From positions 1-64,000 of the IMG/VR virus record IMGVR_UViG_3300005527_000040: 64,000 nucleotides of DNA; one strand, written 5' to 3'. This document shows positions 1-64,000 of the stretch, piece by piece; the stretch's first letter is position 1; each line of letters starts with the position of its first letter. This DNA is from a virus. The notes beneath the pieces are model-generated. The model saw only the letters and a program-made list of their open reading frames with translations. It did not search any database and was not told where the DNA came from. Made by a program: the position numbers and the translations under genes.

Positions 1-1089
1 GAACTGAGTCGGGACTGGCGGCGTAACGCTCCCCGGAGCGATTGCGTTGATGGCCGCCGCCAGCTGGCCCAAGTAGACTACTAGAGGCTCCCCCAGCACC
101 GCGGAGTTCGCCGCCGAGGAATCGCCTAAAAAGGTGTTCCCCGATGTGATTACACTGGGGGCCTTGATTGTAGCCTGAGAGCCACCTTCAAGAATAGCGG
201 ACCCGCCCGACTTGTAGGACAGATCGCCGTCTACGTCTACGGTGTGGTTCCCCTTTACCCGTAGAGAGTAGTTCGTCCCGATCATCTCGGTCTTCTCCCC
301 CTCTACGGTGAGAAGCATCGAGTAAACCTCGTCCGCAACCTCTCCCGTATCTCGGTCGATGTTCTGCGGGGCTACGTAGACTTCCCAGGCAACCTTATCG
401 CCGCCACCAGGCCCCGTCACCGGCAGGTGACGGACGCGCACGGTGGCCTTCTCGTCTTGCGCAAACTCGTTTGCGTGGAACGTCCAGGTTGCTGGGGCGT
501 CTCCGCCCGGGTCGTCCTCTACTCTTCCTACGGTCCACGAGATGTCTCCGCCAAAGGCGTTCATCTCGTAGTTCTCGCAGAAGTCTTTGATGTAGTTCAG
601 GATCGGGATGTAGATCCTTTGCGCAATCGGGGTGGCGCCTAGTTGCAGGATCCCTCCCCGCCGCAATACGACAAAGTTCTCGTCGCGGGTTGTAAGCGCG
701 ATGTCTCCCGGTTGTAGATCAGGCCGGCGAGACTTGAACTCCACGTTCGACATGGACCCAGCGCCGTCTGGGGTAGACCGCTCCGGCTCCCCGTCCGTAG
801 AGGCACGAACGCCGGCCGCCCCGATGTACCCGAGGATGAACGGCGGCGTGTTGTCGCTAGGCCAAAACAGATAGCAGAGAGCACCTATCTCTGGAAGGTG
901 GTGCACTCCTTCCCCGTTTTCATAGTGGTGGTAGGGCACAAGACACTGGATGTCCTCTACCGTCTTGTTGCTGTGCCGGGTGTCGCAGGTAACCGTGTAC
1001 GACTTACGGTTGACATCGGTGATCACAGCTTCCTCGACGCGGACCTGCGAGTAAGACGCATGTGACGGAGCGTCGCGAGACCTAGCCAT
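1..1089 (-). CDS. Central baseplate spike protein (gp5/gpV-like), 3' end outside window
   Basis: The reading frame is open from ATG at 1089 to the window edge, giving 363 codons without a stop, so the C-terminus is missing. Residues about 12-85 look like an OB-fold of the gp5/gpV type: a beta-rich start, a histidine-rich loop, then a segment ending in FILGYIGA, as is typical of baseplate assembly protein V and VgrG-like hubs. Residues about 265-320 carry short alternating strands (YSLRVKGNHTVDVDGDL), as in the triple-stranded beta-helix of tail spikes. The role inferred is membrane puncture at the centre of the baseplate. The gene starts inside the stop codon of the RNA polymerase gene (TGATG overlap), so the two are probably co-transcribed and translationally coupled. 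The family assignment comes from fold-like pattern only and the exact subtype is open. Confidence 0.7.
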   Translation of the reverse strand, partial: MARSRDAPSHASYSQVRVEEAVITDVNRKSYTVTCDTRHSNKTVEDIQCLVPYHHYENGEGVHHLPEIGALCYLFWPSDNTPPFILGYIGAAGVRASTDGEPERSTPDGAGSMSNVEFKSRRPDLQPGDIALTTRDENFVVLRRGGILQLGATPIAQRIYIPILNYIKDFCENYEMNAFGGDISWTVGRVEDDPGGDAPATWTFHANEFAQDEKATVRVRHLPVTGPGGGDKVAWEVYVAPQNIDRDTGEVADEVYSMLLTVEGEKTEMIGTNYSLRVKGNHTVDVDGDLSYKSGGSAILEGGSQATIKAPSVITSGNTFLGDSSAANSAVLGEPLVVYLGQLAAAINAIAPGSVTPPVPTQF

Positions 1090-4000
1090 CAGCGCCCGCC
1101 CGGATTCGAAGCAATGAACTGGCCGTAGGCTAGTCGAGGAATCGGGTGTGACCCACGCACGTTAGCCGTCTCAAGGTGCTGAGCCGCCCGCCGAATGGTC
1201 TTGGACAGGTTTTCTCCCTGTAGCTTACCCATCCAGTCCGGCTGGATACGCTCTGGAACAGAGCCTACCGGAGTAATAACGGACGTATACTCGATGGGCT
1301 TCTTACCCTGAAGCACTGTCCGGTTCAGCTCGTCAAGAACCGTCCTTTGCGCGAAGTCTCCGCGCAGGTAGTGAGAGTGATCGCCGGGGTCAGTAACTCG
1401 GGCGACTCCGGTAGAGGATCTTACGGCCAGCTCTACGTGCCTACGGAGAACCCCCTCCGCCGCGTAGATGTCGCCGATCTTGTTGACCATGTGCTGCTGG
1501 GTTGCGTCAATGCCCTGCGTAGTCATCAGATCGTTTACGTTAGGGTCGCCATGCGTAAGCACTTCACCGCGGTGCGGCTTGTACCCGGCCACTACATGTT
1601 GGAGCGGCTTCTGACGGGTCTCTAGTGGGCGCTTAGACCCTTCGGTATGAATGGCCCACACACCTTCGCGAGACCGCTCTACCTTTGTCACCGGCGATGC
1701 GGCGTGGGCTACAGCCGCATCCATAAGACTCGGCTTTGCTGCGTTGAACATGCGCTGCACGTCACCGAACACAGCCACGGTCTGTCCCTTTGTAGACACG
1801 ATGCCCTGGCCGTGGGTCTGCTTAAGCATGATCTGCGCGGCACGCTCGCCAAGAGCATGAGCTGCAATGATTCCGGCGTTTTCTCCGTGAGAGTACTCTT
1901 TGCCGCTAGGATGTATACCCATGCAGTGAGAGCAAACCCCGGCGGGCATACGACACTTTAGCGGGCTGCGAACAACAAGCTGCCCCACCCTGGCTTTATC
2001 CGCCTCAGACAGAATCGTAGGCGTAACAACCGTACCGGCTCTGTGGACCCGGTCTCCTAGCTTTGTGTCCGAAGCCAGGCGTCGATCTACGATATCCTTG
2101 TCGGTCAACGGAAGCGCAATTCCAGAAGCAGTGCCGCAGTCTACCCCGGTGATCGGCTGATCAATGTTGGCCTGCACAAGCAGCTTGCTCATGTAGCCAG
2201 GCTCTCGGACAGAATCTGTCTTTTGAATTACGCCTCGGCGCGCTCCAGCAGCAGAAAGGAAGTAACCGCCAACGTCGACGCCTTCCGCAAACGACCGGGT
2301 AAGCGGAACACGGGAGGGGCGACCTAGGTGATCCTCGACCAGCATCGGGGCCATTACTAGGCCCTGGAACTGCTCGTGCTTAGCCTTGATCCCGCTGCTC
2401 GCCATGTCACTAATGTGGGTGGGGTTTCCCTTGTAGTGCTGGTTATAGACGTCATGAAGCTGCCGGGTTGCGGCCAGCCACTTCTCAGTAGTCGCTTCAC
2501 GGCTTGGGCCCGTTAAGCCTTCTACCTCTTTTTGTGTCTTATTGATGATCTGTCCACGAGCTTCGCGGAGCGGCTCTAGGTCTTTCAAAGATACGGTATG
2601 GCCAGACTCGTAGGCCATCTGGAAGCCAAGGCGGCTTAGGCCGTCTACGGTGGGGACGAAGATGTGAGGGTTTTGCTTTGCCACCTCGGACAAAACTGTG
2701 CTTTGGAACTTTCGGTCGAAAGGCCGATCCAGCTTTGTCAGCACCTCATGCCGGTACTTTTCTGGAACAACTTGGGCAATCCTAGCCCGCCCCAGCGTCG
2801 TCTTTCCTACGCCAGAGATCGTAATGGCCTCGTTAAGGTCGAGCTTGTTTTGCCGGAAAGCAGTCTCGGCTTCTTCCTTCGTCTTAAAGGTCTTGCCCTT
2901 ATCTCCACGCGGAATCGACATCCGGTAGAGGGCCAGCGCCGACTCGTTTGAGGGCGCGTAAAGTACATCTCCGCTGCTGTCGGAAAGCGTCCTCTGCGAA
3001 GGAAGGACCCGCTTAGCCTCCGCAACTGCGTGAGGAGACAGCGGAACCATCAGCGCAACGGTGTCGCCGTCGATGTCACCATTTAGCGGCGGTAGAACGA
3101 GGGGGTTTACCTTGATGGCCGCCTCGTTTGTGAGCTTGATGTTTTGACCGATGATTCCGTACTGATGCAGAACAGGATCTCGCTTTAGAAGAATTGGCCG
3201 GGTCTCTACCTCTTTTTCGAGGGCCTTGAGCGCCGTCTCGTGCTTGTGCGAGATCATGGTCTCTGCTTGACCGGGGGCGTACCCAAGCGCTTGAAGACGC
3301 CTAGACACCATTGGGCGCATCAGCTCTACGGCGATCTTCTTGGGAACCGCGATCTCCTCCACGCTAAGCGTGGGATCTACGACGATCGTAGCCCGAGACG
3401 TGTAGTCTTGTTTCTTGCCAATTAGCTTGTCTTGGAAGAAACCGTCCTTGGGCTGGTCGCCGGAGATCATATGGATGATTCCGGGCAGCTTCTTGTTGGG
3501 ATCCTCTTTGGTTCCCCGTACATCAAGATCTAGGCCCTTCTTGCCCTTAGCTGCGGTGCCAAACAGCTCCGTCATAGCCGTGTACAACCCCCGCCGGGTA
3601 TCCAGCGTAGCGTTGTACGGAACATGCTTGGACCCCTTCTCCAGCGACTCATTCGTCATCGCAAGACGACGGTAAAGAGAGTTGAGCGGGTTTACCTTGA
3701 CGGTACCGTCAGGGAGCATTCCTTGCTGCCGGTAAATCGGGGGAAGGACGGGGAGGGCCTTAAGTGTCCACGCATCAGCGGGGTTCTTGCCGACCTCCTT
3801 TAGGCCAACAAGAGCATGGAGTTTGAAGTTGACCTTGTCTAGCGCGGTCCCCTTTAACTTCGGGTCCTTAAGGGCTTCACGCGTCCTTACGATCTCTTTA
3901 TCCAGATCAAGCTTGGCAAGAGACTCGCGGAACGCCTTACCCCCGTATCCACCATCCGGCAGCTTCTTTTTGCCCTCAATGATGTCTGGGATGTCGGTTT

Positions 4001-7000
4001 CTTTGATCCCAAGCGTGTGTGCGATTGCTTTTGAAAACACCGGGTTGGGCATCGGCTCAACCAGTTCGATGTGAGACCACCGCTGACCTGACGGACCGCC
4101 TGTAATGTTGCGGTCGAAGAGACCGCCCTTCACCGGCTCGTCTCCCTCTGCCCAGCGCCCCTTTGACGCCTTTGTCAGCGCTCCGGCACTAAGCTTTCGG
4201 GTCTCTTCGTCCGTCCGCGGAATCATCCGGATAGACGTGCCGTTCTTGTGCAGGTCTACTCCAAGACCTTTCAGCATGTTCTCAAACTTGTTGTATACGA
4301 AGGGCACCTTGGGCGGAGGGAGCACCTCCCCGTTGATGAGCGCTCCCCAGACCTCGCGGGCTTGGTCCTTATCGGCCTTGAGCGTCTGCATCTCAGCAAG
4401 GTTGTGGTGCAGCCCAGCAGCAAGCGCTCCGTAGATACCAAGAGATCCAAGAGACTGAGCGCCGGTGTGGCCACCGCCGCGCGGGATCTTTGTATCGTTG
4501 TCGTAGTGGATCATCGGTGCGTCAAACTGAGTAAACGCCCGACCTCCGCTACGCACGTGGGTCTTCTTGTCGATCTGGTGCTCTAACTGGAACACGTAGT
4601 GCGGCCCGGTAGTAACGTCACCTAGCTTGCGACCGGTCTTTGGATCAAACAAAGACTCTGTCTCTTTAAGCCCGTGCCTGTTCAAATCGTCTTGAACCTT
4701 CTTGAGGTAGTCTACTCCCCCCTGAAAGTTCTTTACCGCGTAGGGTTGGCCGGTTTTTTCTGCGATCTTGCCAGCCGCAGTTTCTAGGATTTGGCCCGGG
4801 TTCATTCGGCCCGGCACTGAGACCGGGTTAATGAGCATTTCTACGGGCTTGCCCTGGCCGTCGTGGGGCATGTCCTTGTCGGGAAGAACCGACGTGACGA
4901 TCCCCTTCGCGCTGTGGCGCGTGGAGATCTTGGAGCCTACCTGTGCGGGCTCCCGGGTCTTTACATGGACGATGATGTTTCGCCCAGACCGCGCAACGTC
5001 AATAACCTCGCCTGGGTAGTCCGAATCCCAGGTCAACGACGTATTCATGAACTCTTGGCGAAGCTTTCCACCAAGCTTGAGATTCGTGTTCTCGTCAATG
5101 CTGCTAAGCTGAGATCGCCGCGACATTGCTAGGACAAGCGGATCGCCTGGGTGAACAATTGCACCCTTCTTTACGACGCCGTCGTCGCCAATCTTCGCCA
5201 TGCGCTGCGACCCGTATACGTCCTTGTTGTAGATAAACTTGTTCTTATCGATGATGGTTTCGTCTGAGACCATCATTACGGGTTTGTTGAGGTGCACCGA
5301 CCGAAGCTTCTCAGCCGCACTCTCAGAGATGACGATGCCATCCTCGTGGTTGGACCCGTTTGCTAGGTACGCCACGCGGAGGTTTGTCCCTAGCGCCAGT
5401 TGTCCGTTACGAGTGAAGTTGTTGTCGGCCAAGAGCTGACCCGACTTTACGCGGTCACCTTCTTTTACCAAGGGCTCGCTGTGAAGCATTCCCTTGTCGT
5501 GGTTGGTGGGGTAGTGATCGTACAGGTGTACAGAATGCTGTTTGCCAGCTGAGTCCTGTACGATGATCTCTTTAGGCCTAACCGCTTTTACAACACCGTC
5601 TATCGGAGCTTTGTGGGCGAGAAACCCACTGCCTACGAGTTTCTCAAAGGTCCTACCAGCGCCAATCTCTACCTGAACCTTGGGTGGCTCCCGGCCCTCG
5701 ATGCTGATTGCCTGCGCCATGTGTCGCGCAGACATCGTAGTCCGACCAGCCGCGTCGTTTTGCATGAACGGGACTAGGTTTGTCTCCGTAGCAAAAACCT
5801 GCGATGAGCTTGGCATCACGTAATGAGCAGACGACCATGGGAGATCATCCCTGAGTTCGCCCTTTACGTCAGACATGCGGATAGACTTCTCTCGCGGAGA
5901 AGGCTTACCGCCTTTCCAAACAACCTGGTCCGGAAGAACTACGTTGGATGTAGACGCAATCGTAGCGTCCACATCTTCCAGCTTTCCGGTCCTTAGGTTG
6001 TACAAGCTAACGTATGGCTTTCGATCCTTAATGCCGACGCCAAACGCCAGGTGTGTGTTTACCCCGGGGTTAGACTCTGGGGTAAACACGGGGTCCAGGA
6101 TGCCCAGGTGGCTTGGGTCAATCGCTGTGTTGGACTTTGTGATGCTGTGGGGGTTTGTAATTCCACCAGGACCCTGAATCGTAACCATACTCCTGTCAGA
6201 GAGCATGGAGATCGGGTTCGTCTGCTTGCCGTTGGAGGCAAGTGACGTCGTGAACACGCTGTAGAACGGTCGCCGGATAAGATCTGGCGGCACTACGTCA
6301 CGGATAACATCCGCATCGCCGGTAATAAGCTTCTTTTGGATCGACGGCTTATTTAGGGCTACAGAGACGCGGGACTTGATGTCGTCGCTTGCGCCAGCAA
6401 GCCGCTCGGCAAAGTGGTCCTTTGCTGACCACAGCTCTTTGTAACGAAGGCTATCGATGGGATCCGGCTCACGCCGACCACCGGAGACGTCTACCAGCTT
6501 CTTAGACGCGGCAAACAGTACGTCTGGCCCTACGCTGGCGGAGTCTAAGCCGAGGTTGGCCTTGACCACCGCGGGGTCCACCTTGGTCTGCTCAAAGAGG
6601 GCTTTGACGGCAAGCTTGGGGTCGTCTTTTTCCGAAAGAGCGCGCCCAGACCATGCCTCATGGAAGGAGCGGAGGTGCTTGTCGATGCCGCCCTTGTCCT
6701 TTACGGACTTTTGCTTGGTGACCTCAAACGCCGTGTCTCCCCAAGCAGAACGCATCTCACTGTCTGAGATGCCGTAGGCGTGCAGCACAGAGTAAAGGGG
6801 CACCTTCCGCCCCCCGACCTTGAGGTGCAGGTAGCCCTCTTGCCCCTGCTGGATGTCAAACGCAGCCCCCTTAGCTAACTGAAACTGCGCTTCGTACTCC
6901 CCGGGCTTCTCCGTACTCTTTACGTAAACACCCGGGCGGAGTCGCCACTGCTTTGTGATGAACTTTTCCTGCCCGCCAATGATGTAGCTGTAGTGCCTGG

Positions 7001-7292
7001 TCAGCTTGGGGATAGAAGCTAGCTGAATCTTCTTCTCTACCAGGCTTTTTCCGGTTTCTACGTCGACCACGGACACGCGTCCGGTGACTGGAGCTGCCCA
7101 GGACTTTCCCGTCATGCGGGCGTCGTGCTGCCCCTTGATGTCTCCGACGCCCTTGTCGTCGGAGACGGATACGTCCGACACACGAACCTCAAACCGGCCG
7201 GTTTTGTCCTTGATCGGAAACGTACTTCCAATCTGCTCGACCAGCTTGGTCTTCAGTTCCTCAAACTCGGCCTGCGGTTCGATAGTTAGCAC
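1089..7292 (-). CDS. Single-chain DNA-directed RNA polymerase, fused beta and beta' subunits
   Basis: This 2067-residue protein holds the hallmarks of both large bacterial RNA polymerase subunits in order. Beta part: the rif-region-like segment (about 375-410, LDPVFTPESNPG), PFMQNDAAGR (about 500), NHEDGIVISES (about 645), STRHSAKGIV and NPVSVPGRMN (about 790-830), and the beta C-terminal GGGHTGAQSLG (about 938). Beta' part: GGLFDRNITGG/HIELVEP (about 1056-1078), the catalytic NGDIDGD at 1404-1410 with its three magnesium-binding aspartates, a bridge-helix-like region, DCGT (about 1717) and CRMPAGVCSHC (about 1780) forming the four-cysteine zinc site, and the trigger-loop region GERAAQIMLKQTHGQG (about 1820). 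The N-terminal beta' zinc ribbon is absent. The start is GTG at 7292, because a stop lies in frame just upstream. No alpha, omega or sigma gene is visible. It probably transcribes phage genes. Confidence 0.97.
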   Translation of the reverse strand: MLTIEPQAEFEELKTKLVEQIGSTFPIKDKTGRFEVRVSDVSVSDDKGVGDIKGQHDARMTGKSWAAPVTGRVSVVDVETGKSLVEKKIQLASIPKLTRHYSYIIGGQEKFITKQWRLRPGVYVKSTEKPGEYEAQFQLAKGAAFDIQQGQEGYLHLKVGGRKVPLYSVLHAYGISDSEMRSAWGDTAFEVTKQKSVKDKGGIDKHLRSFHEAWSGRALSEKDDPKLAVKALFEQTKVDPAVVKANLGLDSASVGPDVLFAASKKLVDVSGGRREPDPIDSLRYKELWSAKDHFAERLAGASDDIKSRVSVALNKPSIQKKLITGDADVIRDVVPPDLIRRPFYSVFTTSLASNGKQTNPISMLSDRSMVTIQGPGGITNPHSITKSNTAIDPSHLGILDPVFTPESNPGVNTHLAFGVGIKDRKPYVSLYNLRTGKLEDVDATIASTSNVVLPDQVVWKGGKPSPREKSIRMSDVKGELRDDLPWSSAHYVMPSSSQVFATETNLVPFMQNDAAGRTTMSARHMAQAISIEGREPPKVQVEIGAGRTFEKLVGSGFLAHKAPIDGVVKAVRPKEIIVQDSAGKQHSVHLYDHYPTNHDKGMLHSEPLVKEGDRVKSGQLLADNNFTRNGQLALGTNLRVAYLANGSNHEDGIVISESAAEKLRSVHLNKPVMMVSDETIIDKNKFIYNKDVYGSQRMAKIGDDGVVKKGAIVHPGDPLVLAMSRRSQLSSIDENTNLKLGGKLRQEFMNTSLTWDSDYPGEVIDVARSGRNIIVHVKTREPAQVGSKISTRHSAKGIVTSVLPDKDMPHDGQGKPVEMLINPVSVPGRMNPGQILETAAGKIAEKTGQPYAVKNFQGGVDYLKKVQDDLNRHGLKETESLFDPKTGRKLGDVTTGPHYVFQLEHQIDKKTHVRSGGRAFTQFDAPMIHYDNDTKIPRGGGHTGAQSLGSLGIYGALAAGLHHNLAEMQTLKADKDQAREVWGALINGEVLPPPKVPFVYNKFENMLKGLGVDLHKNGTSIRMIPRTDEETRKLSAGALTKASKGRWAEGDEPVKGGLFDRNITGGPSGQRWSHIELVEPMPNPVFSKAIAHTLGIKETDIPDIIEGKKKLPDGGYGGKAFRESLAKLDLDKEIVRTREALKDPKLKGTALDKVNFKLHALVGLKEVGKNPADAWTLKALPVLPPIYRQQGMLPDGTVKVNPLNSLYRRLAMTNESLEKGSKHVPYNATLDTRRGLYTAMTELFGTAAKGKKGLDLDVRGTKEDPNKKLPGIIHMISGDQPKDGFFQDKLIGKKQDYTSRATIVVDPTLSVEEIAVPKKIAVELMRPMVSRRLQALGYAPGQAETMISHKHETALKALEKEVETRPILLKRDPVLHQYGIIGQNIKLTNEAAIKVNPLVLPPLNGDIDGDTVALMVPLSPHAVAEAKRVLPSQRTLSDSSGDVLYAPSNESALALYRMSIPRGDKGKTFKTKEEAETAFRQNKLDLNEAITISGVGKTTLGRARIAQVVPEKYRHEVLTKLDRPFDRKFQSTVLSEVAKQNPHIFVPTVDGLSRLGFQMAYESGHTVSLKDLEPLREARGQIINKTQKEVEGLTGPSREATTEKWLAATRQLHDVYNQHYKGNPTHISDMASSGIKAKHEQFQGLVMAPMLVEDHLGRPSRVPLTRSFAEGVDVGGYFLSAAGARRGVIQKTDSVREPGYMSKLLVQANIDQPITGVDCGTASGIALPLTDKDIVDRRLASDTKLGDRVHRAGTVVTPTILSEADKARVGQLVVRSPLKCRMPAGVCSHCMGIHPSGKEYSHGENAGIIAAHALGERAAQIMLKQTHGQGIVSTKGQTVAVFGDVQRMFNAAKPSLMDAAVAHAASPVTKVERSREGVWAIHTEGSKRPLETRQKPLQHVVAGYKPHRGEVLTHGDPNVNDLMTTQGIDATQQHMVNKIGDIYAAEGVLRRHVELAVRSSTGVARVTDPGDHSHYLRGDFAQRTVLDELNRTVLQGKKPIEYTSVITPVGSVPERIQPDWMGKLQGENLSKTIRRAAQHLETANVRGSHPIPRLAYGQFIASNPGGR

Positions 7293-7355
7293 CGGAGAAG
7301 TCTACCCCTTCGTGAAGAACCGGGTCAACGCGGCTATCAGAGTGTAGAGGTATTT
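7293..7355. promoter_or_regulatory. Divergent promoter region between RNA polymerase gene and MoxR cassette
   Basis: This 63-bp gap separates divergent genes. Leftward, TTGACC (7328-7323), an 18-nt spacer and TAGACT (7304-7299) resemble a sigma70-type promoter whose start point would fall almost on the GTG codon at 7292. Rightward, GGGTCAACG (7322-7330) followed by GGCTATCAG (7332-7340) matches an element also found before the genes at 17926 and 30277. AGAGG at 7346-7350 is a ribosome-binding site for the ATG at 7356. The two readings overlap and both are inferred from sequence alone. Confidence 0.5.
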
Positions 7356-7484
7356 ATGCCCGACCCTGACCGCGAAAAAACTCATGAAGACCCACGAGAC
7401 TACACCACGGAGTTCGAGGCTTCGCTAGACGAGGCCTTGAGAGACAGCATCCAGGAAGACATGGACCGAGAGGACGGCGAGTGA
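7356..7484 (+). CDS. Small acidic protein of unknown function, 42 residues
   Basis: ATG at 7356 follows an AGAGG ribosome-binding site with a five-base spacer, and the frame runs to TGA at 7482-7484. The peptide is strongly acidic (many Asp and Glu) with no hydrophobic segment. It is the first reading frame after the divergent promoter region, and its stop overlaps the GTG of the next small frame. I recognise no family. The good ribosome-binding site, its position at the head of the operon and the tight overlap argue that it is translated. It could be a small regulatory protein or only a leader peptide. Confidence 0.5.
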   Translation: MPDPDREKTHEDPRDYTTEFEASLDEALRDSIQEDMDREDGE

Positions 7485-7576
7485 TCTGGCTCGTTTGGTC
7501 TTTTCTAGGCGGACTCTGTCTAGGGCTTGTTGACGGAGTGCGAACCTCCGTCTTCTGGAGATGGGTGCTTCGATGA
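7481..7576 (+). CDS. Possible 31-residue single-pass membrane peptide
   Basis: GTG at 7481 overlaps the preceding stop (GTGA), and the frame ends at TGA 7574-7576, which itself overlaps the ATG of the next gene. The peptide is hydrophobic from about residue 2 to 18 (WLVWSFLGGLCLGLV), long enough for one membrane span, followed by an Arg-containing tail. GAGAGGACGGCGA just upstream gives a possible ribosome-binding site. It fills what would otherwise be an unexplained gap between two coupled genes. There is no recognisable family, so it could be chance coding. Confidence 0.4.
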   Translation: MIWLVWSFLGGLCLGLVDGVRTSVFWRWVLR

Positions 7577-7932
7577 AGGCGAAAGCAAGCAAGGTAGAGC
7601 TAGTTACCGCGCCCAGATTTCTAGCAGCCAACTACGTAGAAAACGCACATACGCCAATCTGTAGTTACTGTCAACAGAGCATTGATCTTCTGGACGACGC
7701 CCTCTGCGTTATTCCCGGGCAGTGGATGGCAGACAAGTCGGAGGGCGGCGCGATGTTCGTGCTTGAGCCGGACGTTCAGGTTCAGATCATCCAGCTAACA
7801 AATGGACAGATGGCCCTTCGGGTGGACTCCCACACCGCCAACCACGTGCACGCAGAGTGTCAGAAGCAGCTAGTCGCTGAGATGTTCGACTCCCCCTGGG
7901 GGATGGAAATCGAAGAGGAGGACTACCGATGA
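7573..7932 (+). CDS. CxxC/HxxC protein of the MoxR cassette, function unknown
   Basis: The start is taken as ATG 7573, which overlaps the previous stop and lies about 13 bases after GGAG. An in-frame ATG at 7561 sits directly on that site and is less likely. The 119-residue product carries CSYC near residue 30 and an HVHAEC motif near residue 90, which together could bind one zinc ion, and it has a very acidic C-terminus (EIEEEDYR). No catalytic motif is seen. The gene overlaps the MoxR-like ATPase gene by four bases, so the two are translationally coupled, and the protein may be an adaptor or substrate-binding partner. I do not recognise the family. Confidence 0.75.
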   Translation: MKAKASKVELVTAPRFLAANYVENAHTPICSYCQQSIDLLDDALCVIPGQWMADKSEGGAMFVLEPDVQVQIIQLTNGQMALRVDSHTANHVHAECQKQLVAEMFDSPWGMEIEEEDYR

Positions 7933-9119
7933 GCAGCGGTGTTGAAAGGCGCGGGCTGACCTACGGGCAGGCGCAAATCCGAGTACACGAAAATCTCCGC
8001 ATCCAGGCGAAGCTTTCTACGCAGAACGACAGTGAGGTTCTAAACACCCCCTGCCTCATGGCAGGGGTTGGCGGGGGAAAGACCTCCATGGCCCGCAGCG
8101 AAGCTCAGCGGTTTGAGCTTCCCCTTCGTGCCATCAATAACGGGGAGAACAGCGACCCAACGGACATGAGCGGTGTTCCGGTTCCTGCGCTCATCCGAGA
8201 TCTGATGGAGAGGGGAACCAACTCCGAAAAGTCAGGAGCCCAGGATGCCTACATGGAGTGGGTTCTTAACCGGTACGCGCTAGAGGCCTGCCAAGAAGGT
8301 GTATTCCTTTTCCTCGATGACATCGACAAGGCGCCCCCGCCGATTCAAGGGGCACTCCTTGGAATTATTGGCAACCGCAAGTTCCGGGATCGAAGTATCC
8401 ACCCCCACACGCTAATCATGGCTGCGGGCAACAGAACTTCAGACGACATCTACGCCCATCAGATCTCAGAGAGCCTAAAGACGCGGCTCACAATCATCGA
8501 GATGGAGCCAGATGTTCTGTCGTTCTGCGACTACGGTGTGCGTACGGGCAGAATCCACGAGATCGTTTGCGGGTTCTTACAGTACCGGCCGGAGTACCTA
8601 CACAAGTGGATTGAGGGTGTAAATCGCTTCCCCACCCCGCGTGGGTGGCGAGAAGTGTCCGTCCACTTCTCGGAAAGCCCCGACCCGTTTATGGACGGCT
8701 TGCACAACGGGTCGAAAGACAACTGGAAACAGATCGTATCTGAGAAGTGCGGAGAACCGGTCAGCAAAGACTTCTGGGCATGGTTCAAGATCATCCGCAA
8801 GGTTGACGTTCAGAAGGTCCTTCGTTCTGGGTCCATCGACGCAGTTCAAGGCGACGACGGGAAAACCACTGACAAGCGAATGGCAGAGTTTGCGGCGGTG
8901 TTCGCGATTGCCCAAGAGCTAAACAACAACGGAGTGAAGAAGGAATACTCCGGGTTAAACACCTTGTTCGACAACGCCAACAAGGCCGGCGTATCTAAGG
9001 AAATGCGGGTGGCGCTAGCTGTTCAGCTAAAGCGAGACGTACGTACTCAGATCGCCAAGATGTTTACGAAGGCGGCAGATCAAATGATGGAAGTTCTCAT
9101 TCCCACGGAGTCTGCTTGA
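7929..9119 (+). CDS. MoxR-type AAA+ ATPase
   Basis: The 396-residue protein has Walker A GVGGGKTS at residues 46-53, Walker B VFLFLDDID at about 125-133 followed by KAPPPIQGALL, and a sensor-1-like AAGN segment after IMA. This is the usual MoxR/RavA order. MoxR ATPases act as chaperone-like remodelling rings and are typically encoded beside a VWA-domain partner, exactly as here, where the next gene is a VWA protein starting within this stop codon. The start at ATG 7929 overlaps the previous gene by four bases. The target in the phage is unknown. Virion or host-complex remodelling, metal-cofactor insertion and counter-defence are all possible. Confidence 0.9.
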   Translation: MSSGVERRGLTYGQAQIRVHENLRIQAKLSTQNDSEVLNTPCLMAGVGGGKTSMARSEAQRFELPLRAINNGENSDPTDMSGVPVPALIRDLMERGTNSEKSGAQDAYMEWVLNRYALEACQEGVFLFLDDIDKAPPPIQGALLGIIGNRKFRDRSIHPHTLIMAAGNRTSDDIYAHQISESLKTRLTIIEMEPDVLSFCDYGVRTGRIHEIVCGFLQYRPEYLHKWIEGVNRFPTPRGWREVSVHFSESPDPFMDGLHNGSKDNWKQIVSEKCGEPVSKDFWAWFKIIRKVDVQKVLRSGSIDAVQGDDGKTTDKRMAEFAAVFAIAQELNNNGVKKEYSGLNTLFDNANKAGVSKEMRVALAVQLKRDVRTQIAKMFTKAADQMMEVLIPTESA

Positions 9120-10363
9120 TTAATGAAGCGTCGTTTACGAGTAAGGAGGCTCTCCGGCTTGTAAACGACGCTGTTTTTGATTTGATTCTACGGGCGGAGC
9201 TGATGGGGCTGTCCCTCATGGGAGAGGCCATCAAGATTCTACAAGACGACTCGATCAAAACAATGTGTACCGATGGGAGAACCATCCGAGTTTCGTCTGA
9301 GTGGCTGTCCAAGAACGGACTACGCGGCAACGTTTTTGACCTACTGCATGAGTGGCTTCACTGCTTCGGCAACCACGTCGCGCGGCGTGGGAGCAGAGAT
9401 CCCAGCCTGTGGAACATTGCCTGCGACATCTGGGTAGTAAAGACAGCCTCAGAAATACTAAGCCGCCCAAATGACGCTTGGGACCCTCCTAAAGATGGGG
9501 TTCAGCCTCCCAAGTGGGCCGAGGGGCTCTCCGTAGAGGAGATCTACGACAAGCTAAAGTCTGAGCAGGACCAGCGAAAGTCATCGGGCCTTACGTCACC
9601 TGGACCGCTTAGGTCAGCTTCTCAAAGTTCGTCTAGTGATCCTAGTAGCGAAATCCAGTCCGGTAAGGACTTCGACTACAAGAGCGCGGAAGAAGCCACG
9701 GAGCAAGAAGAGCAAGACTTCGTAGATCAGTTTACAAACGAGCTTGCCCAAGCTCAGCTGATTATGGAGATGTCCAGTGGCCAAAGCGTAGAGGATCGCT
9801 ACGGGTCAAAGGTGTCATCTCGTATTACAGAGGTGTTAAGGGGCACCGTTCCTTGGTCACGGCTGCTTCGTGGGGACTTGATCGATAAGCTGGAGAAGCA
9901 GCACGCTACCTGGAGCCCTCCGCGCCGGAAATATTACCCGCTGATTCCGCTGCCTTCGTACCAAAGCACAAAGACTCGCAAGCTGGTCTTGTCGATCGAC
10001 GTGTCGGCGTCCGTTGGCGAGAAGATGATGAAGGCGTTTATTTCAAACACCATGCCGGCGGCGCTGCGGGCTGATGAAACCATCGTCATTACTTTCGATC
10101 AGGTAATCCGCGAGGTGGTTCACACGCGAAGACCCAAAGACATCTTGAATCAAGTCAAGTTCTTACAGGGGGCGCATAGCTACACGGATGTCCGCCCCGT
10201 GTTTGACATGATCAGAGAAATCAACCCGTCTGCCGTAGCGATTCTTACTGACGCGTATCTATCCTACCCAGACGATCCGTACCGAGATGCCATCTTTGTG
10301 GTTCCACGGGGGGCAGGAACTCCCCCATGGGGAAAGGTGTACGTAATGGAGGAGTCTTGGTGA
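9116..10363 (+). CDS. HExxH-like/VWA-domain protein (DUF2201-like), MoxR partner
   Basis: The start is TTG at 9116, overlapping the MoxR stop (TTGA), with GGAG about six bases upstream. The N-terminal half contains HEWLH at residues 78-82, the zinc-site pattern of predicted metallopeptidase-like domains fused to VWA (DUF2201 type). Residues about 150-200 are a Ser/Glu-rich linker. The C-terminal half is a VWA domain: LSIDVSASVG at about 292-301 supplies the DxSxS metal-adhesion motif, and later strands hold TYTD-like threonine and aspartate positions. VWA proteins of this class bind the MoxR ring and deliver substrates. At 415 residues the protein is complete. Whether the HExxH site cleaves peptides is untested. 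Confidence 0.85.
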   Translation: MINEASFTSKEALRLVNDAVFDLILRAELMGLSLMGEAIKILQDDSIKTMCTDGRTIRVSSEWLSKNGLRGNVFDLLHEWLHCFGNHVARRGSRDPSLWNIACDIWVVKTASEILSRPNDAWDPPKDGVQPPKWAEGLSVEEIYDKLKSEQDQRKSSGLTSPGPLRSASQSSSSDPSSEIQSGKDFDYKSAEEATEQEEQDFVDQFTNELAQAQLIMEMSSGQSVEDRYGSKVSSRITEVLRGTVPWSRLLRGDLIDKLEKQHATWSPPRRKYYPLIPLPSYQSTKTRKLVLSIDVSASVGEKMMKAFISNTMPAALRADETIVITFDQVIREVVHTRRPKDILNQVKFLQGAHSYTDVRPVFDMIREINPSAVAILTDAYLSYPDDPYRDAIFVVPRGAGTPPWGKVYVMEESW

Positions 10364-11724
10364 CGGACGCGCTTCTACGAGACAGCTGCTTGGCGTTGCT
10401 AGCTCAACCCGGCGGCACCGCCCAGTTTCAGAAGATCGGACTCCTAGCGTGCGGTAGCGAGTGGGCGCACGTTATCTCGTCTGTTTCAGCTACGAAGACC
10501 TGCGAAGTAGAGTCTTACGCAGTTTCAGTAGCCCACGGCGTAAAGCCAAGCGAACTGTACGGGCGCTTAAAGCCACGGCCCCTGGTCAACGTGCTTGAAA
10601 CGAACCGCTATTACAGGGCGGCTTACCGAAGCGCATTTATCTCGCACCCACTTCATCTGAGCCTTGCGTTTAGTGAACTACTAAACGACAGGGAAGAGGG
10701 AGACTGGCTTCTACAGGAGTACCAAGAGGCTGGCGACGCTGACAAGTACCGGGGTAGCGACTTTCTCTCAGTAAGCTGGATTCCTCCCTACACGCCCGAA
10801 AGTACCGGCAGAACCCCGTTCGCAAAGCCAAAGTGCATAGACAACATCTCGTTCATCGCATGGTTTGATAAAAACTCGGTGAGCGAACTCGTTTCTAACG
10901 TAGACTCCTCGTTTATCGCAGAAGCGGCCAACGTTAGCGTTCACCTAAGTAGGCCGCTTGACCTGTCGATACCAGCATGGGCTGCGCTAAGCTCCCATTG
11001 GGGTCACGCAAGACCCGATTACAACTGGGTAACCGACCTCCTACGCCTTGTGCGCCCTCACAAGGCTCACGCCTTGCTGGATAACGCCGTCGGTGTTCGG
11101 CGCTCGTTTGGCATTACCCGCGACGATGCAACGCCGCGCCAGATGACACATGGCATGCGGTCAATAGCGGGAATGACAGAAGAGGCTAGGGAGGCCATGT
11201 CTAGGCTTTACGGAAGGGCTCCGACCATTAGCGAGATCAAGGCTGTGCGGGGCGGCGGTATCGTAGATCTCCTCTACTACATGCCGTGGGTACTCCTAGA
11301 AAACGTACTCAAGGAGCACTCGTCCGACCTTCGCGCGCTTACCCTGCCCCACCTACAGCACCTAACTGGCAGCAAGCGCTACCTGCTACAAGACCACGAT
11401 CGTAGGGCAAAACTACGCGCCTACGCAGGGAGAGAAGCAGGAGATCGTATAACCGTAACGCCGAACACCACAACCAGCGATTGGTCAAAGGTGTTTACCG
11501 GGCTGGTAAACCAGTACCAAGCGTCCCGCTCCCTACGAAACAGGCTGCTTGAGGCGTGCCAAGACCCTGTGGTAGCCGCAGTCGCGTTGATGGCTAAGTT
11601 TGAGATACTAGACAAGAATCTTGTAGAGCGTGTTCTGCGCCACCACAGGAACTTTCGTCGGATCTCAGAAGTAGCAAACCAAGCTACCGAGGTCATTACA
11701 GATCCGGATAATCTAGTTACGTAA
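10360..11724 (+). CDS. Third large protein of the MoxR/VWA cassette, family unknown
   Basis: GTG at 10360 is preferred over the in-frame ATG at 10327. It overlaps the VWA stop (GTGA), and GGAGGA lies six to seven bases before it. The 454-residue product looks mostly alpha-helical and rich in Arg, Leu and Ala, with no Walker, HExxH or CxxC motif that I can see. A basic segment (HHRNFRR) near the C-terminus could contact nucleic acid. The coupling to MoxR and VWA suggests a ternary complex or a dedicated substrate. The last codons lie in the first copy of a duplicated terminator unit. No function is proposed. Confidence 0.8.
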   Translation: MTDALLRDSCLALLAQPGGTAQFQKIGLLACGSEWAHVISSVSATKTCEVESYAVSVAHGVKPSELYGRLKPRPLVNVLETNRYYRAAYRSAFISHPLHLSLAFSELLNDREEGDWLLQEYQEAGDADKYRGSDFLSVSWIPPYTPESTGRTPFAKPKCIDNISFIAWFDKNSVSELVSNVDSSFIAEAANVSVHLSRPLDLSIPAWAALSSHWGHARPDYNWVTDLLRLVRPHKAHALLDNAVGVRRSFGITRDDATPRQMTHGMRSIAGMTEEAREAMSRLYGRAPTISEIKAVRGGGIVDLLYYMPWVLLENVLKEHSSDLRALTLPHLQHLTGSKRYLLQDHDRRAKLRAYAGREAGDRITVTPNTTTSDWSKVFTGLVNQYQASRSLRNRLLEACQDPVVAAVALMAKFEILDKNLVERVLRHHRNFRRISEVANQATEVITDPDNLVT

Positions 11725-11752
11725 AATAAGGGGGCGCGTGCGCCCCCTTATT
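11725..11752. terminator. Bidirectional hairpin terminator, copy 1
   Basis: A perfect 13-bp stem (AATAAGGGGGCGC at 11725-11737 paired with 11740-11752) has two bases between the arms, so the real loop is probably four. It begins directly after the stop at 11724. The A-rich left flank and the U-rich end of the right arm fit intrinsic termination in either direction between convergent genes. Confidence 0.8.
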
Positions 11753-11772
11753 GCCGGATAACTAAGTTACCT

Positions 11773-11799
11773 AGAATAAGGGGCGTGGCCCCTTATTCT
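11773..11799. terminator. Bidirectional hairpin terminator, copy 2
   Basis: A perfect 12-bp stem (AGAATAAGGGGC at 11773-11784 paired with 11788-11799), loop GTG, is followed by TTTT-like sequence. It resembles copy 1 closely and is also preceded by CCGGATA and AGTTAC, so the two are diverged tandem duplicates about 50 bases apart. It can stop leftward transcripts from the portal gene as well as rightward ones. Confidence 0.8.
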
Positions 11800-11807
11800 T
11801 TTGCCCA

Positions 11808-13706
11808 CTACCTGCGAGGCGGAAGAACCTCAGGTTGCGGACGCATATCTACCCCGGGGGGTTGTTGCTGCTGAGAAGGCACACCGCCCGCGTTTCCAAC
11901 CGATGGCGTGCTCGGTAGGTTCGGCATGCCCTGCTGCTGAAGCATCTGCACGGCTTCCGGCATCTGAACTTGTAGCTGCTCCAAATACTGCCGACGTCGA
12001 TCCTCCGGCATACGCTTAACCTCTTGGGCAAGCGCAGCAGCCGCTGCGTCAAGCGGCACACCGGCGGGTTGCATAAGCTGAGAAGTTTGCGCCGCAATAA
12101 ACGGGTCTGGAGGAGGGGCTTGGGCAGCCGCCTGGGCTTGAACCATGGCGGCCTGCGCCTTAGCCTGCGCCTTGGCCATAACCGTCTGAGCTTCAGCCTG
12201 TACTTCAGCCTGCAATAGCTGCTGCTTTCTAATAGCCTCGGCCCGAAAGCCCGACTCGCTAATCTGAAGATCCGCTTCGTCCTCGACCTTTAGATCCGCG
12301 TACGACAGCAGAGTCGTGTCGCTGATTTTTCCGGCTTGGTTAAGCTGGAACATCAACGCCTGACGCTGAAGATCATCCGCCATTCGGAACGGCTTAAACC
12401 GCGCGTCTGGGGTAGGCCAGTTCATGAACGCCCCCATGCGCCGGATAACCCAGTGCAGCAAGCGGAGCTGGCTGTGGACGTTAGATAGGAAGAAGTTCTC
12501 CAGCATTCGCATAGAGACACTGGTGCCCGCGTAACTGCCCTGCCCGAAGACAAGATCAGACGGGAACCCCATGCCGACGGCAATCATCTCCGTCATTGCG
12601 CGGATTTCCGGCATCAGCAGAAGGCTTCTCCCGTTTTCCCCGATGACCTGATGGCCAATGGGGAAGGGAAGGATGCCGTAGTAGCTTGGGTCCATCCTCT
12701 GCCGAGCAAGCTCCCGGCGGATGTGATCGCGCCAGTTTTGTAGGTTAGACACCGTGAACGGGTCTGCGCCCCCGGTAGCCGGCTGCGGGAACAAGAAGAT
12801 CTGCGGAACTAGGTGCGTAAGAAGAACCGCCTCCTGAGCCTTCTTCATGACCTGGACGTAGAAGGCGTCCTTCATGACGGGCATCAAAAGCGGCGTTCCC
12901 CACCCGCGGTTGGCAGAACTTAGGCTTGGGCGACGGAGATGGAAAACCTCCTGCCGATCAAACACTAGACTTCGGCGCATCTTGATGGCGTCGAGGAAGA
13001 TCTCAGGCGTAGTAGCCACGAGGTCTTTTCGTCCCATCTGGATCTGGGCGCGGAAGTCTGGAGAGATGTCTAGCAGGTAGTCGAGTCGGCCCGTCGACTC
13101 GTTGTAAAAGATCTGTACGTTCTTCGGGTTCCAGCGAATAAGGCTTACCTCGCTGTACTTCGGGTAGTAGTCGTCGCGGCTCTTGGCAAAGTCCGTTTGC
13201 CCGCACTTTTGGCAGGTCAGCCAAAACCGGTGGTTGATAAACCGCCAGTAGGGGCGGCTCTCAAGAGCGTCCGACTCCGACCCGCAGCTTTCGCAGATTA
13301 GCTTCTTTCGAAATGGGAAGCTGGGGCTTACAAATGCGTTCCCGTAAACGTAGTAGTCAAGGTTCACCTCAAACTGGTGAACCCGGTAGTTCATTACACC
13401 GAGAAGAAGCTCTTCCCACTTGTTTACAACGGCGCGGTCCTTGTGCTGAATCACAAGGTCAGTAACCGGGTACTCCGACGCCTTTGTATTGATCGCGTTA
13501 ATTACGCCGTGTGTTAGGTGGTAGAAGCGGCAAAAGCCAAACAGGCTTTTGACCGTAGGAGGGGTGTATGTGCTTGCCTGATCAAAGAACGGGTTTGCAA
13601 AAGGTTGATACCGACGACCTAGGATTTGTGACCTAGACGCGGTTCCATCGAACATCGCGCTTCGGCCTTGGCCGAACGCGGAGCCACCTCCACCAAAGAA
13701 GGTCAT
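11808..13706 (-). CDS. Portal protein with embedded zinc-knuckle insertion
   Basis: The 632-residue protein has portal-family features: an N-terminal region that leads into NVQIFYNESTGRLDYLL, then VFHLRRPSLSSANRGWGTPLL at about residues 250-270, a long helical clip/wing region, a SAYAGTSVS-like segment and MRMLENFFLSNVHSQL. Portals form the dodecameric DNA channel at the capsid vertex. An unusual insertion at residues 138-168 has two CxxC pairs (C138/C141 and C165/C168), a likely zinc ribbon. The C-terminal 170 residues are Gln/Ala/Pro-rich with coiled-coil-like AEAQTVMAKAQAKAQ repeats. The start ATG 13706 overlaps the previous gene's stop by four bases. It is the last gene before the double terminator. 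Confidence 0.8.
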   Translation of the reverse strand: MTFFGGGGSAFGQGRSAMFDGTASRSQILGRRYQPFANPFFDQASTYTPPTVKSLFGFCRFYHLTHGVINAINTKASEYPVTDLVIQHKDRAVVNKWEELLLGVMNYRVHQFEVNLDYYVYGNAFVSPSFPFRKKLICESCGSESDALESRPYWRFINHRFWLTCQKCGQTDFAKSRDDYYPKYSEVSLIRWNPKNVQIFYNESTGRLDYLLDISPDFRAQIQMGRKDLVATTPEIFLDAIKMRRSLVFDRQEVFHLRRPSLSSANRGWGTPLLMPVMKDAFYVQVMKKAQEAVLLTHLVPQIFLFPQPATGGADPFTVSNLQNWRDHIRRELARQRMDPSYYGILPFPIGHQVIGENGRSLLLMPEIRAMTEMIAVGMGFPSDLVFGQGSYAGTSVSMRMLENFFLSNVHSQLRLLHWVIRRMGAFMNWPTPDARFKPFRMADDLQRQALMFQLNQAGKISDTTLLSYADLKVEDEADLQISESGFRAEAIRKQQLLQAEVQAEAQTVMAKAQAKAQAAMVQAQAAAQAPPPDPFIAAQTSQLMQPAGVPLDAAAAALAQEVKRMPEDRRRQYLEQLQVQMPEAVQMLQQQGMPNLPSTPSVGNAGGVPSQQQQPPGVDMRPQPEVLPPRR

Positions 13707-14677
13707 GTTACCGGAAGCCTTCCGGGTGACTCGCCGGAGACAGGAGCCTCGCCCGACACAGCTGTGCGCGGGTGAACAAGCCTGTTCGTTGTCTCCATTA
13801 CCTTCGGCATCACCAGTTTATCGATACCTGTTTGAGCTACCAACTGCGCTCCTACGGGCATTCCGCCCATCATCCCGCCGGTAGCTGTAGTGACCCCGAG
13901 GTTTACAAACTTCTGGGGAACCGTTCGTCCACCAGTAGCAGATTCATCGCCCTGCATCACGTCATAAGCGCCAAACCCGAGCGGAATGCCAACGCCCATA
14001 ACCGTTCCGAGGGCGCCACCGCCGCCGATCATCTGCTTTCCTAAATACTTAGCAGTCTCGCCGCGGGTCTCCTTAGAAGCAAGACCTTTAATCGTGCCCG
14101 GTAGGTGCGTGACGCCCATGGCAATCGCCTGGTCGCCTTCCTTACCAGCACGGTAGAGCCCAGCAATCTCTTCTCTAGCGTCGTCCATCAGCTTTCTACG
14201 CGCTGCGGGATCGCTAGTGTACTTCATCTCGTCGATCAAGCGCTTAGATACAAGCCGCGCTTGATCCTTGGCGTGCAGCGTGCTCTGCATGCCAGCTTCG
14301 GCAGGGTTCAGCATTCCGGTAAGCCCGTGAACTGTGCGCTTACCGAAGTTCTTTACGCTGCCGCCGAGTCGACGAGCAAAAGCTTCGCCCCCACCCATCC
14401 CAGGATTGAGCAGGCGGGCGTCGCGGTAAACCCGGCCAAGATAGCCCGTCATGCCCCCGGCTACTGCACCGCGAACTGCGCCGCCTAGAGCACCGCCTAC
14501 AACGTTTTCCCCGTCGCTCTCGTAGGCTCCCATGGCAGCTCCACCAAGTGAGCCAAGCGCAGCAGTAGCGGCGGGATTCCTAGAAAGAAATCTACCAACA
14601 CCCCGAGCTAGCGAAAGAGGTTCTGCTGCCTCTTTCGCTAGATGTGCGGAGAACGCTTCTAGGACTTCGAGTTTCAT
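13703..14677 (-). CDS. Gly/Ala-rich virion-associated protein with F..xL.K.A N-terminal motif
   Basis: The product has 324 residues and begins MKLEVLEAFSAHLAKEAAE, a variant of the short N-terminal motif (F, then L.KxA) also present in the genes at 35575 and 44375. The rest holds long glycine/alanine-rich hydrophobic stretches (about 40-80 and 215-275), such as GGALGGAVRGAVAGGMTGYLG, that could be membrane-active or pack in a virion. There is no enzyme motif. The gene lies between the portal and a zinc-ribbon gene and overlaps both by four bases. A head or ejection (internal) protein is plausible but unproven. Confidence 0.75.
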   Translation of the reverse strand: MKLEVLEAFSAHLAKEAAEPLSLARGVGRFLSRNPAATAALGSLGGAAMGAYESDGENVVGGALGGAVRGAVAGGMTGYLGRVYRDARLLNPGMGGGEAFARRLGGSVKNFGKRTVHGLTGMLNPAEAGMQSTLHAKDQARLVSKRLIDEMKYTSDPAARRKLMDDAREEIAGLYRAGKEGDQAIAMGVTHLPGTIKGLASKETRGETAKYLGKQMIGGGGALGTVMGVGIPLGFGAYDVMQGDESATGGRTVPQKFVNLGVTTATGGMMGGMPVGAQLVAQTGIDKLVMPKVMETTNRLVHPRTAVSGEAPVSGESPGRLPVT

Positions 14678-15621
14678 CGCCTTGCGCCGACCATTCTCAG
14701 CTGCTGCACCATTTGTGAGCGAACCCGCCGGGCGTAGTCCCAGTGAACCAGCAAGCGATATACCGCATTTCCGGGCCCGTTGTCAGGAAGACCGTCTACT
14801 GCGCGCACGATTGGCATGGCCTTGCGGGCTTTCCAAAGAGATTCAGAGGTTTTCTTTGCCTCCTCAAACTCTCCCGGCAGTTTCTCTAGCTTCCTATGGC
14901 CGCACGATACACAGCGCACATCGTTGTCGTCGCGGTTAATCGTGTTGCAGCGCTCGCACTGGATCTTCGGGTCGTCTAGTTCCCGCTGAGCAAAATGAAG
15001 CGGATCCGGTGCGTAATGGATCCCGTCCTCTTTTAAAACGGCTGCTACGTACTTGTCTACCTCTGTCCCGGTGGACCTCTTTGGGTCCGTCAGCCGCATC
15101 AGATCGGCCATCACGAAAAGGTGCCCGATCTCAGGAGACTCTAGGTAGACGATGTTTGGCTGCTGGCCCGATAGTCCGCGGGCTACCCAGTGAAACACCT
15201 CCCACCGGCGCCAAGGCGCCGGGGAAGCAAGCAGCACAAACACAGAGAGGATCTTTGCGTAAGCGCTGTTAGACAGCTGAATGCCGTCCTTCTCTAGCGT
15301 CTGCTGAACCGTCACGGGCATCCAGCCCGTGACGTCCTCACCGTACCGGTCAATCAGCATCAAGGCGAGCACCATGGGGTGCGCGTCTGGGTGCTTCCAG
15401 ATGTTATCCGGTGTAATTGTAGGTGACGTAACGTCATCTACAGCAGCTGTCTTGCTGCCGAGAATGCCCCACTCTTGCGCGCAGCTTACCGCGCTATCAA
15501 CCAAACTCTCGGTTGATACGGTGGGGCACTCATACGGCTCTTCAGTAGGGGCGTCGTTGAACGCCGTAGCGGAGCCGCCCGCTGGAGGCCAGCTCCGCCA
15601 GTGCGAGGAGTCTAACTCCAT
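14674..15621 (-). CDS. Conserved zinc-ribbon protein upstream of portal, unknown function
   Basis: ATG at 15621 is chosen over an in-frame TTG at 15627. It lies just after the upstream gene's stop, with a GGCGGG ribosome-binding-like site. The 315-residue product is helical, with a four-cysteine zinc ribbon near residues 225-245 (CERC then CVSC) and a Lys/Glu-rich segment after it. The N-terminal 35 residues are low-complexity and acidic. Its place in the portal operon suggests a head-vertex or packaging accessory role. I recognise no named family. Confidence 0.75.
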   Translation of the reverse strand: MELDSSHWRSWPPAGGSATAFNDAPTEEPYECPTVSTESLVDSAVSCAQEWGILGSKTAAVDDVTSPTITPDNIWKHPDAHPMVLALMLIDRYGEDVTGWMPVTVQQTLEKDGIQLSNSAYAKILSVFVLLASPAPWRRWEVFHWVARGLSGQQPNIVYLESPEIGHLFVMADLMRLTDPKRSTGTEVDKYVAAVLKEDGIHYAPDPLHFAQRELDDPKIQCERCNTINRDDNDVRCVSCGHRKLEKLPGEFEEAKKTSESLWKARKAMPIVRAVDGLPDNGPGNAVYRLLVHWDYARRVRSQMVQQLRMVGARR

Positions 15622-15623
15622 GG

Positions 15624-16319
15624 TCAACCCGCCGGGTCGACCTCATACGAGAGTGCGTAGTCATGCGTCCCATCTGGCGCCGCCGCTGGCGTGTAAAGGC
15701 GGCCGTCAAGGGTAGCCGTTGGCGGGTCAATCAGGGCGCCGTCCATCACCTCGCGGAAGATCGCAGCAAGGCCCGCGCGGGTCTTGACGGCTCCAAACAA
15801 ACCCAGCGCCGCCCCGTACCCGATCTTAAACGTGCCGGTCGTAAGCAGGTTGGCCGGGATCTGGACCTCCTCAATCGTCTGGAGGCCACGGCGCTCCGTC
15901 GACGTAAGGACGTCGTTACCGTCGTCGTTGGGCTGCACAAAGTTAAGCGTCACCCGCTCGCCGTAGCAAGTCCCAATGACCTTAATGGTACCCGTGCTAA
16001 ACGCGTTCGCCGTGTTTGAGCGGGTAATGACGATCTCACGGGCAAGGCTGCCGGGGGTCGAGGAGGCTAGAAAGCTTCCAGCCGACGCGCGCAAGGTTAC
16101 CGCCGACGTTGAGCCGTTGAAGGGGGCCTTGAAATAGGCGTCATCCGCGACGGCAGGGTTTGTAAACTCGTCTGTACGGATAAACCCGCCGGACTCAAGG
16201 AGCCCAAACGCCGCATCGACGTCAAGGCGCAGATCGTAGATCTCCGCGGCCTGACCACCGGGGCCGACAATCAGGTGGGGCTTACGCGGGTTTGACGCAC
16301 CAAAATGACGAGAGGACAT
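15624..16319 (-). CDS. Beta-rich virion protein sharing an N-terminal module with the 58416 gene
   Basis: The 231-residue protein starts MSSRHFG at 16319, with AAGGAGATC about five to eight bases upstream. Residues about 13-39 read PHLIVGPGGQAAEIYDLR, matching PHLLRPGSGLKSEIFDLR in the otherwise unrelated product at 58416-59336. The remainder is rich in Thr, Ser, Val and Gly with predicted beta strands, as in decoration, fibre or head-associated proteins. The shared module may be a virion-docking or trimerising tag. It sits just downstream of the large 16348 gene in the portal operon. The function is inferred only from composition and context. Confidence 0.7.
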   Translation of the reverse strand: MSSRHFGASNPRKPHLIVGPGGQAAEIYDLRLDVDAAFGLLESGGFIRTDEFTNPAVADDAYFKAPFNGSTSAVTLRASAGSFLASSTPGSLAREIVITRSNTANAFSTGTIKVIGTCYGERVTLNFVQPNDDGNDVLTSTERRGLQTIEEVQIPANLLTTGTFKIGYGAALGLFGAVKTRAGLAAIFREVMDGALIDPPTATLDGRLYTPAAAPDGTHDYALSYEVDPAG

Positions 16320-16347
16320 AGTAGATCTCCTTCAGTTCGTTAGACAA

Positions 16348-17859
16348 TCAGATGCGGAAGGTCTGGGACGAGTTATCCGACGCGAGGCGCGATAGTACCA
16401 CCTTTTGCGGATCGGGCATGGACTTGAAGATTCCCACGGGGTCGGTCTGGAACGACTGGCTGAACCCCGACCCAAACGTAGTGTCTAGGTCTGCTCGACG
16501 GGAGGCCAGAGCTTTCAGCATCGCGCCGCTGACGTAGTCGCCACCGCTTCGCCAGGAGTACACGTCCTCTTCCGCGGGCTGAGCCTCGCTGAGCTTAGGC
16601 TGGCCGTAAACTGCCTCATAAGGGTCGCGGAACCCGACCCCGGGACGACCGTATACAAGGTCTGCACCCGATTCGTGATCTGCTTCACGAAGCATGTCTG
16701 CCATGATGTTAGGGCTGATCGAGCTGACTTTTTCAAGGAGCAACTCGTAAACCTCTTCGTGTCCGCTACCCGCGTAACTAGAGACCCGAGCGTGCAACTC
16801 CGGGTGAATAAACGGGCCGTACTCGACACCCCCGTAAGCAAGAGCAGACCCGGAGATCTTAACCCCAAGCTCGTCCGCGCGGCCCAAAACCGACTGCGAG
16901 AACACCCGCCGGTCTAGTGGGGAGAACGAGTAAAGGTGCTCGTCTAAGTACGCCGACGCGGTTTTAAGCTGGTTGACGGTGTCGATTGGGTAGAGACCCT
17001 TGTGGGGCATCGCAAAGTGCTGGTGCGATGCCTCCTTGTGGCGAACCGGGGAAGACTCGTGGGTAAGGTCTACCGAGACACCCAGCGAGGATGTCTTAGA
17101 GGTCACGCCGGCAGAGCGGAGGGGACTTGCCTTTGCGTGCCCCCGGCGCTGCTGGTGGCTCATGGCCTCGGTGTTGTTTAGGTCCGCGACCTTCTTCGCT
17201 TGCTCCGCAAACTCTCCATGCTGTACTTGCCGGTCAAGCTTGCGGTGCGTCGGCCCATGCTGGGAGAACTGGTCTAGCGGGCCAAAAATGTAACCCGACT
17301 CTGGGCCCTCGGCACGCTGCATGGCGGCGTCCTGGTCCATTGTAAGCTGGATCTCCCGCCCCGACGCTACCTTTGCGCCCGCCATCTGATTGGCGCGGAA
17401 GACTTCCATACGCTCACGGCCCTTGGCGTTTTCTTCGCGGGCTGAGTTCGCAGCGTCCCCAATACCCTGACCAATGGTAAGCGCGTTCATCGCCATGTTA
17501 AGGAGCGCTTCCTTCTTCAAGAAGCTTGGCGGGTCCTGGTCGTACCAGCCGCACCCCTCTACTAAGTTTGAGGCTACCTTTGCCCGTACATGATCCGGAA
17601 GAAGGTGTCCGCACTCTGCAAAGTAGAGGATGGAAGTAGCGAGGTGCCCCTCGTCATGCATAGCAAACTTGCGGAGTGTGTCCCCGTGATTGCTTGCTAC
17701 TAGTGCAAACAACCGGTCCGGTAGACGCTCCAGCTCCTCGTGGTCTAGCAGACGAGAGGAGGCAAGCTTCTGGGGCAGCGAGCGCCCAGCCATCTTGTTT
17801 CGGAGAACGACTCCCTTTGGGTCGTCGTAAATGTCTAGGATCACGCCTGCGAGGTTCAT
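16348..17859 (-). CDS. Conserved phage virion-type protein, 503 residues, function unknown
   Basis: First gene of the leftward portal operon. The N-terminal 110 residues are strongly patterned (DPKG, ERLPDRLFALV, RKFAMHDEGHLATS, CGHLLP), suggesting a conserved helical domain. The middle (about 190-290) is polar and low-complexity with several His/Gln runs, and the C-terminal third is helical again (YLDEHLYSFSPLDRRVF). No catalytic set is evident, and HDEGH is not a HExxH motif. The ATG at 17859 lacks a clear ribosome-binding site. A TTGACC-18-TATCTT promoter-like sequence would place transcription initiation right at the ATG, so the message may be leaderless. A structural or internal head protein is the best guess. 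Confidence 0.75.
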   Translation of the reverse strand: MNLAGVILDIYDDPKGVVLRNKMAGRSLPQKLASSRLLDHEELERLPDRLFALVASNHGDTLRKFAMHDEGHLATSILYFAECGHLLPDHVRAKVASNLVEGCGWYDQDPPSFLKKEALLNMAMNALTIGQGIGDAANSAREENAKGRERMEVFRANQMAGAKVASGREIQLTMDQDAAMQRAEGPESGYIFGPLDQFSQHGPTHRKLDRQVQHGEFAEQAKKVADLNNTEAMSHQQRRGHAKASPLRSAGVTSKTSSLGVSVDLTHESSPVRHKEASHQHFAMPHKGLYPIDTVNQLKTASAYLDEHLYSFSPLDRRVFSQSVLGRADELGVKISGSALAYGGVEYGPFIHPELHARVSSYAGSGHEEVYELLLEKVSSISPNIMADMLREADHESGADLVYGRPGVGFRDPYEAVYGQPKLSEAQPAEEDVYSWRSGGDYVSGAMLKALASRRADLDTTFGSGFSQSFQTDPVGIFKSMPDPQKVVLSRLASDNSSQTFRI

Positions 17860-17925
17860 GCCTACAAAGATACTTCGTTAAACGTATGGGGGTCAACGGC
17901 CTATCAGTATTTGCAAGGAGGTTTC
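17860..17925. promoter_or_regulatory. Divergent promoter region between virion operon and replication block
   Basis: Leftward: TTGACC (17896-17891), 18 bases, then TATCTT (17872-17867), seven bases before ATG 17859. Rightward: GGGTCAACG (17890-17898) followed at once by GCCTATCAG (17899-17907), the same element as at 7322-7340 and, in variant form, 30250-30264. AAGGAGG at 17915-17921 is a strong ribosome-binding site for ATG 17926. Because both readings share bases, the direction in which the conserved element acts is unresolved. Confidence 0.5.
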
Positions 17926-18630
17926 ATGCGAGTACAGACGGGTCCGCAGGAAGAAAGCCCAATTCCGGGCAAACTGAAAAACTGCTCCTCGTGGGCCAAG
18001 TATGAAGCAGGCTACACAGGCGAGGCCGCCATGTGTAACGGAGGCCATTACGACGGGGATTACTACGAGCCCTGCCCAGTGCAGTTCCACTGTAGGAACG
18101 AGACTGACGAGAAGAAGCGAAGGCTCACGGTCATGAACCCCGCCCAGCCCTTCGGCGGAAACCGGATCATTGCGTCGACGCCAAACATGCCGCAGCAGCA
18201 AACGCAGCATGCCGGTAACATGGACTTCGACTACCGAAGGTGGCGAGAGGACTACGAGCGTAGACTAGCCCAGGCTCCGACTACAGCCCCGGCGCGCCCA
18301 GCGCAAATCGGCGGCGCACAGCCAGCCCGCCCTGCGTCACCCGCCGTAGCAGCTTCTGCTGCCCCGCAGCAGTTTCAGTACCCATCGACTCCGTATCCGG
18401 TCTACTATCCGCAGGCGATAACGCCGCCTACTCAGTTCCCGCAGACGATGCAAACACAGTATGCGGCGCCTATCCCGTTCCACGCGGGCGGCATTACGCC
18501 GACTTTTCTGCCAGCCAACGGAGAGAGCGTCTGGTCTAGGCTGGGCAAGAACGTAGCCCAGGGCATGATCGGCTCAACCGGCTGGCATATCTTCGATCTA
18601 GCCCGGACCGTAGATTTCTTCGGCCGATGA
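17926..18630 (+). CDS. Cys-rich N-terminus, Pro/Gln/Ala-rich protein of unknown function
   Basis: The start is ATG 17926, five bases after AAGGAGG. The 234-residue product has a short N-terminal cysteine cluster (C-x16-C-x13-C-x6-C between about residues 20 and 60, around CNGGHYDGDYYEPC) that may bind a metal. A long disordered region (about 75-205) rich in Pro, Ala, Gln and Tyr follows. The C-terminus (GMIGSTGWHIFDLARTVDFFGR) looks like an amphipathic helix. It is the first gene of the replication block, expressed from a divergent promoter region. I recognise no family. Low complexity limits homology inference. Confidence 0.7.
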   Translation: MRVQTGPQEESPIPGKLKNCSSWAKYEAGYTGEAAMCNGGHYDGDYYEPCPVQFHCRNETDEKKRRLTVMNPAQPFGGNRIIASTPNMPQQQTQHAGNMDFDYRRWREDYERRLAQAPTTAPARPAQIGGAQPARPASPAVAASAAPQQFQYPSTPYPVYYPQAITPPTQFPQTMQTQYAAPIPFHAGGITPTFLPANGESVWSRLGKNVAQGMIGSTGWHIFDLARTVDFFGR

Positions 18631-18638
18631 GGTAGCAG

Positions 18639-20042
18639 ATGAGGTTTACTCGACGGGACCCAGGAGCCGGGTACCTAGATAACTGGCTATGGATCCCTAA
18701 GACCCACATGTCCGTGCTTCAAGCAAGAAGCGCGTTTTCCTACGTGACCCCCAAGATGGAGGTCATCAACGCGTGGGCGGAGGAACCTCATCACTTTCGG
18801 GTGCCGCGGAACTACCTGAGTTCCGCGGCACTTGGGAGTATGCCGTTCCCTGTCTACGACGCGAGGTTTAAGAGCTTCCCGCGCGTCAACATTTCTTCCC
18901 TAGTAAAGCTGGACTCTAAGGAGCCGACTAAGACCTACCAGCAAGACGGGAGCGATGCGTTACTTGCAACGCACGATGGTGTTCTTTGTCTTCGCTGCGG
19001 AGCTGGAAAAACCGTTGTCGGCCTTCACAGCGCAGCCCAACTAAAAGTGCCCATCCTGATCATGGTCACCAACAAGGGGTTGGCCCGCCAGTGGATGGAC
19101 GAGATCACTCAGTTCTTAGGCGTGCCCACGGAAGACATTGGGCGTGTAGGAGGTGACGGCAGCCCGTTTGATTGGGAAAAGCCGATCACGGTAGCGATGG
19201 TACAAACTATCGCCTCACGGGTGTCTAGCGGAACGCTACCAGCGGAAATGACCCGACACTTCGGGGTTATTCTTTGTGATGAGGCGCATCTTATGGGCGC
19301 CCCGTACTTCAACACCGCTGTTCCGCCGTTTCACGGAAGAAGGTGGGGACTGTCAGCCACCCCAAACCGAGACGACGGGTTTGACTCTCTGCTCCGGTAC
19401 ACGATCGGTAGCGTCGTCTACTCGTACCTGATTCCAGACCTTAAGCCGACGGTGTTCTTCAAAAGGCTACCGACACGCCCAGACTTTGCGAAGAAGGACG
19501 TAGTAGATCAAACGCACGACGTAGCAAAGAACCTACACTTCGGGATGCTCTACTCGTACTTTGCGTCTGACTGCCACGACAGGACAGACGAGATCGTCAA
19601 GGAAGTGCGGGCGGCTGTAGACGACGGTAGGCAGGTACTCGTCCTTACGCACAGCCGAGCCATGTGTGAGCTACTTGGGCAAAAACTACCGGGATCAGGC
19701 GTGTGTCACGGAGGCGTAAAGGAGGACGACCGGATTCGGCATATCAGGGAGTGCAACCCGGTTGTTGCCATTATGCAGCTGGGCAAAGAGGCGCTGAACA
19801 AGCCCAGCTTAGACACGCTGTTCGTATGCGAGCCGTTTACGAAAAAGGGCGCGCTTCAACAAACAATGGGCAGGGTACTTCGGGCATTCTCTGGAAAGAA
19901 ATCGCCCATCGTAGTTTTCTTTGAAGACGTGCACATCCGGCCGTTGCTACTGATGTGCAACAAGATTCGTCAATCCCTAATCCGTTGGCCGTCGTTTAAG
20001 GGCGGATCAATCCCGTTCAAGATCATAAAAGTAAAGGAATGA
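18639..20042 (+). CDS. Superfamily 2 DNA/RNA helicase (UvsW-like)
   Basis: The 467-residue protein has the ordered SF2 motifs: motif I CGAGKT at residues 120-125, motif II DEAH at 214-217, motif III SAT at about 239-241, LVLTHS at about 330 (motif IV region), and motif VI QQTMGRVLR near 415. A phage-type N-terminal domain of about 100 residues precedes motif I. Such helicases (T4 UvsW being the model) unwind branched DNA, help restart forks and can promote Holliday-junction migration. ATG 18639 follows a weak GAGGTAG ribosome-binding site. The gene sits near the front of the replication block, fitting a role in replication or recombination. Confidence 0.93.
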   Translation: MRFTRRDPGAGYLDNWLWIPKTHMSVLQARSAFSYVTPKMEVINAWAEEPHHFRVPRNYLSSAALGSMPFPVYDARFKSFPRVNISSLVKLDSKEPTKTYQQDGSDALLATHDGVLCLRCGAGKTVVGLHSAAQLKVPILIMVTNKGLARQWMDEITQFLGVPTEDIGRVGGDGSPFDWEKPITVAMVQTIASRVSSGTLPAEMTRHFGVILCDEAHLMGAPYFNTAVPPFHGRRWGLSATPNRDDGFDSLLRYTIGSVVYSYLIPDLKPTVFFKRLPTRPDFAKKDVVDQTHDVAKNLHFGMLYSYFASDCHDRTDEIVKEVRAAVDDGRQVLVLTHSRAMCELLGQKLPGSGVCHGGVKEDDRIRHIRECNPVVAIMQLGKEALNKPSLDTLFVCEPFTKKGALQQTMGRVLRAFSGKKSPIVVFFEDVHIRPLLLMCNKIRQSLIRWPSFKGGSIPFKIIKVKE

Positions 20043-20043
20043 T

Positions 20044-20466
20044 ATGAGCCTGAAGGTGAACCTCGGTAACTCAGAGATCGTCATTGACCGCGCGGGACAG
20101 AACCAGGACTGGCAGAAGCGAGTCGTGGTTGTGGCAACTCCGCCGGTTCGCTACGTGGGCATTCTGAGCACGGATGATGAGGCGCAGGCGCTAGAGGGCA
20201 AGGCGTTCTGGGTGTACGCAGCAGTCAGCTACTTCTGCAACGTCTCTGTCATCAACACCCCGGAAGGCCAAAAGATCGGAGCTATTCCTCAGATCCTTGC
20301 CGGGTACGATCTGGTAGAGCCGGTTCAGCGCGTTCGGATTTGCTCTCCCCAGCATTGGTTCTTTGCGCACGAACAGAGCGAGCGTCTTCGAGAGTTGTTC
20401 ATCGAGGGGTACCTCTCCGTGTTTGACCCTCCCAGGGTACAGCTTGCGCGGCCGGGTACTCGGTGA
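20044..20466 (+). CDS. Unknown protein, 140 residues, replication block
   Basis: ATG 20044 follows AAAGGAAT, a good ribosome-binding site, directly after the helicase stop. The product is compact and of mixed alpha/beta character (VVVVATPPVRYVGIL, then helical SEQSERLRELFIEGYL-like segments), with no cysteine cluster, membrane span or catalytic motif. Its stop codon overlaps the start of the uracil-DNA glycosylase-like gene (GTGA), implying coupled translation and perhaps a shared pathway. I do not recognise a family. Confidence 0.75.
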   Translation: MSLKVNLGNSEIVIDRAGQNQDWQKRVVVVATPPVRYVGILSTDDEAQALEGKAFWVYAAVSYFCNVSVINTPEGQKIGAIPQILAGYDLVEPVQRVRICSPQHWFFAHEQSERLRELFIEGYLSVFDPPRVQLARPGTR

Positions 20467-21146
20467 ACGCAAAGAGCGAGTTACTACGAGTGAAGAAGGA
20501 CTGGGAAGGCTGCACTCGGTGCGGCCTTTCTCAGATCCGGCCAAAGGACTCTCACGTAGTGTTTGGGTGGGGCGCTATACCCGCCGACTACCTATTCGTG
20601 TACGACGCTCCAAGCGAGGAAGAAACTCACTCTGGAGTTCCGCTTGTAGGCCGCTACGGAGACGTCCTCGAAAAGGTTATTGAGGACGCCGAGTTTGCCA
20701 GCGGATCATGGGCAATTACTCCCACGGTAGGTTGCCGACCGTACTTCGTCCTTCCAGCAACGGAGGACGTACAGGAACAAGTAAGGGATCGGGACCCTGC
20801 TGACGAAGAGCTAGACGCGTGTGCTAGCCGACTCACGTCAGTGATCTATCACATCGATCCCAGGGTCATCATCGCCGTTGGCGCGGTGCCCTGGGAGCGG
20901 CTTGTTCGTCCAAAAGATCGCGGGGAGTACAGCACGTTTGAATCCGCATGCGGAAACCTGTTTGTAGCAACCGTTCAGGGGGTTAGGGACCAGGTTCTTT
21001 ACCCTCTGGTTCCTATCCCATCTCCCAAGAAGATCATTGCTAACCCCAGCTCCGCTAAGCATGGACCCGTCGCGGTTACCGCAAACGTACTGAAGAAGAT
21101 CCAGTACTACGTAAACCAGCTAAAGAGGATGGAGGAAAAGAAATGA
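20463..21146 (+). CDS. Uracil-DNA glycosylase superfamily protein, family 4-like
   Basis: The 227-residue product starts at GTG 20463. Four cysteines (C17, C20, C91, C120) match the CxxC...C...C iron-sulfur pattern of family 4 glycosylases, although the last spacing is longer than usual. YDAPSEEET (47-55) replaces the usual GExPGxxED motif, and PLVGRYGDVLEKVI follows as in PFVGRAGxxLD. RVIIAVGAVPWERL and PNPSSAKHG correspond to the later core and HPS-like motifs. Family 4 enzymes excise uracil from DNA. The altered motif 1 means activity may be lost, or changed to a structural role as seen in some phage polymerase-associated homologues. It is coupled on both sides by overlaps. Confidence 0.8.
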   Translation: MNAKSELLRVKKDWEGCTRCGLSQIRPKDSHVVFGWGAIPADYLFVYDAPSEEETHSGVPLVGRYGDVLEKVIEDAEFASGSWAITPTVGCRPYFVLPATEDVQEQVRDRDPADEELDACASRLTSVIYHIDPRVIIAVGAVPWERLVRPKDRGEYSTFESACGNLFVATVQGVRDQVLYPLVPIPSPKKIIANPSSAKHGPVAVTANVLKKIQYYVNQLKRMEEKK

Positions 21147-21565
21147 ACATGAAGGTGATCCCGCTCAAGGTGCAGGCTTCTATTGCTAAGTACGAGTCGG
21201 CGCGTGAGACGCTTCGCGCTTTTGAACTCGCAAACGCCCGGTTTGTAGAAGAGTATGGGATGCTGCGGTCCGCCTACAATGACGCCGTTGAGGCCGTGGC
21301 AGAGGTGTACCGAGAGAATGCGGACACCATCGGCAACAAGCTGGGTGATTTCAGCTTGCGCCAGCGCATCGAGGTAGACCCGCACAAGCTGATGGACCTG
21401 CTTGGGCCAGAGGCGGTTACCCGTGGGTACATCAAGACGGAGCTAGCGGTTGACCGCAAGGAGTACGACCGGGGCGTAAAGAGCGGGGATATCCCCGGCG
21501 ACGTGGCGCAGGCCTCCGAGAAGCGGCTTCCTCCGGCGGTGATGAAGCCGCGCAAGTCTGAGTGA
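21143..21565 (+). CDS. Helical protein of unknown function, 140 residues
   Basis: ATG 21143 overlaps the previous stop, with GGAGG a few bases upstream. The first 60 residues form a probable long helix or coiled coil (KYESARETLRAFELANARFVEE). The middle has a conserved-looking RIEVDPHKLMDLLGP segment, and the C-terminus is basic and short. It ends in a GTGA overlap with the next gene. Position in the replication operon suggests a DNA-metabolism accessory, but there is no diagnostic motif and I do not recognise it. Confidence 0.75.
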   Translation: MNMKVIPLKVQASIAKYESARETLRAFELANARFVEEYGMLRSAYNDAVEAVAEVYRENADTIGNKLGDFSLRQRIEVDPHKLMDLLGPEAVTRGYIKTELAVDRKEYDRGVKSGDIPGDVAQASEKRLPPAVMKPRKSE

Positions 21566-21942
21566 CCTACCAAGCAACCGTCAGCGTAGAGATCAAAGAC
21601 GGAAAACGAACTCTCTACACTATCGGCAGCAGCATCGCTACGTACCAAGACACGCACTACGAAAGCCCCATGGGAAACAAAGAAAAGTACAAAGACCTAC
21701 TAGGCGACGGAAACGCAAGGGTGTCTATCGGCATGGACGAGCGTATTGCCGGACCCCATTACAGCAGCGTCAGCATCCGGGTGAACATCTCAATCAACTG
21801 TGATCAGACTGAATCCTCCATCAAAGAGGCGTCCGATCTGCTGACTAAAGAAGCAATGGCCTACCTAGAGGGTCATTATGAAGTGGCTGTCGAGCGGCTT
21901 CGGCAGCATCTCGACCACCTGTACCCGAACGGGCGCGCGTAA
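21562..21942 (+). CDS. Unknown protein, 126 residues
   Basis: GTG 21562 overlaps the preceding stop. The N-terminal two thirds are beta-rich (TYQATVSVEIKDGKRTLY, SSVSIRVNISINC), and the C-terminus is a helix (IKEASDLLTKEAMAYLEGHYEVAVERLR). That order recalls small OB-like or ferredoxin-like DNA-metabolism accessories but does not prove one. The next gene starts one base after the stop. There is no recognised family. Confidence 0.75.
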   Translation: MTYQATVSVEIKDGKRTLYTIGSSIATYQDTHYESPMGNKEKYKDLLGDGNARVSIGMDERIAGPHYSSVSIRVNISINCDQTESSIKEASDLLTKEAMAYLEGHYEVAVERLRQHLDHLYPNGRA

Positions 21943-22269
21943 ATGCCGAATCAGTTTAAGGGCACGGAGGTTCACCTCCGTGCCGTTCACTTGTTTGGAA
22001 AAACCACGGGCGCACGGATCCGCGTAGAGTTGCAGTTTACCGACAGTAGTGGGCTTGTTCACGCGGTAACCGAGCATGAACTGGAGCCCTCAGTGGACCC
22101 AAAGGTTGGCCTGGCCGCTAAGGAGCTTTACGAGGCTCTGCGCAACTGGGCGATCTCGGTCCACTACCATGACACCAGCACGAACACGGAAAGGGTGACA
22201 GCTCGTGGAATCGCTGAATCACTACGCAGCGCTGCTGACGACACTGACGAGCTTGAAAGACAGGGTTGA
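21943..22269 (+). CDS. Unknown protein, 108 residues, similar layout to its neighbour
   Basis: ATG 21943 follows the previous stop directly. The product begins with strands (TEVHLRAVHLFGKTTGARIRVELQF) and ends in a charged helix, echoing the strand-then-helix layout of the 21562 product, so a distant paralogy is possible. The last 65 bases overlap the start region chosen for the next gene, which is long for this genome. Either that downstream start is wrong or the overlap is real. No function is assigned. Confidence 0.7.
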   Translation: MPNQFKGTEVHLRAVHLFGKTTGARIRVELQFTDSSGLVHAVTEHELEPSVDPKVGLAAKELYEALRNWAISVHYHDTSTNTERVTARGIAESLRSAADDTDELERQG

Positions 22270-23254
22270 CGATTACGCGTCGCGGTGCCTGCCCGACCAC
22301 ATGTGCGACCGGAGCAAGGGGCCTAGCAGCGGCTTTAGCTTCGAAAAGGTTGACCTCTCAAAGGTCTTCCCAGACGCAGAGGGAACTACCGTAGGGGTTG
22401 CAGTAGAAGGAGCCTCGATCCCCTTTCTGTTCAGCAACTGGAGCAGGTCGCAGGTGCTGTCGCACGTAGGGGCGAAGGAAAAGTGGTTTCGCTCCGTTAC
22501 GCACGACCGGCAAGTTGACGAACTGAATCTCCGGAGGTCGGAGTTTCACCGACAGCGGCTTCGGCTTGTTAAGTCTGCTGAGGGAGAGCCCGTAGGCGTA
22601 GTTAGGGGCGTTGTGTCAGACAGCTTCTCTGACATTCCTGACACCGACGTGATGTCGGCAATCGTCCGGTCTAGCGGAGCAAAGGGGTACGCGCTGGCAT
22701 CCCACTCCGCAAAGACCGACCGGGCGTTTTACGCACACATCATTCTTGACGAAGAGATTGGGCTCCCTGGGAACTTGATCCACGGGTTCCCGGGGGTAGT
22801 AGTCAAGAACAGCGAGGTTGGGTACACGGCGCTCTGCGTGATCCCAGTTTTGTTTCTCCCTACGATCCGGCGCCACATTGTGTTTAGCCGACAGGCCACC
22901 ATGCGGCGAATCCACCGCGGAAGTGTCAGCGAGCTTTCGACTCAGTTCAACGAGGCGCTAGACAAGTCCGCGGGCGTTTGGGCTTCCGTAGAGCAGCGAT
23001 GCACCCAGCTGGCAAGTATTGTCTACGCAACGGAAGACCAAGCAGTCCTAACTTTGCGCGCGGCAATCATCTACGTGGGCGGGTCAAAGAAGCAAGCGTT
23101 ACTCGCGGAAAACGAGTATCGAGGGGCTAAACACACGACTCACACAGCCTTAGCCGCCTTCGACTCTGTGCTCTCCCTTGTGTCGTCTAGCAACCAAGAC
23201 GAGCAGCACCTAGAAGCGGCACTAGCCGGCGCGGTTCTTTGGGCGCTCACCTAA
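22205..23254 (+). CDS. DUF932-like phage protein (tentative)
   Basis: The 349-residue product, read from GTG 22205, contains VVRGVVSDSFSDIPDTDVM, then GFPGVVVKNSEVGYTAL, then a basic RRHIVFSRQATMRRIHRG region. This arrangement (SDxY/F with D, later NSExG, then a histidine-containing basic stretch) is typical of DUF932/phage-plasmid proteins of unknown activity, often found beside replication genes. An in-frame TTG at 22253 would shorten the overlap with the preceding gene. The gene is followed by a large RNA hairpin. Family membership is moderate, function unknown. Confidence 0.65.
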   Translation: MESLNHYAALLTTLTSLKDRVDDYASRCLPDHMCDRSKGPSSGFSFEKVDLSKVFPDAEGTTVGVAVEGASIPFLFSNWSRSQVLSHVGAKEKWFRSVTHDRQVDELNLRRSEFHRQRLRLVKSAEGEPVGVVRGVVSDSFSDIPDTDVMSAIVRSSGAKGYALASHSAKTDRAFYAHIILDEEIGLPGNLIHGFPGVVVKNSEVGYTALCVIPVLFLPTIRRHIVFSRQATMRRIHRGSVSELSTQFNEALDKSAGVWASVEQRCTQLASIVYATEDQAVLTLRAAIIYVGGSKKQALLAENEYRGAKHTTHTALAAFDSVLSLVSSSNQDEQHLEAALAGAVLWALT

Positions 23255-23268
23255 CACAACTCGTAGTG

Positions 23269-23333
23269 GTCTGGGTAAGCCCGACAACAAGATGTAGTGG
23301 CTCCACTTTGTTGTTGAACGGGCTTACCCGGAC
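23269..23333. other. Long nested hairpin upstream of helicase-primase genes
   Basis: The 65-base element has an outer 15-bp stem (GTCTGGGTAAGCCCG at 23269-23283 with 23319-23333, one G-T pair), an inner 7-bp stem (ACAACAA at 23284-23290 with 23308-23314) and a 4-5 bp tip (AGTGG with CCACT). A four-base bulge (TGAA) separates outer and inner stems. No U-run follows, so it is not a standard intrinsic terminator. It lies 15 bases after one stop codon and 33 bases before the DnaB-like gene's start. Candidate roles are an RNA processing or regulatory element, or a replication-origin dyad. Confidence 0.6.
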
Positions 23334-23366
23334 ACGTAAAAAGAACCCCCTTTATCGGAGGCACTG

Positions 23367-24812
23367 GTGGTACCCGTAGAACTTCGGCTGCTGACTACCA
23401 TGTGTTACACGGGCGACTTTACGCCCATCATTTCTGGCGAGATTACCGAGGACCACTTCCTCACTGATCAGGGCAAAGCCCTGTACCTGTTCGTCTCGAA
23501 CTACCGAACGGCCAGCGACGGTGCGGCGCGACACCCGTCGCTTGTGGTTGTTCGAAACAGGTTCAAGGACATACCCTTACCCGACCCTGATCCTGCCGAC
23601 TCGGTTTCAGCGCTGGCGCATGAAGTGGTGCTCGACAAGATCCGAGCCGACACTTCTCAGCTTAGCCACAACCTGGAAATCGTGGCTAAGCAAGTTGACC
23701 CCCTACCTGACCTTGCTCGCGCCGCCTCGCTTCTAAAGCGAATCACTGAGGCGGCTACTAAGACAAAGCACATGGCCTTGGACACCACCATCCAAGACAT
23801 TCTCATGGAGTACGACTCCGGGAATATCTTGCCGGATGGAGTCCCGTGGCCGTGGCGCTCTATGACAGAGGCTACGCGCGGTCTGCATAGAAAAGAGATG
23901 GTGGTCATTGCAGGAAGACCTAAATCCCGCAAGACGTTTCTAGCAATCCACGTAGCAGCTACTGCAATGAAGGCGTACGGAAAGCGTGTGCTGTTCTTTA
24001 CGCCGGAGATGCCGCCGAGGCAGGTAATGCTTCGCGTGATCGCGGATCTGGCCGCAGTCCGCTACACTGAGTTCAAGAACGCTACCCTAGATGAACTAGA
24101 GGTTAGCCGCCTTGTAGAAGTCGCTAAAAAATACGGGAGGATCGCGAACGAAACTGAAGAGGAATATTCGTTTCGGATGTCCTCTTCGGCAAACGGTAAG
24201 GGTCCCCGCTTTGACGTAATCCAGAGCACAGGAAAAGGTGTTTCGTGGATGCAGTCGAAGATTGATATGTACGAGCCCGACATTGTCGTCTCGGACTCGC
24301 TATACCGACAAGTGCCAGACGGTGGGCGCAAGAACGACGCTGACTGGAAGCAAGTGTCAGCCCTATCTAGGTCCATGAAAGATCTGTTCATGGAAGCCAA
24401 CGTGATTGGGATCGCTACTCACCAAATGAACCGGGGAGCGGACGCCCAAGTGGGGTCGCTATCTAACCTCGGGCTAACCGACGCGTTTGGCCAAGACGCA
24501 GACCTGGTCATCCGGGTCATTACTGGAAAGATCGCAGGAGTTGATACAAGCGCACTTGCGATCCTTGGTGGCCGTGAGGTTCCGTTTGACGGCCTTATGA
24601 TCAACAACAAGCCGTCTTACGACTTCTCAGAGATCAGCGTCATTACCAACAAGAAGCAAGTGGAAGCGCTATTTGAGCGCGACGACGCTGACTCTCCGGA
24701 AGAGGGGGAGACCGAGATCGTTAAGAAGAAAGGTAAGCGTCCTGCTAAAGCGCGCCCTGCCAGCGACCTAGACGACGACCTTCCCGACCCTGAAGAGAAC
24801 CTGCGCACATGA
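23367..24812 (+). CDS. DnaB-like replicative DNA helicase
   Basis: GTG 23367 follows ATCGGAGG with five bases between. The 481-residue protein has an N-terminal helical domain as in DnaB and a RecA-fold ATPase: Walker A GRPKSRKT at residues 183-190, Walker B DIVVSD at about 305-310, and GIATHQMNR near 350 (H4/sensor-like). Arg replaces the usual Gly before KT, a variation that appears tolerated in this superfamily. The C-terminus is charged and low-complexity (EEGETEIVKKKGKRPAK), likely a flexible tail for primase or SSB contact. It unwinds DNA at the fork. It overlaps the primase gene by four bases. Confidence 0.88.
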   Translation: MVPVELRLLTTMCYTGDFTPIISGEITEDHFLTDQGKALYLFVSNYRTASDGAARHPSLVVVRNRFKDIPLPDPDPADSVSALAHEVVLDKIRADTSQLSHNLEIVAKQVDPLPDLARAASLLKRITEAATKTKHMALDTTIQDILMEYDSGNILPDGVPWPWRSMTEATRGLHRKEMVVIAGRPKSRKTFLAIHVAATAMKAYGKRVLFFTPEMPPRQVMLRVIADLAAVRYTEFKNATLDELEVSRLVEVAKKYGRIANETEEEYSFRMSSSANGKGPRFDVIQSTGKGVSWMQSKIDMYEPDIVVSDSLYRQVPDGGRKNDADWKQVSALSRSMKDLFMEANVIGIATHQMNRGADAQVGSLSNLGLTDAFGQDADLVIRVITGKIAGVDTSALAILGGREVPFDGLMINNKPSYDFSEISVITNKKQVEALFERDDADSPEEGETEIVKKKGKRPAKARPASDLDDDLPDPEENLRT

Positions 24813-25861
24813 GTGACATCGTATCGTCCCTTTTCGCCATGGCTCCGGCCTTGGCGGAAGGGGCACGGTCGACCGACGCGTACGTACTCGTACGGTGCCC
24901 CTTTCATAGCGGAGGACGAGAAAAGACGCCCTCCATGTCGATTGCACGGGACAAGCCCGTGTTCTTCTGCCATGCGTGCCAAGAGTCCGGCCACGTCTCT
25001 CGGCTGTTCCGCAGCTACGGCGTATCTAAAGAAACCGTAGATACGTTCCTTGCCAACGCCGGGCTCAACAAGTCCTACCAAAAGCAAAAGGCAGGGAAGG
25101 TCTCAGCAAAGCTTGCCGACGGGGTGGACCCGTTTCGGGGGCAGTACCTGCTGGACGATGAGATACTAGACGCTTACCGGCAGGCCCCAACCTACCTACT
25201 CAAAAGTGGTTTTGAGAAAAAGACGCTTCGGCACTTTGAGGTAGGTTTTGACGCGTCAAACTTACGTATAACGTTCCCGATACGCAACATCTACGGAGAT
25301 CTTCTTGGGGTATCAGGAAGAGCTATTGTAGACGGGCAGGAACCCCGCTACAAGATCTACAAGCAAGAGCTGTCTTCCCGGGAAGACCTAAACGTTCCGC
25401 CCACGTACACCATGGACTCCGCAAAGGAGATCACCATGTGGCACGGACACCTGGTGTTTCCTTACCTGCTAAAGCGCGATGAGCCCGTAGTAATCGTAGA
25501 GGGTTTTAAGGCGTGCATGTGGGTCTGGCAATCCGGCTATCAGGCCGTAGTGGCCTTGGTTGGTGCTTACCTTTCAGACTTCCACGCCGAAATTATTGCT
25601 ACGCACACCAAATCAGCAGTCCTGTTCTTAGACAACAACACCGCAGGGCTGCGCGGTTCATTCTTTGCTGCCCGACGTTTAATGGAGAAGGGAGTCGATG
25701 CCAAGATCGTCTCGTATCCAGATGAGCGTCAGCAGCCCGATAACTTAAGCCCAGAAGAAACCATCCAACAGATCAAAGAACCCATATCATTCAGAGCATG
25801 GAGAGAGGCACACCAACATGTCGCAAATGAAGCATCGCGCAGGATTCGGCTCCGCTGGTAG
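24809..25861 (+). CDS. DnaG-like DNA primase (zinc finger plus Toprim)
   Basis: This is a 350-residue compact primase. Zinc-binding positions are C30, H33, C54 and C57 (CPFH...CHAC), the CHC2-type finger. Toprim motifs follow: VVIVEGFKA with E231, and LFLDNNTAG at about 273-280, where the usual DxD reads DNN (D275, N277). ATG 24809 overlaps the helicase stop. It lays RNA primers for lagging-strand synthesis with the adjacent helicase. The loss of the second acidic residue of DxD is worth noting and may alter metal binding. The C-terminus overlaps the next gene by 44 bases. Confidence 0.85.
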   Translation: MSDIVSSLFAMAPALAEGARSTDAYVLVRCPFHSGGREKTPSMSIARDKPVFFCHACQESGHVSRLFRSYGVSKETVDTFLANAGLNKSYQKQKAGKVSAKLADGVDPFRGQYLLDDEILDAYRQAPTYLLKSGFEKKTLRHFEVGFDASNLRITFPIRNIYGDLLGVSGRAIVDGQEPRYKIYKQELSSREDLNVPPTYTMDSAKEITMWHGHLVFPYLLKRDEPVVIVEGFKACMWVWQSGYQAVVALVGAYLSDFHAEIIATHTKSAVLFLDNNTAGLRGSFFAARRLMEKGVDAKIVSYPDERQQPDNLSPEETIQQIKEPISFRAWREAHQHVANEASRRIRLRW

Positions 25862-26987
25862 TCGGCTTTCAGACCAGGGGCGTTCGATTCTACAGCCGCC
25901 TCAGACTCAGCAGAACCGCTCCGCTACACGGTTTCCCGAAGGTGTGTTTGACCGCTTTAACCCGGGCGAGAAGGCTGTCTGGATCAACATCTCTCCCCTC
26001 CAGTCGTGGACCTTCATGGCCTACGACCCCGAGGCGGGTGAGGTAGTCCAGCAAAACAAGAGCTGGTTTCCCTACGTCAAGCACTACTACGCGCGCACCA
26101 AGCAGATGATGAACTGCTCGGCCGGTCCTAACCGCGACCAGCCGTGTTACGGGTGTGCGATCAACAAAGCGTTCTACCAGAAGATGGACGCGATTGAGCA
26201 GCGCACGGGTGTTCGCCCGAAGGATGAGTCCCCCATGAGCGCCCAAAAGTGCTTTGGGCTCGCCGTAACGATCATGGAGAACATCGTGTCCATGCCTGCC
26301 GTAGATAGAAACGGCGTGGCACGTAAGAACAAGGCCGGAGAGCCTATCTACGACTACATCCCTCAGCCGCTTCTCGGCACGGGCCCCACAAACCACGCCG
26401 TTTCGTTTGGCCGTCGGGCACACATGACCCTCGGCATCACGCATCTGCGCCAGCTTCTCGTATTCGACGAGGAGATGCGCAACTACTGTGGCAACTGCGC
26501 TGGCGCGATGAAGGCTAGCTCCATCGTCTGCCCTGATTGCGAGTCCACATACAACCTCCCAGACGCGGTAACTGGAGACGACCTCGTAGAGACCCGGGGT
26601 CGAGACTTCAACTGCAACGCCTGCGGCTACCGGGGCGTAATGCGTCCCACGCTAGAGTGTAAGTGCGGAGATCCCCGTGAGGGCAAGCTCACGGATTTCG
26701 ACGTTCGCATCAAGCGTGAGAAGCTTGGTGATAAGCAGTCTATGCTGAGCATCAAGGGAATCCGCCTCCCGAAGCTGGATAACCCGGAGATCCGAAAGAT
26801 GGTTGAGTCTCCGCTCGACCTCCCAAAGATCTTTGCTCCAAGCTCGCTGGAGGACCAGCAGCGTCGGCTCGGTGAGGTTGCCCGCGGGGTTGACCCGCGA
26901 AGCCACCACAAGGCGGCCAGCGCCGATACTGAGTCCTACGTGGACAGCAGTAACTCTGAAGACGAAGATCTTCCGTACTCACGCTAG
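25818..26987 (+). CDS. Zinc-containing putative single-stranded DNA-binding protein
   Basis: ATG 25818 lies inside the end of the primase gene after GAGAGAGG. The 389-residue product has an N-terminal basic, disordered section, then a region with aromatic and cysteine motifs (CSAGPNRDQPCYGC, about residues 97-112), two zinc-ribbon-like pairs (CGNC...CPDC near 220-240; CNAC...CKC near 257-280), and a strongly acidic C-terminal tail (SEDEDLPYSR). Zinc, plus an acidic tail, plus placement between primase and DNA polymerase fit a gp32-like SSB. No OB fold can be shown by eye, so the assignment rests largely on context. Confidence 0.6.
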   Translation: MSQMKHRAGFGSAGSRLSDQGRSILQPPQTQQNRSATRFPEGVFDRFNPGEKAVWINISPLQSWTFMAYDPEAGEVVQQNKSWFPYVKHYYARTKQMMNCSAGPNRDQPCYGCAINKAFYQKMDAIEQRTGVRPKDESPMSAQKCFGLAVTIMENIVSMPAVDRNGVARKNKAGEPIYDYIPQPLLGTGPTNHAVSFGRRAHMTLGITHLRQLLVFDEEMRNYCGNCAGAMKASSIVCPDCESTYNLPDAVTGDDLVETRGRDFNCNACGYRGVMRPTLECKCGDPREGKLTDFDVRIKREKLGDKQSMLSIKGIRLPKLDNPEIRKMVESPLDLPKIFAPSSLEDQQRRLGEVARGVDPRSHHKAASADTESYVDSSNSEDEDLPYSR

Positions 26988-26996
26988 AGGTAAACA

Positions 26997-29000
26997 ATGC
27001 CGCGACTCCGGCTACTTCCGCCTGTAGAGGCGGCGTATACGCCGGAAGAGGCTGCCCCGATTCTCAGGTATCTGATGAATCGGGGCGGCCCTGTCGCCAT
27101 CGACACAGAGACCACGGGACTTCAGATCATGAAGGACCGGGTACTCTATTGGTCGATGGCGACGGAGAGCCGTCGGTTCTTCTTCCCAGTAGAACTTCTT
27201 TACTACTTTGATCCGCTATTCCAGCGGCCAGATGTTACCTGGTATCTCGCCAACGCAAAGTACGACATGCACTTGCTCGCTAACATGGGTGTAACCCTGG
27301 TTGGCGACGTGTGGGACATCGTCGTGATGGACGCGATGGAGGACGACACCAGATCTCACGGCCTAAAAGAGCAGGCGTTCCTCGCTTACGGCGTGCGGTG
27401 GGGTGAGTTCAAAAACTTGTTTTTGGACAACAACGACCAGCAGCTAGACAAGATCACCCGGGCTGCGTTTCGGGAGATGAGCGTCGGGGACAAGCTAGAG
27501 TTTGTGTTTAGGGAATCCCCCGAGGTTGTAGAGAACTACGCCTCGTGTGACGCGTTTTTTACGTACATGCGGGCTGAGGATCTGCGGTCACAGCTGTCTA
27601 GCCAACCGCTGCCTACAGAAGTATGCGCGTCTTTTAGCTACCTGATCGACTATTTCCGCGTGATCGAGGTTCCACTGACGAAAGTCTTATGGGATATGGA
27701 GCGCGCAGGCTTCATGGTCGATATGGACTACGTGAAGTCCATCGACGGACCAATGCGAGACGGCGTTGCTGCTGCTGAAAAGAGGATTTACGAGGCGGCT
27801 GGGTACCGCATCAACCCAAGGTCTACAGATGATTTGCGGGAGATCCTGTTCAACAAAGACAAAGGCTTTGGGCTAAAGCCCATTAAGTACACGGCAAGCG
27901 ACGACCCCAAAGCAAGCACCGACGATAAATCGCTGGATCTACTTTCGCTGCGCGCCGGGGTAGGCACCCCGGCGCAGAAGTTTATCAACGCGGTCCAAGA
28001 CTACCGGCACATCGTCAAACTCCACGGCACCTACGTAAAGAACCTACACAAGCTTGTGTGGGGCAAGGGCGACAACGGCGACGGGCGTGTTCACTGCCGC
28101 ATCAACCAAGCTGGCGCCCGAACATCCCGACTGAGTTCTGCTGACCCAAACATGCAGAACATTCCAGCTAGAAACGACGAGTACAAGATCCGTGGGGTAT
28201 TTGTAGCGGATCCGGGCACCGACCTAGTTGACTTTGACTACCCCCAGATTGAGTTCCGGATTGCGGCATATCTAGCCGGGGAAGAGGCGATGATGGAGCC
28301 CATCCGCAAGGGGTGGGACATCCATAGTGCAAACGGCGGTCACATGTTCCGCAAGGATGGCGTGACCTACGAGGGCATCATGGAGGCTAGGCGCAAGAAG
28401 GACGCTAAGGAGCCTCTTACCGACCGGGACAGGATGCTTCTAAAGAAGCGGGACCACTCAAAGGAGATTGGTCTAGCAAACCTGTACGGCAAAGGGGCGC
28501 CCAAACTTGCGGCAGAACTCAAGATCACCCTAGAGGAGGCTGAGGAACTCCAAAACGATTTTGCACGCGCGTACCCGAATATTGCTGGGCAGATTAGGGA
28601 CATGAAGTCCTTTGCGCACGAGCATGAGTTCACCCACACGTGGCTCGGGCGTATCCGCCGGCTGTACCGGATCAATAACGAGCACAACCGGGGGCTTGTT
28701 GGTGCCGAAGAACGGCAGGCGTACAACACGCTAGTGCAGGGTACGGGCGCAGAGATGATCAAGCTGGCTATGCTTCGGATCGCCCATGACAAGCGATTTA
28801 AGGAACTAGGCGGCCGTCTAATCTTGACGGTTCACGATGAGCTTATTTCTAGGTGCCCCAAAGATACGTCTAAGGATCTGTTCAAGGTAAAGAAGGAGTT
28901 GATGTCGGAACCCTTTAAGTGGGGACCCATCAACATCGATCTGCCCGTACCCGTAGACCCGGACGGACAGATTGGGCATCGGTGGAGCGAGCTGAAGTAA
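26997..29000 (+). CDS. Family A DNA polymerase with 3'-5' exonuclease
   Basis: ATG 26997 follows AGAGGTAAACA. The 667-residue enzyme begins with a proofreading exonuclease domain (AIDTETTGL, D36 and E38; WYLANAKYDMHLL later) and lacks a 5'-3' exonuclease. Polymerase motif A is DFDYPQIEFR at about 412-421, motif B is RDHSKEIGLANLYG with K489 and L493, and motif C is VHDE with H613-D614-E615. L493 aligns with E. coli Pol I position 762, normally Phe or Tyr in most lytic phage enzymes. It is the replicative polymerase of the phage, encoded directly after the putative SSB. Confidence 0.96.
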   Translation: MPRLRLLPPVEAAYTPEEAAPILRYLMNRGGPVAIDTETTGLQIMKDRVLYWSMATESRRFFFPVELLYYFDPLFQRPDVTWYLANAKYDMHLLANMGVTLVGDVWDIVVMDAMEDDTRSHGLKEQAFLAYGVRWGEFKNLFLDNNDQQLDKITRAAFREMSVGDKLEFVFRESPEVVENYASCDAFFTYMRAEDLRSQLSSQPLPTEVCASFSYLIDYFRVIEVPLTKVLWDMERAGFMVDMDYVKSIDGPMRDGVAAAEKRIYEAAGYRINPRSTDDLREILFNKDKGFGLKPIKYTASDDPKASTDDKSLDLLSLRAGVGTPAQKFINAVQDYRHIVKLHGTYVKNLHKLVWGKGDNGDGRVHCRINQAGARTSRLSSADPNMQNIPARNDEYKIRGVFVADPGTDLVDFDYPQIEFRIAAYLAGEEAMMEPIRKGWDIHSANGGHMFRKDGVTYEGIMEARRKKDAKEPLTDRDRMLLKKRDHSKEIGLANLYGKGAPKLAAELKITLEEAEELQNDFARAYPNIAGQIRDMKSFAHEHEFTHTWLGRIRRLYRINNEHNRGLVGAEERQAYNTLVQGTGAEMIKLAMLRIAHDKRFKELGGRLILTVHDELISRCPKDTSKDLFKVKKELMSEPFKWGPINIDLPVPVDPDGQIGHRWSELK

Positions 29001-29009
29001 GGAGATCAA

Positions 29010-30254
29010 GTGGCTGCAAAGAAAAAGGCTCAACCGCAAAAGGTAGAGACCCGGATCTCTCCGGACCTACAAGTTGAAAAGCGTCAGCGCCTAGAGGCTG
29101 TCGTAAACCGCATTAACACGGAGATGAAGCGCACGGTTGTGAGGCTAGCCTCAGACACCTCGTCTTCTTACCTGCTCCGCCGCCCAACGGGGATTACTAG
29201 CCTCGATATTGCCCTCGCTGGAGGCATCCCGGCATCGGCCCCGGTGGTCATCGTCGGACCTGACAGCGCCGGAAAAGACTATCTACTGTGGCGCGTGTGC
29301 GCCGAGACACAGCGGATCTACGGCGAAGACTTTGCAATGGCCGTGTACCTGACCGAGTTCCGGGCAGACAAGCGGTATATGCGAGATTTCTGCGGGCTCA
29401 AGATCGCTATGAGCGACCAAGAGCTAGACGAGATCGATTCTGCTCGTCTAAACATGGGCCTTCCTCCGCTTACGCGAGAGGAGCGGGAGCACTACCAAGA
29501 GCAGGTGGGAAAGATCTTTCTCATCTACGGTGTAACCGCAGAAGAGGGATTCGACGCTATCATCGACCTGGTAGCCACAAACAGCTGCCAGATCGTTGCT
29601 GTAAACAGCATTGGATTCCTTCAGACGGAAGCTAAGGAAGATCAGGAGTCGTTCAAGGACTTTGCACAGCAGCGTAACGAGGCAATCCTGCTGTCAAAGT
29701 TTCTTCCCAAGCTGGCGATGACGCTAAACCGCGACCTGCCAAACGGGGAAAGAAACGAGACGTCCATCATCCTCATTAACCAGGTTCGGTCCAAGGACAA
29801 CGTACGGCCCATCCCCGGACGGCCCATGATGGACCGGGACAAGTATCGTCCTGCTGCCGAGGCCCATGCGCTGAAACACGGGAAAGCCCTAGAGCTGATG
29901 ATCCACAATGGAAAGAAGCTCTATGACGAGGATAACCAAGTTGTTCTCGGGCGAGAAAAGCAGTGGGAGTTCCTTAAGGGCAAGCTCGGGTTCCACGAAG
30001 GCAAGAAGGGTGTCTTCAGGTACTTCTTCGAGACCGGCGCTGATGTCATTGGCGATCTAATCGAGGTGTGCAAAAGCCTGGGTGTCTTTAGCGTCTCGGG
30101 CTCTTGGGTAGAGTACGAGCGGGACGGAGAGACTCAGTTTCGCTGTCAGGGGGACGCTAAGATCCGTACGTATCTCCGCGATCGGCCAGAAATGGTCGAT
30201 GAGCTTCGGCACGCCTGCTTCCAAAGGGCGGGGATCATCTACAAGCACCGGTAA
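29010..30254 (+). CDS. RecA/UvsX-like recombinase paralogue with altered Walker motifs
   Basis: GTG 29010 follows AAGGAG. The 414-residue protein has the RecA-fold layout: GITSLDIALAGGIP (about 61-74), the Walker A position GPDSAGKD (83-90), QIVAVNS (194-200), and an L2-adjacent ILINQVR (254-260). The Thr/Ser that should end Walker A is Asp90, and the Walker B Asp (RecA D144) is Asn199. Both are expected to cripple classical ATP hydrolysis. A RecA C-terminal-like domain and a basic C-terminus follow. It may be a structural strand-exchange factor, a mediator, or a divergent enzyme with another nucleotide chemistry. It is encoded directly after the DNA polymerase. Confidence 0.82.
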   Translation: MAAKKKAQPQKVETRISPDLQVEKRQRLEAVVNRINTEMKRTVVRLASDTSSSYLLRRPTGITSLDIALAGGIPASAPVVIVGPDSAGKDYLLWRVCAETQRIYGEDFAMAVYLTEFRADKRYMRDFCGLKIAMSDQELDEIDSARLNMGLPPLTREEREHYQEQVGKIFLIYGVTAEEGFDAIIDLVATNSCQIVAVNSIGFLQTEAKEDQESFKDFAQQRNEAILLSKFLPKLAMTLNRDLPNGERNETSIILINQVRSKDNVRPIPGRPMMDRDKYRPAAEAHALKHGKALELMIHNGKKLYDEDNQVVLGREKQWEFLKGKLGFHEGKKGVFRYFFETGADVIGDLIEVCKSLGVFSVSGSWVEYERDGETQFRCQGDAKIRTYLRDRPEMVDELRHACFQRAGIIYKHR

Positions 30255-30264
30255 CGCCTATCAG
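30250..30264 (+). promoter_or_regulatory. Candidate promoter element GGTAACG-CCTATCAG
   Basis: The sequence GGTAACGCCTATCAG lies between the RecA-like gene (its stop is inside the element) and the ATG at 30277. It matches, with small gaps, GGTCAACG...CTATCAG at 7323-7340 and 17891-17907. All three are 12-18 bases before a rightward start codon, which argues for a rightward promoter rather than the leftward sigma70-like reading. Confidence 0.4.
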
Positions 30265-30276
30265 GCCTGGCTATCC

Positions 30277-30795
30277 ATGACTATTACAAAGAAGAAATCG
30301 GCCAGCCAGGAACGCCGCGTAGCTCAGGAGCTAGGGGGTCGCCGCATCCCCCTCTCCGGAGCTGGAAGTGAGAAAGGCGACGGACGTGTAGCTCAACGGT
30401 ACGTAAGGACAGAGGACGGCGTAGAAGAAACCGTACGGCTTACCTTGCGGATCGAGAACAAGCTGACGAGCAAGCCTAGCTACACGCTCTCCTCGCAGGA
30501 CTGGGACAAGCTCTATCGGGCTGCTCAGTCCTGTGGGGAACACCCCCTGTTTCACATAGAGCTGTCTGTATCAGGAATCGGCTCAGTCCAGGTTGCTGTG
30601 ATCACAGAGCAACTTGCTTTAGAGCTAGGATTTTCTCCAGCAGTCTTGTGGGACAGAAAACCCGCAAAGTCGTTTTCCGTATCGTGGGAGCGGTGTCTCC
30701 AAGGACTCCCATATTCGCTACATCTACACGATCAGCACCGGCTGGTTGTCGCCGACTACCTAAAGGTGCGTAACGCGATACAGGAGATCCAGTGA
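30277..30795 (+). CDS. Hjc-like Holliday-junction resolvase-type nuclease (PD-(D/E)xK fold)
   Basis: The start is set at ATG 30277. An upstream in-frame ATG at 30199 would overlap the RecA-like gene by 56 bases. The 172-residue product has E12, the SGAGSEKGD stretch with D35, and RIENK with E60 and K62. This matches the E...D...ExK active site and the Ser/Gly-rich loop of archaeal-type Hjc resolvases. A basic N-terminus (TKKKSASQERR) may bind DNA. Placed next to a RecA-like gene and before two further nuclease genes, it probably resolves recombination or replication intermediates. It overlaps the next gene by four bases. Confidence 0.7.
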   Translation: MTITKKKSASQERRVAQELGGRRIPLSGAGSEKGDGRVAQRYVRTEDGVEETVRLTLRIENKLTSKPSYTLSSQDWDKLYRAAQSCGEHPLFHIELSVSGIGSVQVAVITEQLALELGFSPAVLWDRKPAKSFSVSWERCLQGLPYSLHLHDQHRLVVADYLKVRNAIQEIQ

Positions 30796-31598
30796 AAGAC
30801 GCAAGCACGGTGGCAGACGTTACGTCACTCAGTAAGGGTGACGTGTTTGACGTAGAGTCCGCCTACGTAGAAATGCTACGCAACAAGCCCCGCGACAACC
30901 GCCAGGGACACTTTCACCCGTCAGCTGTGGGGATGTGCGGGCGAAGAAACGTGTACGAGTACATCCGGGCCCCCGCGATTCAGACGATCGAGCCCGAAGA
31001 TTTAGAAGTGTTTGACATGGGCCATGCCGTTCACGGAATGATCCAGGACAAACTGGAGTCTATGGGCGCCTTCTTGCAGACTAAGGGCATCCAATACTCC
31101 TTTCGCCCCGAGGTACGGTTTGATCCACAAACCGATGTCTTGTACCAAGACCTGCACGTTGGTGGAACAACCGACGGCATCCTAGAGGTGTGGACGGATA
31201 CCTGGCGTCAGCGCGGAATCATTGAGATCAAGTCCATCAAGGACGAGAACTTCAAGAAGTTGCGTGGGCCCAAGGAAGACCACGTAATGCAGGCCCACAT
31301 CTACGCTAAGCGGTTTGACTGCCCGGTGATGTGGATCTGGTACTTCAACAAGGATACGTCAGAGCGCAAGGTGTACACCGTCCTATTCCAGAAGGACATC
31401 CTACAAAAGGCGGTTGCTAGGTACGCGGGCTGGCTAGAGCACGCCGACAACGGAACTCTGCCAGAGCGAGAAGAAAGCTTCTACATCTGTCCTCGGTGCG
31501 AGTACCGAGAGGTGTGTAAGCCCGCTTCTCTAGCAAAGATCCGGAGCCGACTGTCTGACCCCTCGTCTTCAAACCTTCGCCGGATTGTGGAGGAGTGA
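30792..31598 (+). CDS. Cas4/RecB-like exonuclease with iron-sulfur cysteine set
   Basis: The start is GTG 30792. The 268-residue protein shows H81, D128 (GGTTDGI) and E145/K147 (IIEIKS), the PD-(D/E)xK exonuclease signature with a QAHIYAKRF motif near 167 as in the RecB/Cas4 QxxxY position. C49 together with C233, C236 and C242 reproduces the split cysteine set that binds 4Fe-4S in Cas4 and AddB. Such enzymes process DNA ends for recombination. No Cas1/Cas2 or CRISPR array is present, so a phage recombination exonuclease is favoured over a CRISPR role. It overlaps neighbours on both sides. Confidence 0.85.
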   Translation: MKDASTVADVTSLSKGDVFDVESAYVEMLRNKPRDNRQGHFHPSAVGMCGRRNVYEYIRAPAIQTIEPEDLEVFDMGHAVHGMIQDKLESMGAFLQTKGIQYSFRPEVRFDPQTDVLYQDLHVGGTTDGILEVWTDTWRQRGIIEIKSIKDENFKKLRGPKEDHVMQAHIYAKRFDCPVMWIWYFNKDTSERKVYTVLFQKDILQKAVARYAGWLEHADNGTLPEREESFYICPRCEYREVCKPASLAKIRSRLSDPSSSNLRRIVEE

Positions 31599-32209
31599 TG
31601 GCCCTAGACCTAACAAGAGCCGCTATTCTTCCCAAAGGGTCTGACGAACGCTACCAATCCGCGTTCGAGATCATTGAGCAAGTTCGAGAGCAAATGCGGG
31701 ATGAGCTTGGGTTAGAAGAGTACCCAAAACCCGAGTCGCAGCCTCGCCCGCTAGCCGATATTCAAAACATTGAAAGTCTCCCAAACGCGGAGTTGGGAGG
31801 ACTGTACGCCCACTACGTGGCCTACGCGCAGTTTGTAGGGGCAAAGCTGGCCGAGACTGAGGCTGCCTACAGGATTGCCACAAACGTTCTTAAACAGATC
31901 GTTGCGGAGATCCAGTCAAAGCTGTTTGCGCAAGAAGTACCAAAATCAGAGATCTCGTCCCGTGTGCGGGAAGACGGCCTCTACAAGAAGTTCGACACCG
32001 AGCTAGTTAAGCTCTACGCCACCAAGACCATCCTTACTGCACACCATAAGGCGTATGACAAACAGGCTGCGGCGCTGTCTCGGATTATTGCGCTGAGGGA
32101 ACTAGAGTTCCAGCAGACCTTTCGAGAAGGCGGGATCTCAGGCAACGCAAAGAAAGCTAGGCGTCGTCTGGATATGCCAAGCGACTTTAGGCGGGGCACG
32201 GATGAGTGA
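31598..32209 (+). CDS. Helical protein of unknown function, recombination cluster
   Basis: ATG 31598 is preferred to the GTG at 31595, which lies directly on the GGAGGA site; the A of the ATG is shared with the previous stop. The 203-residue product is almost entirely helical, with coiled-coil-like segments (LAETEAAYRIATNVLKQIVAEIQ, KAYDKQAAALSRIIALRELEF) and a basic C-terminus (NAKKARRRLD). It lies between two nuclease genes and could be a recombination mediator or nuclease partner. No family is recognised. Confidence 0.75.
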   Translation: MALDLTRAAILPKGSDERYQSAFEIIEQVREQMRDELGLEEYPKPESQPRPLADIQNIESLPNAELGGLYAHYVAYAQFVGAKLAETEAAYRIATNVLKQIVAEIQSKLFAQEVPKSEISSRVREDGLYKKFDTELVKLYATKTILTAHHKAYDKQAAALSRIIALRELEFQQTFREGGISGNAKKARRRLDMPSDFRRGTDE

Positions 32210-32669
32210 AGTGGCGTCGTTTAGGGTTGTCCTTCGGGACCCCCCTCCTCCCAGCATTAACCACATGTACTTCAACGGTTCCCATGGGCGCGTCCTAACA
32301 AAAGAGGGACGCGCCTTTAAAGACGCCTTGAAGGACGCGGTTGTACAAGCAATCGCGCACAAACCTTGGAAGGAAGCGGTAGACGAGATCTACGAGCGGG
32401 GCGGCTACGTAGTGATGACTATGCAGATCTACCGCGGAGACATGTACAACAAGTCTTGGAGGCCCGGATCTAAGACTCCCTCAGGAGCACTAAGATCCCC
32501 CTATCAGAAGTTGGATGCAACCAACTATGCCAAGATCATTGAAGATGCCGTGGTGCTCGGCACCGGCATCGACGACAGCGCTCACCTTGAAGTTACGGTG
32601 GGAAAGTCGCACGACCCGGCAGATCCACGGATCGAGGTTTACTACTACGTTTACCCAAAGCCAGGGTGA
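32202..32669 (+). CDS. RusA-like Holliday-junction resolvase
   Basis: ATG 32202 overlaps the preceding gene by eight bases. The 155-residue product has the RusA start (PPPPSINHMYF), then KLDATNYAKIIEDAV near residues 102-116 and GIDDSAH near 122. The three catalytic aspartates of RusA (70, 72 and 91 in E. coli) correspond to D of LDATN, a Thr in place of D72, and DD of GIDD. A further acidic pair (ED) lies between them. RusA dimers cut four-way junctions. Loss of the second Asp makes activity uncertain, and a second resolvase gene (30277) lies nearby. Confidence 0.75.
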   Translation: MSEVASFRVVLRDPPPPSINHMYFNGSHGRVLTKEGRAFKDALKDAVVQAIAHKPWKEAVDEIYERGGYVVMTMQIYRGDMYNKSWRPGSKTPSGALRSPYQKLDATNYAKIIEDAVVLGTGIDDSAHLEVTVGKSHDPADPRIEVYYYVYPKPG

Positions 32670-32671
32670 CA

Positions 32672-32896
32672 ATGTCTAGCGAGCTAATCCCCTTCAAAGA
32701 CGACACGGGGGATCCTCGCTTTGCCGCTTGCTACGCACGGGGAAGTGTGTTCCGGCGAGAGGGGCGGTTTCTTCGCGTGGAACGTGGAATGAGAACTATC
32801 GTTCCACGCGCGCTTTGTATGGACACGCACTTCAAAGAGCGGTGCAAAGTCTGTCCTAGTTACACCCAAACAATCGTGTTTAAGCCGGTGGGATGA
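32672..32896 (+). CDS. Small Cys-containing protein, 74 residues
   Basis: ATG 32672 is chosen over an in-frame GTG at 32666. AGGGTG lies a few bases upstream. The C-terminal part contains three cysteines (C-x8-C-x2-C around ALCMDTHFKERCKVC), enough for a partial zinc site with a nearby histidine. The N-terminal half is charged. It lies after RusA and overlaps the next gene by four bases. Unknown function. Confidence 0.6.
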   Translation: MSSELIPFKDDTGDPRFAACYARGSVFRREGRFLRVERGMRTIVPRALCMDTHFKERCKVCPSYTQTIVFKPVG

Positions 32897-33231
32897 TGTC
32901 CATCCTAGACAATATGAACATGACGGAGCTAGTAGCACTAGCTCAAGAAACCAACGTAGAGGCTCACCGGGGCCTAAGTCGAGAGGCTCTTGTAGAGCTA
33001 CTGACTGACCGGTACACCGGCACCCTTCCAGAGAGACCCGTTAACAAGTACAGGCTCCGGATCATGGAGTTTGTTTTAGACCACTGGGAGCAGGTAAAGC
33101 CGATGCTTACCTGCCCAGCCCGTAGTGGCGATTCAAGAGCCTGCTTCAACTGCACAGACGTGCAAGTTGTTGAGTGCGTTTCAACCAACCGCGACAACCT
33201 GTTCCCCAAATCACACGGAGAAAGCAAATGA
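32893..33231 (+). CDS. Small protein with SAP/Rho-N-like N-terminus and Cys cluster
   Basis: ATG 32893 (a second ATG follows at 32896) overlaps the previous stop. The first 45 residues (MTELVALAQETNVEAHRGLSREALVELL) resemble the helix-turn-helix of SAP or Rho N-terminal domains that bind nucleic acid. The C-terminal half holds C, C, C and C (TCPARSGDSRACFNC...VVEC), a possible zinc site. The next two genes also carry short helix-pair segments of this kind, suggesting a series of related DNA-binding accessories. The assignment is by pattern only. Confidence 0.65.
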   Translation: MMSILDNMNMTELVALAQETNVEAHRGLSREALVELLTDRYTGTLPERPVNKYRLRIMEFVLDHWEQVKPMLTCPARSGDSRACFNCTDVQVVECVSTNRDNLFPKSHGESK

Positions 33232-33770
33232 GCCAGACCCTTCCCGATAAGTACCGCGTTCGCACCCGGGCCGAGCTTGAGGAGCTTGCCGCATCGGCAG
33301 AACCGACCAAGCGCGGCGTCCTGGGTGCTCTGCTTCGAGAGCTTGGGTTTGACCCCAACGCGATCCTTGAGCTTAAGAGCAAGGAGCGGGTAGAGCTGAT
33401 CCTGAAGACGCAGGAGGAGCGCGGTGGTAGCGCTCCTGCCCCGGTGGCCGCTCCCAAGGATGAAGCGCCGAAGGGTAAGGCTTCTCCGGCTGCGGCAGCT
33501 ACTCCCACGAAGGAGAAGGCTTCACCGCCGGCAGCCGCCCCGGTTGACGCTCCTCCTGCCCCCGCTGCTCTGGAGAAGAAGATCTCGGAGTTGCAGGCGG
33601 TTGTTCTGGAGCAGGGCAAGGCACTGGCCAAGATGGCTCAGTACCTTCAGGACGCCCACTACCTCATCCGCTTGGTCGTGGCCAGCAACAGCGACACCAA
33701 CGCTAACGCCAAGGACCCCGAGATCCGGGAGATGCTCTACGGCAAGCTGAGCGACTCGGGAAAAGGCTGA
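33228..33770 (+). CDS. Coiled-coil protein with SAP-like helix pair and Pro/Ala linker
   Basis: ATG 33228 overlaps the previous stop, after GGAGAAAG. An in-frame ATG at 33174 would sit deep inside the previous gene. The 180-residue product has an N-terminal helix pair (LEELAASAEPTKRGVLGALLRELGFD), a Pro/Ala/Lys linker at about 65-110, then a coiled coil (LEKKISELQAVVLEQGKALAKMAQYL). Near its end, in frame, lies G GGA AAA (33758-33764), a canonical -1 slippery heptamer, immediately before the stop. The -1 frame stays open for 76 further codons. Function unknown, perhaps a scaffold for replication proteins. Confidence 0.75.
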   Translation: MSQTLPDKYRVRTRAELEELAASAEPTKRGVLGALLRELGFDPNAILELKSKERVELILKTQEERGGSAPAPVAAPKDEAPKGKASPAAAATPTKEKASPPAAAPVDAPPAPAALEKKISELQAVVLEQGKALAKMAQYLQDAHYLIRLVVASNSDTNANAKDPEIREMLYGKLSDSGKG

Positions 33771-33781
33771 CGGAGGACGTC

Positions 33782-33997
33782 ATTCCGGCTCCTGACCTAT
33801 CCGGCGTACTAAAGCTGACCCCGGACCAGCTTGTTCGGCTTACCCCGCGCGAGCTAGCAGAGATGAACCGGGACGACGTTCTCCAGTTGTTACATCAGCT
33901 AGGCTACTCGATTGAGGGCATCGAAACTCGGACGGCAGCACTGACTAAGCTGTCCTCAGCGATTACTGACGTAGAGGGAGAAGAACTCCCCGCATAG
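33782..33997 (+). CDS. Downstream ORF lacking an ordinary start codon (ATT start or -1 frameshift product)
   Basis: The frame is open from 33767 to TAG 33995-33997 and reads like a genuine helical protein (LTPDQLVRLTPRELAEMNRDDVLQ, LLHQLGYSIEG). No ATG, GTG or TTG lies near its front; the first ATG is well inside. Two explanations fit. First, ATT at 33782, five bases after GGAGG (33772-33776), as in the ATT-initiated infC type. Second, -1 slippage on GGGAAAA at 33758-33764 in the preceding gene, which would enter exactly this frame and give a 256-residue fusion. The start given here assumes ATT. A sequencing error removing a start is also possible. Confidence 0.5.
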   Translation: MPAPDLSGVLKLTPDQLVRLTPRELAEMNRDDVLQLLHQLGYSIEGIETRTAALTKLSSAITDVEGEELPA

Positions 33998-34000
33998 ACC

Positions 34001-34030
34001 GAAAGGGGGCACACGCCCCCTTTCTTTTTT
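34001..34030 (+). terminator. Intrinsic terminator of the replication block
   Basis: A 10-bp perfect stem (GAAAGGGGGC at 34001-34010 with 34015-34024), loop ACAC, is followed by six T residues at 34025-34030. It lies three bases after the last stop codon of the rightward block. This is a textbook intrinsic terminator. Confidence 0.93.
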
Positions 34031-34039
34031 GATCTAAGC

Positions 34040-34073
34040 AAAAAAGGAGGCATACGGGTTACGTATGCCTCCT
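34040..34073 (-). terminator. Leftward intrinsic terminator opposing the replication terminator
   Basis: A 12-bp perfect stem (AGGAGGCATACG at 34045-34056 with 34062-34073) has a five-base loop. On the minus strand the stem is followed by six T residues (complement of AAAAAA at 34040-34045), so it terminates leftward transcription. No protein-coding gene needs it, implying a leftward transcript arising between here and about 34.2 kb. Confidence 0.75.
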
Positions 34074-34165
34074 GGGTGTGTGGACTGTTTCAGGGCCAAA
34101 CGGGGCTGTCAAGGGATCTCCCCTTGCACCATGGTCCACGTGTTTTTGGGCTATTCGCCTCAATA
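34074..34165 (-). ncRNA. Candidate leftward small RNA
   Basis: This stretch has no credible reading frame. It can fold as a closed multi-branch element: outer stem GTGGAC (34080-34085) with GTCCAC (34134-34139), and an inner hairpin CAAGGG-ATCTC-CCCTTG (34110-34126). On the minus strand, GCCTATCAG (34176-34168), the core of the putative promoter element, lies just before it, and the leftward terminator at 34040-34073 lies just after. Together they outline a transcript of about 120 bases. The minus-strand assignment is inferred, and the fold could also serve in the plus strand. Confidence 0.35.
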
Positions 34166-34177
34166 TCTGATAGGCAA

Positions 34178-34211
34178 TTTTGGCCAGTTTTTAGCTAAAA
34201 ATAGGCCAAAA
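34178..34211. repeat. 34-bp imperfect palindrome, candidate operator
   Basis: Nested dyad: TTTTGGCC at 34178-34185 pairs with GGCCAAAA at 34204-34211, and in its centre TTTTTAGCTAAAAA (34188-34201) is itself a perfect palindrome. Only two positions per arm fail to match. TATAAG at 34217-34222 may be a -10 box for the gene at 34267, with no good -35, so the palindrome would cover the -35 region and suit a dimeric regulator. Confidence 0.5.
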
Positions 34212-34266
34212 CCCCCTATAAGAACATGAGAAGGCGAAATGCCTCTCAAACAAGGAGAAAACGAAC

Positions 34267-34683
34267 ATGGGCTTCTTCAGCAAGGTTTGGAGCGTCATCA
34301 AGTCTGCGGCAACGCGGACGTACAACGCGGTGGCCTCGGTCTTCCGGGGCACGGTCGGAGGCACCGTCGGTCTTCTGGTCGGAGTGGGCGGGGGCGTCGG
34401 ATGCGCGCTTGCCATCGCACCGGCAAGCGTGGCGGGGTTCATCAACGGCGGAGCCAGCGACGGTGTCGCCGCGCTGGCGACGACGGTGGGCGGAACCATC
34501 GGGTTCCCGCTGGTCGGAGCAGTGGCGCTGCTCCTCAGCGTCCTGGCCGGTGTCGTCGACGCTGGATCCCACGCTATTCGTGGCGTGGGGCTCGGACTGG
34601 AATCGCGTGCGGTAGAGTGGATGCGGCAACAGTTCCCGCAGCAGTTCCCGCAGCCCCGCCGGGCTGCGGCGGCGGCTCGGTGA
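34267..34683 (+). CDS. Small membrane protein with two hydrophobic segments
   Basis: ATG 34267 follows CAAGGAGAAAACGAAC, a strong ribosome-binding site. The 138-residue product has an amphipathic N-terminus (MGFFSKVWSVIKSAATRTY) and two Gly/Ala-rich membrane segments (about 33-62 and 72-100), followed by a basic tail with Pro/Gln and RAAAAAR. It is a stand-alone transcription unit between terminators, with its own promoter-like region and palindrome. Candidates are a superinfection-exclusion, holin-like or membrane-remodelling protein. Nothing identifies it further. Being isolated and possibly repressed, it might be expressed at a different time from its neighbours. Confidence 0.75.
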   Translation: MGFFSKVWSVIKSAATRTYNAVASVFRGTVGGTVGLLVGVGGGVGCALAIAPASVAGFINGGASDGVAALATTVGGTIGFPLVGAVALLLSVLAGVVDAGSHAIRGVGLGLESRAVEWMRQQFPQQFPQPRRAAAAAR

Positions 34684-34687
34684 GCTA

Positions 34688-34726
34688 AGAAAGTGTGCGA
34701 GGGCCAAAAGCCCTCGCACACTTTCT
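34688..34726. terminator. Bidirectional terminator between convergent genes
   Basis: A 17-bp perfect stem (34688-34704 with 34710-34726; core GTGTGCGAGGGC) has loop CAAAA. The stem ends in AAAG/CTTT and the right flank is T-rich (TCTCTTT). It separates the 34267 gene from the leftward block that ends at 34740, and can act in both directions. Confidence 0.9.
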
Positions 34727-34739
34727 CTTTGCCAACAAA

Positions 34740-35219
34740 CTACATAGACGCCACTACGCCCGTGGTAACTCCGACAATCGCACCAACTACAAGCACGCCC
34801 ATTCCAAAAGCAAATCCCCACTGCTCGTAAAAGGGCGGGTTGCGGTAGCGCTGGAGTTGCTGCTCGTAGTTCAAAACAAGCTGGCGCGCCGTTTCCCGAA
34901 GTCCGTCAATCTCGCGCGTGTAGCTGTCGCGGATGACGACGATCTCTAGTTCGTGACTGCGCCTAGTGGCGTCGAGAATCTCTAGGTCTTCTCGCACCTG
35001 TAAGCGGAAGGCCTCACGCCACCAGCGCAGTCGGTTCGTCCAGCGAATGGCTGTATCCGTATCGAGGAGCATTCCCGTGAATGGCGCCGCGCGTCCTGCG
35101 GACACAGACTCAATCCGGTCTGCGCCAGGAGGAATCTCAGGGGGCGTAGGAGAGTCATCCTGCGCGGCCGCCGCGCCGGTAAATAGCCAGAGAACCGCCG
35201 CAAGCAGCACAGTCCTCAT
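34740..35219 (-). CDS. Secreted/membrane coiled-coil protein, spanin-like
   Basis: Last gene of the long leftward block. The 159-residue product has a signal-peptide-like N-terminus (MRTVLLAAVLWLFTGAAAA, predicted cut before QDD), a charged coiled-coil middle (LRWWREAFRLQVREDLEILD, TREIDGLRETARQL), and a C-terminal membrane segment (FGMGVLVVGAIVGVTTGVV). There is no lipobox cysteine. Paired with the overlapping upstream gene, it recalls the outer or unimolecular spanin arrangement of Gram-negative phages. A structural membrane protein is the alternative. Confidence 0.65.
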   Translation of the reverse strand: MRTVLLAAVLWLFTGAAAAQDDSPTPPEIPPGADRIESVSAGRAAPFTGMLLDTDTAIRWTNRLRWWREAFRLQVREDLEILDATRRSHELEIVVIRDSYTREIDGLRETARQLVLNYEQQLQRYRNPPFYEQWGFAFGMGVLVVGAIVGVTTGVVASM

Positions 35220-35578
35220 TGGCCCCTCCCAGCCGCCAGCATTGCTTGGCGCAACTTCTCAGGGTTGTTTCGTAGATCCTCAACCTCGTCTGAAAGCCGT
35301 TGCTCAAACTTGTCTTGAAGCTCTTGGTACTTGGAGCGGATGTCCGTCAGCTCCTTTTCCAGGCGCTCTTTCTCGGCCTGAAGCTCGCGGGCCCGAGTCT
35401 GCGCCTCCATTAGAGCGCGGTCGTCTGCTTCGCGAAGAGGGTCGACTACCGTGACGCCCTTGAAGCGATCATGAACTAGTACGGATACCGCGACGAGGAG
35501 CAGCAGAGGGGACAGTAGGACCACCCACCAGTTTTCTTTGAGCCAGGGGTATCCTGTCATTCGCCACCAACGCTTCAT
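35216..35578 (-). CDS. Inner-membrane coiled-coil protein, i-spanin-like
   Basis: The 120-residue product has one N-terminal membrane segment (about 18-36, WVVLLSPLLLLVAVSVLV) and then an almost uninterrupted coiled coil (about 48-105, ARELQAEKERLEKELTDIRSKY), the layout of Rz-type inner-membrane spanins. It overlaps both neighbours by four bases. With the next gene it could bridge inner and outer membranes in the last step of lysis. The proof would be interaction or lysis phenotype, which sequence cannot show. Confidence 0.65.
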   Translation of the reverse strand: MKRWWRMTGYPWLKENWWVVLLSPLLLLVAVSVLVHDRFKGVTVVDPLREADDRALMEAQTRARELQAEKERLEKELTDIRSKYQELQDKFEQRLSDEVEDLRNNPEKLRQAMLAAGRGQ

Positions 35579-36207
35579 ACGGCTACCCGAGATGCTGGAA
35601 CAAGCGTGGTTCTCTCAAACCCGGTTACAGGCGCAAGCACCGTGTCTCCGCCTCTGGCCGCGCCCGGCCGCCCGGGAACAGTGGCTCCTGCGGAAGGCTG
35701 AATCCCTGAGCTGCTAACAGCACGCCGCGCCTTAATCGGGCTCACTGCCGTCCCAGCCATAGCAGGAGGCTGCGGTGCAGCTTGCGCAAGCGCGCGAGGA
35801 GTCATCTCTACCGTTGCCGGGCTGGCAGTGACACTCTTGATGTACTCCGGCGTGTAGCGGTGCTCGCCCCCCATATAACCCTCGTGGGTCTTGAGGGGCT
35901 TACTCATGTCGTACTTTACCGGCGTAGACTCAAACCGGTTAACGAGGTCCGACTTAGGGCCTGCCCACGCTCGCTCTGCGCTGCGTGCACCCCGGGCAGA
36001 CTCCGCTACGTTTAAGGTGGCCTTTCGGGCAGCAATGGGAGTGCTCGTGGCCCCGCCAGCCGCTAGCTCCCGCACACCCTGAAGTACCGTTGGATGCACG
36101 CGGGCGCCCTGCGCAGCTCTACTCTCAAGGACAGCAAGAGTCCGCGCTGCGCTGACCGCGTGTTTTTCTAGCTCATCAACAAAAGAGCTAAAAACAACGC
36201 GGTTCAT
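35575..36207 (-). CDS. Virion-associated protein with F..ELxKxA N-terminal motif
   Basis: The 210-residue product starts MNRVVFSSFVDELEKHA, the clearest copy of the short motif shared with the genes at 13703 and 44375. The remainder is Ala/Pro/Ser/Arg-rich and probably disordered, with no cysteines or membrane segments. The start overlaps the preceding holin-like gene's stop, and the stop overlaps the next start. The position among lysis and tail genes suggests a minor virion or ejected protein. Function unknown. Confidence 0.7.
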   Translation of the reverse strand: MNRVVFSSFVDELEKHAVSAARTLAVLESRAAQGARVHPTVLQGVRELAAGGATSTPIAARKATLNVAESARGARSAERAWAGPKSDLVNRFESTPVKYDMSKPLKTHEGYMGGEHRYTPEYIKSVTASPATVEMTPRALAQAAPQPPAMAGTAVSPIKARRAVSSSGIQPSAGATVPGRPGAARGGDTVLAPVTGFERTTLVPASRVAV

Positions 36208-36626
36208 TATCCCACCTCGGTCTGGCTTGGCGTTCCTTTTAAGGCTGCCTTGACCTTGTTGAAGCCGTAGTCAGCAAACTGACCACAGGCCGCGCCCCAA
36301 GCGGCAAACACCAACAGCCTACCGGCGCCTTCAATGTGCTGCTCGGCAATGTACGTGATGATTGCCTCCGGGCGGATCGGGATGAGGACAGCCATTAGTG
36401 CCCCCGTCCAGATAGGCGTCATAGGCAGCACCAGCCGGTTGATGATGAGATTCCGCTTCCGCAAAGCCTCACCTACTCGCTTGGCGTCCTTCATCGTAGG
36501 AGTCGGCTCAGCGTCCTTGTGTCCCCAAGCGACATCAATGACGGTCTTCACCAACTGCGTAATGCCCGTGGCCGCAATTGCGATTAGCAGTGCTTGCCAA
36601 GAGTAGAGAAGCTCAAGCGGGTTCAT
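36207..36626 (-). CDS. Holin-like membrane protein
   Basis: The 139-residue product has three probable membrane segments (about 7-27, 66-86 and 101-122) separated by short polar loops. One loop is basic and acidic (GHKDAEPTPTMKDAKRVGEALRKRN). It has the size and topology of class I holins. It lies upstream of the coiled-coil membrane pair in the same operon, as in many lysis cassettes, although the endolysin is about 21 kb away at 57758. Other small phage membrane proteins share this topology, so the call is moderate. Confidence 0.6.
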   Translation of the reverse strand: MNPLELLYSWQALLIAIAATGITQLVKTVIDVAWGHKDAEPTPTMKDAKRVGEALRKRNLIINRLVLPMTPIWTGALMAVLIPIRPEAIITYIAEQHIEGAGRLLVFAAWGAACGQFADYGFNKVKAALKGTPSQTEVG

Positions 36627-36635
36627 GGCTACGCC

Positions 36636-39155
36636 TCAGTGGTTTCGAGGACCCGGATCAGTATAGTTGATCCGAATGCCGTAAAAGACATCTGTGTTGT
36701 GCGGATTAGGGGAGTCGTCTCCAGCAAACACGGTGATGGTGTACGCGTAGTTTTCAAAATCTAGCGACACAGGGGACCCGGGGGTTAGCGGGTACCAGTT
36801 AAGCACGGCCGATCCGCCGTCATCCCCGTTACCCAGTCCCGTGGACCCGCCAGCTAGTGTACTTTGGTCAAAACTAAACCTGAAGCGGTTGCCAGATGAT
36901 CGCGAAGCTCCAGGACTAACGCTAAACTCGATGCTAGTAACAACGCACCCGGACCTAAGGATTCCGGATAGGTCTAGCCAAGCTGTGGCGTTGTCAACTT
37001 GAGAAATGATGGCACCAAAGTAAAGCCACTCAATCTCTGGATCTGACAAATTGGTAGTGATCGTGCTTCCGTTAAACTTGGAGGCCGACACATAAGCTGT
37101 TCTAATTGGGAGCGGAGCCGGATACACAAAGTCGCTCGACGACACGTTTCCGGCAGTAACCGTTGATGTGGTTAGCCCGTTACCAACGGACATTGACGTC
37201 GCTGACGAGTAACCGGTATTCCCGAGTCCGTCGCTAATAGTGCTGCTAGACGCTGCAACCGTGTTTTGGTTGCTTGCAAACGTTACAGTTACTCCAGACG
37301 AGTTTAGGACTCCGGTCTGAGAGCCACTGTCTGCGGTAAAGTCTAGCGGCGTCTGCCGAGTATACTGCCCAAACGGACTAGACGAGCGGATGTTGCCTTT
37401 AGTGTAAAGGTACCCGTCTCGCGTTAGCGCCCAAGGCACGTCAAGGGTGAGCGGGCCGGTTGCCAATACCGTCCGCGATCTTGTTCCGACAAGATCGCCG
37501 GCTACAGCAACAACCGATTGCTGCCCCGGAACGTAGTCAAGCTTGCTCGGAAACAAAGCGGTGTTTGCTACGATTCCAGCAGGAGGGACAGCGTACCCTG
37601 CGGGAACTGAGTCTACCGCTACTGGGGCTGAGCGACCTCCAAACGTAGATCGCGCAATAAAGCGAAACTGAAACGTTCCAGCAGTGGGTAGCTCTCCAAC
37701 CCCAAGAGCAGACCCGTCCGGTCGCACAAGCGTCATCTCATCCGGGTTGGTAACTACCGGATCGATGTTTACCGAGCTGAGTAAGAAGTACTCTAGAAAG
37801 TGTGGTCCGGGGCTTGCGATTTGAACAAGCGTAAATCCAGGCTGAACCGTGTCTGCCCAAGCGCCGTGAGCTAGCCCAGCCGGAGGGGGCGGAGTTCCAT
37901 CCGACGTGTGAAGGATGACGCGCCCAACCGGAGCAGCAAAGGTACCGTCAATAGAGCCCGTTACCCCAAGAGAGGCGTCTCGGATTGGGCTTCGAGTCTC
38001 AAGCCCCGAGAACGCGGACGCAAAACCGCCCTCGTCAGTAACTAGTACACCAACCTCGTGTACACCAAAGGGGGCGCCTTCTTCTTTGTTTAGAACAACG
38101 CTTGCTAGGCTTCCCTCCTTTCGCTGGATCTCAAGTCCAATACTCGAAGGAATGGCGTCTAGGTTGAAAACTGACTTCAGCCTTCCAGTCGTCGTAAATC
38201 GAGTCCGCGATTCTACGAAGCCGTCTGGGCGACGGTAAGAGAAGCTAAGGGCTGACTCCGGCCCGGTCCCAAGCAAGCCATCAATGTCGCGACCTACCAG
38301 CGATAGAATCGTGGTTGACTCAAGTTGGGTGGAGGAGAGCGCAAGCGCCGCCTTCCGGCTCGCGTTATCCTTTGTGGCGGAAGACATGGCATGCGCGATG
38401 AAAAACCGCGCGCTACCCGTCTCGTTTACTGGAAACGACGGTGCAGTCCCGTCTAGCCGACGAACAAGAAAGTCTGTAGTGGCGGGGCCTAGATTGTAGA
38501 GGCGGTACAGGCCATCACTAGTGGCAGACCCCGTGATCTCTACAAAGTCCTGGGCGTCAAACGCTACATCTGTGTTTGTGCCATCGTGGACGTTAGCCGG
38601 GAAGCGAACAACGTCGCCGCCGATAGCTGCCGGGTTTAGGAACACGGACTCCACGGTGGACATCGTGGTGTAAGCAACCGACGGGCTTACGTTCTGGCGG
38701 GAGAGCATCCCGTACGCGGGGTCTACGGCGCCACGGAAATCAAATCCACCGCTGGCCGTGGTGTCGGCCAAGGCGTCCGCGCGGAAGTGCGCGTTGGCTG
38801 GATCATCAGCGTACTGCGTAGCTAGGGCAGATACGGTCTCTACCGCTCCAGCGTTTTTTGTGATCTGCCGCCCACCGCCCGCCGGACCTACGGTCCCGTT
38901 GTTATACGCAGCGTCTAGGCCACCGACTTCAAACGACGCGATGCGGGAGTTGAGGTCGTCCGTGTTCAGGGCAAGCGCGTAATGCGTGCGGTTCGCGATT
39001 GCTGCCGTGAGCTGCTCGCCAAACTGAATGCCGCGGTTTCCCGAGTACGTGCCGGGTGGGGGGCTTAGAGAGATAGGAACCTGGGGACCAAAAGCTCCCG
39101 GGGTGGGGATCAGTACGTTATCCCCAAACATCTCTTCTTTTGTCTTGTACGCCAT
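36636..39155 (-). CDS. Large tail fibre/baseplate-type structural protein
   Basis: The 839-residue product is beta-rich and low in Cys and Lys, as expected for virion fibres. The N-terminus (MAYKTKEEMFGDN) and the Pro/Gly-rich PGAFGPQVPISLSPPPGTYSGN may be the virion-attachment part. The middle carries beta-sandwich modules with GDVVRFPANVHDG... and YRLYNLGP segments. The C-terminal 250 residues are Ser/Thr/Asn/Gly-rich (GYSSATSMSVGNGLTTST) and end in a jelly-roll-like domain. It is probably a receptor-binding or baseplate-peripheral protein. No enzymatic motif is seen. Confidence 0.7.
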   Translation of the reverse strand: MAYKTKEEMFGDNVLIPTPGAFGPQVPISLSPPPGTYSGNRGIQFGEQLTAAIANRTHYALALNTDDLNSRIASFEVGGLDAAYNNGTVGPAGGGRQITKNAGAVETVSALATQYADDPANAHFRADALADTTASGGFDFRGAVDPAYGMLSRQNVSPSVAYTTMSTVESVFLNPAAIGGDVVRFPANVHDGTNTDVAFDAQDFVEITGSATSDGLYRLYNLGPATTDFLVRRLDGTAPSFPVNETGSARFFIAHAMSSATKDNASRKAALALSSTQLESTTILSLVGRDIDGLLGTGPESALSFSYRRPDGFVESRTRFTTTGRLKSVFNLDAIPSSIGLEIQRKEGSLASVVLNKEEGAPFGVHEVGVLVTDEGGFASAFSGLETRSPIRDASLGVTGSIDGTFAAPVGRVILHTSDGTPPPPAGLAHGAWADTVQPGFTLVQIASPGPHFLEYFLLSSVNIDPVVTNPDEMTLVRPDGSALGVGELPTAGTFQFRFIARSTFGGRSAPVAVDSVPAGYAVPPAGIVANTALFPSKLDYVPGQQSVVAVAGDLVGTRSRTVLATGPLTLDVPWALTRDGYLYTKGNIRSSSPFGQYTRQTPLDFTADSGSQTGVLNSSGVTVTFASNQNTVAASSSTISDGLGNTGYSSATSMSVGNGLTTSTVTAGNVSSSDFVYPAPLPIRTAYVSASKFNGSTITTNLSDPEIEWLYFGAIISQVDNATAWLDLSGILRSGCVVTSIEFSVSPGASRSSGNRFRFSFDQSTLAGGSTGLGNGDDGGSAVLNWYPLTPGSPVSLDFENYAYTITVFAGDDSPNPHNTDVFYGIRINYTDPGPRNH

Positions 39156-39169
39156 GTTCTATCTCCAGA

Positions 39170-39835
39170 TCAGAAACGCCACTCCCAGCGAACCTCGATC
39201 GAGAACACGCCGGTCTTTTGAATTGAGTCAAACGTGTCGTACGCAATCATGTGGCCCGTGGGGCCCGGGTAAGCACCTGCTCCGCCGTTGGGCAGCGTTG
39301 GGTCTGCCGAACTCTTATACAGGCCAATCTCTGAGAGCGGAACAGAGGTAAACCCGCCGAAGTTAATGTCGGTCTCGCTAAACACCGCGATAAACTTTGT
39401 CCGCGTTACCGCGTCAAACGTTCCGGGCGTAGAGATCTGACGCATCCAAAGCGGCGTGGGTCCGCCATAATCAACTACGGCTGCCGGACGCTCTAATCGA
39501 GCTACCGTGACGTCAGTATCTGTCTGAGCTTGGTGGGGCGCGCCAGCGTACTCGTACCCGCCCGGGTACAGGTTAGCGTACGGAGCTAGGAAGGCGTTGG
39601 GAGAAATCTGCCTAGTTCCTCCAAGACCAAACCCAACGTACCGAACTACGGTGTCTTGCGTCCGCTCGATAAACGCACCCGGACCCAGCACCTTTGGCGT
39701 GATGACCTCCGCCAGAAACTGACGACCCGTGTTTACTACGATGTTATGCGAGCGGTGGTGTCGCTTACGCTTACCGCGCTCCATAAGGTCGATCTCTAGG
39801 TTAAATCGAACCTCTACGTCTTCGATAAACTTCAT
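39170..39835 (-). CDS. Fibre/baseplate accessory protein
   Basis: The 221-residue product starts MKFIEDVEVRFNLEIDL, contains HNIVVNTGRQFLAEVI near residue 30 and RYVGFGLGGTRQ near 65, and ends FSIEVRWEWRF. The VNTGRxxLAE start and the aromatic end are typical of small baseplate or fibre-connector proteins of large phages that precede a long fibre. It lies between two giant fibre-like genes with almost no gaps. A structural role is likely; the exact position in the tail is unknown. Confidence 0.65.
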   Translation of the reverse strand: MKFIEDVEVRFNLEIDLMERGKRKRHHRSHNIVVNTGRQFLAEVITPKVLGPGAFIERTQDTVVRYVGFGLGGTRQISPNAFLAPYANLYPGGYEYAGAPHQAQTDTDVTVARLERPAAVVDYGGPTPLWMRQISTPGTFDAVTRTKFIAVFSETDINFGGFTSVPLSEIGLYKSSADPTLPNGGAGAYPGPTGHMIAYDTFDSIQKTGVFSIEVRWEWRF

Positions 39836-39842
39836 GCGCTTC

Positions 39843-42800
39843 TCACGGGGGTGGTGGCGGAGGAGGCAGAACGATGCGGCCGTCCTTCGCGTAGAAACAT
39901 ACCCGGTACGTGCCTGCCGGAAGGCTCATATCATACACTGAAGTAAAAGTTGAGCCTAGTGATCCTACTACGCCCGAAATATCTGTGACCGTAGTATCCA
40001 GCAGCCACAGGCTATCGATGGAGACCGCATTGCTGTACGCGGCTTGGCCCGAGTAGATCCCAAGCGTAGTAAAGAGCGACGGGGTAGTTGCTGGGTTCAC
40101 AATTACGGAGCCTAGGGGTTCCCAGACCCTAAAGTCTTGGCTTACCGCTGCGGGAAGCAGTGGCGAGGTGACCGTCATGGTCCCTAGGCCGTTGTTGACA
40201 GCAACGATGTGCCCGACAAAACCTTGGAAATGAACAAGGTCTCCCGAAGAAACCCACACCGGAAGAGACCCGGGGGTGAACGTCAGCGTGGCCCCGCCCA
40301 CCGATGTTCCATCAAGGGCACCCAGAAAACTTTGGGTCCCAATAAGCGCCGAGGTTAGTACCAGCTCATTGTTTGCGCTGAGGCTGGCTAGCGGAAAACC
40401 TACAGCTGCGTTGATCGTAGTTACTACCGCCGTGGGGTCCGCAACTGCGCCAAACAAGATAGAGTAAACAACCCCGTCAACAGTTACATCTAGGGTGTTC
40501 CCCAAGAAGTCTGCCGGGTAAGACGCGGTAGTAAGGTCAACGCCTCCCTGAAGTACCGCGGCAGTGTCGACCGTCGTAGTCGACATGCATAGCTCTACGA
40601 TGTCCGTGGGGCAGTCTATTAGCCCGTCGTAGAACGTTGGGCTGGTATCAAACGTTGACCAGATTGTTCCGTCCCCGCGGTAGTCGTCGTACATGAACGC
40701 CATACCCATGCCGCACGTCGAGTCATAGAGGTGCATATACAGGTAGAGGCTTAGATCATCTACCGGATCAATGTCCTCTTGGTGGTTGCGGAGACCCACT
40801 AACAAGGGATGGGAGTACGTTGGCTTTACGTTTAGTATGAACTGCTGAAGTAAGACGAGGTTTGAAAGGCTTACTAGGTCTAGGTTGAACGTGACCAAGA
40901 AGTAATGGAACTTCTCTAGCTCCGTAATCAGCCCGCCCTTTACGTAAGGGACGTACCAGTTAGGGGTGTTGTAGAGGTCTACAATATCGATCCCAGCCCC
41001 GATCGAAGCAAACTGAGAGATGCTGTCTCCCTCGGCCCATGGAAGCCCCGTTTTTGGGTTAACGTCCAGGCCGCTAGTTGCGCTTAGATCAAGCGGATCT
41101 TTTTTGTAGAAGTAGCTACGAACAATCTCCGACTGAGTCGGTGTGTTGCCGTCTTGGTCGCGGATTAGGATGCGGCCCTGCGTAGGGCTGTAGTCCGTAC
41201 GAAGCTCCTCAACAACACCCGCTACTTCAGCAAACGGTTGACCAAAAAGGATCTGCGCGCCCACTTCTACAGCGGCTACGCTTGGTCCACGTTGCTGAGA
41301 GTACAGAAGACCCGCGACTCCAGCCGTGTAGTTAAAGTCGGCTGGAAGAAGAGAGGCGTCGTCTTTTAAGAAGCCTACAAGCCGGCCAAATAGGTTTTCT
41401 ACGTTTGGCTCGTTGCTCAACAGGGTCAACTCGGCCCAAAGAATGTCTGGAGGCTCGGAATCCGTGTCGATAAACACGGAATCCCGAAACTGGAGCATAG
41501 GCACAGCAGCCGCGCCTACATCTCGGTAGAACGGCTCAATGATGTAGTCGATGTTCTCCCGCCATACCGCAGGGGACTTGGCTACCGGGATCACATCCTG
41601 TAGCTGCGGGATGTGAACGACATTCTCGTCAATTGGGATAGCTTTGCGGCGCTTTACGCCAAGAACACGAAGCTCGTACCGCGTTGCGTTCATAAACGCG
41701 GGGAAAGCACCGTCGAGGTTAACAGCTAGACGCTTAGACTTCTGAGCAACTACCCGGCTAGATACGTTTGTGACTGAATCGTCATCCGTGTCGTAAATCT
41801 CTGACTTTACAAGATCGCCCGGGTATGTACCCGCAAGCTCGTAGTCTACTTCGTTGCTAGTAATCGTAGACGGGATCGTCCAGCTCTCTGAGGCGTCTAG
41901 CGGCAGATCCTCAAAAAGAAGTACGCGCTGGTTTGGAAGAGGGTCAAGCCCGTAACTGGTAACTCGGTCTACCCGTAGGCTTTGGCCGTTGTTGATAACG
42001 AGCAGATCGTTTCTCGCGACGTCAAACTCCAGCAGGTCTACCCCGTCACCCACAAAATAGGTTCTGTCGGTGATTCGAGATCCGTTAGCCCCAGCTAGGT
42101 AGTTGAATACGTCGGTTTCAAACCCAAGGGAGGCCGTTGAGGTTGCAGAGATCCTAAACGCGCGCTTGCCCTTAAGACCAACCCGAGGGTGTCTCCAGAT
42201 CCTAAACTGACCAGAATACGGAGTGATGATGCTGGGCGACACCGTCATGCTGCCGCCAGGATTGTTGACGGATACGATACGGTACCGAGTAGCGCTGATA
42301 ATCAGCGTGTCCCCAGCGGAAACCCAAGATGGTAGGGACGCCGGTGTGAACGTAAACGTAGTCCCAGCGCCAGATCCACCAGTATCGTCAAAGCGGTAGT
42401 TTGGGTTGTCCTGCCTAATGGCAAACGAGTAGGCAGTAATGCCCAGCCCCGATAGAGCAGCGTTTAGATCTGCCAAAATTTGAGGCTGAGTATTCCCGGT
42501 AAAGGTCACAGTAACCGAGGCGATCTCGGTCGGAGACTGTCCTGTGTAATACTCGACCACTAGGGTAAGCCCAGCCGCCGCGGGGTTTGCTACCTCAAAC
42601 GCGTGCGAGGCAAGAAGGGCCCCGTGCCTCACACGGATGCTTACGTCTTCCGGCGCTGTTTCCGTAACTAGCGTCCGGTAGGGCAGCCACTTCTTTTGAA
42701 AGACGCGTTGAGCGTCTTTAATGCTGTAGTTGTAGTGGTACTGCCACGTCTCTAACAAACGCCCAGCAATAAGCTGCGCAGTGCCGCGCCAGGCTTCCTC

Positions 42801-44057
42801 AAAAACTTCTCGCCCCTCAATGTACTGCCACTCGTCGCCTAGCGCCTTCCAGATAGGCCTAACGTCTGGTTCTACTCCGAATGGTGCGCGGGCCCCTACG
42901 TAGTTTGCTAGTACTTCGGCTTCCTCAGAAGAAACCTCGCCGTCGTTCACGGTGAGACGTGCACGGAAGATGCCCTGAACGTCTCCAACTAAGTAGGGTG
43001 TTTCTGTCTGCGCCCCCACGATAACGGACTGTCGAATGATCCGAAACGGTGTGTCTGACAGATTATCCGGAATCGTGTCTGTAGTTACCGTAAGAGTGCC
43101 GAGCCCGTTATTTACTGTGTCAATAACGTGGACGAAGTCTGCAATTCGAAGCACGTCCCCGGGGGCTACCCAGCTAGGTAGCGACGTGGGGGTAAACGAC
43201 AGTACCGTGGTGAACCCGTCGGCGTCACCATCATCGGTTGAAGATCCCGAGCTGTTCTCATGCGCGTATGCGCTCCCAAACGGAGCGTCAATGACACGCC
43301 ACTGGTAAGAAAGCGGGGCGCCCTCTACGTCGTAACTAGCGCGGCCATCAAACCGGACTGCCTGGCCAACAGGAGACACACGGTCTGGCCCAGCGTTGGC
43401 AATAGGCGGAAAGTTGGGGATCACTAAGTCCCCGGCCACCCTTAACGCCTTGATCTCTACCGTGCTCGGCTGCGTGGCTAGGCCTTTACAAAAAACTCGA
43501 AAGGTATCGCCAACGGTAGACGGCTCAACTGGAACGATGTACTGAAGAGCCAGCCCAGCAGTCTCAGAGTTTGAGATAAAGACGTACGCACGACCAAGGC
43601 CGCTATCTACGGCAACCCGAATTGTGCGGAACTCTGTCTTGATCTCCTCTGTGGTATCCGTGGTGTCCGGGAGCGCAGATACGCTTCCAAAATCATCTAC
43701 GCGGCTTACGGCTACGCCGCTGGTTGAGAAGTAGACCGAGATACCCCTGCCAGCATCGTCAGCTAACGTTAGCCCTACCCGCCGAGCGGTTAGGTCGCCC
43801 ACGTTGTTGGGCATGAAAGGGAACCGCGCGGTAACCTCTACCGTAAACCTAGCCGGAATGCCGACGTTAAAATCTAGAGAAGCCTCAGTCCCGTTCCGGG
43901 AGTCTACCGTCAGCACCGAGTAGTCGGCGTTATACGTGAAATGCGGAAGTACACTGGGGAGGATTGTCAGGTCGGCAGGACCCAACGACAGCAACCCGCC
44001 GAGCGTAAGCGCGTCGAAATCCGCGATGTTCCACGTAGCTGTGGTAGGAATAGCCAT
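39843..44057 (-). CDS. Giant tail fibre/baseplate protein with PKD-like domain and internal repeats
   Basis: The 1404-residue protein begins with a concanavalin/LamG-like beta domain (about 1-200), then a PKD-like domain (about 218-265: NAGPDRVSPVGQAVRFDG, YQWRV). A module of the form FTPxSLPxWVxxGDxL...VNNxxGxMTV occurs three times (plus positions near 43.2, 42.3 and 40.2 kb). A flagellin-IN-like module (NTLDVTVDGVVY ... NELVLTS) lies near 40.4 kb. The C-terminus ends in seven prolines. It is probably a host-binding or baseplate wedge-extension protein. It is beta-rich throughout with no catalytic motif. Confidence 0.7.
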   Translation of the reverse strand: MAIPTTATWNIADFDALTLGGLLSLGPADLTILPSVLPHFTYNADYSVLTVDSRNGTEASLDFNVGIPARFTVEVTARFPFMPNNVGDLTARRVGLTLADDAGRGISVYFSTSGVAVSRVDDFGSVSALPDTTDTTEEIKTEFRTIRVAVDSGLGRAYVFISNSETAGLALQYIVPVEPSTVGDTFRVFCKGLATQPSTVEIKALRVAGDLVIPNFPPIANAGPDRVSPVGQAVRFDGRASYDVEGAPLSYQWRVIDAPFGSAYAHENSSGSSTDDGDADGFTTVLSFTPTSLPSWVAPGDVLRIADFVHVIDTVNNGLGTLTVTTDTIPDNLSDTPFRIIRQSVIVGAQTETPYLVGDVQGIFRARLTVNDGEVSSEEAEVLANYVGARAPFGVEPDVRPIWKALGDEWQYIEGREVFEEAWRGTAQLIAGRLLETWQYHYNYSIKDAQRVFQKKWLPYRTLVTETAPEDVSIRVRHGALLASHAFEVANPAAAGLTLVVEYYTGQSPTEIASVTVTFTGNTQPQILADLNAALSGLGITAYSFAIRQDNPNYRFDDTGGSGAGTTFTFTPASLPSWVSAGDTLIISATRYRIVSVNNPGGSMTVSPSIITPYSGQFRIWRHPRVGLKGKRAFRISATSTASLGFETDVFNYLAGANGSRITDRTYFVGDGVDLLEFDVARNDLLVINNGQSLRVDRVTSYGLDPLPNQRVLLFEDLPLDASESWTIPSTITSNEVDYELAGTYPGDLVKSEIYDTDDDSVTNVSSRVVAQKSKRLAVNLDGAFPAFMNATRYELRVLGVKRRKAIPIDENVVHIPQLQDVIPVAKSPAVWRENIDYIIEPFYRDVGAAAVPMLQFRDSVFIDTDSEPPDILWAELTLLSNEPNVENLFGRLVGFLKDDASLLPADFNYTAGVAGLLYSQQRGPSVAAVEVGAQILFGQPFAEVAGVVEELRTDYSPTQGRILIRDQDGNTPTQSEIVRSYFYKKDPLDLSATSGLDVNPKTGLPWAEGDSISQFASIGAGIDIVDLYNTPNWYVPYVKGGLITELEKFHYFLVTFNLDLVSLSNLVLLQQFILNVKPTYSHPLLVGLRNHQEDIDPVDDLSLYLYMHLYDSTCGMGMAFMYDDYRGDGTIWSTFDTSPTFYDGLIDCPTDIVELCMSTTTVDTAAVLQGGVDLTTASYPADFLGNTLDVTVDGVVYSILFGAVADPTAVVTTINAAVGFPLASLSANNELVLTSALIGTQSFLGALDGTSVGGATLTFTPGSLPVWVSSGDLVHFQGFVGHIVAVNNGLGTMTVTSPLLPAAVSQDFRVWEPLGSVIVNPATTPSLFTTLGIYSGQAAYSNAVSIDSLWLLDTTVTDISGVVGSLGSTFTSVYDMSLPAGTYRVCFYAKDGRIVLPPPPPPP

Positions 44058-44079
44058 AAGCCGGTGCTAGGATACGCGG

Positions 44080-44397
44080 ATGGCCGTGTTTAGACCACTA
44101 CCGGTTGGTTTGGCAAGGAAACTGATCGAGGGCATCCAAGATGAGTTGACGCCGCTGGCTGAAAGCCGGGCGGGAATGATTAAGTCTCGTCCATGCCCCA
44201 GGTGCAAAAACGCGATGCACCCGTTTCTAAACAGCCAGCACGCGTTCTCTCCAAACGATCCCCTTCCGCGCTTGCACGCAAGGTGCACGGAGTGCGGGCT
44301 AGAGTGGGACCCGGTGTCTAACCTCATCTTAAACACCGGGGACCCGTCAAAGGTTACCGATCCGGTGCCCATTATCAGGCCGCGTGACCCAGCATAG
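44080..44397 (+). CDS. Zinc-ribbon protein encoded against the structural block
   Basis: The only rightward gene inside the 34.7-64 kb leftward block. ATG 44080 follows AGGA with seven bases between. The 105-residue product has two CxxC pairs in a proper zinc-ribbon context (CPRCKNAMH ... CTECGLEWDP), and its composition is far more protein-like than the opposing frame. It starts 22 bases from the divergent start at 44057, and its end overlaps the metallopeptidase gene by 23 bases, tail to tail. GGATAC and TAGGAT just upstream are weak promoter hints. A transcription or DNA-binding role is possible but unproven. Confidence 0.7.
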   Translation: MAVFRPLPVGLARKLIEGIQDELTPLAESRAGMIKSRPCPRCKNAMHPFLNSQHAFSPNDPLPRLHARCTECGLEWDPVSNLILNTGDPSKVTDPVPIIRPRDPA

Positions 44398-45022
44398 ATG
44401 CGGTTGCGATGTCACCGAGAATCCCAGCGGGAACGGTTGCGTAAGTGCCAAACGCTTTTAGCAGCCGGCTCTTAGCCGCAGAGACCTCGCTCTCAGTAGC
44501 CCCGGCCGCCCTAAGTTTGTTAATTGCCTTTGCGGAAGCCCACCCCTCAGCGCCCAAGATTGGCGTAGTAGAGGCCAGGGCAATTACGGCCCCGATGGTT
44601 CTGTGAGACGGTGATGATCCCATCATTCCTAAGACCGTCCCGCCTACCGCTCCGACGGTAGCAACGCCCCGAAGACCCGAACTTTGCAGCAACTTACCAA
44701 ACCCACTGCGGTCAATCTCCGCGTGGCCTAGCTCATGGGCTAGGATCCCAGGGTCCTCCAAGGATCGAACCGACACGTAGGGCTTGCCCCCGGTGTTACT
44801 GTAGTAAGGGCCTTCTCCGCTACCTTCATGCTGGTATCGAACCTCTACGGCTTCTCCCTTAAGCAGCGCCTTACGCAACTCAGCGCGCCGCGCGTTGTCG
44901 GGATCAAGTCGCAGAACCCCAGGGGTCATTGCCTTTCGAAGCAGCTGTGAGGCTAGCGTTCCAAGGACAGACTCCTTGGACATCTCGTCAGAAAACGAGC
45001 TTAGTGCTCGGCTGGAGATCAT
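44375..45022 (-). CDS. Membrane-associated zinc metallopeptidase-like protein
   Basis: The 215-residue product begins MISSRALSSFSDEMSKESV, a version of the F..E(L/M)xK motif. HELGHAEI near residue 95 gives the HExxH zinc site, and EGWASAKAI near 158 could supply the third ligand Glu, as in gluzincin-like YugP-type peptidases (HELGH...E). Two Gly/Ala-rich hydrophobic segments (about 118-135 and 140-157) flank the site. It may be a virion-borne protease or a membrane-acting ejection factor. Its C-terminus overlaps the opposing 44080 gene. Confidence 0.7.
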   Translation of the reverse strand: MISSRALSSFSDEMSKESVLGTLASQLLRKAMTPGVLRLDPDNARRAELRKALLKGEAVEVRYQHEGSGEGPYYSNTGGKPYVSVRSLEDPGILAHELGHAEIDRSGFGKLLQSSGLRGVATVGAVGGTVLGMMGSSPSHRTIGAVIALASTTPILGAEGWASAKAINKLRAAGATESEVSAAKSRLLKAFGTYATVPAGILGDIATASMLGHAA

Positions 45023-48000
45023 CGGATACCCCCGGTTGATACGCGACGAACTGTAATACTGTCTGGAATGAACCGCTGCGTCCGCACGCTGTCTACGAAG
45101 TCTCGGACAACAAGGCCTCGGATTGTGCGGTCCTTGGCGTGATAAACGACGAGAAACAGCGGGGCGGTTCTTCCGGTAGAGCTGTTAGAGTCCGGAGTGT
45201 ACACAGACTGGGCGCCGCGCCTTCTTAGGACGTTTACGAGATCTGACACCTCAAGCTGCTCGCCGGGCTCAACTGTGTCCAGAAGATCGTTCAGCGCCCG
45301 CACCGTCTCTGCTTCAGACGCTCCCGCTACGTAGGCCCAGTTTAGAGACACGTAATGTGGCAGGAGGTGCTTTACTAGGATCTCCTCTACAACGACCCGT
45401 TGGTAGTCGGAGTCGCAGAAGCTTTGAATATCATCTGCGATCTGGCTTCTTTCGTAAGAAACCTGAACGCTCTGCTGGGAAAGCTGAACGTACTCTTCTG
45501 GGCTATCCGGGCTTCCCACTAGGATGATGGACGGGCTGATTTGTGCCCTAAGGATCTCCGCGCGACTGTACGCGGTAGACAGGTTCTCCGTCATCAGACG
45601 GTAACCGTCTGCGTAATGGCCGCTGATGGCCATTTGAACCCCGGACCCAATGTTGTTTACATCACCCGGAGCCGTAGATACCATCTGGATTTCGGCGTAG
45701 TAGAGGCCCGAGGCGTCGAGGTTATTGTTCATCTCCGTTGACGAGATGCGCTGCACATACCGTTTTACACGGTAGTGGGTGTCAGACACCGACGCTGTCG
45801 ATAGCACATTACCCGGCGAGCCTGACAGCTGTAGAACCGTTGGGGAAACTACGCTGCGAACGATGTACTCGCCCGCGTCAGGGTGATCCGTGTCCGTAAA
45901 CGCCCCCGCTAGGTAAAGCGGGTTAGATGGGTCCGTAATACAGCTGCTTGTGGGATCAATCTCTATGCGCCTTGGGCCCTTGAGGACTAGGTTTCCTGCG
46001 CTGCTCAAAGATGCGATGTCAGTCCCTACGCGCTCGTTGATATAGTCGACCGCGTCCTGCCGCGCTAGCGGCGTTGGGAAAGACACAGTGATGTAGGGGT
46101 CGTTGTCTAGTCGCAGTTTAAGCTCATTGTTTAGAGCGGTAAAAGCGATAGAGGCTGGAGTTGGCAGCGGGCTTGTACCAACAATTGGACGGTAAAGAAC
46201 TTCTAAAACGTCCCCAGCTTGAACCCTCAGCAGCAGAAAGTTCTGACTAGAGTCTGTTAGCGTTTGTCCAACGGACGCGGTCACCCCGGCATCCGGCAGC
46301 GTAGTGCGCGGAGGCGCTGGGATGAGAATCCTCTGGTTCTCCGGATCTGGCCGGTAGGACGCCTCTCCAGAGGGAAGAGACGCTGAAAACAGAGTGTCAG
46401 AGTAGTAGAACTCGGCAGACGTAGGCGCCAAGAAGAACACACGGGACGAGCCTACCGAGGGGCGTCCTACTCGGGCTGAGGCGCCAACGTCAGGGCGAAG
46501 CACCAAGTTGTCGTAAAGCGCCGAAGTCCCGTCTGGTCCTAGCGGGCCCTGCCCAACCTTGGCAATGTCTGATGGGAGAGACGGGTCTGTAATTACTCGG
46601 CCACGTGTTCCGGCGTTATTTCCACTAGTAAACTCAAGAAGGTCTGTCCGACGAACGTTGTTCATCGTCAGCTTGTTTGTAGGATCAAACCCCCGAATCT
46701 GGGCGTTTGTTTCCCCTACTGCAATACCTAGCGGGGCCAGCGCTGTACCGGCAGTCGTAGTAATGAGGCGATCAGCAACAACTCCTACGTAGTCCCGGCC
46801 GCCGTAAGAAAGGGCTACGGCCCGGACGTTTGCAGCTACAAACGTGAGGTTAGTCGTGATCTGTGAAGCAACTTGAGCTGCGGTCAAAGGTCCGGCAGTA
46901 AATGTAACCGAGGCTGTTGTGATAACCGGCTCCCAGGCTCTAGCCGCGTCACGAACCTCGACGTTAAGCGTCGTTGCGCCAACACCGGGAATGGCGCTTC
47001 CGCTAGTAACCCCGGTAGTGGACACCAAGCCGGCGTAGACCAGCCCCTCAAAAGCTACTCCGCCGCCCTCGTTTTGGAACGCGTTGCTGACTACTAGTAC
47101 AGGATCGCGGTAAGGAATTGCGGTTCCCGTAGGCGCTCCTGCGCTGTCTAGCAGCTCTAAGCCGCTGACGCGGACTACCGGCGGGTTGATGGCTTGATAC
47201 CGGCGGAAGACACGGTAAGCCGCGTTCACGATAGTGCGCGGCAACACCGGAGTTACCTTAAGGGATACTACTCCAACCTCTGTAACCGTAAACTCTCCGC
47301 CGCCAACTTCATCAAACACCTCAAGGGTGTCTCCGATGGCTACGGTTGCGTCTACAAAGTTGGTTGCAGAGCTGGTAGTAACCGTATCACTACCGGCAGC
47401 CGTAAGAAGATCGGGGCCATCGACTTTTAGAACTTTGGGGTCGGTAAGTTCTACGTCGATCTCGTCTACGATTCGGTACGCCAAGTTAGACTGCGTACCA
47501 GTCATCGCGGTGTCTAGCGTTAGAGAAAACGTTGGTGCAACCCCAGAAACCAAAATGATAAGGTAGCTGCCCGCGTCTACTCCCTCTTCTAGCACAAGGC
47601 TCATGCCCGGTGCGATGGGAAGAACTGGATTAGCGTCTGCAACAGTAACGACGTCGGTGCCTGCCGTAGAGGCCAAGAACCCTCGAACAACCGGGCCCTC
47701 GTCACTTAGGACGTCAATCTTTGCAGTTCCGTCTTCGACTTCTCCAGCAACGTAAACGTCCGTCTTTCCACCAATGTGGACTTCGTCCTTTTTGATCTCT
47801 AGCTCGCCGTCAGCGTTATCTGGAAGTGTGATACCACCGGGAATGTTAGAGACTTCAATCTTTCGCTCACGCAGCATCCACGCGTAAAACGTAACGCCGC
47901 TTAGCGGAATCTCTTGGTCTGTGCGAATCTGTGTGTTCGAGATCACCTGGACAACGCGGGCGTCTACACAGCGAAGCGTCCCGTCGTCGTACACTAGTGT

Positions 48001-49020
48001 GATGAACCAGCCTTGCGGAGAAGACCCGGCTGGTCCAAGGCGCGTAACAAAGTTCCCTGATGCAGCACTGATAATCGGAGACGTAAGGTCGCTGTCTAGG
48101 TCATCCACAACGGACGCTGATCCAAAGTAGCTTCCTAGGGGATCGTCGTCTGGGATAGGGCCTAACCCACCTCCGGTGACTACGTCGCGATCCATCTCTG
48201 GATCACGGAACCCAACTACAAACAGCCGTCGTAGCGCAGGGAAGTTCTCAAACAGCGTGGCGCTGATGCCGCGCTCAACGGTCAGAGTCTTATCGCTGAT
48301 TGCCCGCTGCACACGCGCGGCAAAGTCCGTGTTTCCTTCCCTAGCCGAGCCTCCCCGAAATCGACGAAGGTTCTTTACGCGGGTTGCCGTGGGAAGATTT
48401 GCAATAGATACAATCTCACCGGGCTCTACGTTGTACTCATCCCCACGGTTTTCCGCAGTAAAGTTGATATCAAAGTAGTACTCAGTGCCCTCTTGGTTGA
48501 GTTGCATCTGATCCGCAGTGATGGACTGCGGGCGGGTAGAGAAGAACCTGCGGCCATCCCGTGTAGTGGCCGGAGACGTAGATGTTACGCTTACCGTCTG
48601 CGGGGTAGCAAAGTAGGCGCGCACCACCCCAATCGCAAACCCGCCCGCCCGTCGACTCTCGAAGAAGTTGCCTAAAAGCGAATCGACTTCGTCATCGCTA
48701 AGGCTCTCGATGTTTCTTAGGCTTGCGCGGAGTTTTACTAGCTTAACTTCGCGTACGATTGGCTCAAGCAGCACCCGAAGCGGGTCGATGACCGTGTCGG
48801 TAAGATCGTCTGCCTCGGTGATTGCCAGCGTTGGAAACATCTGGCGGATACGCTCTCGAACGAACGTATCAAGATCCTCATCAAACGGATCAATACCTAC
48901 GCGCTCTAGAATGGGCTCAATCAGGTCCGTCTGAGCCCGAGATCCCTCCGTTACGTCCGTATCCGGATCATACCGACGTACGAGGTCTTCTAGGAACTGC
49001 CTGGTCTCGGAAAGCGACAT
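45019..49020 (-). CDS. Baseplate wedge protein, J/gp6-like, greatly enlarged
   Basis: The 1333-residue product has a J/gp6-like N-terminal 300 residues: an acidic helical start (LEDLVRRYDPDTDVTEGSRAQTDLIEPIL), then GNFFESRRAGGFAIGVVRAYF, EYNVEPGEIVSIANLP and GGSAREGNTDFAARVQRAI, the usual baseplate J order. The C-terminal 120 residues (VEEILVKHLLPHYVSLNWAYV, LEVSDLVNVLRRRGAQSVY) also match J-like wedges. Between them lie about 800 residues of inserted beta modules, some resembling flagellin-IN and small barrel repeats. It forms baseplate wedges that contact tube and sheath. Confidence 0.85.
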   Translation of the reverse strand: MSLSETRQFLEDLVRRYDPDTDVTEGSRAQTDLIEPILERVGIDPFDEDLDTFVRERIRQMFPTLAITEADDLTDTVIDPLRVLLEPIVREVKLVKLRASLRNIESLSDDEVDSLLGNFFESRRAGGFAIGVVRAYFATPQTVSVTSTSPATTRDGRRFFSTRPQSITADQMQLNQEGTEYYFDINFTAENRGDEYNVEPGEIVSIANLPTATRVKNLRRFRGGSAREGNTDFAARVQRAISDKTLTVERGISATLFENFPALRRLFVVGFRDPEMDRDVVTGGGLGPIPDDDPLGSYFGSASVVDDLDSDLTSPIISAASGNFVTRLGPAGSSPQGWFITLVYDDGTLRCVDARVVQVISNTQIRTDQEIPLSGVTFYAWMLRERKIEVSNIPGGITLPDNADGELEIKKDEVHIGGKTDVYVAGEVEDGTAKIDVLSDEGPVVRGFLASTAGTDVVTVADANPVLPIAPGMSLVLEEGVDAGSYLIILVSGVAPTFSLTLDTAMTGTQSNLAYRIVDEIDVELTDPKVLKVDGPDLLTAAGSDTVTTSSATNFVDATVAIGDTLEVFDEVGGGEFTVTEVGVVSLKVTPVLPRTIVNAAYRVFRRYQAINPPVVRVSGLELLDSAGAPTGTAIPYRDPVLVVSNAFQNEGGGVAFEGLVYAGLVSTTGVTSGSAIPGVGATTLNVEVRDAARAWEPVITTASVTFTAGPLTAAQVASQITTNLTFVAANVRAVALSYGGRDYVGVVADRLITTTAGTALAPLGIAVGETNAQIRGFDPTNKLTMNNVRRTDLLEFTSGNNAGTRGRVITDPSLPSDIAKVGQGPLGPDGTSALYDNLVLRPDVGASARVGRPSVGSSRVFFLAPTSAEFYYSDTLFSASLPSGEASYRPDPENQRILIPAPPRTTLPDAGVTASVGQTLTDSSQNFLLLRVQAGDVLEVLYRPIVGTSPLPTPASIAFTALNNELKLRLDNDPYITVSFPTPLARQDAVDYINERVGTDIASLSSAGNLVLKGPRRIEIDPTSSCITDPSNPLYLAGAFTDTDHPDAGEYIVRSVVSPTVLQLSGSPGNVLSTASVSDTHYRVKRYVQRISSTEMNNNLDASGLYYAEIQMVSTAPGDVNNIGSGVQMAISGHYADGYRLMTENLSTAYSRAEILRAQISPSIILVGSPDSPEEYVQLSQQSVQVSYERSQIADDIQSFCDSDYQRVVVEEILVKHLLPHYVSLNWAYVAGASEAETVRALNDLLDTVEPGEQLEVSDLVNVLRRRGAQSVYTPDSNSSTGRTAPLFLVVYHAKDRTIRGLVVRDFVDSVRTQRFIPDSITVRRVSTGGIR

Positions 49021-49034
49021 GACGGCCTATCCTA

Positions 49035-49676
49035 TTACACGGTCAGGGTCGCCGCAGCGCTTTGACCCGAATGGTTGGTAAGAACAATCGTTACGGATAC
49101 CGCGGTGTCCTTACGGCTTGCGCTCACCTTGGCTACGGTAGCCGATAGCAGGCGCTCGGCGGGAGGAATATTACGCTCGGCGGTTTGCACGCCAATGAGA
49201 TACTGCTGCGTACTGTTTACAGCGATCACAATATCAGCAGATGCACCTTCACTAATGTTAGACCCTACCCGGCGAATGAGGCCGCCGCCGGATCGTTTGT
49301 GGAAGATGTTGCTCCCAGGGGTCCTAAGCAAAAGGCGAAGAAACGTCTGAATTAGACGAACTACTCCAGCTACTTTCTTAGGTCGAGTCCCAAAGGTAAA
49401 CTGGACCAAGCTCCTGTCGGTTAGCGTAAGACCAGACGATAAGACGGACACGGACGTAATGAAGCTGTCTACGTACTGGTCTGGAACCTGCGCGATAAGC
49501 TCGGTCTGAGAATAGGCTACAAAGTCAGGAGAAGGTGCTCCGTTGATGAGCACAACTTCTACGTTTCGAAAGTCTTTGCCCGTGATGATCAACGACCTTG
49601 GACTTACGCCAACGGCTGACCGGACGGTGTTTACATTCAGTACGTCGAGCAGCCGAACAAGCTGAATGCCAAACAT
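49035..49676 (-). CDS. gp25/GPW-like baseplate wedge protein with IPT/TIG-like N-terminus
   Basis: The 213-residue product has a beta N-terminus (VSPRSLIITGKDFRNVEVVLING) resembling IPT/TIG domains. A C-terminal half follows with VVRLIQTFLRLLLRTPGSNIFH, GGGL, and ERLLSATVAKV, a pattern close to gp25/GPW baseplate wedge proteins with their LL.T.PG..FH core. gp25 homologues nucleate sheath assembly next to the J-like wedge, and here the J-like gene is directly downstream, which supports the call. Confidence 0.7.
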   Translation of the reverse strand: MFGIQLVRLLDVLNVNTVRSAVGVSPRSLIITGKDFRNVEVVLINGAPSPDFVAYSQTELIAQVPDQYVDSFITSVSVLSSGLTLTDRSLVQFTFGTRPKKVAGVVRLIQTFLRLLLRTPGSNIFHKRSGGGLIRRVGSNISEGASADIVIAVNSTQQYLIGVQTAERNIPPAERLLSATVAKVSASRKDTAVSVTIVLTNHSGQSAAATLTV

Positions 49677-50029
49677 CAGACGGCTCCGGTAGTCGGGTCA
49701 GGCTCCGCGTCCGGGTTTTCTGGCGTGTTGGCGTCAGATTCGGGGTCACGACGGCGGAAGCGTTCGGGGGGCGTATTTTTGATTGCTTCTAGGCTGTTGA
49801 CAAGGTCGTCGTAGACCTTCTGCACCCTAGACTTCCTGCTCTTCCTAAGAGGATCGCTTGTGCCATCTAGTAGCTCAATGTGCTGGTCAATAAGCTCTTC
49901 TAAGCTCAATGAGGCGTAGGAATCCCGAATCGACTGGCTGCGGATCTCCGCGACTGCCGCCGAGACGACCCGACGAAACGTCCGAATTTGGTCCCTAGAG
50001 ACTTCGGATTCTGTACGCTCTTCCGCCAC
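49676..50029 (-). CDS. Small charged protein in baseplate operon, unknown
   Basis: The 117-residue product is helical and strongly charged (MAEERTESEVSRDQIRTFRRVV, SLSLEELIDQHIELLD), with a Pro/Asp/Glu-rich disordered C-terminus. Its stop overlaps the next gene's start. There are no Cys, membrane or enzyme motifs. It may be a tail-assembly chaperone or minor baseplate component. No family recognised. Confidence 0.65.
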   Translation of the reverse strand: MAEERTESEVSRDQIRTFRRVVSAAVAEIRSQSIRDSYASLSLEELIDQHIELLDGTSDPLRKSRKSRVQKVYDDLVNSLEAIKNTPPERFRRRDPESDANTPENPDAEPDPTTGAV

Positions 50030-50049
50030 GGGAGGACTGTACCATGAAG

Positions 50050-52653
50050 CTACCGGCTGCTGTCACCGGTACTTAACGGGTCCACCTGATGGGTTTGAAA
50101 GGACAACAACCGCCACTCTTGGCGCACAAGGAGCGACCTGGCGTACTTTGAAACCGGCGCCACGTTCCTAGCTACAAGGGCAGACCGGTTCATCAGCCAT
50201 GTAGCGTAAGAGACCCCGTCTGCCTCCATAGAAAAGAACGTCTGGACTTCCAGCCCCAAAAATAAGTCTACCGCCCGATCAAACCCTTGCTCGCGCATCG
50301 TTTTGACAGCATTGTCGATCCCGCGCTCCTTAGGAACTGAGTATGCCGCCACGGCGGATCGAAGTGCTGAAAGGTCTGTTTGGTACGTAGATAGGGCCCC
50401 GCTAATCTGGGAAGAGTACTGGGCACCTCGGATTAGCCTGGACACTAGCTGATCCAGCTTGTCAAAGTTTGTTACGTACTCAGTTAGAGCAAAGGTTCCT
50501 GCGGATCCAGCCACGGTGTTGTATTGAGCTACGCGGTAGCTGCTGATCGAGTACTTCCACGTTCCCGGCTCGTAGGGCACAGGAACGTCTAAAACGATCC
50601 TAGACGTTGTGAGCGACGCTACAGACCTGGTGTAGCTTGTTGAAGGACTTGTAAGGCTGACAGTGTCTCCAACCCGAACCCCGCGGAGCAGAAAGTCACC
50701 AGACCCTACAAGCTCAATCGTGAACAGGCTGGCAGGAGTTTCTGACGCAGAAACAGGGATGCCCAGGGCCACAGAACCTAGCGAGGGAACAAGAGCGCCT
50801 AGACCTGACGCGGTAGTTGTTCCACGCGCAGCAATCTTCAAAAACTGAGAAAACACGGATGTGCTGATGGATTGATCCGCAAACGGAACGTTTCGGTCAA
50901 CCACTATGCGGGCCACCTGCCCGCCACCAACAGCAACCCGGTAGAACCCTGTATTGTCCCGCTGTGCGCCGCTAGAGGCTTGTACTCTTGTTCCGTCCGG
51001 AACTGACCGGTAATCAGGGCCTACGTAGTAAGTGCCTACAAGGGTTGCCGGTACGGGCGAGGACAGTGTTAGCGTTGACCCGGACACACTAACAATCGAG
51101 TAGTCACCCGCTGACGCCAACGGCGCCGTAATTGTAAGGCCCATGCCTGCGCGTATACCAAGCGCCTGAAAGTTCTTTGTGGGGCTTGATACGACAGCAG
51201 TGTTGTCAGAGACAAGGTTGGCGCCCGAGTCAACCCGGTTCCAAAGTGTAGCCTCTTCGCCAGGAACGCTTGTTCGTACCCCGGAAAACACCGCGAATGT
51301 CTTAGACTCTGTAGAGAAGTCAAGAAGCGGTGAAACTGCGGCAAGCGCAGACGCGATCGAAGAAGACTGCTGGGGAATCCCGCGAGCCTCGTATGGAACT
51401 CCAGAAAAAGCCCAGACCACAAAGGCCAGTCTGCTAGGCGTATCTACTAAGAACTGAAGGCTAGACTCGTCCCCGGGGTTTGACGACTGAAACACCAGCT
51501 GGCCTGCGGCTGAGTCCCAGGTAACTAAGACGGCAGGAGCAAACGAAGCCGCAAGGGTTGCCGCTAGCGCAGGGCCATCAACTGCTGGGGGGCCTACGTA
51601 AACTCCAAGGGCCGGAGAGGCTACGATACCTGCACCTAGGTCATACCGAACCGCCGGCGTCTCTCCGCCTGCGTTTGGCACCCACGGGTTTAGGACGCGG
51701 CTTCGAACTTCTGCTCGCGAGTGCTGGGGCAGCGTAAATACATACGGAGCGCCGTTAACTGAAAGAGCTAACGGCGTTGATGGTCCGTAGTTGTACGGAC
51801 CAGAAGTTTGCGATTCAACGCTTGCTTCTATCCCCGTCCCGTCAAGAAGGGCTACTTGAGAGGTGTCCCCGGTCAGCGGCATCAGAAGAAGCTGCGGATT
51901 GCGGAAAGACGACGCCTTGGTTAGCATCGTCTTCATGGTCAACAGATCCAGCATTGCCTCGCGACTTTGCTGGATTGCGTTTGGGCCCTCTAGAGTTTGC
52001 TGAACAATGTCGAGCCGATCTTGTATCTTTTTTACAATCGACTGAATGGACGATTGCGGTAACGCTGTCCGATTCAGCTGAGACAACGCACCGGCTACGT
52101 TCTCCGCCAGCCCGGCGATCTCAGCATGCCTAGCAACCGCGTCGCTCCACAGCGTAGTCAGCTTGGCCCTAAGCTCATCGCCTGTTTCAGTGACAACACC
52201 TCCGACAAGTACGTTTTTGTTTAACTCGTCGGTCACAAACTTGTTGATGCTTCGCCGAAACCTAGCAACGGCCGGCCCGATGCTACCTCGAACCCCTTGT
52301 TGACGAGCGTTTAGGCCAGCGTTTACCTCCAAAATCGCAGCCTTAGCCGCAACTAACTCAGTAGTAGACTTGATGCTCTTTGCTGGTCGGGTAAGCAAAG
52401 GACCTAGCTGGTTGATCTCGTTTAACGCAGCGATCTGCTCGTCTAATAGTGACTGAAGCTTGTTTGAAGCTAGCCAAACTACGTAAAAGAAGGAGTCTGG
52501 TCGCAACAACAGCGTCGCGGTAATCAGATCGTAGACCAAGCTACGGGCGCTTTTAACGTCGCGGGCTCCGGTCTTCGTTACGGCGACCGTTACCTGTGTA
52601 GTCAGGTACCGGTCTACGGCTTCCGCAATTTCCGCTTCCGTAAATCCAGACAC
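50050..52653 (-). CDS. Large virion protein, helical N-terminus and beta modules, tail/baseplate
   Basis: The 867-residue product starts with about 230 helical residues (AEIAEAVDRYLTTQVTVAV, long coiled segments such as LLDEQIAALNEINQL). Beta modules follow, including a GP..NGAPYVF/LVF flagellin-IN-like unit (plus 51.5-51.8 kb) and two barrel-like units (SDNTAVVSSPTKNFQALGIRAG near 51.1-51.2 kb and LRGVRVGDTVSL near 50.6-50.7 kb). It ends with a helical segment. Composition and neighbours indicate a tail or baseplate protein. The same modules occur in the 45019 and 39843 products. Confidence 0.65.
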   Translation of the reverse strand: MSGFTEAEIAEAVDRYLTTQVTVAVTKTGARDVKSARSLVYDLITATLLLRPDSFFYVVWLASNKLQSLLDEQIAALNEINQLGPLLTRPAKSIKSTTELVAAKAAILEVNAGLNARQQGVRGSIGPAVARFRRSINKFVTDELNKNVLVGGVVTETGDELRAKLTTLWSDAVARHAEIAGLAENVAGALSQLNRTALPQSSIQSIVKKIQDRLDIVQQTLEGPNAIQQSREAMLDLLTMKTMLTKASSFRNPQLLLMPLTGDTSQVALLDGTGIEASVESQTSGPYNYGPSTPLALSVNGAPYVFTLPQHSRAEVRSRVLNPWVPNAGGETPAVRYDLGAGIVASPALGVYVGPPAVDGPALAATLAASFAPAVLVTWDSAAGQLVFQSSNPGDESSLQFLVDTPSRLAFVVWAFSGVPYEARGIPQQSSSIASALAAVSPLLDFSTESKTFAVFSGVRTSVPGEEATLWNRVDSGANLVSDNTAVVSSPTKNFQALGIRAGMGLTITAPLASAGDYSIVSVSGSTLTLSSPVPATLVGTYYVGPDYRSVPDGTRVQASSGAQRDNTGFYRVAVGGGQVARIVVDRNVPFADQSISTSVFSQFLKIAARGTTTASGLGALVPSLGSVALGIPVSASETPASLFTIELVGSGDFLLRGVRVGDTVSLTSPSTSYTRSVASLTTSRIVLDVPVPYEPGTWKYSISSYRVAQYNTVAGSAGTFALTEYVTNFDKLDQLVSRLIRGAQYSSQISGALSTYQTDLSALRSAVAAYSVPKERGIDNAVKTMREQGFDRAVDLFLGLEVQTFFSMEADGVSYATWLMNRSALVARNVAPVSKYARSLLVRQEWRLLSFQTHQVDPLSTGDSSR

Positions 52654-52655
52654 GG

Positions 52656-52994
52656 CTACTCCTTGATGTTGTTGTTTAGCCGCTGGATATCACTTCGAGA
52701 CATTGTGAGCGCAATCTGCCGGATCTGCCGAGGGTCGAGTTCTAGCGTAGAGCAGATGTGCCTAAACGTTAGCCGCCCCTCCCCGTCGCACTCTTCCTCG
52801 CCGTCCCAAAACAACCAGTCAACCGCGTCTACGTAAAGCTCATACTCATTTGGGTTTTTCTTTTGATCTGCGTTCTCATACAGAACAAAGTCCCAAACTG
52901 CTCGGCGCACGATAGCCACAAGTAGGCGGTGTACCGGAGAGGTGCCACCGCGGAGCCCATCTACGTAGTCGTCGTCTAATCGAATGTCAGACAA
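52656..52994 (-). CDS. Small helical phage protein; start uncertain
   Basis: The frame is open from 53174, but that start would overlap the upstream gene by 188 bases, and the first 60 residues look like out-of-frame translation (Pro/Ser-rich). TTG at 52994 overlaps the upstream stop (TTGTCTGA) and gives a 112-residue product. It contains HRLLVAIVRRAVWDFVLYEN, YVDAVDWLFWD and FRHICSTLELDPRQIRQI, a helix-rich pattern found in small phage proteins of unknown role. GGAGGAG lies about 15 bases upstream of the TTG. The C-terminal sequence is convincing; the start is not. Confidence 0.6.
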   Translation of the reverse strand: MSDIRLDDDYVDGLRGGTSPVHRLLVAIVRRAVWDFVLYENADQKKNPNEYELYVDAVDWLFWDGEEECDGEGRLTFRHICSTLELDPRQIRQIALTMSRSDIQRLNNNIKE

Positions 52995-53904
52995 CGGTGA
53001 TGGGGATGGCTCCTCCAGTAATTCCCGGGTCTGGGATGTAAACGATGGAGGAGTCGCTTCGCGCAGCTCTAAGCGTGGTGGAGCCCGGAATGTTGCCGGT
53101 GATGACAAGCTGGGAGGCTTGGACGGTAACACTCGCGATATTGGGATCGTCGGTAGACCAAGTAAGGTCTGCATCAGCGGTTCCTGTGAGGGTGCGGTAG
53201 TCGTTAGACGATACCGTAGGAGTTACGGATAGCTGACTACCCGCAGTGACGATCCACGGCGTAGCCGGAGCGTACGTGACGTTTACAATGATCGGAAACA
53301 GCAGATTAAACAAGTTGACGCTGCTTCGGTCTGGAACGTACACGATCCTCGGCACGTTTTCATGACTTTCGATCGTCACTTGGTAGATTCCGCTACGGAA
53401 TAGGTCTACCGAAGCGTACCCTGCACTGTCGGACCTCACCGATACGCGCTCTCCCAGTACACCGTACCCGTCTACTACAAGCGGGCGAAAGCACGGGATG
53501 AAGTGCATGTCTACCCCGGGCCTTACCCGACCGTCTGGCCCCCAAACGTAGCCGGACGCCCGACAAAGCCTAGGATTTGTCGCGGCAGGCAGCGTAAACA
53601 TCGACGCTGTTACCACAAAGTTGTTGGCTGCGGTTGGCGCTAGGGCAGGCGGAGAAAATACGTCAACGTACTGAGGAGACTGGATGGCTCCTCCGTTTAC
53701 GTAAAAACGGAGCTGGTACGTCACCGGGAAGGGTCCGTCTCCGTTGAGCGTTAGCATCACCTGGCCAGGCAGCGGGGCGCCGGTTGTTGCCTGTGTGATG
53801 AACGTAGTGCCCGTTGCGTCAAAGACGCGGACGACCACGTTATTTACAGGTTGCGGTACTACCTGGTCGTCGTTGACCGATACTAAAACGGTTTCTAGGG
53901 CCAT
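52987..53904 (-). CDS. Virion protein with Ig-like (Big_2-type) C-terminal domain
   Basis: The 305-residue product is beta-rich throughout. The N-terminal 100 residues look like a carboxypeptidase-regulatory-type or fibre sandwich (NNVVVRVFDATGTTFITQ), and the middle has DSAGYASVDLFRSGIYQVTIES, typical of such modules. The C-terminal 90 residues fit the Big_2 Ig-like fold (LTWSTDDPNIASVTVQASQLVITGNIPGSTTLRA). These domains decorate phage virions and bind surfaces. The neighbour at 55873 shares the SAGY/NGYAxI regulatory-like pattern. Confidence 0.7.
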   Translation of the reverse strand: MALETVLVSVNDDQVVPQPVNNVVVRVFDATGTTFITQATTGAPLPGQVMLTLNGDGPFPVTYQLRFYVNGGAIQSPQYVDVFSPPALAPTAANNFVVTASMFTLPAATNPRLCRASGYVWGPDGRVRPGVDMHFIPCFRPLVVDGYGVLGERVSVRSDSAGYASVDLFRSGIYQVTIESHENVPRIVYVPDRSSVNLFNLLFPIIVNVTYAPATPWIVTAGSQLSVTPTVSSNDYRTLTGTADADLTWSTDDPNIASVTVQASQLVITGNIPGSTTLRAARSDSSIVYIPDPGITGGAIPITVV

Positions 53905-53944
53905 GGCCAGATGTTAACTCAAATGCCGGGCGGCGGGCAGATCG

Positions 53945-55876
53945 TCATACGCCGTACTCAGACCGACTCACGGTGCCCAACGCTTCCTCTAAGTCAACGT
54001 GGTCCAGATCCTTATACTGCTCAGGCTTTGACATCACGTACTTGGGAAGTACCCGGTGAGCAATTCCGGCAGTACCGTGGCCCCTAGCTGGCCGTAGGTA
54101 AGTAGACCCAGGAATGATAGAGTCTGGTCGCCGAATTGCGATCTCTGTCCCTTCAACCTCATAGTCGCGCGATGGCTCTAGGTGCCTAGCCAGCTCTTCT
54201 TGGAACTTTTCCCGACGGTATGCTGCAAGAGCCCCAGTAGCCGCTCGGTTTAACCCGGCGGACTTTGTATACATAGGTTGCCGCGCATACTCAGCGCGGG
54301 GAGGCTTATCAGCATTTGGAGTCCGGTTCTTTTCCGAGTACAGCGCCCGGGATAGCTGGCTATCCCGATACGGGCTAACCGGATCGTTTTCCTCTACCTC
54401 TCCCTGTTCTTCTCGACGAACCTCTTCAAGCACCCGGTCAGCCAGCGGAGCAAACAGGTGCTTACTGGCCGCAGCCGCCTTTAAGCGTCGGTGTGCATCA
54501 TGACGCTCGGGGTTCTGAAACAAGACTACCCGCTTAGTCTTGTCCGACTTTGCGAGGTCTTTTGGCATAATGACGGCCCGGATCTTTTGCGGATTGAAGT
54601 TTACGTCCTTGTACGCGTGCGCAATGAAGTTGGAACACATGACCGTGTTCTTGTCGATCCGCTTGTTTAGCTCAGTGCTCGGCTTTAGCCCTGCCTTCTC
54701 TGCAAGGTAAACCTGGGCAAAGAACGGGAAGTTTTCGTACTTAAACTTGTCGCCCTTAGCCGCAAGCTCTACTGAGCGGCGAACTGCTTCTTGACGGGTT
54801 TTTGTGTCTACCTGTGGACGGACTACAAGAGCGTCGAGCCCTTCGACTGTCTTTGCAAGGGGTCGCGTGTGCAGCTTGTCGTTGAGCATTTCAACGACCT
54901 GCCCCTTGCCAACGTAAATCCCCGTGTGAGCGTGATCCTTGTTGACCGAGTAAGAAAAGGTCCGAAAAACCTTGTCTTTTGCTCGGTCTAAAAGGCTTCC
55001 TTCGGTCAGAGGACGGCCCATCGAAGTTACAACGATGTCGCCGGGCTTAAGCTTCTTGTGGACGTCCGAAAGGTCGGTAGTGATCTTAAACCCGCCTACG
55101 TCTGCGGCAGACTTCTGGCCTTCTTGCCGTTTAGCCATTTCAAGAAGACGCGTTCCTTTTGCAGCGATTGCGCGCGCCTGCTGCTCGTTCTGGGGCACAG
55201 GCTCGCCCCACGCCTTTGCTGTGAGGGCCAGACGAGTCGGCTCGCCGTTAGGCTTCTTCAAGGGAGGCAGCGGGCTCTGCCCGTAGAAGCGGCGGGCCCA
55301 CGAGCCCTTTCGCTTCATGTCCTTCGTCGACATCTCATCGACCGGCTTCTTTACGCCGGGCTTGAGGTCCTTGCTTTCGCCGCTGCGCTCAAAATGACGA
55401 CGCCCCGCTTCGGTAAGACCGCCCTCGGGGTTCTTGTGCTTGGCAAGCAGGGCAAGCTTTTGAAACATGGTATTCATCCCAGCCTCTTTGCGAGCTTCCT
55501 GTGCGGCGTCGGTGTTCGCCACAAACTGCTGCCCTTTGCGGGACGCCTCGACCTTCTTTTTGTTGGTGGCCGCCTTCTGCCCCGGGGTGAGCTTGTCCCA
55601 TGCCTTCTCGGGCAAGTACCGCCGCATAGTGCCGTCCGGCTTCTCGGCGGGCTTACCGTCTGAGGTCGTCCACTTCTGATCGGTCCACTTTGCGAGCGAC
55701 TTCTGCGCGCCCGTGCGCGGGCCCTTGTAGCCACCGCCAGCCGCTTCGTACTTCTGCGCCACGAGCTGCGCCTTACGCGCAGACCACTGGCCCGGCTTAC
55801 CGCCGTCTCCAGAAGCCATGACCTGGGACTTGATGCGGTTGCGAAGCTCAGGCTTCGTGTAGTTCTTTTCCGTCAT
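53945..55876 (-). CDS. DUF5872 + DUF6321-like + permuted NlpC/P60 peptidase protein
   Basis: The 643-residue product is modular. Residues about 1-110 match the DUF5872 pattern (WSARKAQLVAQKYEAAGGGYKG; KWTDQKWTTSDGKPA; RYLPEKAWDKLTP). Residues about 147-228 match a DUF6321-like pattern (NPEGGLTEAGRRHF, KPNGEPTRLALTAKAWGEPVP). Residues about 262-450 resemble a circularly permuted NlpC/P60 fold: GDIVVTSMG, then HTGIYVG (H317), then NTVMCSNFIAHAYK (C414). Such folds include cell-wall peptidases and lipid-modifying enzymes. The C-terminal 150 residues are charged and end in a conserved-looking tail. Virion carriage is inferred from operon position. ATG 55876 overlaps the previous gene. Confidence 0.75.
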   Translation of the reverse strand: MTEKNYTKPELRNRIKSQVMASGDGGKPGQWSARKAQLVAQKYEAAGGGYKGPRTGAQKSLAKWTDQKWTTSDGKPAEKPDGTMRRYLPEKAWDKLTPGQKAATNKKKVEASRKGQQFVANTDAAQEARKEAGMNTMFQKLALLAKHKNPEGGLTEAGRRHFERSGESKDLKPGVKKPVDEMSTKDMKRKGSWARRFYGQSPLPPLKKPNGEPTRLALTAKAWGEPVPQNEQQARAIAAKGTRLLEMAKRQEGQKSAADVGGFKITTDLSDVHKKLKPGDIVVTSMGRPLTEGSLLDRAKDKVFRTFSYSVNKDHAHTGIYVGKGQVVEMLNDKLHTRPLAKTVEGLDALVVRPQVDTKTRQEAVRRSVELAAKGDKFKYENFPFFAQVYLAEKAGLKPSTELNKRIDKNTVMCSNFIAHAYKDVNFNPQKIRAVIMPKDLAKSDKTKRVVLFQNPERHDAHRRLKAAAASKHLFAPLADRVLEEVRREEQGEVEENDPVSPYRDSQLSRALYSEKNRTPNADKPPRAEYARQPMYTKSAGLNRAATGALAAYRREKFQEELARHLEPSRDYEVEGTEIAIRRPDSIIPGSTYLRPARGHGTAGIAHRVLPKYVMSKPEQYKDLDHVDLEEALGTVSRSEYGV

Positions 55877-56835
55877 GTGGTCCTAATCGCAAAGTCAATC
55901 TGCGGCTCTTGAATACCAAACTCGTCTTGAACCACAAGCGCGGGGTCAAGCAGATCTACTACGTCTCCGGTCGAAGGCACAAGGATGCGTCGCACAAATC
56001 CGGTACCGTCGATGCTGATGTCCACGGACATTCCGCGGATGAGGCGGATCTCGGCGTAGCCGTTGCGGTCGGTTTCGATTTGCGCGTAGTGCCGAAAGAT
56101 GCCCCAACGCCGAGTCTGGTCAACTACGGTGTTCGGCAAAAATGGATTTGCAAAGGTAATCCGGCGCTGCTCAATTGCGTAGCCAGACAGGTCTGCAAGA
56201 CGCACGTACCCAACGATTGTTTTTGACGTGGGGATCTTCTGCGCTTGGTTGGCAGGAAACGGAACGCCAACACCCGTAGTCTTTAAGGTTACGTTGTGTC
56301 GAAACTCTATTCTGTACCAAAAATCTCGGTCGCTATTTTGGTCAGTGTAGAAATACTCGTGCGTGCCGCCCACCAAGATTGTGTCTTGATCTTGGCCTAC
56401 AGCAGCCGCGCCGGTTAGCCCAAGAAATGCCGCCGCTGCGCTTTCTAGGGCTTCTACGCTGGCAGAAGATCCGGTCGTAACCGTAGAAATTTTTAGATAA
56501 CCACCGTCGTCAACTGCCGTAAGAAGGGGCGTAGCCGCAGAAATTGCGGCGGCCGCCTGTGCCGTAGTAACTGGGTCCGGGTCGGCAAACGTCACGTTAA
56601 CCGTAGAGACGCCGTTTACTTTCAGCGTGAGCGTTTTACCGTTGATCTGGTGAGGCGTTGCGGCAGTCCCTTTTATTGAAGCAACCGCGGGTAAGTCTGC
56701 GGTTGCTTGCTCGTAAATCCCGTACTGTCCTGTTCGGCTTCGATACCAGCGAATACGGTTGTACGTCAGGAGCGCCGAAGCGATGTCCTGCACGAAGTAG
56801 CTAAGCTGAATCGGTTGGTTGGTTACGACAGCCAC
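55873..56835 (-). CDS. Virion structural protein with flagellin-IN-like module
   Basis: The 320-residue beta-rich product starts MAVVTNQPIQLSYFVQD. Residues about 60-150 (KTLTLKVNGVSTVNVTFAD ... TAQAAAAISAATPL ... GGYLKISTVTTG) fit the flagellin-IN-like module seen in other large virion genes here. The C-terminal 100 residues (NGYAEIRLIRGMSVDISIDGTG, VVDLLDPA) resemble the regulatory-type sandwich of the 52987 product. It is probably a tail or head decoration protein. It overlaps the DUF5872 gene by four bases. Confidence 0.65.
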   Translation of the reverse strand: MAVVTNQPIQLSYFVQDIASALLTYNRIRWYRSRTGQYGIYEQATADLPAVASIKGTAATPHQINGKTLTLKVNGVSTVNVTFADPDPVTTAQAAAAISAATPLLTAVDDGGYLKISTVTTGSSASVEALESAAAAFLGLTGAAAVGQDQDTILVGGTHEYFYTDQNSDRDFWYRIEFRHNVTLKTTGVGVPFPANQAQKIPTSKTIVGYVRLADLSGYAIEQRRITFANPFLPNTVVDQTRRWGIFRHYAQIETDRNGYAEIRLIRGMSVDISIDGTGFVRRILVPSTGDVVDLLDPALVVQDEFGIQEPQIDFAIRTT

Positions 56836-56846
56836 GGCGTCCTCCG

Positions 56847-57251
56847 TTACTTGGTCCGCTTCTCATCAGGACGGAACTGTAGCGTAGGGTCCGCCTGTGG
56901 ATCTAGGTCTGTGCGCGGTGTCTGCGGGTTCTCGGGCCCGTCATCATCGCGCATTGCCTGCATCGGCGTATCAAGCGGTCGCAGCAGCGCGGGGTCCGCT
57001 TGCGGGTTCAGGCCGGTAGCAGTTGTCTGCACCGACGCCGGGCCGGGATCGTCTTGGTGGTAGCTGCTTACGTCCGGGCTGAAGGCAAAACCTTCTGGCA
57101 GGAAAAGGACAACCTGCCCATCAGCCAAGGTAAAAACTTTTACCTCGGCAAGCCCAGCGACGATAAAGACCTGTAATGGCTGGGGATTTAGGCCGTAAGT
57201 GTTCTGCGTCCCGCGCTGGTTCAGCCCCGCCGTGAGCGTAGTGAACATCAT
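56847..57251 (-). CDS. Small virion-operon protein with LNPQADP-type repeats
   Basis: The 134-residue product starts at ATG 57251 (a second ATG follows at 57248). A short beta N-terminus precedes an acidic, Pro/Gln/Asp-rich C-terminal half with repeated units GLNPQADPALLRP and DLDPQADPTLQFRP. The repeat suggests a flexible linker or assembly tail. It overlaps the 57248 gene and is followed by the 55873 gene in the same direction. Function unknown. Confidence 0.6.
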   Translation of the reverse strand: MMFTTLTAGLNQRGTQNTYGLNPQPLQVFIVAGLAEVKVFTLADGQVVLFLPEGFAFSPDVSSYHQDDPGPASVQTTATGLNPQADPALLRPLDTPMQAMRDDDGPENPQTPRTDLDPQADPTLQFRPDEKRTK

Positions 57252-57736
57252 GGCGGTAAGATCGGGGCCTTACGCTTGGTCTGAACACCAGCCTGCGTTG
57301 TAACGGTGTCGCCGGGCGGGCCATTGTCTGTCTCTAGCGGCCACCGCTGACGGATCGTGGTGCCGTCATCGTCGTAGAGCACAAGCTCCTGTGTGCTGAG
57401 GTTGACCTCAAGGCGGTTGATCGCCGTCTTTCGCAAGACGGCAACCGCGTCAAGTAGGTCATACTCACCAACCAGCACGTCGCAGGCAAACATATCCTGG
57501 GCGGGAGTCAACACTGTCGCGTACCACAGACCGGTCTGGTCCGGGGTAAACTCGGCGTAGTAGTACCCAGAGCCAATCTCCGACACCGTGAGCGGCTGCG
57601 CGGAGAGCGCGTCTTCTCGAACCAGCGCCTTTGTAAACGAGGCGTTTGCTAGGCCAGTGAGCGGGCTGATGCCGTCTACGTCAGTGACGTAAAACGGAAC
57701 CTTCAGCGTCTCGTTGATGCCTGCTGTGAGGGCCAC
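57248..57736 (-). CDS. Small virion structural protein
   Basis: The 162-residue product starts MALTAGINETLKVPFYVTDVDG, then beta strands (GSGYYYAEFTPDQTGLWYATVL), a helix with VLRKTAINRLEVN, and ELVLYDDDGTTIRQRWPL near the end. The YYAEFTPDQTGLWYATV pattern is common in phage tail/fibre-associated small proteins. It lies between the endolysin and the 56847 gene. A structural role is inferred from context. Confidence 0.65.
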   Translation of the reverse strand: MALTAGINETLKVPFYVTDVDGISPLTGLANASFTKALVREDALSAQPLTVSEIGSGYYYAEFTPDQTGLWYATVLTPAQDMFACDVLVGEYDLLDAVAVLRKTAINRLEVNLSTQELVLYDDDGTTIRQRWPLETDNGPPGDTVTTQAGVQTKRKAPILPP

Positions 57737-57757
57737 GGCGACATCTTACCGCAAATA

Positions 57758-58414
57758 CTAGTACTTGCCTACGCCGCGCGGGTCCCACTCAGGAGGGATC
57801 GTCTTGCCGTCACGCCAGACCTTTTCGGGCTGCGTCTTGAGGCCAAGCACGGCAACTCCGTACTCCATCACCACGCGCTTCCAAATGCCCTCACCGGGGT
57901 CACTTGGCTTTTGCCCGTTGGACTGCCGATGTCCCCAGATGAACTCGATGGGCATCCCCGCTGCGCGGCCGTTGTCCACAAGCCACTTCAGCGCAGCGCG
58001 GAAAGTGTCAACAGCTTCATCGGTAAGTGGGCTTGGGTTTCCACCCCATACCGCAGTGGGCTTACTGAGCTGGCCCGGATAGCTGCCTTCGCATTCCAAC
58101 CCAAGAGAGAAGGCGTTTAGCTCGTTGCCGTGGTAAAGGTACCAGTCCAGCGGGGCTGCGGCAACAAACACCCCATCACGAAAGGCAGTTACGTGCGCAG
58201 GGATATTGAGAGCGCGGCGGTGCGCTTTGGCTCGGTCAGCGGCAGGCCCGAAGACACACGCTGTCTGATGGATGCCGATTCCGGTGATCGTCTTGGGGTT
58301 ACGAACAGCCGTCTTGCCCGCGACGACCTTCGACGTGTTGACGACCTTTCCGTTGACTTGTTTAGCGGGGAACGGATTCTTTTGTTCTGATCGAAGGTCG
58401 AGAAGGGTAGGCAT
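57758..58414 (-). CDS. N-acetylmuramoyl-L-alanine amidase (endolysin)
   Basis: The start is ATG 58414, seven bases after GAGGGG. A longer in-frame start would run into the upstream gene. The 218-residue product is an Amidase_2/PGRP-type fold: GIGIHQTA (H49), LGLECEG around residue 105, and GHRQSNGQKPSDPG (H162, D172) supply the zinc ligands and catalytic residues. It cleaves the amide bond between muramic acid and the peptide stem. No signal peptide is present, so it needs the holin. It lies among virion genes rather than beside the holin-like gene at 36207, so it could also be virion-carried. Confidence 0.85.
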   Translation of the reverse strand: MPTLLDLRSEQKNPFPAKQVNGKVVNTSKVVAGKTAVRNPKTITGIGIHQTACVFGPAADRAKAHRRALNIPAHVTAFRDGVFVAAAPLDWYLYHGNELNAFSLGLECEGSYPGQLSKPTAVWGGNPSPLTDEAVDTFRAALKWLVDNGRAAGMPIEFIWGHRQSNGQKPSDPGEGIWKRVVMEYGVAVLGLKTQPEKVWRDGKTIPPEWDPRGVGKY

Positions 58415-58415
58415 T

Positions 58416-59336
58416 TCAGTTCCCCTCGTTGATGGTCTGGCGCGACAGAATATCGCAAGAGACAATAGCCGGTCGGTCGGAGAGCGTGGTGTGCGCGGGG
58501 TCAAACCCGATCTCAAATGAGACGTAGTACCCCGCCACAAATCCCGCGGCAGCCGCGTTTCCTGTACGGTGGACAACCCGCGTCAGGAGCCCGGCATCAT
58601 CGTAGGTGTCGTCAAGCGTAAGAGTGCCCGTAGGCGGCGCTGTTACGTCTTGAGAGCCACCGTTGAACACGGTGTAGTTGATGACCCACCGTACGGTTGC
58701 GCCGGACTGGTTGGTGTTGACGTTCTTCGTCCAATGGATGTGGAACGAGGCGTCGGAGACGTAGGATGTCGGGATCTTGCAGTACCCGTACACCTTGTCG
58801 ATGTCCTTCTTGTAGTGAAGGACGACCAAGGTGCCCATCAACTCGACATCCGGAGCAATGCCAGGCACGAAAGTCGCGCTGGTTGGGGTAATCCCTGGGG
58901 TGTGGATGACGCGCGTTGCACTCTCGGTGGCGAGGTCTCCTACCGCTTGGTACGTCCACTTCGTGCCGTCCCACTTCAGCAGATCACCAACCGCCGGGGC
59001 AGCCGCGTCTAAGGGGCGGGTGTCGAGCCCCTTTACAGTCGCCGATTGGATTCCGGTACCGAGAGCGGTTTCGACATCGTTCGTTAGCTGGGTGATGCCG
59101 CCAGCCGCCCCGCCAGCAACCTGATCCGCGAGCCAATCAAGGGCGTCGGGAACGTTGTCGGGCGGAGGAGCGCCCCAGTCAGAGGGGTCGTCTGGAGTGT
59201 AGGGAAACGGGTCGAATTGCGCGCCCCAGGTGTCGATGTCTACCCGCAGATCAAAGATTTCGCTCTTCAGCCCGCTACCCGGACGAAGTAGATGCGGGTG
59301 GATGGCGCTGTATTCGCGAAACCGTTTGATCGTCAT
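58416..59336 (-). CDS. Virion fibre-type protein sharing an N-terminal module with the 15624 gene
   Basis: ATG 59336 is preferred to one nine codons upstream, since GAGGAG lies seven bases before it. The 306-residue product carries PHLLRPGSGLKSEIFDLRVD near residues 14-34, matching the N-terminus of the 15624 product. A Gly/Ala stretch and KWDGTKWTYQ, a motif typical of fibre and collar proteins, follow, then a beta-rich C-terminal domain of about 150 residues. Endolysin follows one base after its stop. Probably a fibre or decoration protein. Confidence 0.65.
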   Translation of the reverse strand: MTIKRFREYSAIHPHLLRPGSGLKSEIFDLRVDIDTWGAQFDPFPYTPDDPSDWGAPPPDNVPDALDWLADQVAGGAAGGITQLTNDVETALGTGIQSATVKGLDTRPLDAAAPAVGDLLKWDGTKWTYQAVGDLATESATRVIHTPGITPTSATFVPGIAPDVELMGTLVVLHYKKDIDKVYGYCKIPTSYVSDASFHIHWTKNVNTNQSGATVRWVINYTVFNGGSQDVTAPPTGTLTLDDTYDDAGLLTRVVHRTGNAAAAGFVAGYYVSFEIGFDPAHTTLSDRPAIVSCDILSRQTINEGN

Positions 59337-59346
59337 AACGCACTCC

Positions 59347-59790
59347 TCACGACGCGACCTCAAACCACCTGTAGGTCACACCCAGCGCGCTAGGAGCCCC
59401 GGTGTGTACGATCTGAACTCGCAGATACAGGCCCGCCGCGATCTGCCCGGCGGTGGTCGCGTCTAACGTGCCGTTGTAGTCAAACGGAGCCAAAGGCATC
59501 TGATCGACGTACGTGGTTAAGACGGCTCCCGCTCCACGCCCGAGGATGTCATCTACATCCACTACTTGGAGAGTCACGGTGTCGCCTACAGAGGCACCCC
59601 GTGACCAGAAGAACCCGCCCTGAAGCCTCACCGCCTGTTCTAGGCGCAGGTCAAAGGAGTAGGTGCCTGCGGCAGGGACGGGACACAGTTGCCCACAAAA
59701 CCGCGCACCCTCCGCAGAGTAGGCGTAGGCGCTCTGAGCGACTACCGGAGCGCCATCTTGGCCGCGCAGCCCGCCAGCAATAGTGCCCAT
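59347..59790 (-). CDS. Small beta-rich virion protein
   Basis: The 147-residue product is beta-rich (AGTYSFDLRLEQAVRLQGGFFW, VGDTVTLQVVDVDDILG), with two cysteines near residue 32-36. It ends in YLRVQIVHTGAPSALGVTYRWFEV, a jelly-roll-like finish. It begins inside the stop of the DGTG-family gene at 59790. No motif beyond its beta character; a head-decoration or fibre-tip protein is plausible. Confidence 0.6.
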   Translation of the reverse strand: MGTIAGGLRGQDGAPVVAQSAYAYSAEGARFCGQLCPVPAAGTYSFDLRLEQAVRLQGGFFWSRGASVGDTVTLQVVDVDDILGRGAGAVLTTYVDQMPLAPFDYNGTLDATTAGQIAAGLYLRVQIVHTGAPSALGVTYRWFEVAS

Positions 59791-60428
59791 CAGACGAACT
59801 CCTGGTATCCACGAGCAATCGCGTACTGTCGCGGGGTGGCCGTAGAGACAAGCGCCGTAATCAGGTTGTCTCTAATCCGCATGATCAAGCGGTCCGTAGA
59901 CCCCTCAGTCAAAACGATAGGCGTGTCAAAGGTAAACGTAAACTGCAAGTAATCAGACTGCGCTGAGATTGCGTTTACCAAGTTAACAAAGTCGTCGGCG
60001 TAGTTCAGGTAGTCGCCTGCTATCCGAATAGGCTCTGCGGCAATCGGTACGGTGTTACCGCCCTGCACCGCCTCGATTTGAATACCGTTAGTAAGGCCCG
60101 TGGTAGTAGCTCCGTACTCGCGGAAGTCAGAGGTGGCTAACTCAAATCCGTCAGCCTCAATGACTACACGAAATCCCGTGATCCACTTAGTGGCACCCGC
60201 CACCGCATTAATAGAAAACTCTACCGGGGTGACGGACCCGTTTACTCGCTGATCAGACGAACCGGCGTTTGTGAGAAACTCTCGAAACAGCCGAAGGTTT
60301 GATAAGTCCTCGGGTGGCACGCCTTTGCTGGTTTCAGGGAGTACCTGCACTAGCAAAGCATTAGACGGCGTGACTACGGCTGTGCGCCCCGTCCCGGTCC
60401 CGTCATGGATTCGCGTTTTTACACTCAC
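59790..60428 (-). CDS. DGTG-motif virion protein, divergent copy
   Basis: The 212-residue product starts with TRIHDGTGTGRTAVVTPSNALLV, a looser match to the DGTGxGYxAxVDSxNRL start of the next two genes. The rest is a beta-rich domain with several aromatic and Asp residues. It is one of three adjacent copies that probably arose by duplication and may form a hetero-oligomeric layer on the capsid or a fibre. No other family known to me. Confidence 0.65.
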   Translation of the reverse strand: MSVKTRIHDGTGTGRTAVVTPSNALLVQVLPETSKGVPPEDLSNLRLFREFLTNAGSSDQRVNGSVTPVEFSINAVAGATKWITGFRVVIEADGFELATSDFREYGATTTGLTNGIQIEAVQGGNTVPIAAEPIRIAGDYLNYADDFVNLVNAISAQSDYLQFTFTFDTPIVLTEGSTDRLIMRIRDNLITALVSTATPRQYAIARGYQEFV

Positions 60429-60433
60429 GGCTG

Positions 60434-61039
60434 TCAGGTGTCGGGGCGGTAGTACGTCCGCGCTACAATGTTGATGTTTGCTGCGGTTGTTCCCGCTGGA
60501 GGCTGTACAAGCAGGCCCACGCTTGATCCTGTTGTAAGGATGCGGCCCGCCTCAATAATGAGCTGGTTTTCCCCCGTAGACTTAATCGGGAACTGTGATC
60601 CGGTGCCGCCGGTCAGGGTGTCAAAGTTTACTGCTGTGATGGTGGCAAAGCTGCTCTTGTAGAACAGGCCTAACGGTGTTTGAGCAGAGCCGTGGTTAAT
60701 GTTTGTAAGTCCCGCGGCGCTAGCGTTTGTGATGATGGTGCCTGCCGTGGGGTTGCGGCTGATTGTAAACAGCCAGTCTCCCGTGCCACCAGTCACAGTT
60801 CCAAACATTACTCGAAAGCGGTCTATGATGAGATCGCGCGGGGAGCTGTTGACAATGTAAAGCACCGCCGCGTTAGACACGCCGGTATAAGAGAGAAGTC
60901 CCGTCCCAATAGCAAACGCCTCTCCCTTTAGGGCAGCCTCCCGCTCCTCTTCCACTGACGAGGCGGCGACCTCAAGCCGGTTGGTGCTGTCTACTTTTGC
61001 GGCGTAACCAAAGCCGGTGCCGTCTTCAATGCGGGCCAT
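60434..61039 (-). CDS. DGTG-motif virion protein, copy 2
   Basis: The 201-residue product begins MARIEDGTGFGYAAKVDSTNRLEV, then GEAFAIGTGLLSYTG and a beta domain ending in a NIVARTYYRPDT tail. The first 50 residues align with the 61043 product (DGTGKGYFAQVDSSNRLRV ... GESFNVNT). It is separated by only a few bases from each neighbour. Likely a virion decoration or fibre-type protein; the shared start may be the attachment or trimerisation element. Confidence 0.7.
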   Translation of the reverse strand: MARIEDGTGFGYAAKVDSTNRLEVAASSVEEEREAALKGEAFAIGTGLLSYTGVSNAAVLYIVNSSPRDLIIDRFRVMFGTVTGGTGDWLFTISRNPTAGTIITNASAAGLTNINHGSAQTPLGLFYKSSFATITAVNFDTLTGGTGSQFPIKSTGENQLIIEAGRILTTGSSVGLLVQPPAGTTAANINIVARTYYRPDT

Positions 61040-61042
61040 GGT

Positions 61043-61618
61043 TCATTCTCCTGCGACGTACCCGGTAAACCCGGTGTAGATGTTAGCGGTCTGCGCGCCG
61101 TTAAGCTGGCAGGTTACGATCAGGCTTGCGTTGCGGGGGAGAGTAAGATTGACCGTACCAAAGACTCGGCTAGAGGCGGTCTGCGTCTGGTACAGCACCG
61201 GAGTACCGGCAGGCGTCCATGTGGGGCTGGACTTGGCGTCAAACGCAAAGATGCGGGCGTCACCAATCCTTCGGTTGGTGACGGTTACGTTTGTGCCTCC
61301 CGTGACGCTAGACGGGTTGCCGTAAACGCGCATTAGCGCGTTTTCCGTAGGCGACCCACCTGCCACACCGATGCCGATAAACCATGCAACGACAACCACA
61401 TCGGAGGCCTCGTTGTTTTTGAAGTAAAATAGAGGAAACTCTGTGCCCACCGTAACGGACACAAACTGAGTGTTGACGTTGAACGACTCGCCCGTCATGG
61501 AGGCGTCGTCATACGTAGTCTCACCCACGTTCCGAACGCGGAGACGGTTCGACGAGTCTACCTGGGCAAAGTAGCCCTTCCCCGTGCCGTCCTGGATGAT
61601 GCCGCCGATGCTGCTCAT
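61043..61618 (-). CDS. DGTG-motif virion protein, copy 3
   Basis: The 191-residue product begins MSSIGGIIQDGTGKGYFAQVDSSNRLRV, with GESFNVNTQF following. The C-terminal part (SSRVFGTVNLTLPRNASLIVTC) is beta-rich, as in the other copies. It overlaps the 61615 gene's stop by four bases. Same family and role as its neighbours, inferred from tandem arrangement and shared N-terminus. Confidence 0.7.
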   Translation of the reverse strand: MSSIGGIIQDGTGKGYFAQVDSSNRLRVRNVGETTYDDASMTGESFNVNTQFVSVTVGTEFPLFYFKNNEASDVVVVAWFIGIGVAGGSPTENALMRVYGNPSSVTGGTNVTVTNRRIGDARIFAFDAKSSPTWTPAGTPVLYQTQTASSRVFGTVNLTLPRNASLIVTCQLNGAQTANIYTGFTGYVAGE

Positions 61619-61887
61619 AGGGGGTCGTCCTCTTCTGTAATGGCCTCAAGGTGGCGGCGGATCGCCCCCAACTCCGTGAGTATCTTGCTTAGTAGCATAG
61701 TCGAGTTTATCGACTCAACTGCCTGCGCGTTCAGGTTCCCTTGGGTCAAGATGTCCGCGCTGATCCCCTCGGAATTGACGATGGTGGCTTCAACTTGAAG
61801 CCGGTACACGGAGCCGTCGTAGACAACGCCTACGAGGTTCCCTGTTGAGTCTACGAGGACACTCGCGGGGCTCCGGCTCATACCCAC
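61615..61887 (-). CDS. Small virion-operon protein, 90 residues
   Basis: The product begins with VLVDSTGNLVGVVYDGSVYRLQVEA, recalling the DGTG/NRLxV start of the neighbouring genes, then a helical C-terminus (MLLSKILTELGAIRRHLEAIT) ending in an acidic tail. The loss of the large beta domain suggests a truncated family member or a short connector. It is tightly coupled to both neighbours. Confidence 0.6.
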   Translation of the reverse strand: MGMSRSPASVLVDSTGNLVGVVYDGSVYRLQVEATIVNSEGISADILTQGNLNAQAVESINSTMLLSKILTELGAIRRHLEAITEEDDPL

Positions 61888-62363
61888 GTCCTAGTGCGGT
61901 TAGTCTCAAACACGCCGCTGTACGAGATGGCGTCTGTCAGCGTTAGAAGCACGGTGACTCCATCCATGTCGTACATCTTCCAGACCTCGGTGACCGGGAG
62001 GATACCCGTGTATGAGGTAGTCAGCTCGACAATCTTTTGTGTCTTGCCGCTGTCCTCGTACCAGATCTCCGACGTAGGAAGGATGCCTGAGTACACCGTC
62101 TCTTTGTAGGCTCCGCTGACAAATCCATCGGCGGGACCGTCATCAATAAAATGGATCAGGTCTCGAAGCGCCTTGTGCTGCGCCTCTGTAATGCCGCCCC
62201 CAGCACTCCTCGGATTGAAGTTTCCGATAGAGTCGCGCATGACGAAGCTGGTGCCGTCGTAGTTGAGGGCACCATCCTGCGTCGGGCCGATGGCGTTGGT
62301 GATGAGGCGGATCTCCTCATCCTCAATTAGCGCACCGGGGCGTCTATCGGGGGTCCTAGGCAC
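61878..62363 (-). CDS. Virion-operon protein with three internal repeats
   Basis: The start is GTG 62363, overlapping the previous gene by eight bases; a longer start would add an unlikely Arg-rich peptide read out of the neighbour. The 161-residue product has TQDGALNYDGTSFVM near the front, then repeats of about 30 residues that start YSGILPTSEIW, YTGILPVTEVW and YSGVFETNRTR. Repeats of this size suit an extended beta structure such as a fibre shaft. Function unknown. Confidence 0.65.
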   Translation of the reverse strand: MPRTPDRRPGALIEDEEIRLITNAIGPTQDGALNYDGTSFVMRDSIGNFNPRSAGGGITEAQHKALRDLIHFIDDGPADGFVSGAYKETVYSGILPTSEIWYEDSGKTQKIVELTTSYTGILPVTEVWKMYDMDGVTVLLTLTDAISYSGVFETNRTRTWV

Positions 62364-62916
62364 GCTTGCTCTTCTTCTTTCGCGGCTCTTCCGGCAAAGG
62401 CTCCGGCGGCGCTTGCGCGGCAAGCTCTTCTGCTAAACGACGCTCTTTGATGGAAGCTCCGGGGCGGAGTCCCACGGGGCGCGGACCTTCGTCAGCAACC
62501 GGTGCCTCGGCTTCTGCGGCGCGCGCCGCAAGGGCTACCCGAAGGGCCTCGGCTTTCCGTTCCTCGTCGTCCCTAAACTTCTTGACGAGCTGCACCGCCG
62601 CTTCCGCGCCGGATACCTTCCCCGTCTGAGCCATGCGATTGTTGTCCGCCTGCATGGTGAGGTTGGTCATCATTTGATGGGCACGCTCAACGTACTTCTT
62701 GATGAGCTTTGCCGTCTCAAGATCAAACTTGCCCTCGTCCATCTCGCGGTCGACGTGCTTGGCAAGACCCTCCACGGACTGCGCCGCTTGGCGGAAGGCT
62801 TGTGCAGCCCCCTCCAAGCGGTACAGATCCTTGGTTGCGGCTTCTAGGGCGTCGTCAAGACGGCACCCGATCTCGTGTGCCGTCCCGACCTTTACTTGTG
62901 CTTTTTCAATGCTCAT
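62356..62916 (-). CDS. Helical, charged protein (scaffold- or chaperone-like)
   Basis: The 186-residue product is almost entirely helical with coiled-coil segments (LEAATKDLYRLEGAAQAFRQAAQSV; LETAKLIKKYVERAHQMM) and a Pro/Glu/Lys-rich C-terminus ending KKKSKRA. There are no cysteines apart from one, and no enzyme motif. Located between a truncated structural gene and the repeat protein, it could be a scaffold or assembly chaperone. Composition alone supports this, so confidence in function is low. Confidence 0.65.
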   Translation of the reverse strand: MSIEKAQVKVGTAHEIGCRLDDALEAATKDLYRLEGAAQAFRQAAQSVEGLAKHVDREMDEGKFDLETAKLIKKYVERAHQMMTNLTMQADNNRMAQTGKVSGAEAAVQLVKKFRDDEERKAEALRVALAARAAEAEAPVADEGPRPVGLRPGASIKERRLAEELAAQAPPEPLPEEPRKKKSKRA

Positions 62917-62922
62917 TGGTTA

Positions 62923-64000
62923 TCAGGGCTGGCGATACGGGATCACGCAGAGCACGTCGCCCAGTTTGACGGAGAACTCAAACTTGAGTTGCGCCGCCGT
63001 CGCAAGGCTGGTGCCGGGGTAGTAGTCGTTGTTTGCTGAAGCATCAGCGCCTGGACGAAGAAGCTCACCGTTGAGGTAAACATCGTAGTCGAGCGTAAAG
63101 CTACCGGTGCTCATGTCCGGCAACGCCGTGTCGAGGTTGCCGTCAGCGAGGCTTACGTCGGCGTCGGCAACGGTAGTGACCGTAACGTTAGAGTACACCT
63201 TTGCGGCGCGATCCTTCGCGTAGGATGCGTTGATCGCAGCGAGGAGGGACACCTCACCAAAGTTCGCCTCAAATGCGTTCCACTCCGCCGTGGTGTCAGA
63301 CAGCTTGATGCCGCTGGTCTGCGCCCACGTCGAGCCGGTCTGGTTACCGTCATCGAGGTACAGCTCACCCGCGCCAAGGATGCGAAGGTCGTTCGTGGTG
63401 GTGCTCTCGATGAGACCCGCCGTCTCACCTACGTTGATGCGCTGACCGCCGGTGTCTACCCGGATGCCCTGGTCGAAGTCGTTGATGACCGCCGACGAGT
63501 CGAAGGTATCGACATCGCCCGACACAAGAAGTGTGGTCGTGCCGCCAGCGCTGCCCTCAGTGATCCGGAAGAGGGTCGCCTCAAGGTCGTCGCGGATCTC
63601 CCAGTAAAGGCCAGCACCCTCGATGTCGAGGATGGCATTGGTGGTGAGGTTGACCGGAGTCGCGCCTTGGTTGTCGTACGCGACCTGGCGCGTCTCAGAC
63701 GACGCCGACGGCACATCAACCTCAGCGCCCTTCAGGAAGTCCTGCTCGGTAAGGTCCTCAAGCGCCTTACGCGTGACGGAGGTGTAGTTGATGACCTTGT
63801 TCTCAACGTCCGCAAACGGAACCGCCTCAAGGTCGTCACCGGTCGCGTTGATGCGCACGAACGAGAGCTGCGCCCGGTTCGGCGTCGTTCCCGTCATTGT
63901 TGAGCCGTCGGTACTCGACTCGGTCTGGAACAACGCGTACACGACGCGGTTGCTCGACAGGACAGGATCACGCGTCGAGGCATCATAGACGCCACAAAGG
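62923..64000 (-). CDS. Virion structural protein, N-terminus beyond the window
   Basis: The frame is open without a stop from 62923 to the window's end (about 359 codons seen), so the start lies outside. The visible part has VVYALFQTE near the edge, RAQLSFVRINA and KVINYTSVTRKALEDL in the next 100 residues, then a long beta region and a C-terminal domain with DYDVYLNGELLRPG. These segments recall fibre or capsid-decoration proteins of large phages. It is probably the upstream part of the leftward structural block. Confidence 0.65.
   Translation of the reverse strand, partial: LCGVYDASTRDPVLSSNRVVYALFQTESSTDGSTMTGTTPNRAQLSFVRINATGDDLEAVPFADVENKVINYTSVTRKALEDLTEQDFLKGAEVDVPSASSETRQVAYDNQGATPVNLTTNAILDIEGAGLYWEIRDDLEATLFRITEGSAGGTTTLLVSGDVDTFDSSAVINDFDQGIRVDTGGQRINVGETAGLIESTTTNDLRILGAGELYLDDGNQTGSTWAQTSGIKLSDTTAEWNAFEANFGEVSLLAAINASYAKDRAAKVYSNVTVTTVADADVSLADGNLDTALPDMSTGSFTLDYDVYLNGELLRPGADASANNDYYPGTSLATAAQLKFEFSVKLGDVLCVIPYRQP

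Follow-up and report, generated by a model that had tools for sequence, protein, structure and literature searches.

A single-chain beta-beta' RNA polymerase without the beta' N-terminal zinc ribbon, and a candidate sigma-70-family partner, in a phage genome

Natural head-to-tail fusions of the beta and beta' subunits of RNA polymerase (RNAP) are known from cells, where the rpoBC genes of Helicobacter and Wolbachia have the same order as the phage gene described here; those fusions belong to cellular RNAPs that have alpha and omega and keep the beta' zinc ribbon. Amongst phages, the RNAPs of the jumbo phages phiKZ and AR9 are likewise of the multisubunit type without alpha and omega, and occur in virion and non-virion forms, but their beta and beta' are divided over 4-5 chains, with two RNAPs per genome and no sigma homologue (PMC7598289). 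The crAss-like gp66, YonO and P23-45 gp64/gp96 enzymes do carry both barrel domains in one polypeptide, and gp96 is a virion RNAP, but all are highly diverged (PMC10770324); that of the crAss-like phages is described in PMC7481178 as undetectable with beta/beta' HMMs. Nearer to the present case are the mReC phages of Weinheimer & Aylward 2020 (PMC7481178), tailed phages with deep-branching but alignable beta and beta' homologues; the main text of that paper does not describe a beta-beta' fusion in them.

The locus presented here lies in a window of 64,000 nucleotides (positions 1 to 64,000 of IMG/VR record IMGVR_UViG_3300005527_000040), from a contig of 160,725 bp, and its features are collected in Table 1. 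The original prediction, made from the letters of the DNA, was of one continuous beta-then-beta' frame with an NGDIDGD catalytic loop, bridge helix, trigger loop and zinc site; its coordinates and length were right, the strand, which it left unstated, is the minus strand, and each of these elements can be placed on E. coli residues through a map built from separate beta and beta' alignments. Pfam models from both the RpoB side (Rpb2_6, E 2.5e-57 at residues 562-918) and the RpoC side (Rpb1_2, 3e-20; Rpb1_5, 1e-14; Rpb1_3, 2e-7) match the 2067-aa chain, and a phmmer search of the PDB aligns bacterial beta' (4e-85) and beta (7e-71) to the same chain, beta then beta', in canonical order. The E. 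coli beta lysines K1065/K1073 correspond to K788/K796, and both are present in 65/65 sequences of the phage clade; the beta' aspartates D460/D462/D464 correspond to D1406/D1408/D1410, with the DxDGD triad in all 59 members that have coverage. Trigger-loop H936 is H1827 here (present in 49/49), the bridge-helix glycine (E. coli G794) is kept in 49/49, and the second beta' zinc site (C814/C888/C895/C898) is found as C1719/C1780/C1787/C1790, with four cysteines in 48 of 49. In the rifampicin-resistance region, the query deviates at several positions (S353, K356, D366, T371). Structure prediction, which had been proposed as a check, was run with AlphaFold on residues 340-1487 with a 37-sequence alignment (mean pLDDT 77.6), and Foldseek matches the resulting fold to bacterial beta chains (E 3e-45). 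We regard it as practically certain that this gene encodes a complete, bacterial-type beta-beta' RNAP fused in one chain.

Table 1. Positions of the features discussed (window coordinates unless stated otherwise)
Feature	Position	Strand	Basis
Gene after RNAP, overlapping the RNAP stop; weak gp5/baseplate-like matches; conserved neighbour	1..1089	-	similarity, synteny
Single-chain beta-beta' RNAP, 2067 aa; GTG start at 7292, stop at 1089-1091	1089..7292	-	Pfam, PDB phmmer, residue map, relatives
beta' half, residues 1018-2067; NGDIDGD at 1404-1410 (window 3063-3083); second zinc site retained	1092..4241	-	residue map
Site of absent beta' N-terminal zinc ribbon, residues 1056-1080, GGLFDRNITGGPSGQRWSHIELVEP	4053..4127	-	residue alignment
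beta-beta' junction, ~residues 1011-1055	4128..4262	-	alignment
beta half, residues 1 to ~1017, active-site lysines K788 and K796	4242..7292	-	boundary from alignment of bacterial beta C-termini
Promoter-like element at RNAP start, TTGACC-N18-TAGACT-N6-GTG	7290..7328	-	conserved, one per genome in 9/9
Divergent copy of second motif, GGCTATCAG, serving oppositely oriented genes; same place in most close relatives	7332..7340	+	motif scan
Portal protein homologue, 632 aa	11808..13706	-	blastp 2e-64 to Arash portal
Second RNAP-class element at portal operon start, TTGACC-N18-TATCTT-N7-ATG	17857..17896	-	conserved
Copy of second motif, CCTATCAG-N4-TG, at start of rightward operon with helicase and primase genes	17900..17914	+	motif scan
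Sigma-70-family gene, 1.9 kb outside the window	contig 65,893-66,711	-	match to Arash sigma gp10 at 9e-18

A four-cysteine zinc ribbon at the beta' N-terminus is a defining feature of the bacterial enzyme, though not of the beta/beta' superfamily. Its deletion, also part of the original prediction, is borne out: the cysteines of this first site (C70/C72/C85/C88 in E. coli) fall in a gap in all 65 phage sequences, that of the query among them, and so, as judged from the alignment, the loss is a trait of the whole phage clade and not of this protein alone. The junction itself is almost linkerless, with the beta C-terminus (GVDLHKN; GINIELE in E. coli) passing directly into beta' at about E. coli residue 17.

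Searches of IMG/VR returned 16 close relatives, and 76 loci with an alignment as query; a single ORF of 2040-2119 aa occurs in 19 relatives besides the query, down to ~28% identity. This bears directly on the objection that a missed stop or frameshift, as an artefact of assembly or annotation, has joined two genes. Nothing was found in its favour. The 19 other contigs come from many metagenomes and share both the open frame and its conserved junction, and since they keep the same ORF intact, neither chance nor a missed stop can account for it; we have ruled the artefact out as vanishingly improbable, and the claim of a natural fusion stands. The comparison that the original prediction drew, with the split multisubunit RNAPs of the phiKZ and AR9 types, needs amending: the fusion in canonical order is there, but single-chain, two-barrel phage RNAPs (gp66, YonO, P23-45) were already known. 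A text search of the open literature (subscription papers lay outside its scope) gave no report of a phage beta-beta' fused RNAP near the bacterial type.

Three architectures can be distinguished within the clade. In ‘A’ the whole enzyme is one chain; in ‘B’ beta and beta' to ~query residue 1488 form one ORF, with the rest of beta' in a second ORF of ~600 aa; and in ‘C’ there are three ORFs: one for beta and roughly 90 N-terminal residues of beta' (ending at ~1112), a second for beta' 1112-1488, and a third for the C-terminal part of beta'. Among isolated phages, Salmonella Arash and Vibrio D69, D148 and D181 have architecture B, with beta' cut once. Wherever the beta-beta' junction is visible, three-piece forms included, it is fused.

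Several loci show further peculiarities. Beta is broken at profile position ~508 in Vibrio phage D181 (L033:3926-9440) and in contig L104 (8899-14417); the gap in D181 holds an annotated homing endonuclease, and could be either an intron or a gene split. In six two-piece loci (L081, L082, L103, L084, L085 and L092) the beta-beta'N chain is enlarged by 100-300 inserted residues, giving ORFs of 1596-1936 aa; inteins or lineage-specific domains are candidates for these insertions. Cobetia phage Carin-5 and Yersinia phage GN1 (L020, L030) carry separate genes in the order beta' then beta (~1100 + 930 aa), a distinct kind of RNAP from another phage group. The automatic architecture label of L029 proved wrong, its separate beta' being from another phage group, and it was left out of the counts. 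‘Phage’ records with bacterial-looking matches (Acinetobacter, Enterococcus, Listeria, Staphylococcus) were taken for bacterial sequence and kept solely as outgroups; OR846602, OR844998, OR849902, CAKLQH020000005 and others, labelled as phage, have bacterial-looking rpoB-rpoC operons and are probably host sequence. A scan of genome contigs for relatives gave two fragments in one bin only, with no provirus or host link, and nucleotide comparison with known phages gave no match.

The order of these events matters because Iyer et al. 2021 (PMC7824862) hold the split RNAPs of the phiKZ/AR9 group to be primordial, whereas here the split forms bear the mark of a former fusion. A phylogeny, proposed with the original prediction and run here against bacteria (FastTree, SH-like supports, bacterial root; topology tests with 1000 replicates), groups B and C together (0.999), and has the bacterial branch fall among the single-chain lineages. 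A clade of two-piece forms that excludes the three-piece forms is rejected (AU 1e-18), the latter being nested within the former; monophyly of the single-chain forms is weakly rejected by the AU test (0.03), with an SH value of 0.46. The root of the phage clade rests on the long bacterial branch and its exact position is not firm. This last point, together with the argument of PMC7824862, leaves some room for the two- or three-piece forms being ancestral in the clade and the single chain a late re-fusion. We consider this quite improbable. In all members, three-piece ones included, beta is still attached to the start of beta', which an ancestor that was never fused would leave unexplained; the three-piece forms fall within the two-piece group; and PMC7824862 concerns other phages. 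Because the junction is fused in all architectures, an ancestral fusion followed by two fissions fits best, and it is very likely, on these comparisons, that the beta-beta' fusion is ancestral to the clade; beta' would then have undergone fission near residue 1488, and again near 1112 in a nested group.

How does this enzyme sit amongst the described systems? It differs from the phiKZ/AR9 group in being one chain, with one RNAP per contig in each of the nine large contigs including its own, and its matches to phiKZ/AR9-type PHROGs are weaker only; it differs from the diverged crAss-like, YonO and P23-45 enzymes in matching bacterial beta and beta' at E <1e-70 along the chain. Like the mReC phages, it combines beta/beta' Pfam matches with portal and terminase genes in one genome, and, judged by such general features, the virus is of the mReC kind. 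The screen of PMC7481178 demanded NADxDGD, and the query would drop out of it because NGDIDGD fails this pattern, which is a screening filter and not a biological definition. Closest are Arash (gp206/gp216) and Vibrio D69/D148/D181, which share homology along the whole length, the fused junction, the lack of a zinc ribbon, a portal gene nearby and, for Arash, a sigma; they differ in having beta' cut near query residue 1490. In our alignment, Arash gp206 is beta plus the catalytic beta'N and gp216 is beta'C. In the parts of the Arash article consulted (PMC10585845), the annotation names the two pieces beta and beta', and the catalytic beta' domain of gp206 is unmentioned.

The original prediction also noted that no alpha, omega or sigma was seen. 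For alpha and omega this holds in the query's own contig: no alpha (PF01193) is recognisable there, and no omega (PF01192) in the nine large contigs, its own included, all of which may be incomplete. For sigma it holds inside the window only, as a search of the rest of the genome located a sigma-70-family gene just beyond its end. The Pfam sigma region-2 model finds nothing in this genome, and a single-sequence Pfam scan of the gene stays below the cut-off; it came to light only through comparison with Arash gp10, and its relatives in viral contigs similarly escaped single-sequence scans but were recovered by an alignment scan. Against the PDB, the profile of this family matches RpoD/SigB/RpoS-type sigma factors (best 4.6e-10); with Arash left out, E is 7e-7, 53 of 54 matches are sigma, and profile positions 88-259 align with RpoD 367-543, a match that spans regions 2 to 4. 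The predicted fold of one relative matches sigma factors with moderate confidence. Exactly one such gene is present in each of the nine large contigs, two of which played no part in building the profile.

It is quite likely, as far as comparison of sequences can tell, that this sigma partners the phage RNAP. It might instead serve the host core, in which case the phage RNAP, like the phiKZ and AR9 enzymes, would either dispense with sigma or rely on a different factor. Phages that lack an RNAP of their own commonly encode sigmas that redirect the host's (PMC7598289), and the phage enzyme has not kept the clamp-helix residues known to contact sigma region 2 (R275, E295). We hold such a role in the host enzyme to be unlikely, given a sigma in all nine large RNAP-bearing contigs, the presence of sigma together with RNAP in Arash virions, a distance of only ~2.6 kb between the two genes in L054, and clamp helices that keep the LNxLYR motif in many members of the clade.

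The RNAP gene is placed between portal and terminase genes in the query and its relatives. The portal is the next upstream gene on the RNAP strand in the query and close relatives and is directly adjacent in distant ones; in Arash, one small gene lies between. The head cluster would appear to cross the ends of the query's own contig, as expected for a permuted map. On the opposite strand, window 7929-10363 (+) encodes an AAA ATPase and then a DUF2201/VWA metallopeptidase-like protein; close relatives keep this pair. A GC content of 57-59%, the lack of tRNA genes in the window and leaderless TAnnnT promoters hint at an actinobacterial-type host.

Two classes of promoter-like element can be discerned. 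The first, TTGACC-N18-TARACT, stands 5-6 nt 5' of the start codon of the RNAP gene and is found exactly once in each of nine contigs, with the portal-operon element ~10-11 kb away in 9/9 genomes; the RNAP and portal-operon mRNAs are predicted to be leaderless, and the RNAP promoter (TTGACC / TAnnnT) resembles those read by host sigma-A. The second, CCTATMAG-N4-TGR, is found in front of the sigma gene, of many small genes and of the rightward replication operon (17,900). There are 26 exact copies of its 8-base core, mostly intergenic; taken by itself, the core is no rarer in the window than expected, and the evidence therefore lies in the intergenic placement and in the extended motif, which gives 35 high-scoring sites against 0-3 in Markov-shuffled sequence. 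The strict pattern recurs in 4/8 relatives with zero control hits. Sites in the window include 34167 (-), 34215 (+), 17900 (+) and 7332 (+), with many more in contig 84,000-131,000; they lie very close to the start codon and often extend into the Shine-Dalgarno region. A host sigma-70 promoter is disfavoured for this motif because of the G at the last -10 position. Which enzyme uses which promoter class is something that we infer.

Is the enzyme carried in the particle? In the published virion proteome of Arash (PMC10585845), gp206 has 3516 spectra, the most of all virion proteins and above the major capsid protein, with 1210 for gp216 and 467 for sigma gp10; 116 proteins were detected in the particles, and the authors say that some may be carry-over. 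Arash is a two-piece relative, ~31% identical. By analogy with Arash, the RNAP of this branch is probably a virion RNAP. Alternatively, the single chain could be a non-virion enzyme, made by host RNAP after infection and, with the phage sigma, transcribing middle or late genes: since its promoter resembles that of host sigma-A, the host enzyme could make it early, and this bipartite, leaderless element is found in 9/9 contigs, while the proteome comes from outside the single-chain branch. We give this a lesser but appreciable chance, as the portal operon is driven by the same promoter class, the gene sits amongst those for head proteins, there is no second RNAP in any of these contigs, and its relatives in Arash are virion proteins that give many spectra.

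Synthesising these findings, we favour, with some reserve, a model in which the query is a catalytically complete, alpha/omega-independent virion RNAP with a phage sigma, encoded by a tailed mReC-type phage. Joining the two subunits covalently, beta C-terminus to beta' N-terminus, would replace the role of alpha in assembly; RNAP and phage sigma would be produced alongside the head proteins, packaged and delivered with the DNA, and would then start early transcription at CCTATMAG-N4-TGR promoters. More tentatively, and at somewhat less than even probability, we suggest that the ancestor of a major phage lineage had a single-chain RNAP lacking the zinc ribbon, which was packaged in the virion with a dedicated sigma-70 relative and read its own CCTATMAG-N4-TGR promoter ‘code’, and that split RNAPs arose in this lineage by fission, the reverse of the scenario of primordial pieces.

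The query is a natural one-gene, alpha-free, bacterial-type RNAP, and because it can be aligned residue by residue with the cellular enzymes, it can be used to test the need for alpha, omega and the beta' zinc ribbon. Likewise, with the same enzyme present in one, two or three chains across the clade, the question of an ancient versus a secondary split of phage RNAPs becomes directly testable. If our model is true, the query would also be a virion polymerase acting together with a sigma-70 relative, unlike the phiKZ and AR9 enzymes, which use other factors.
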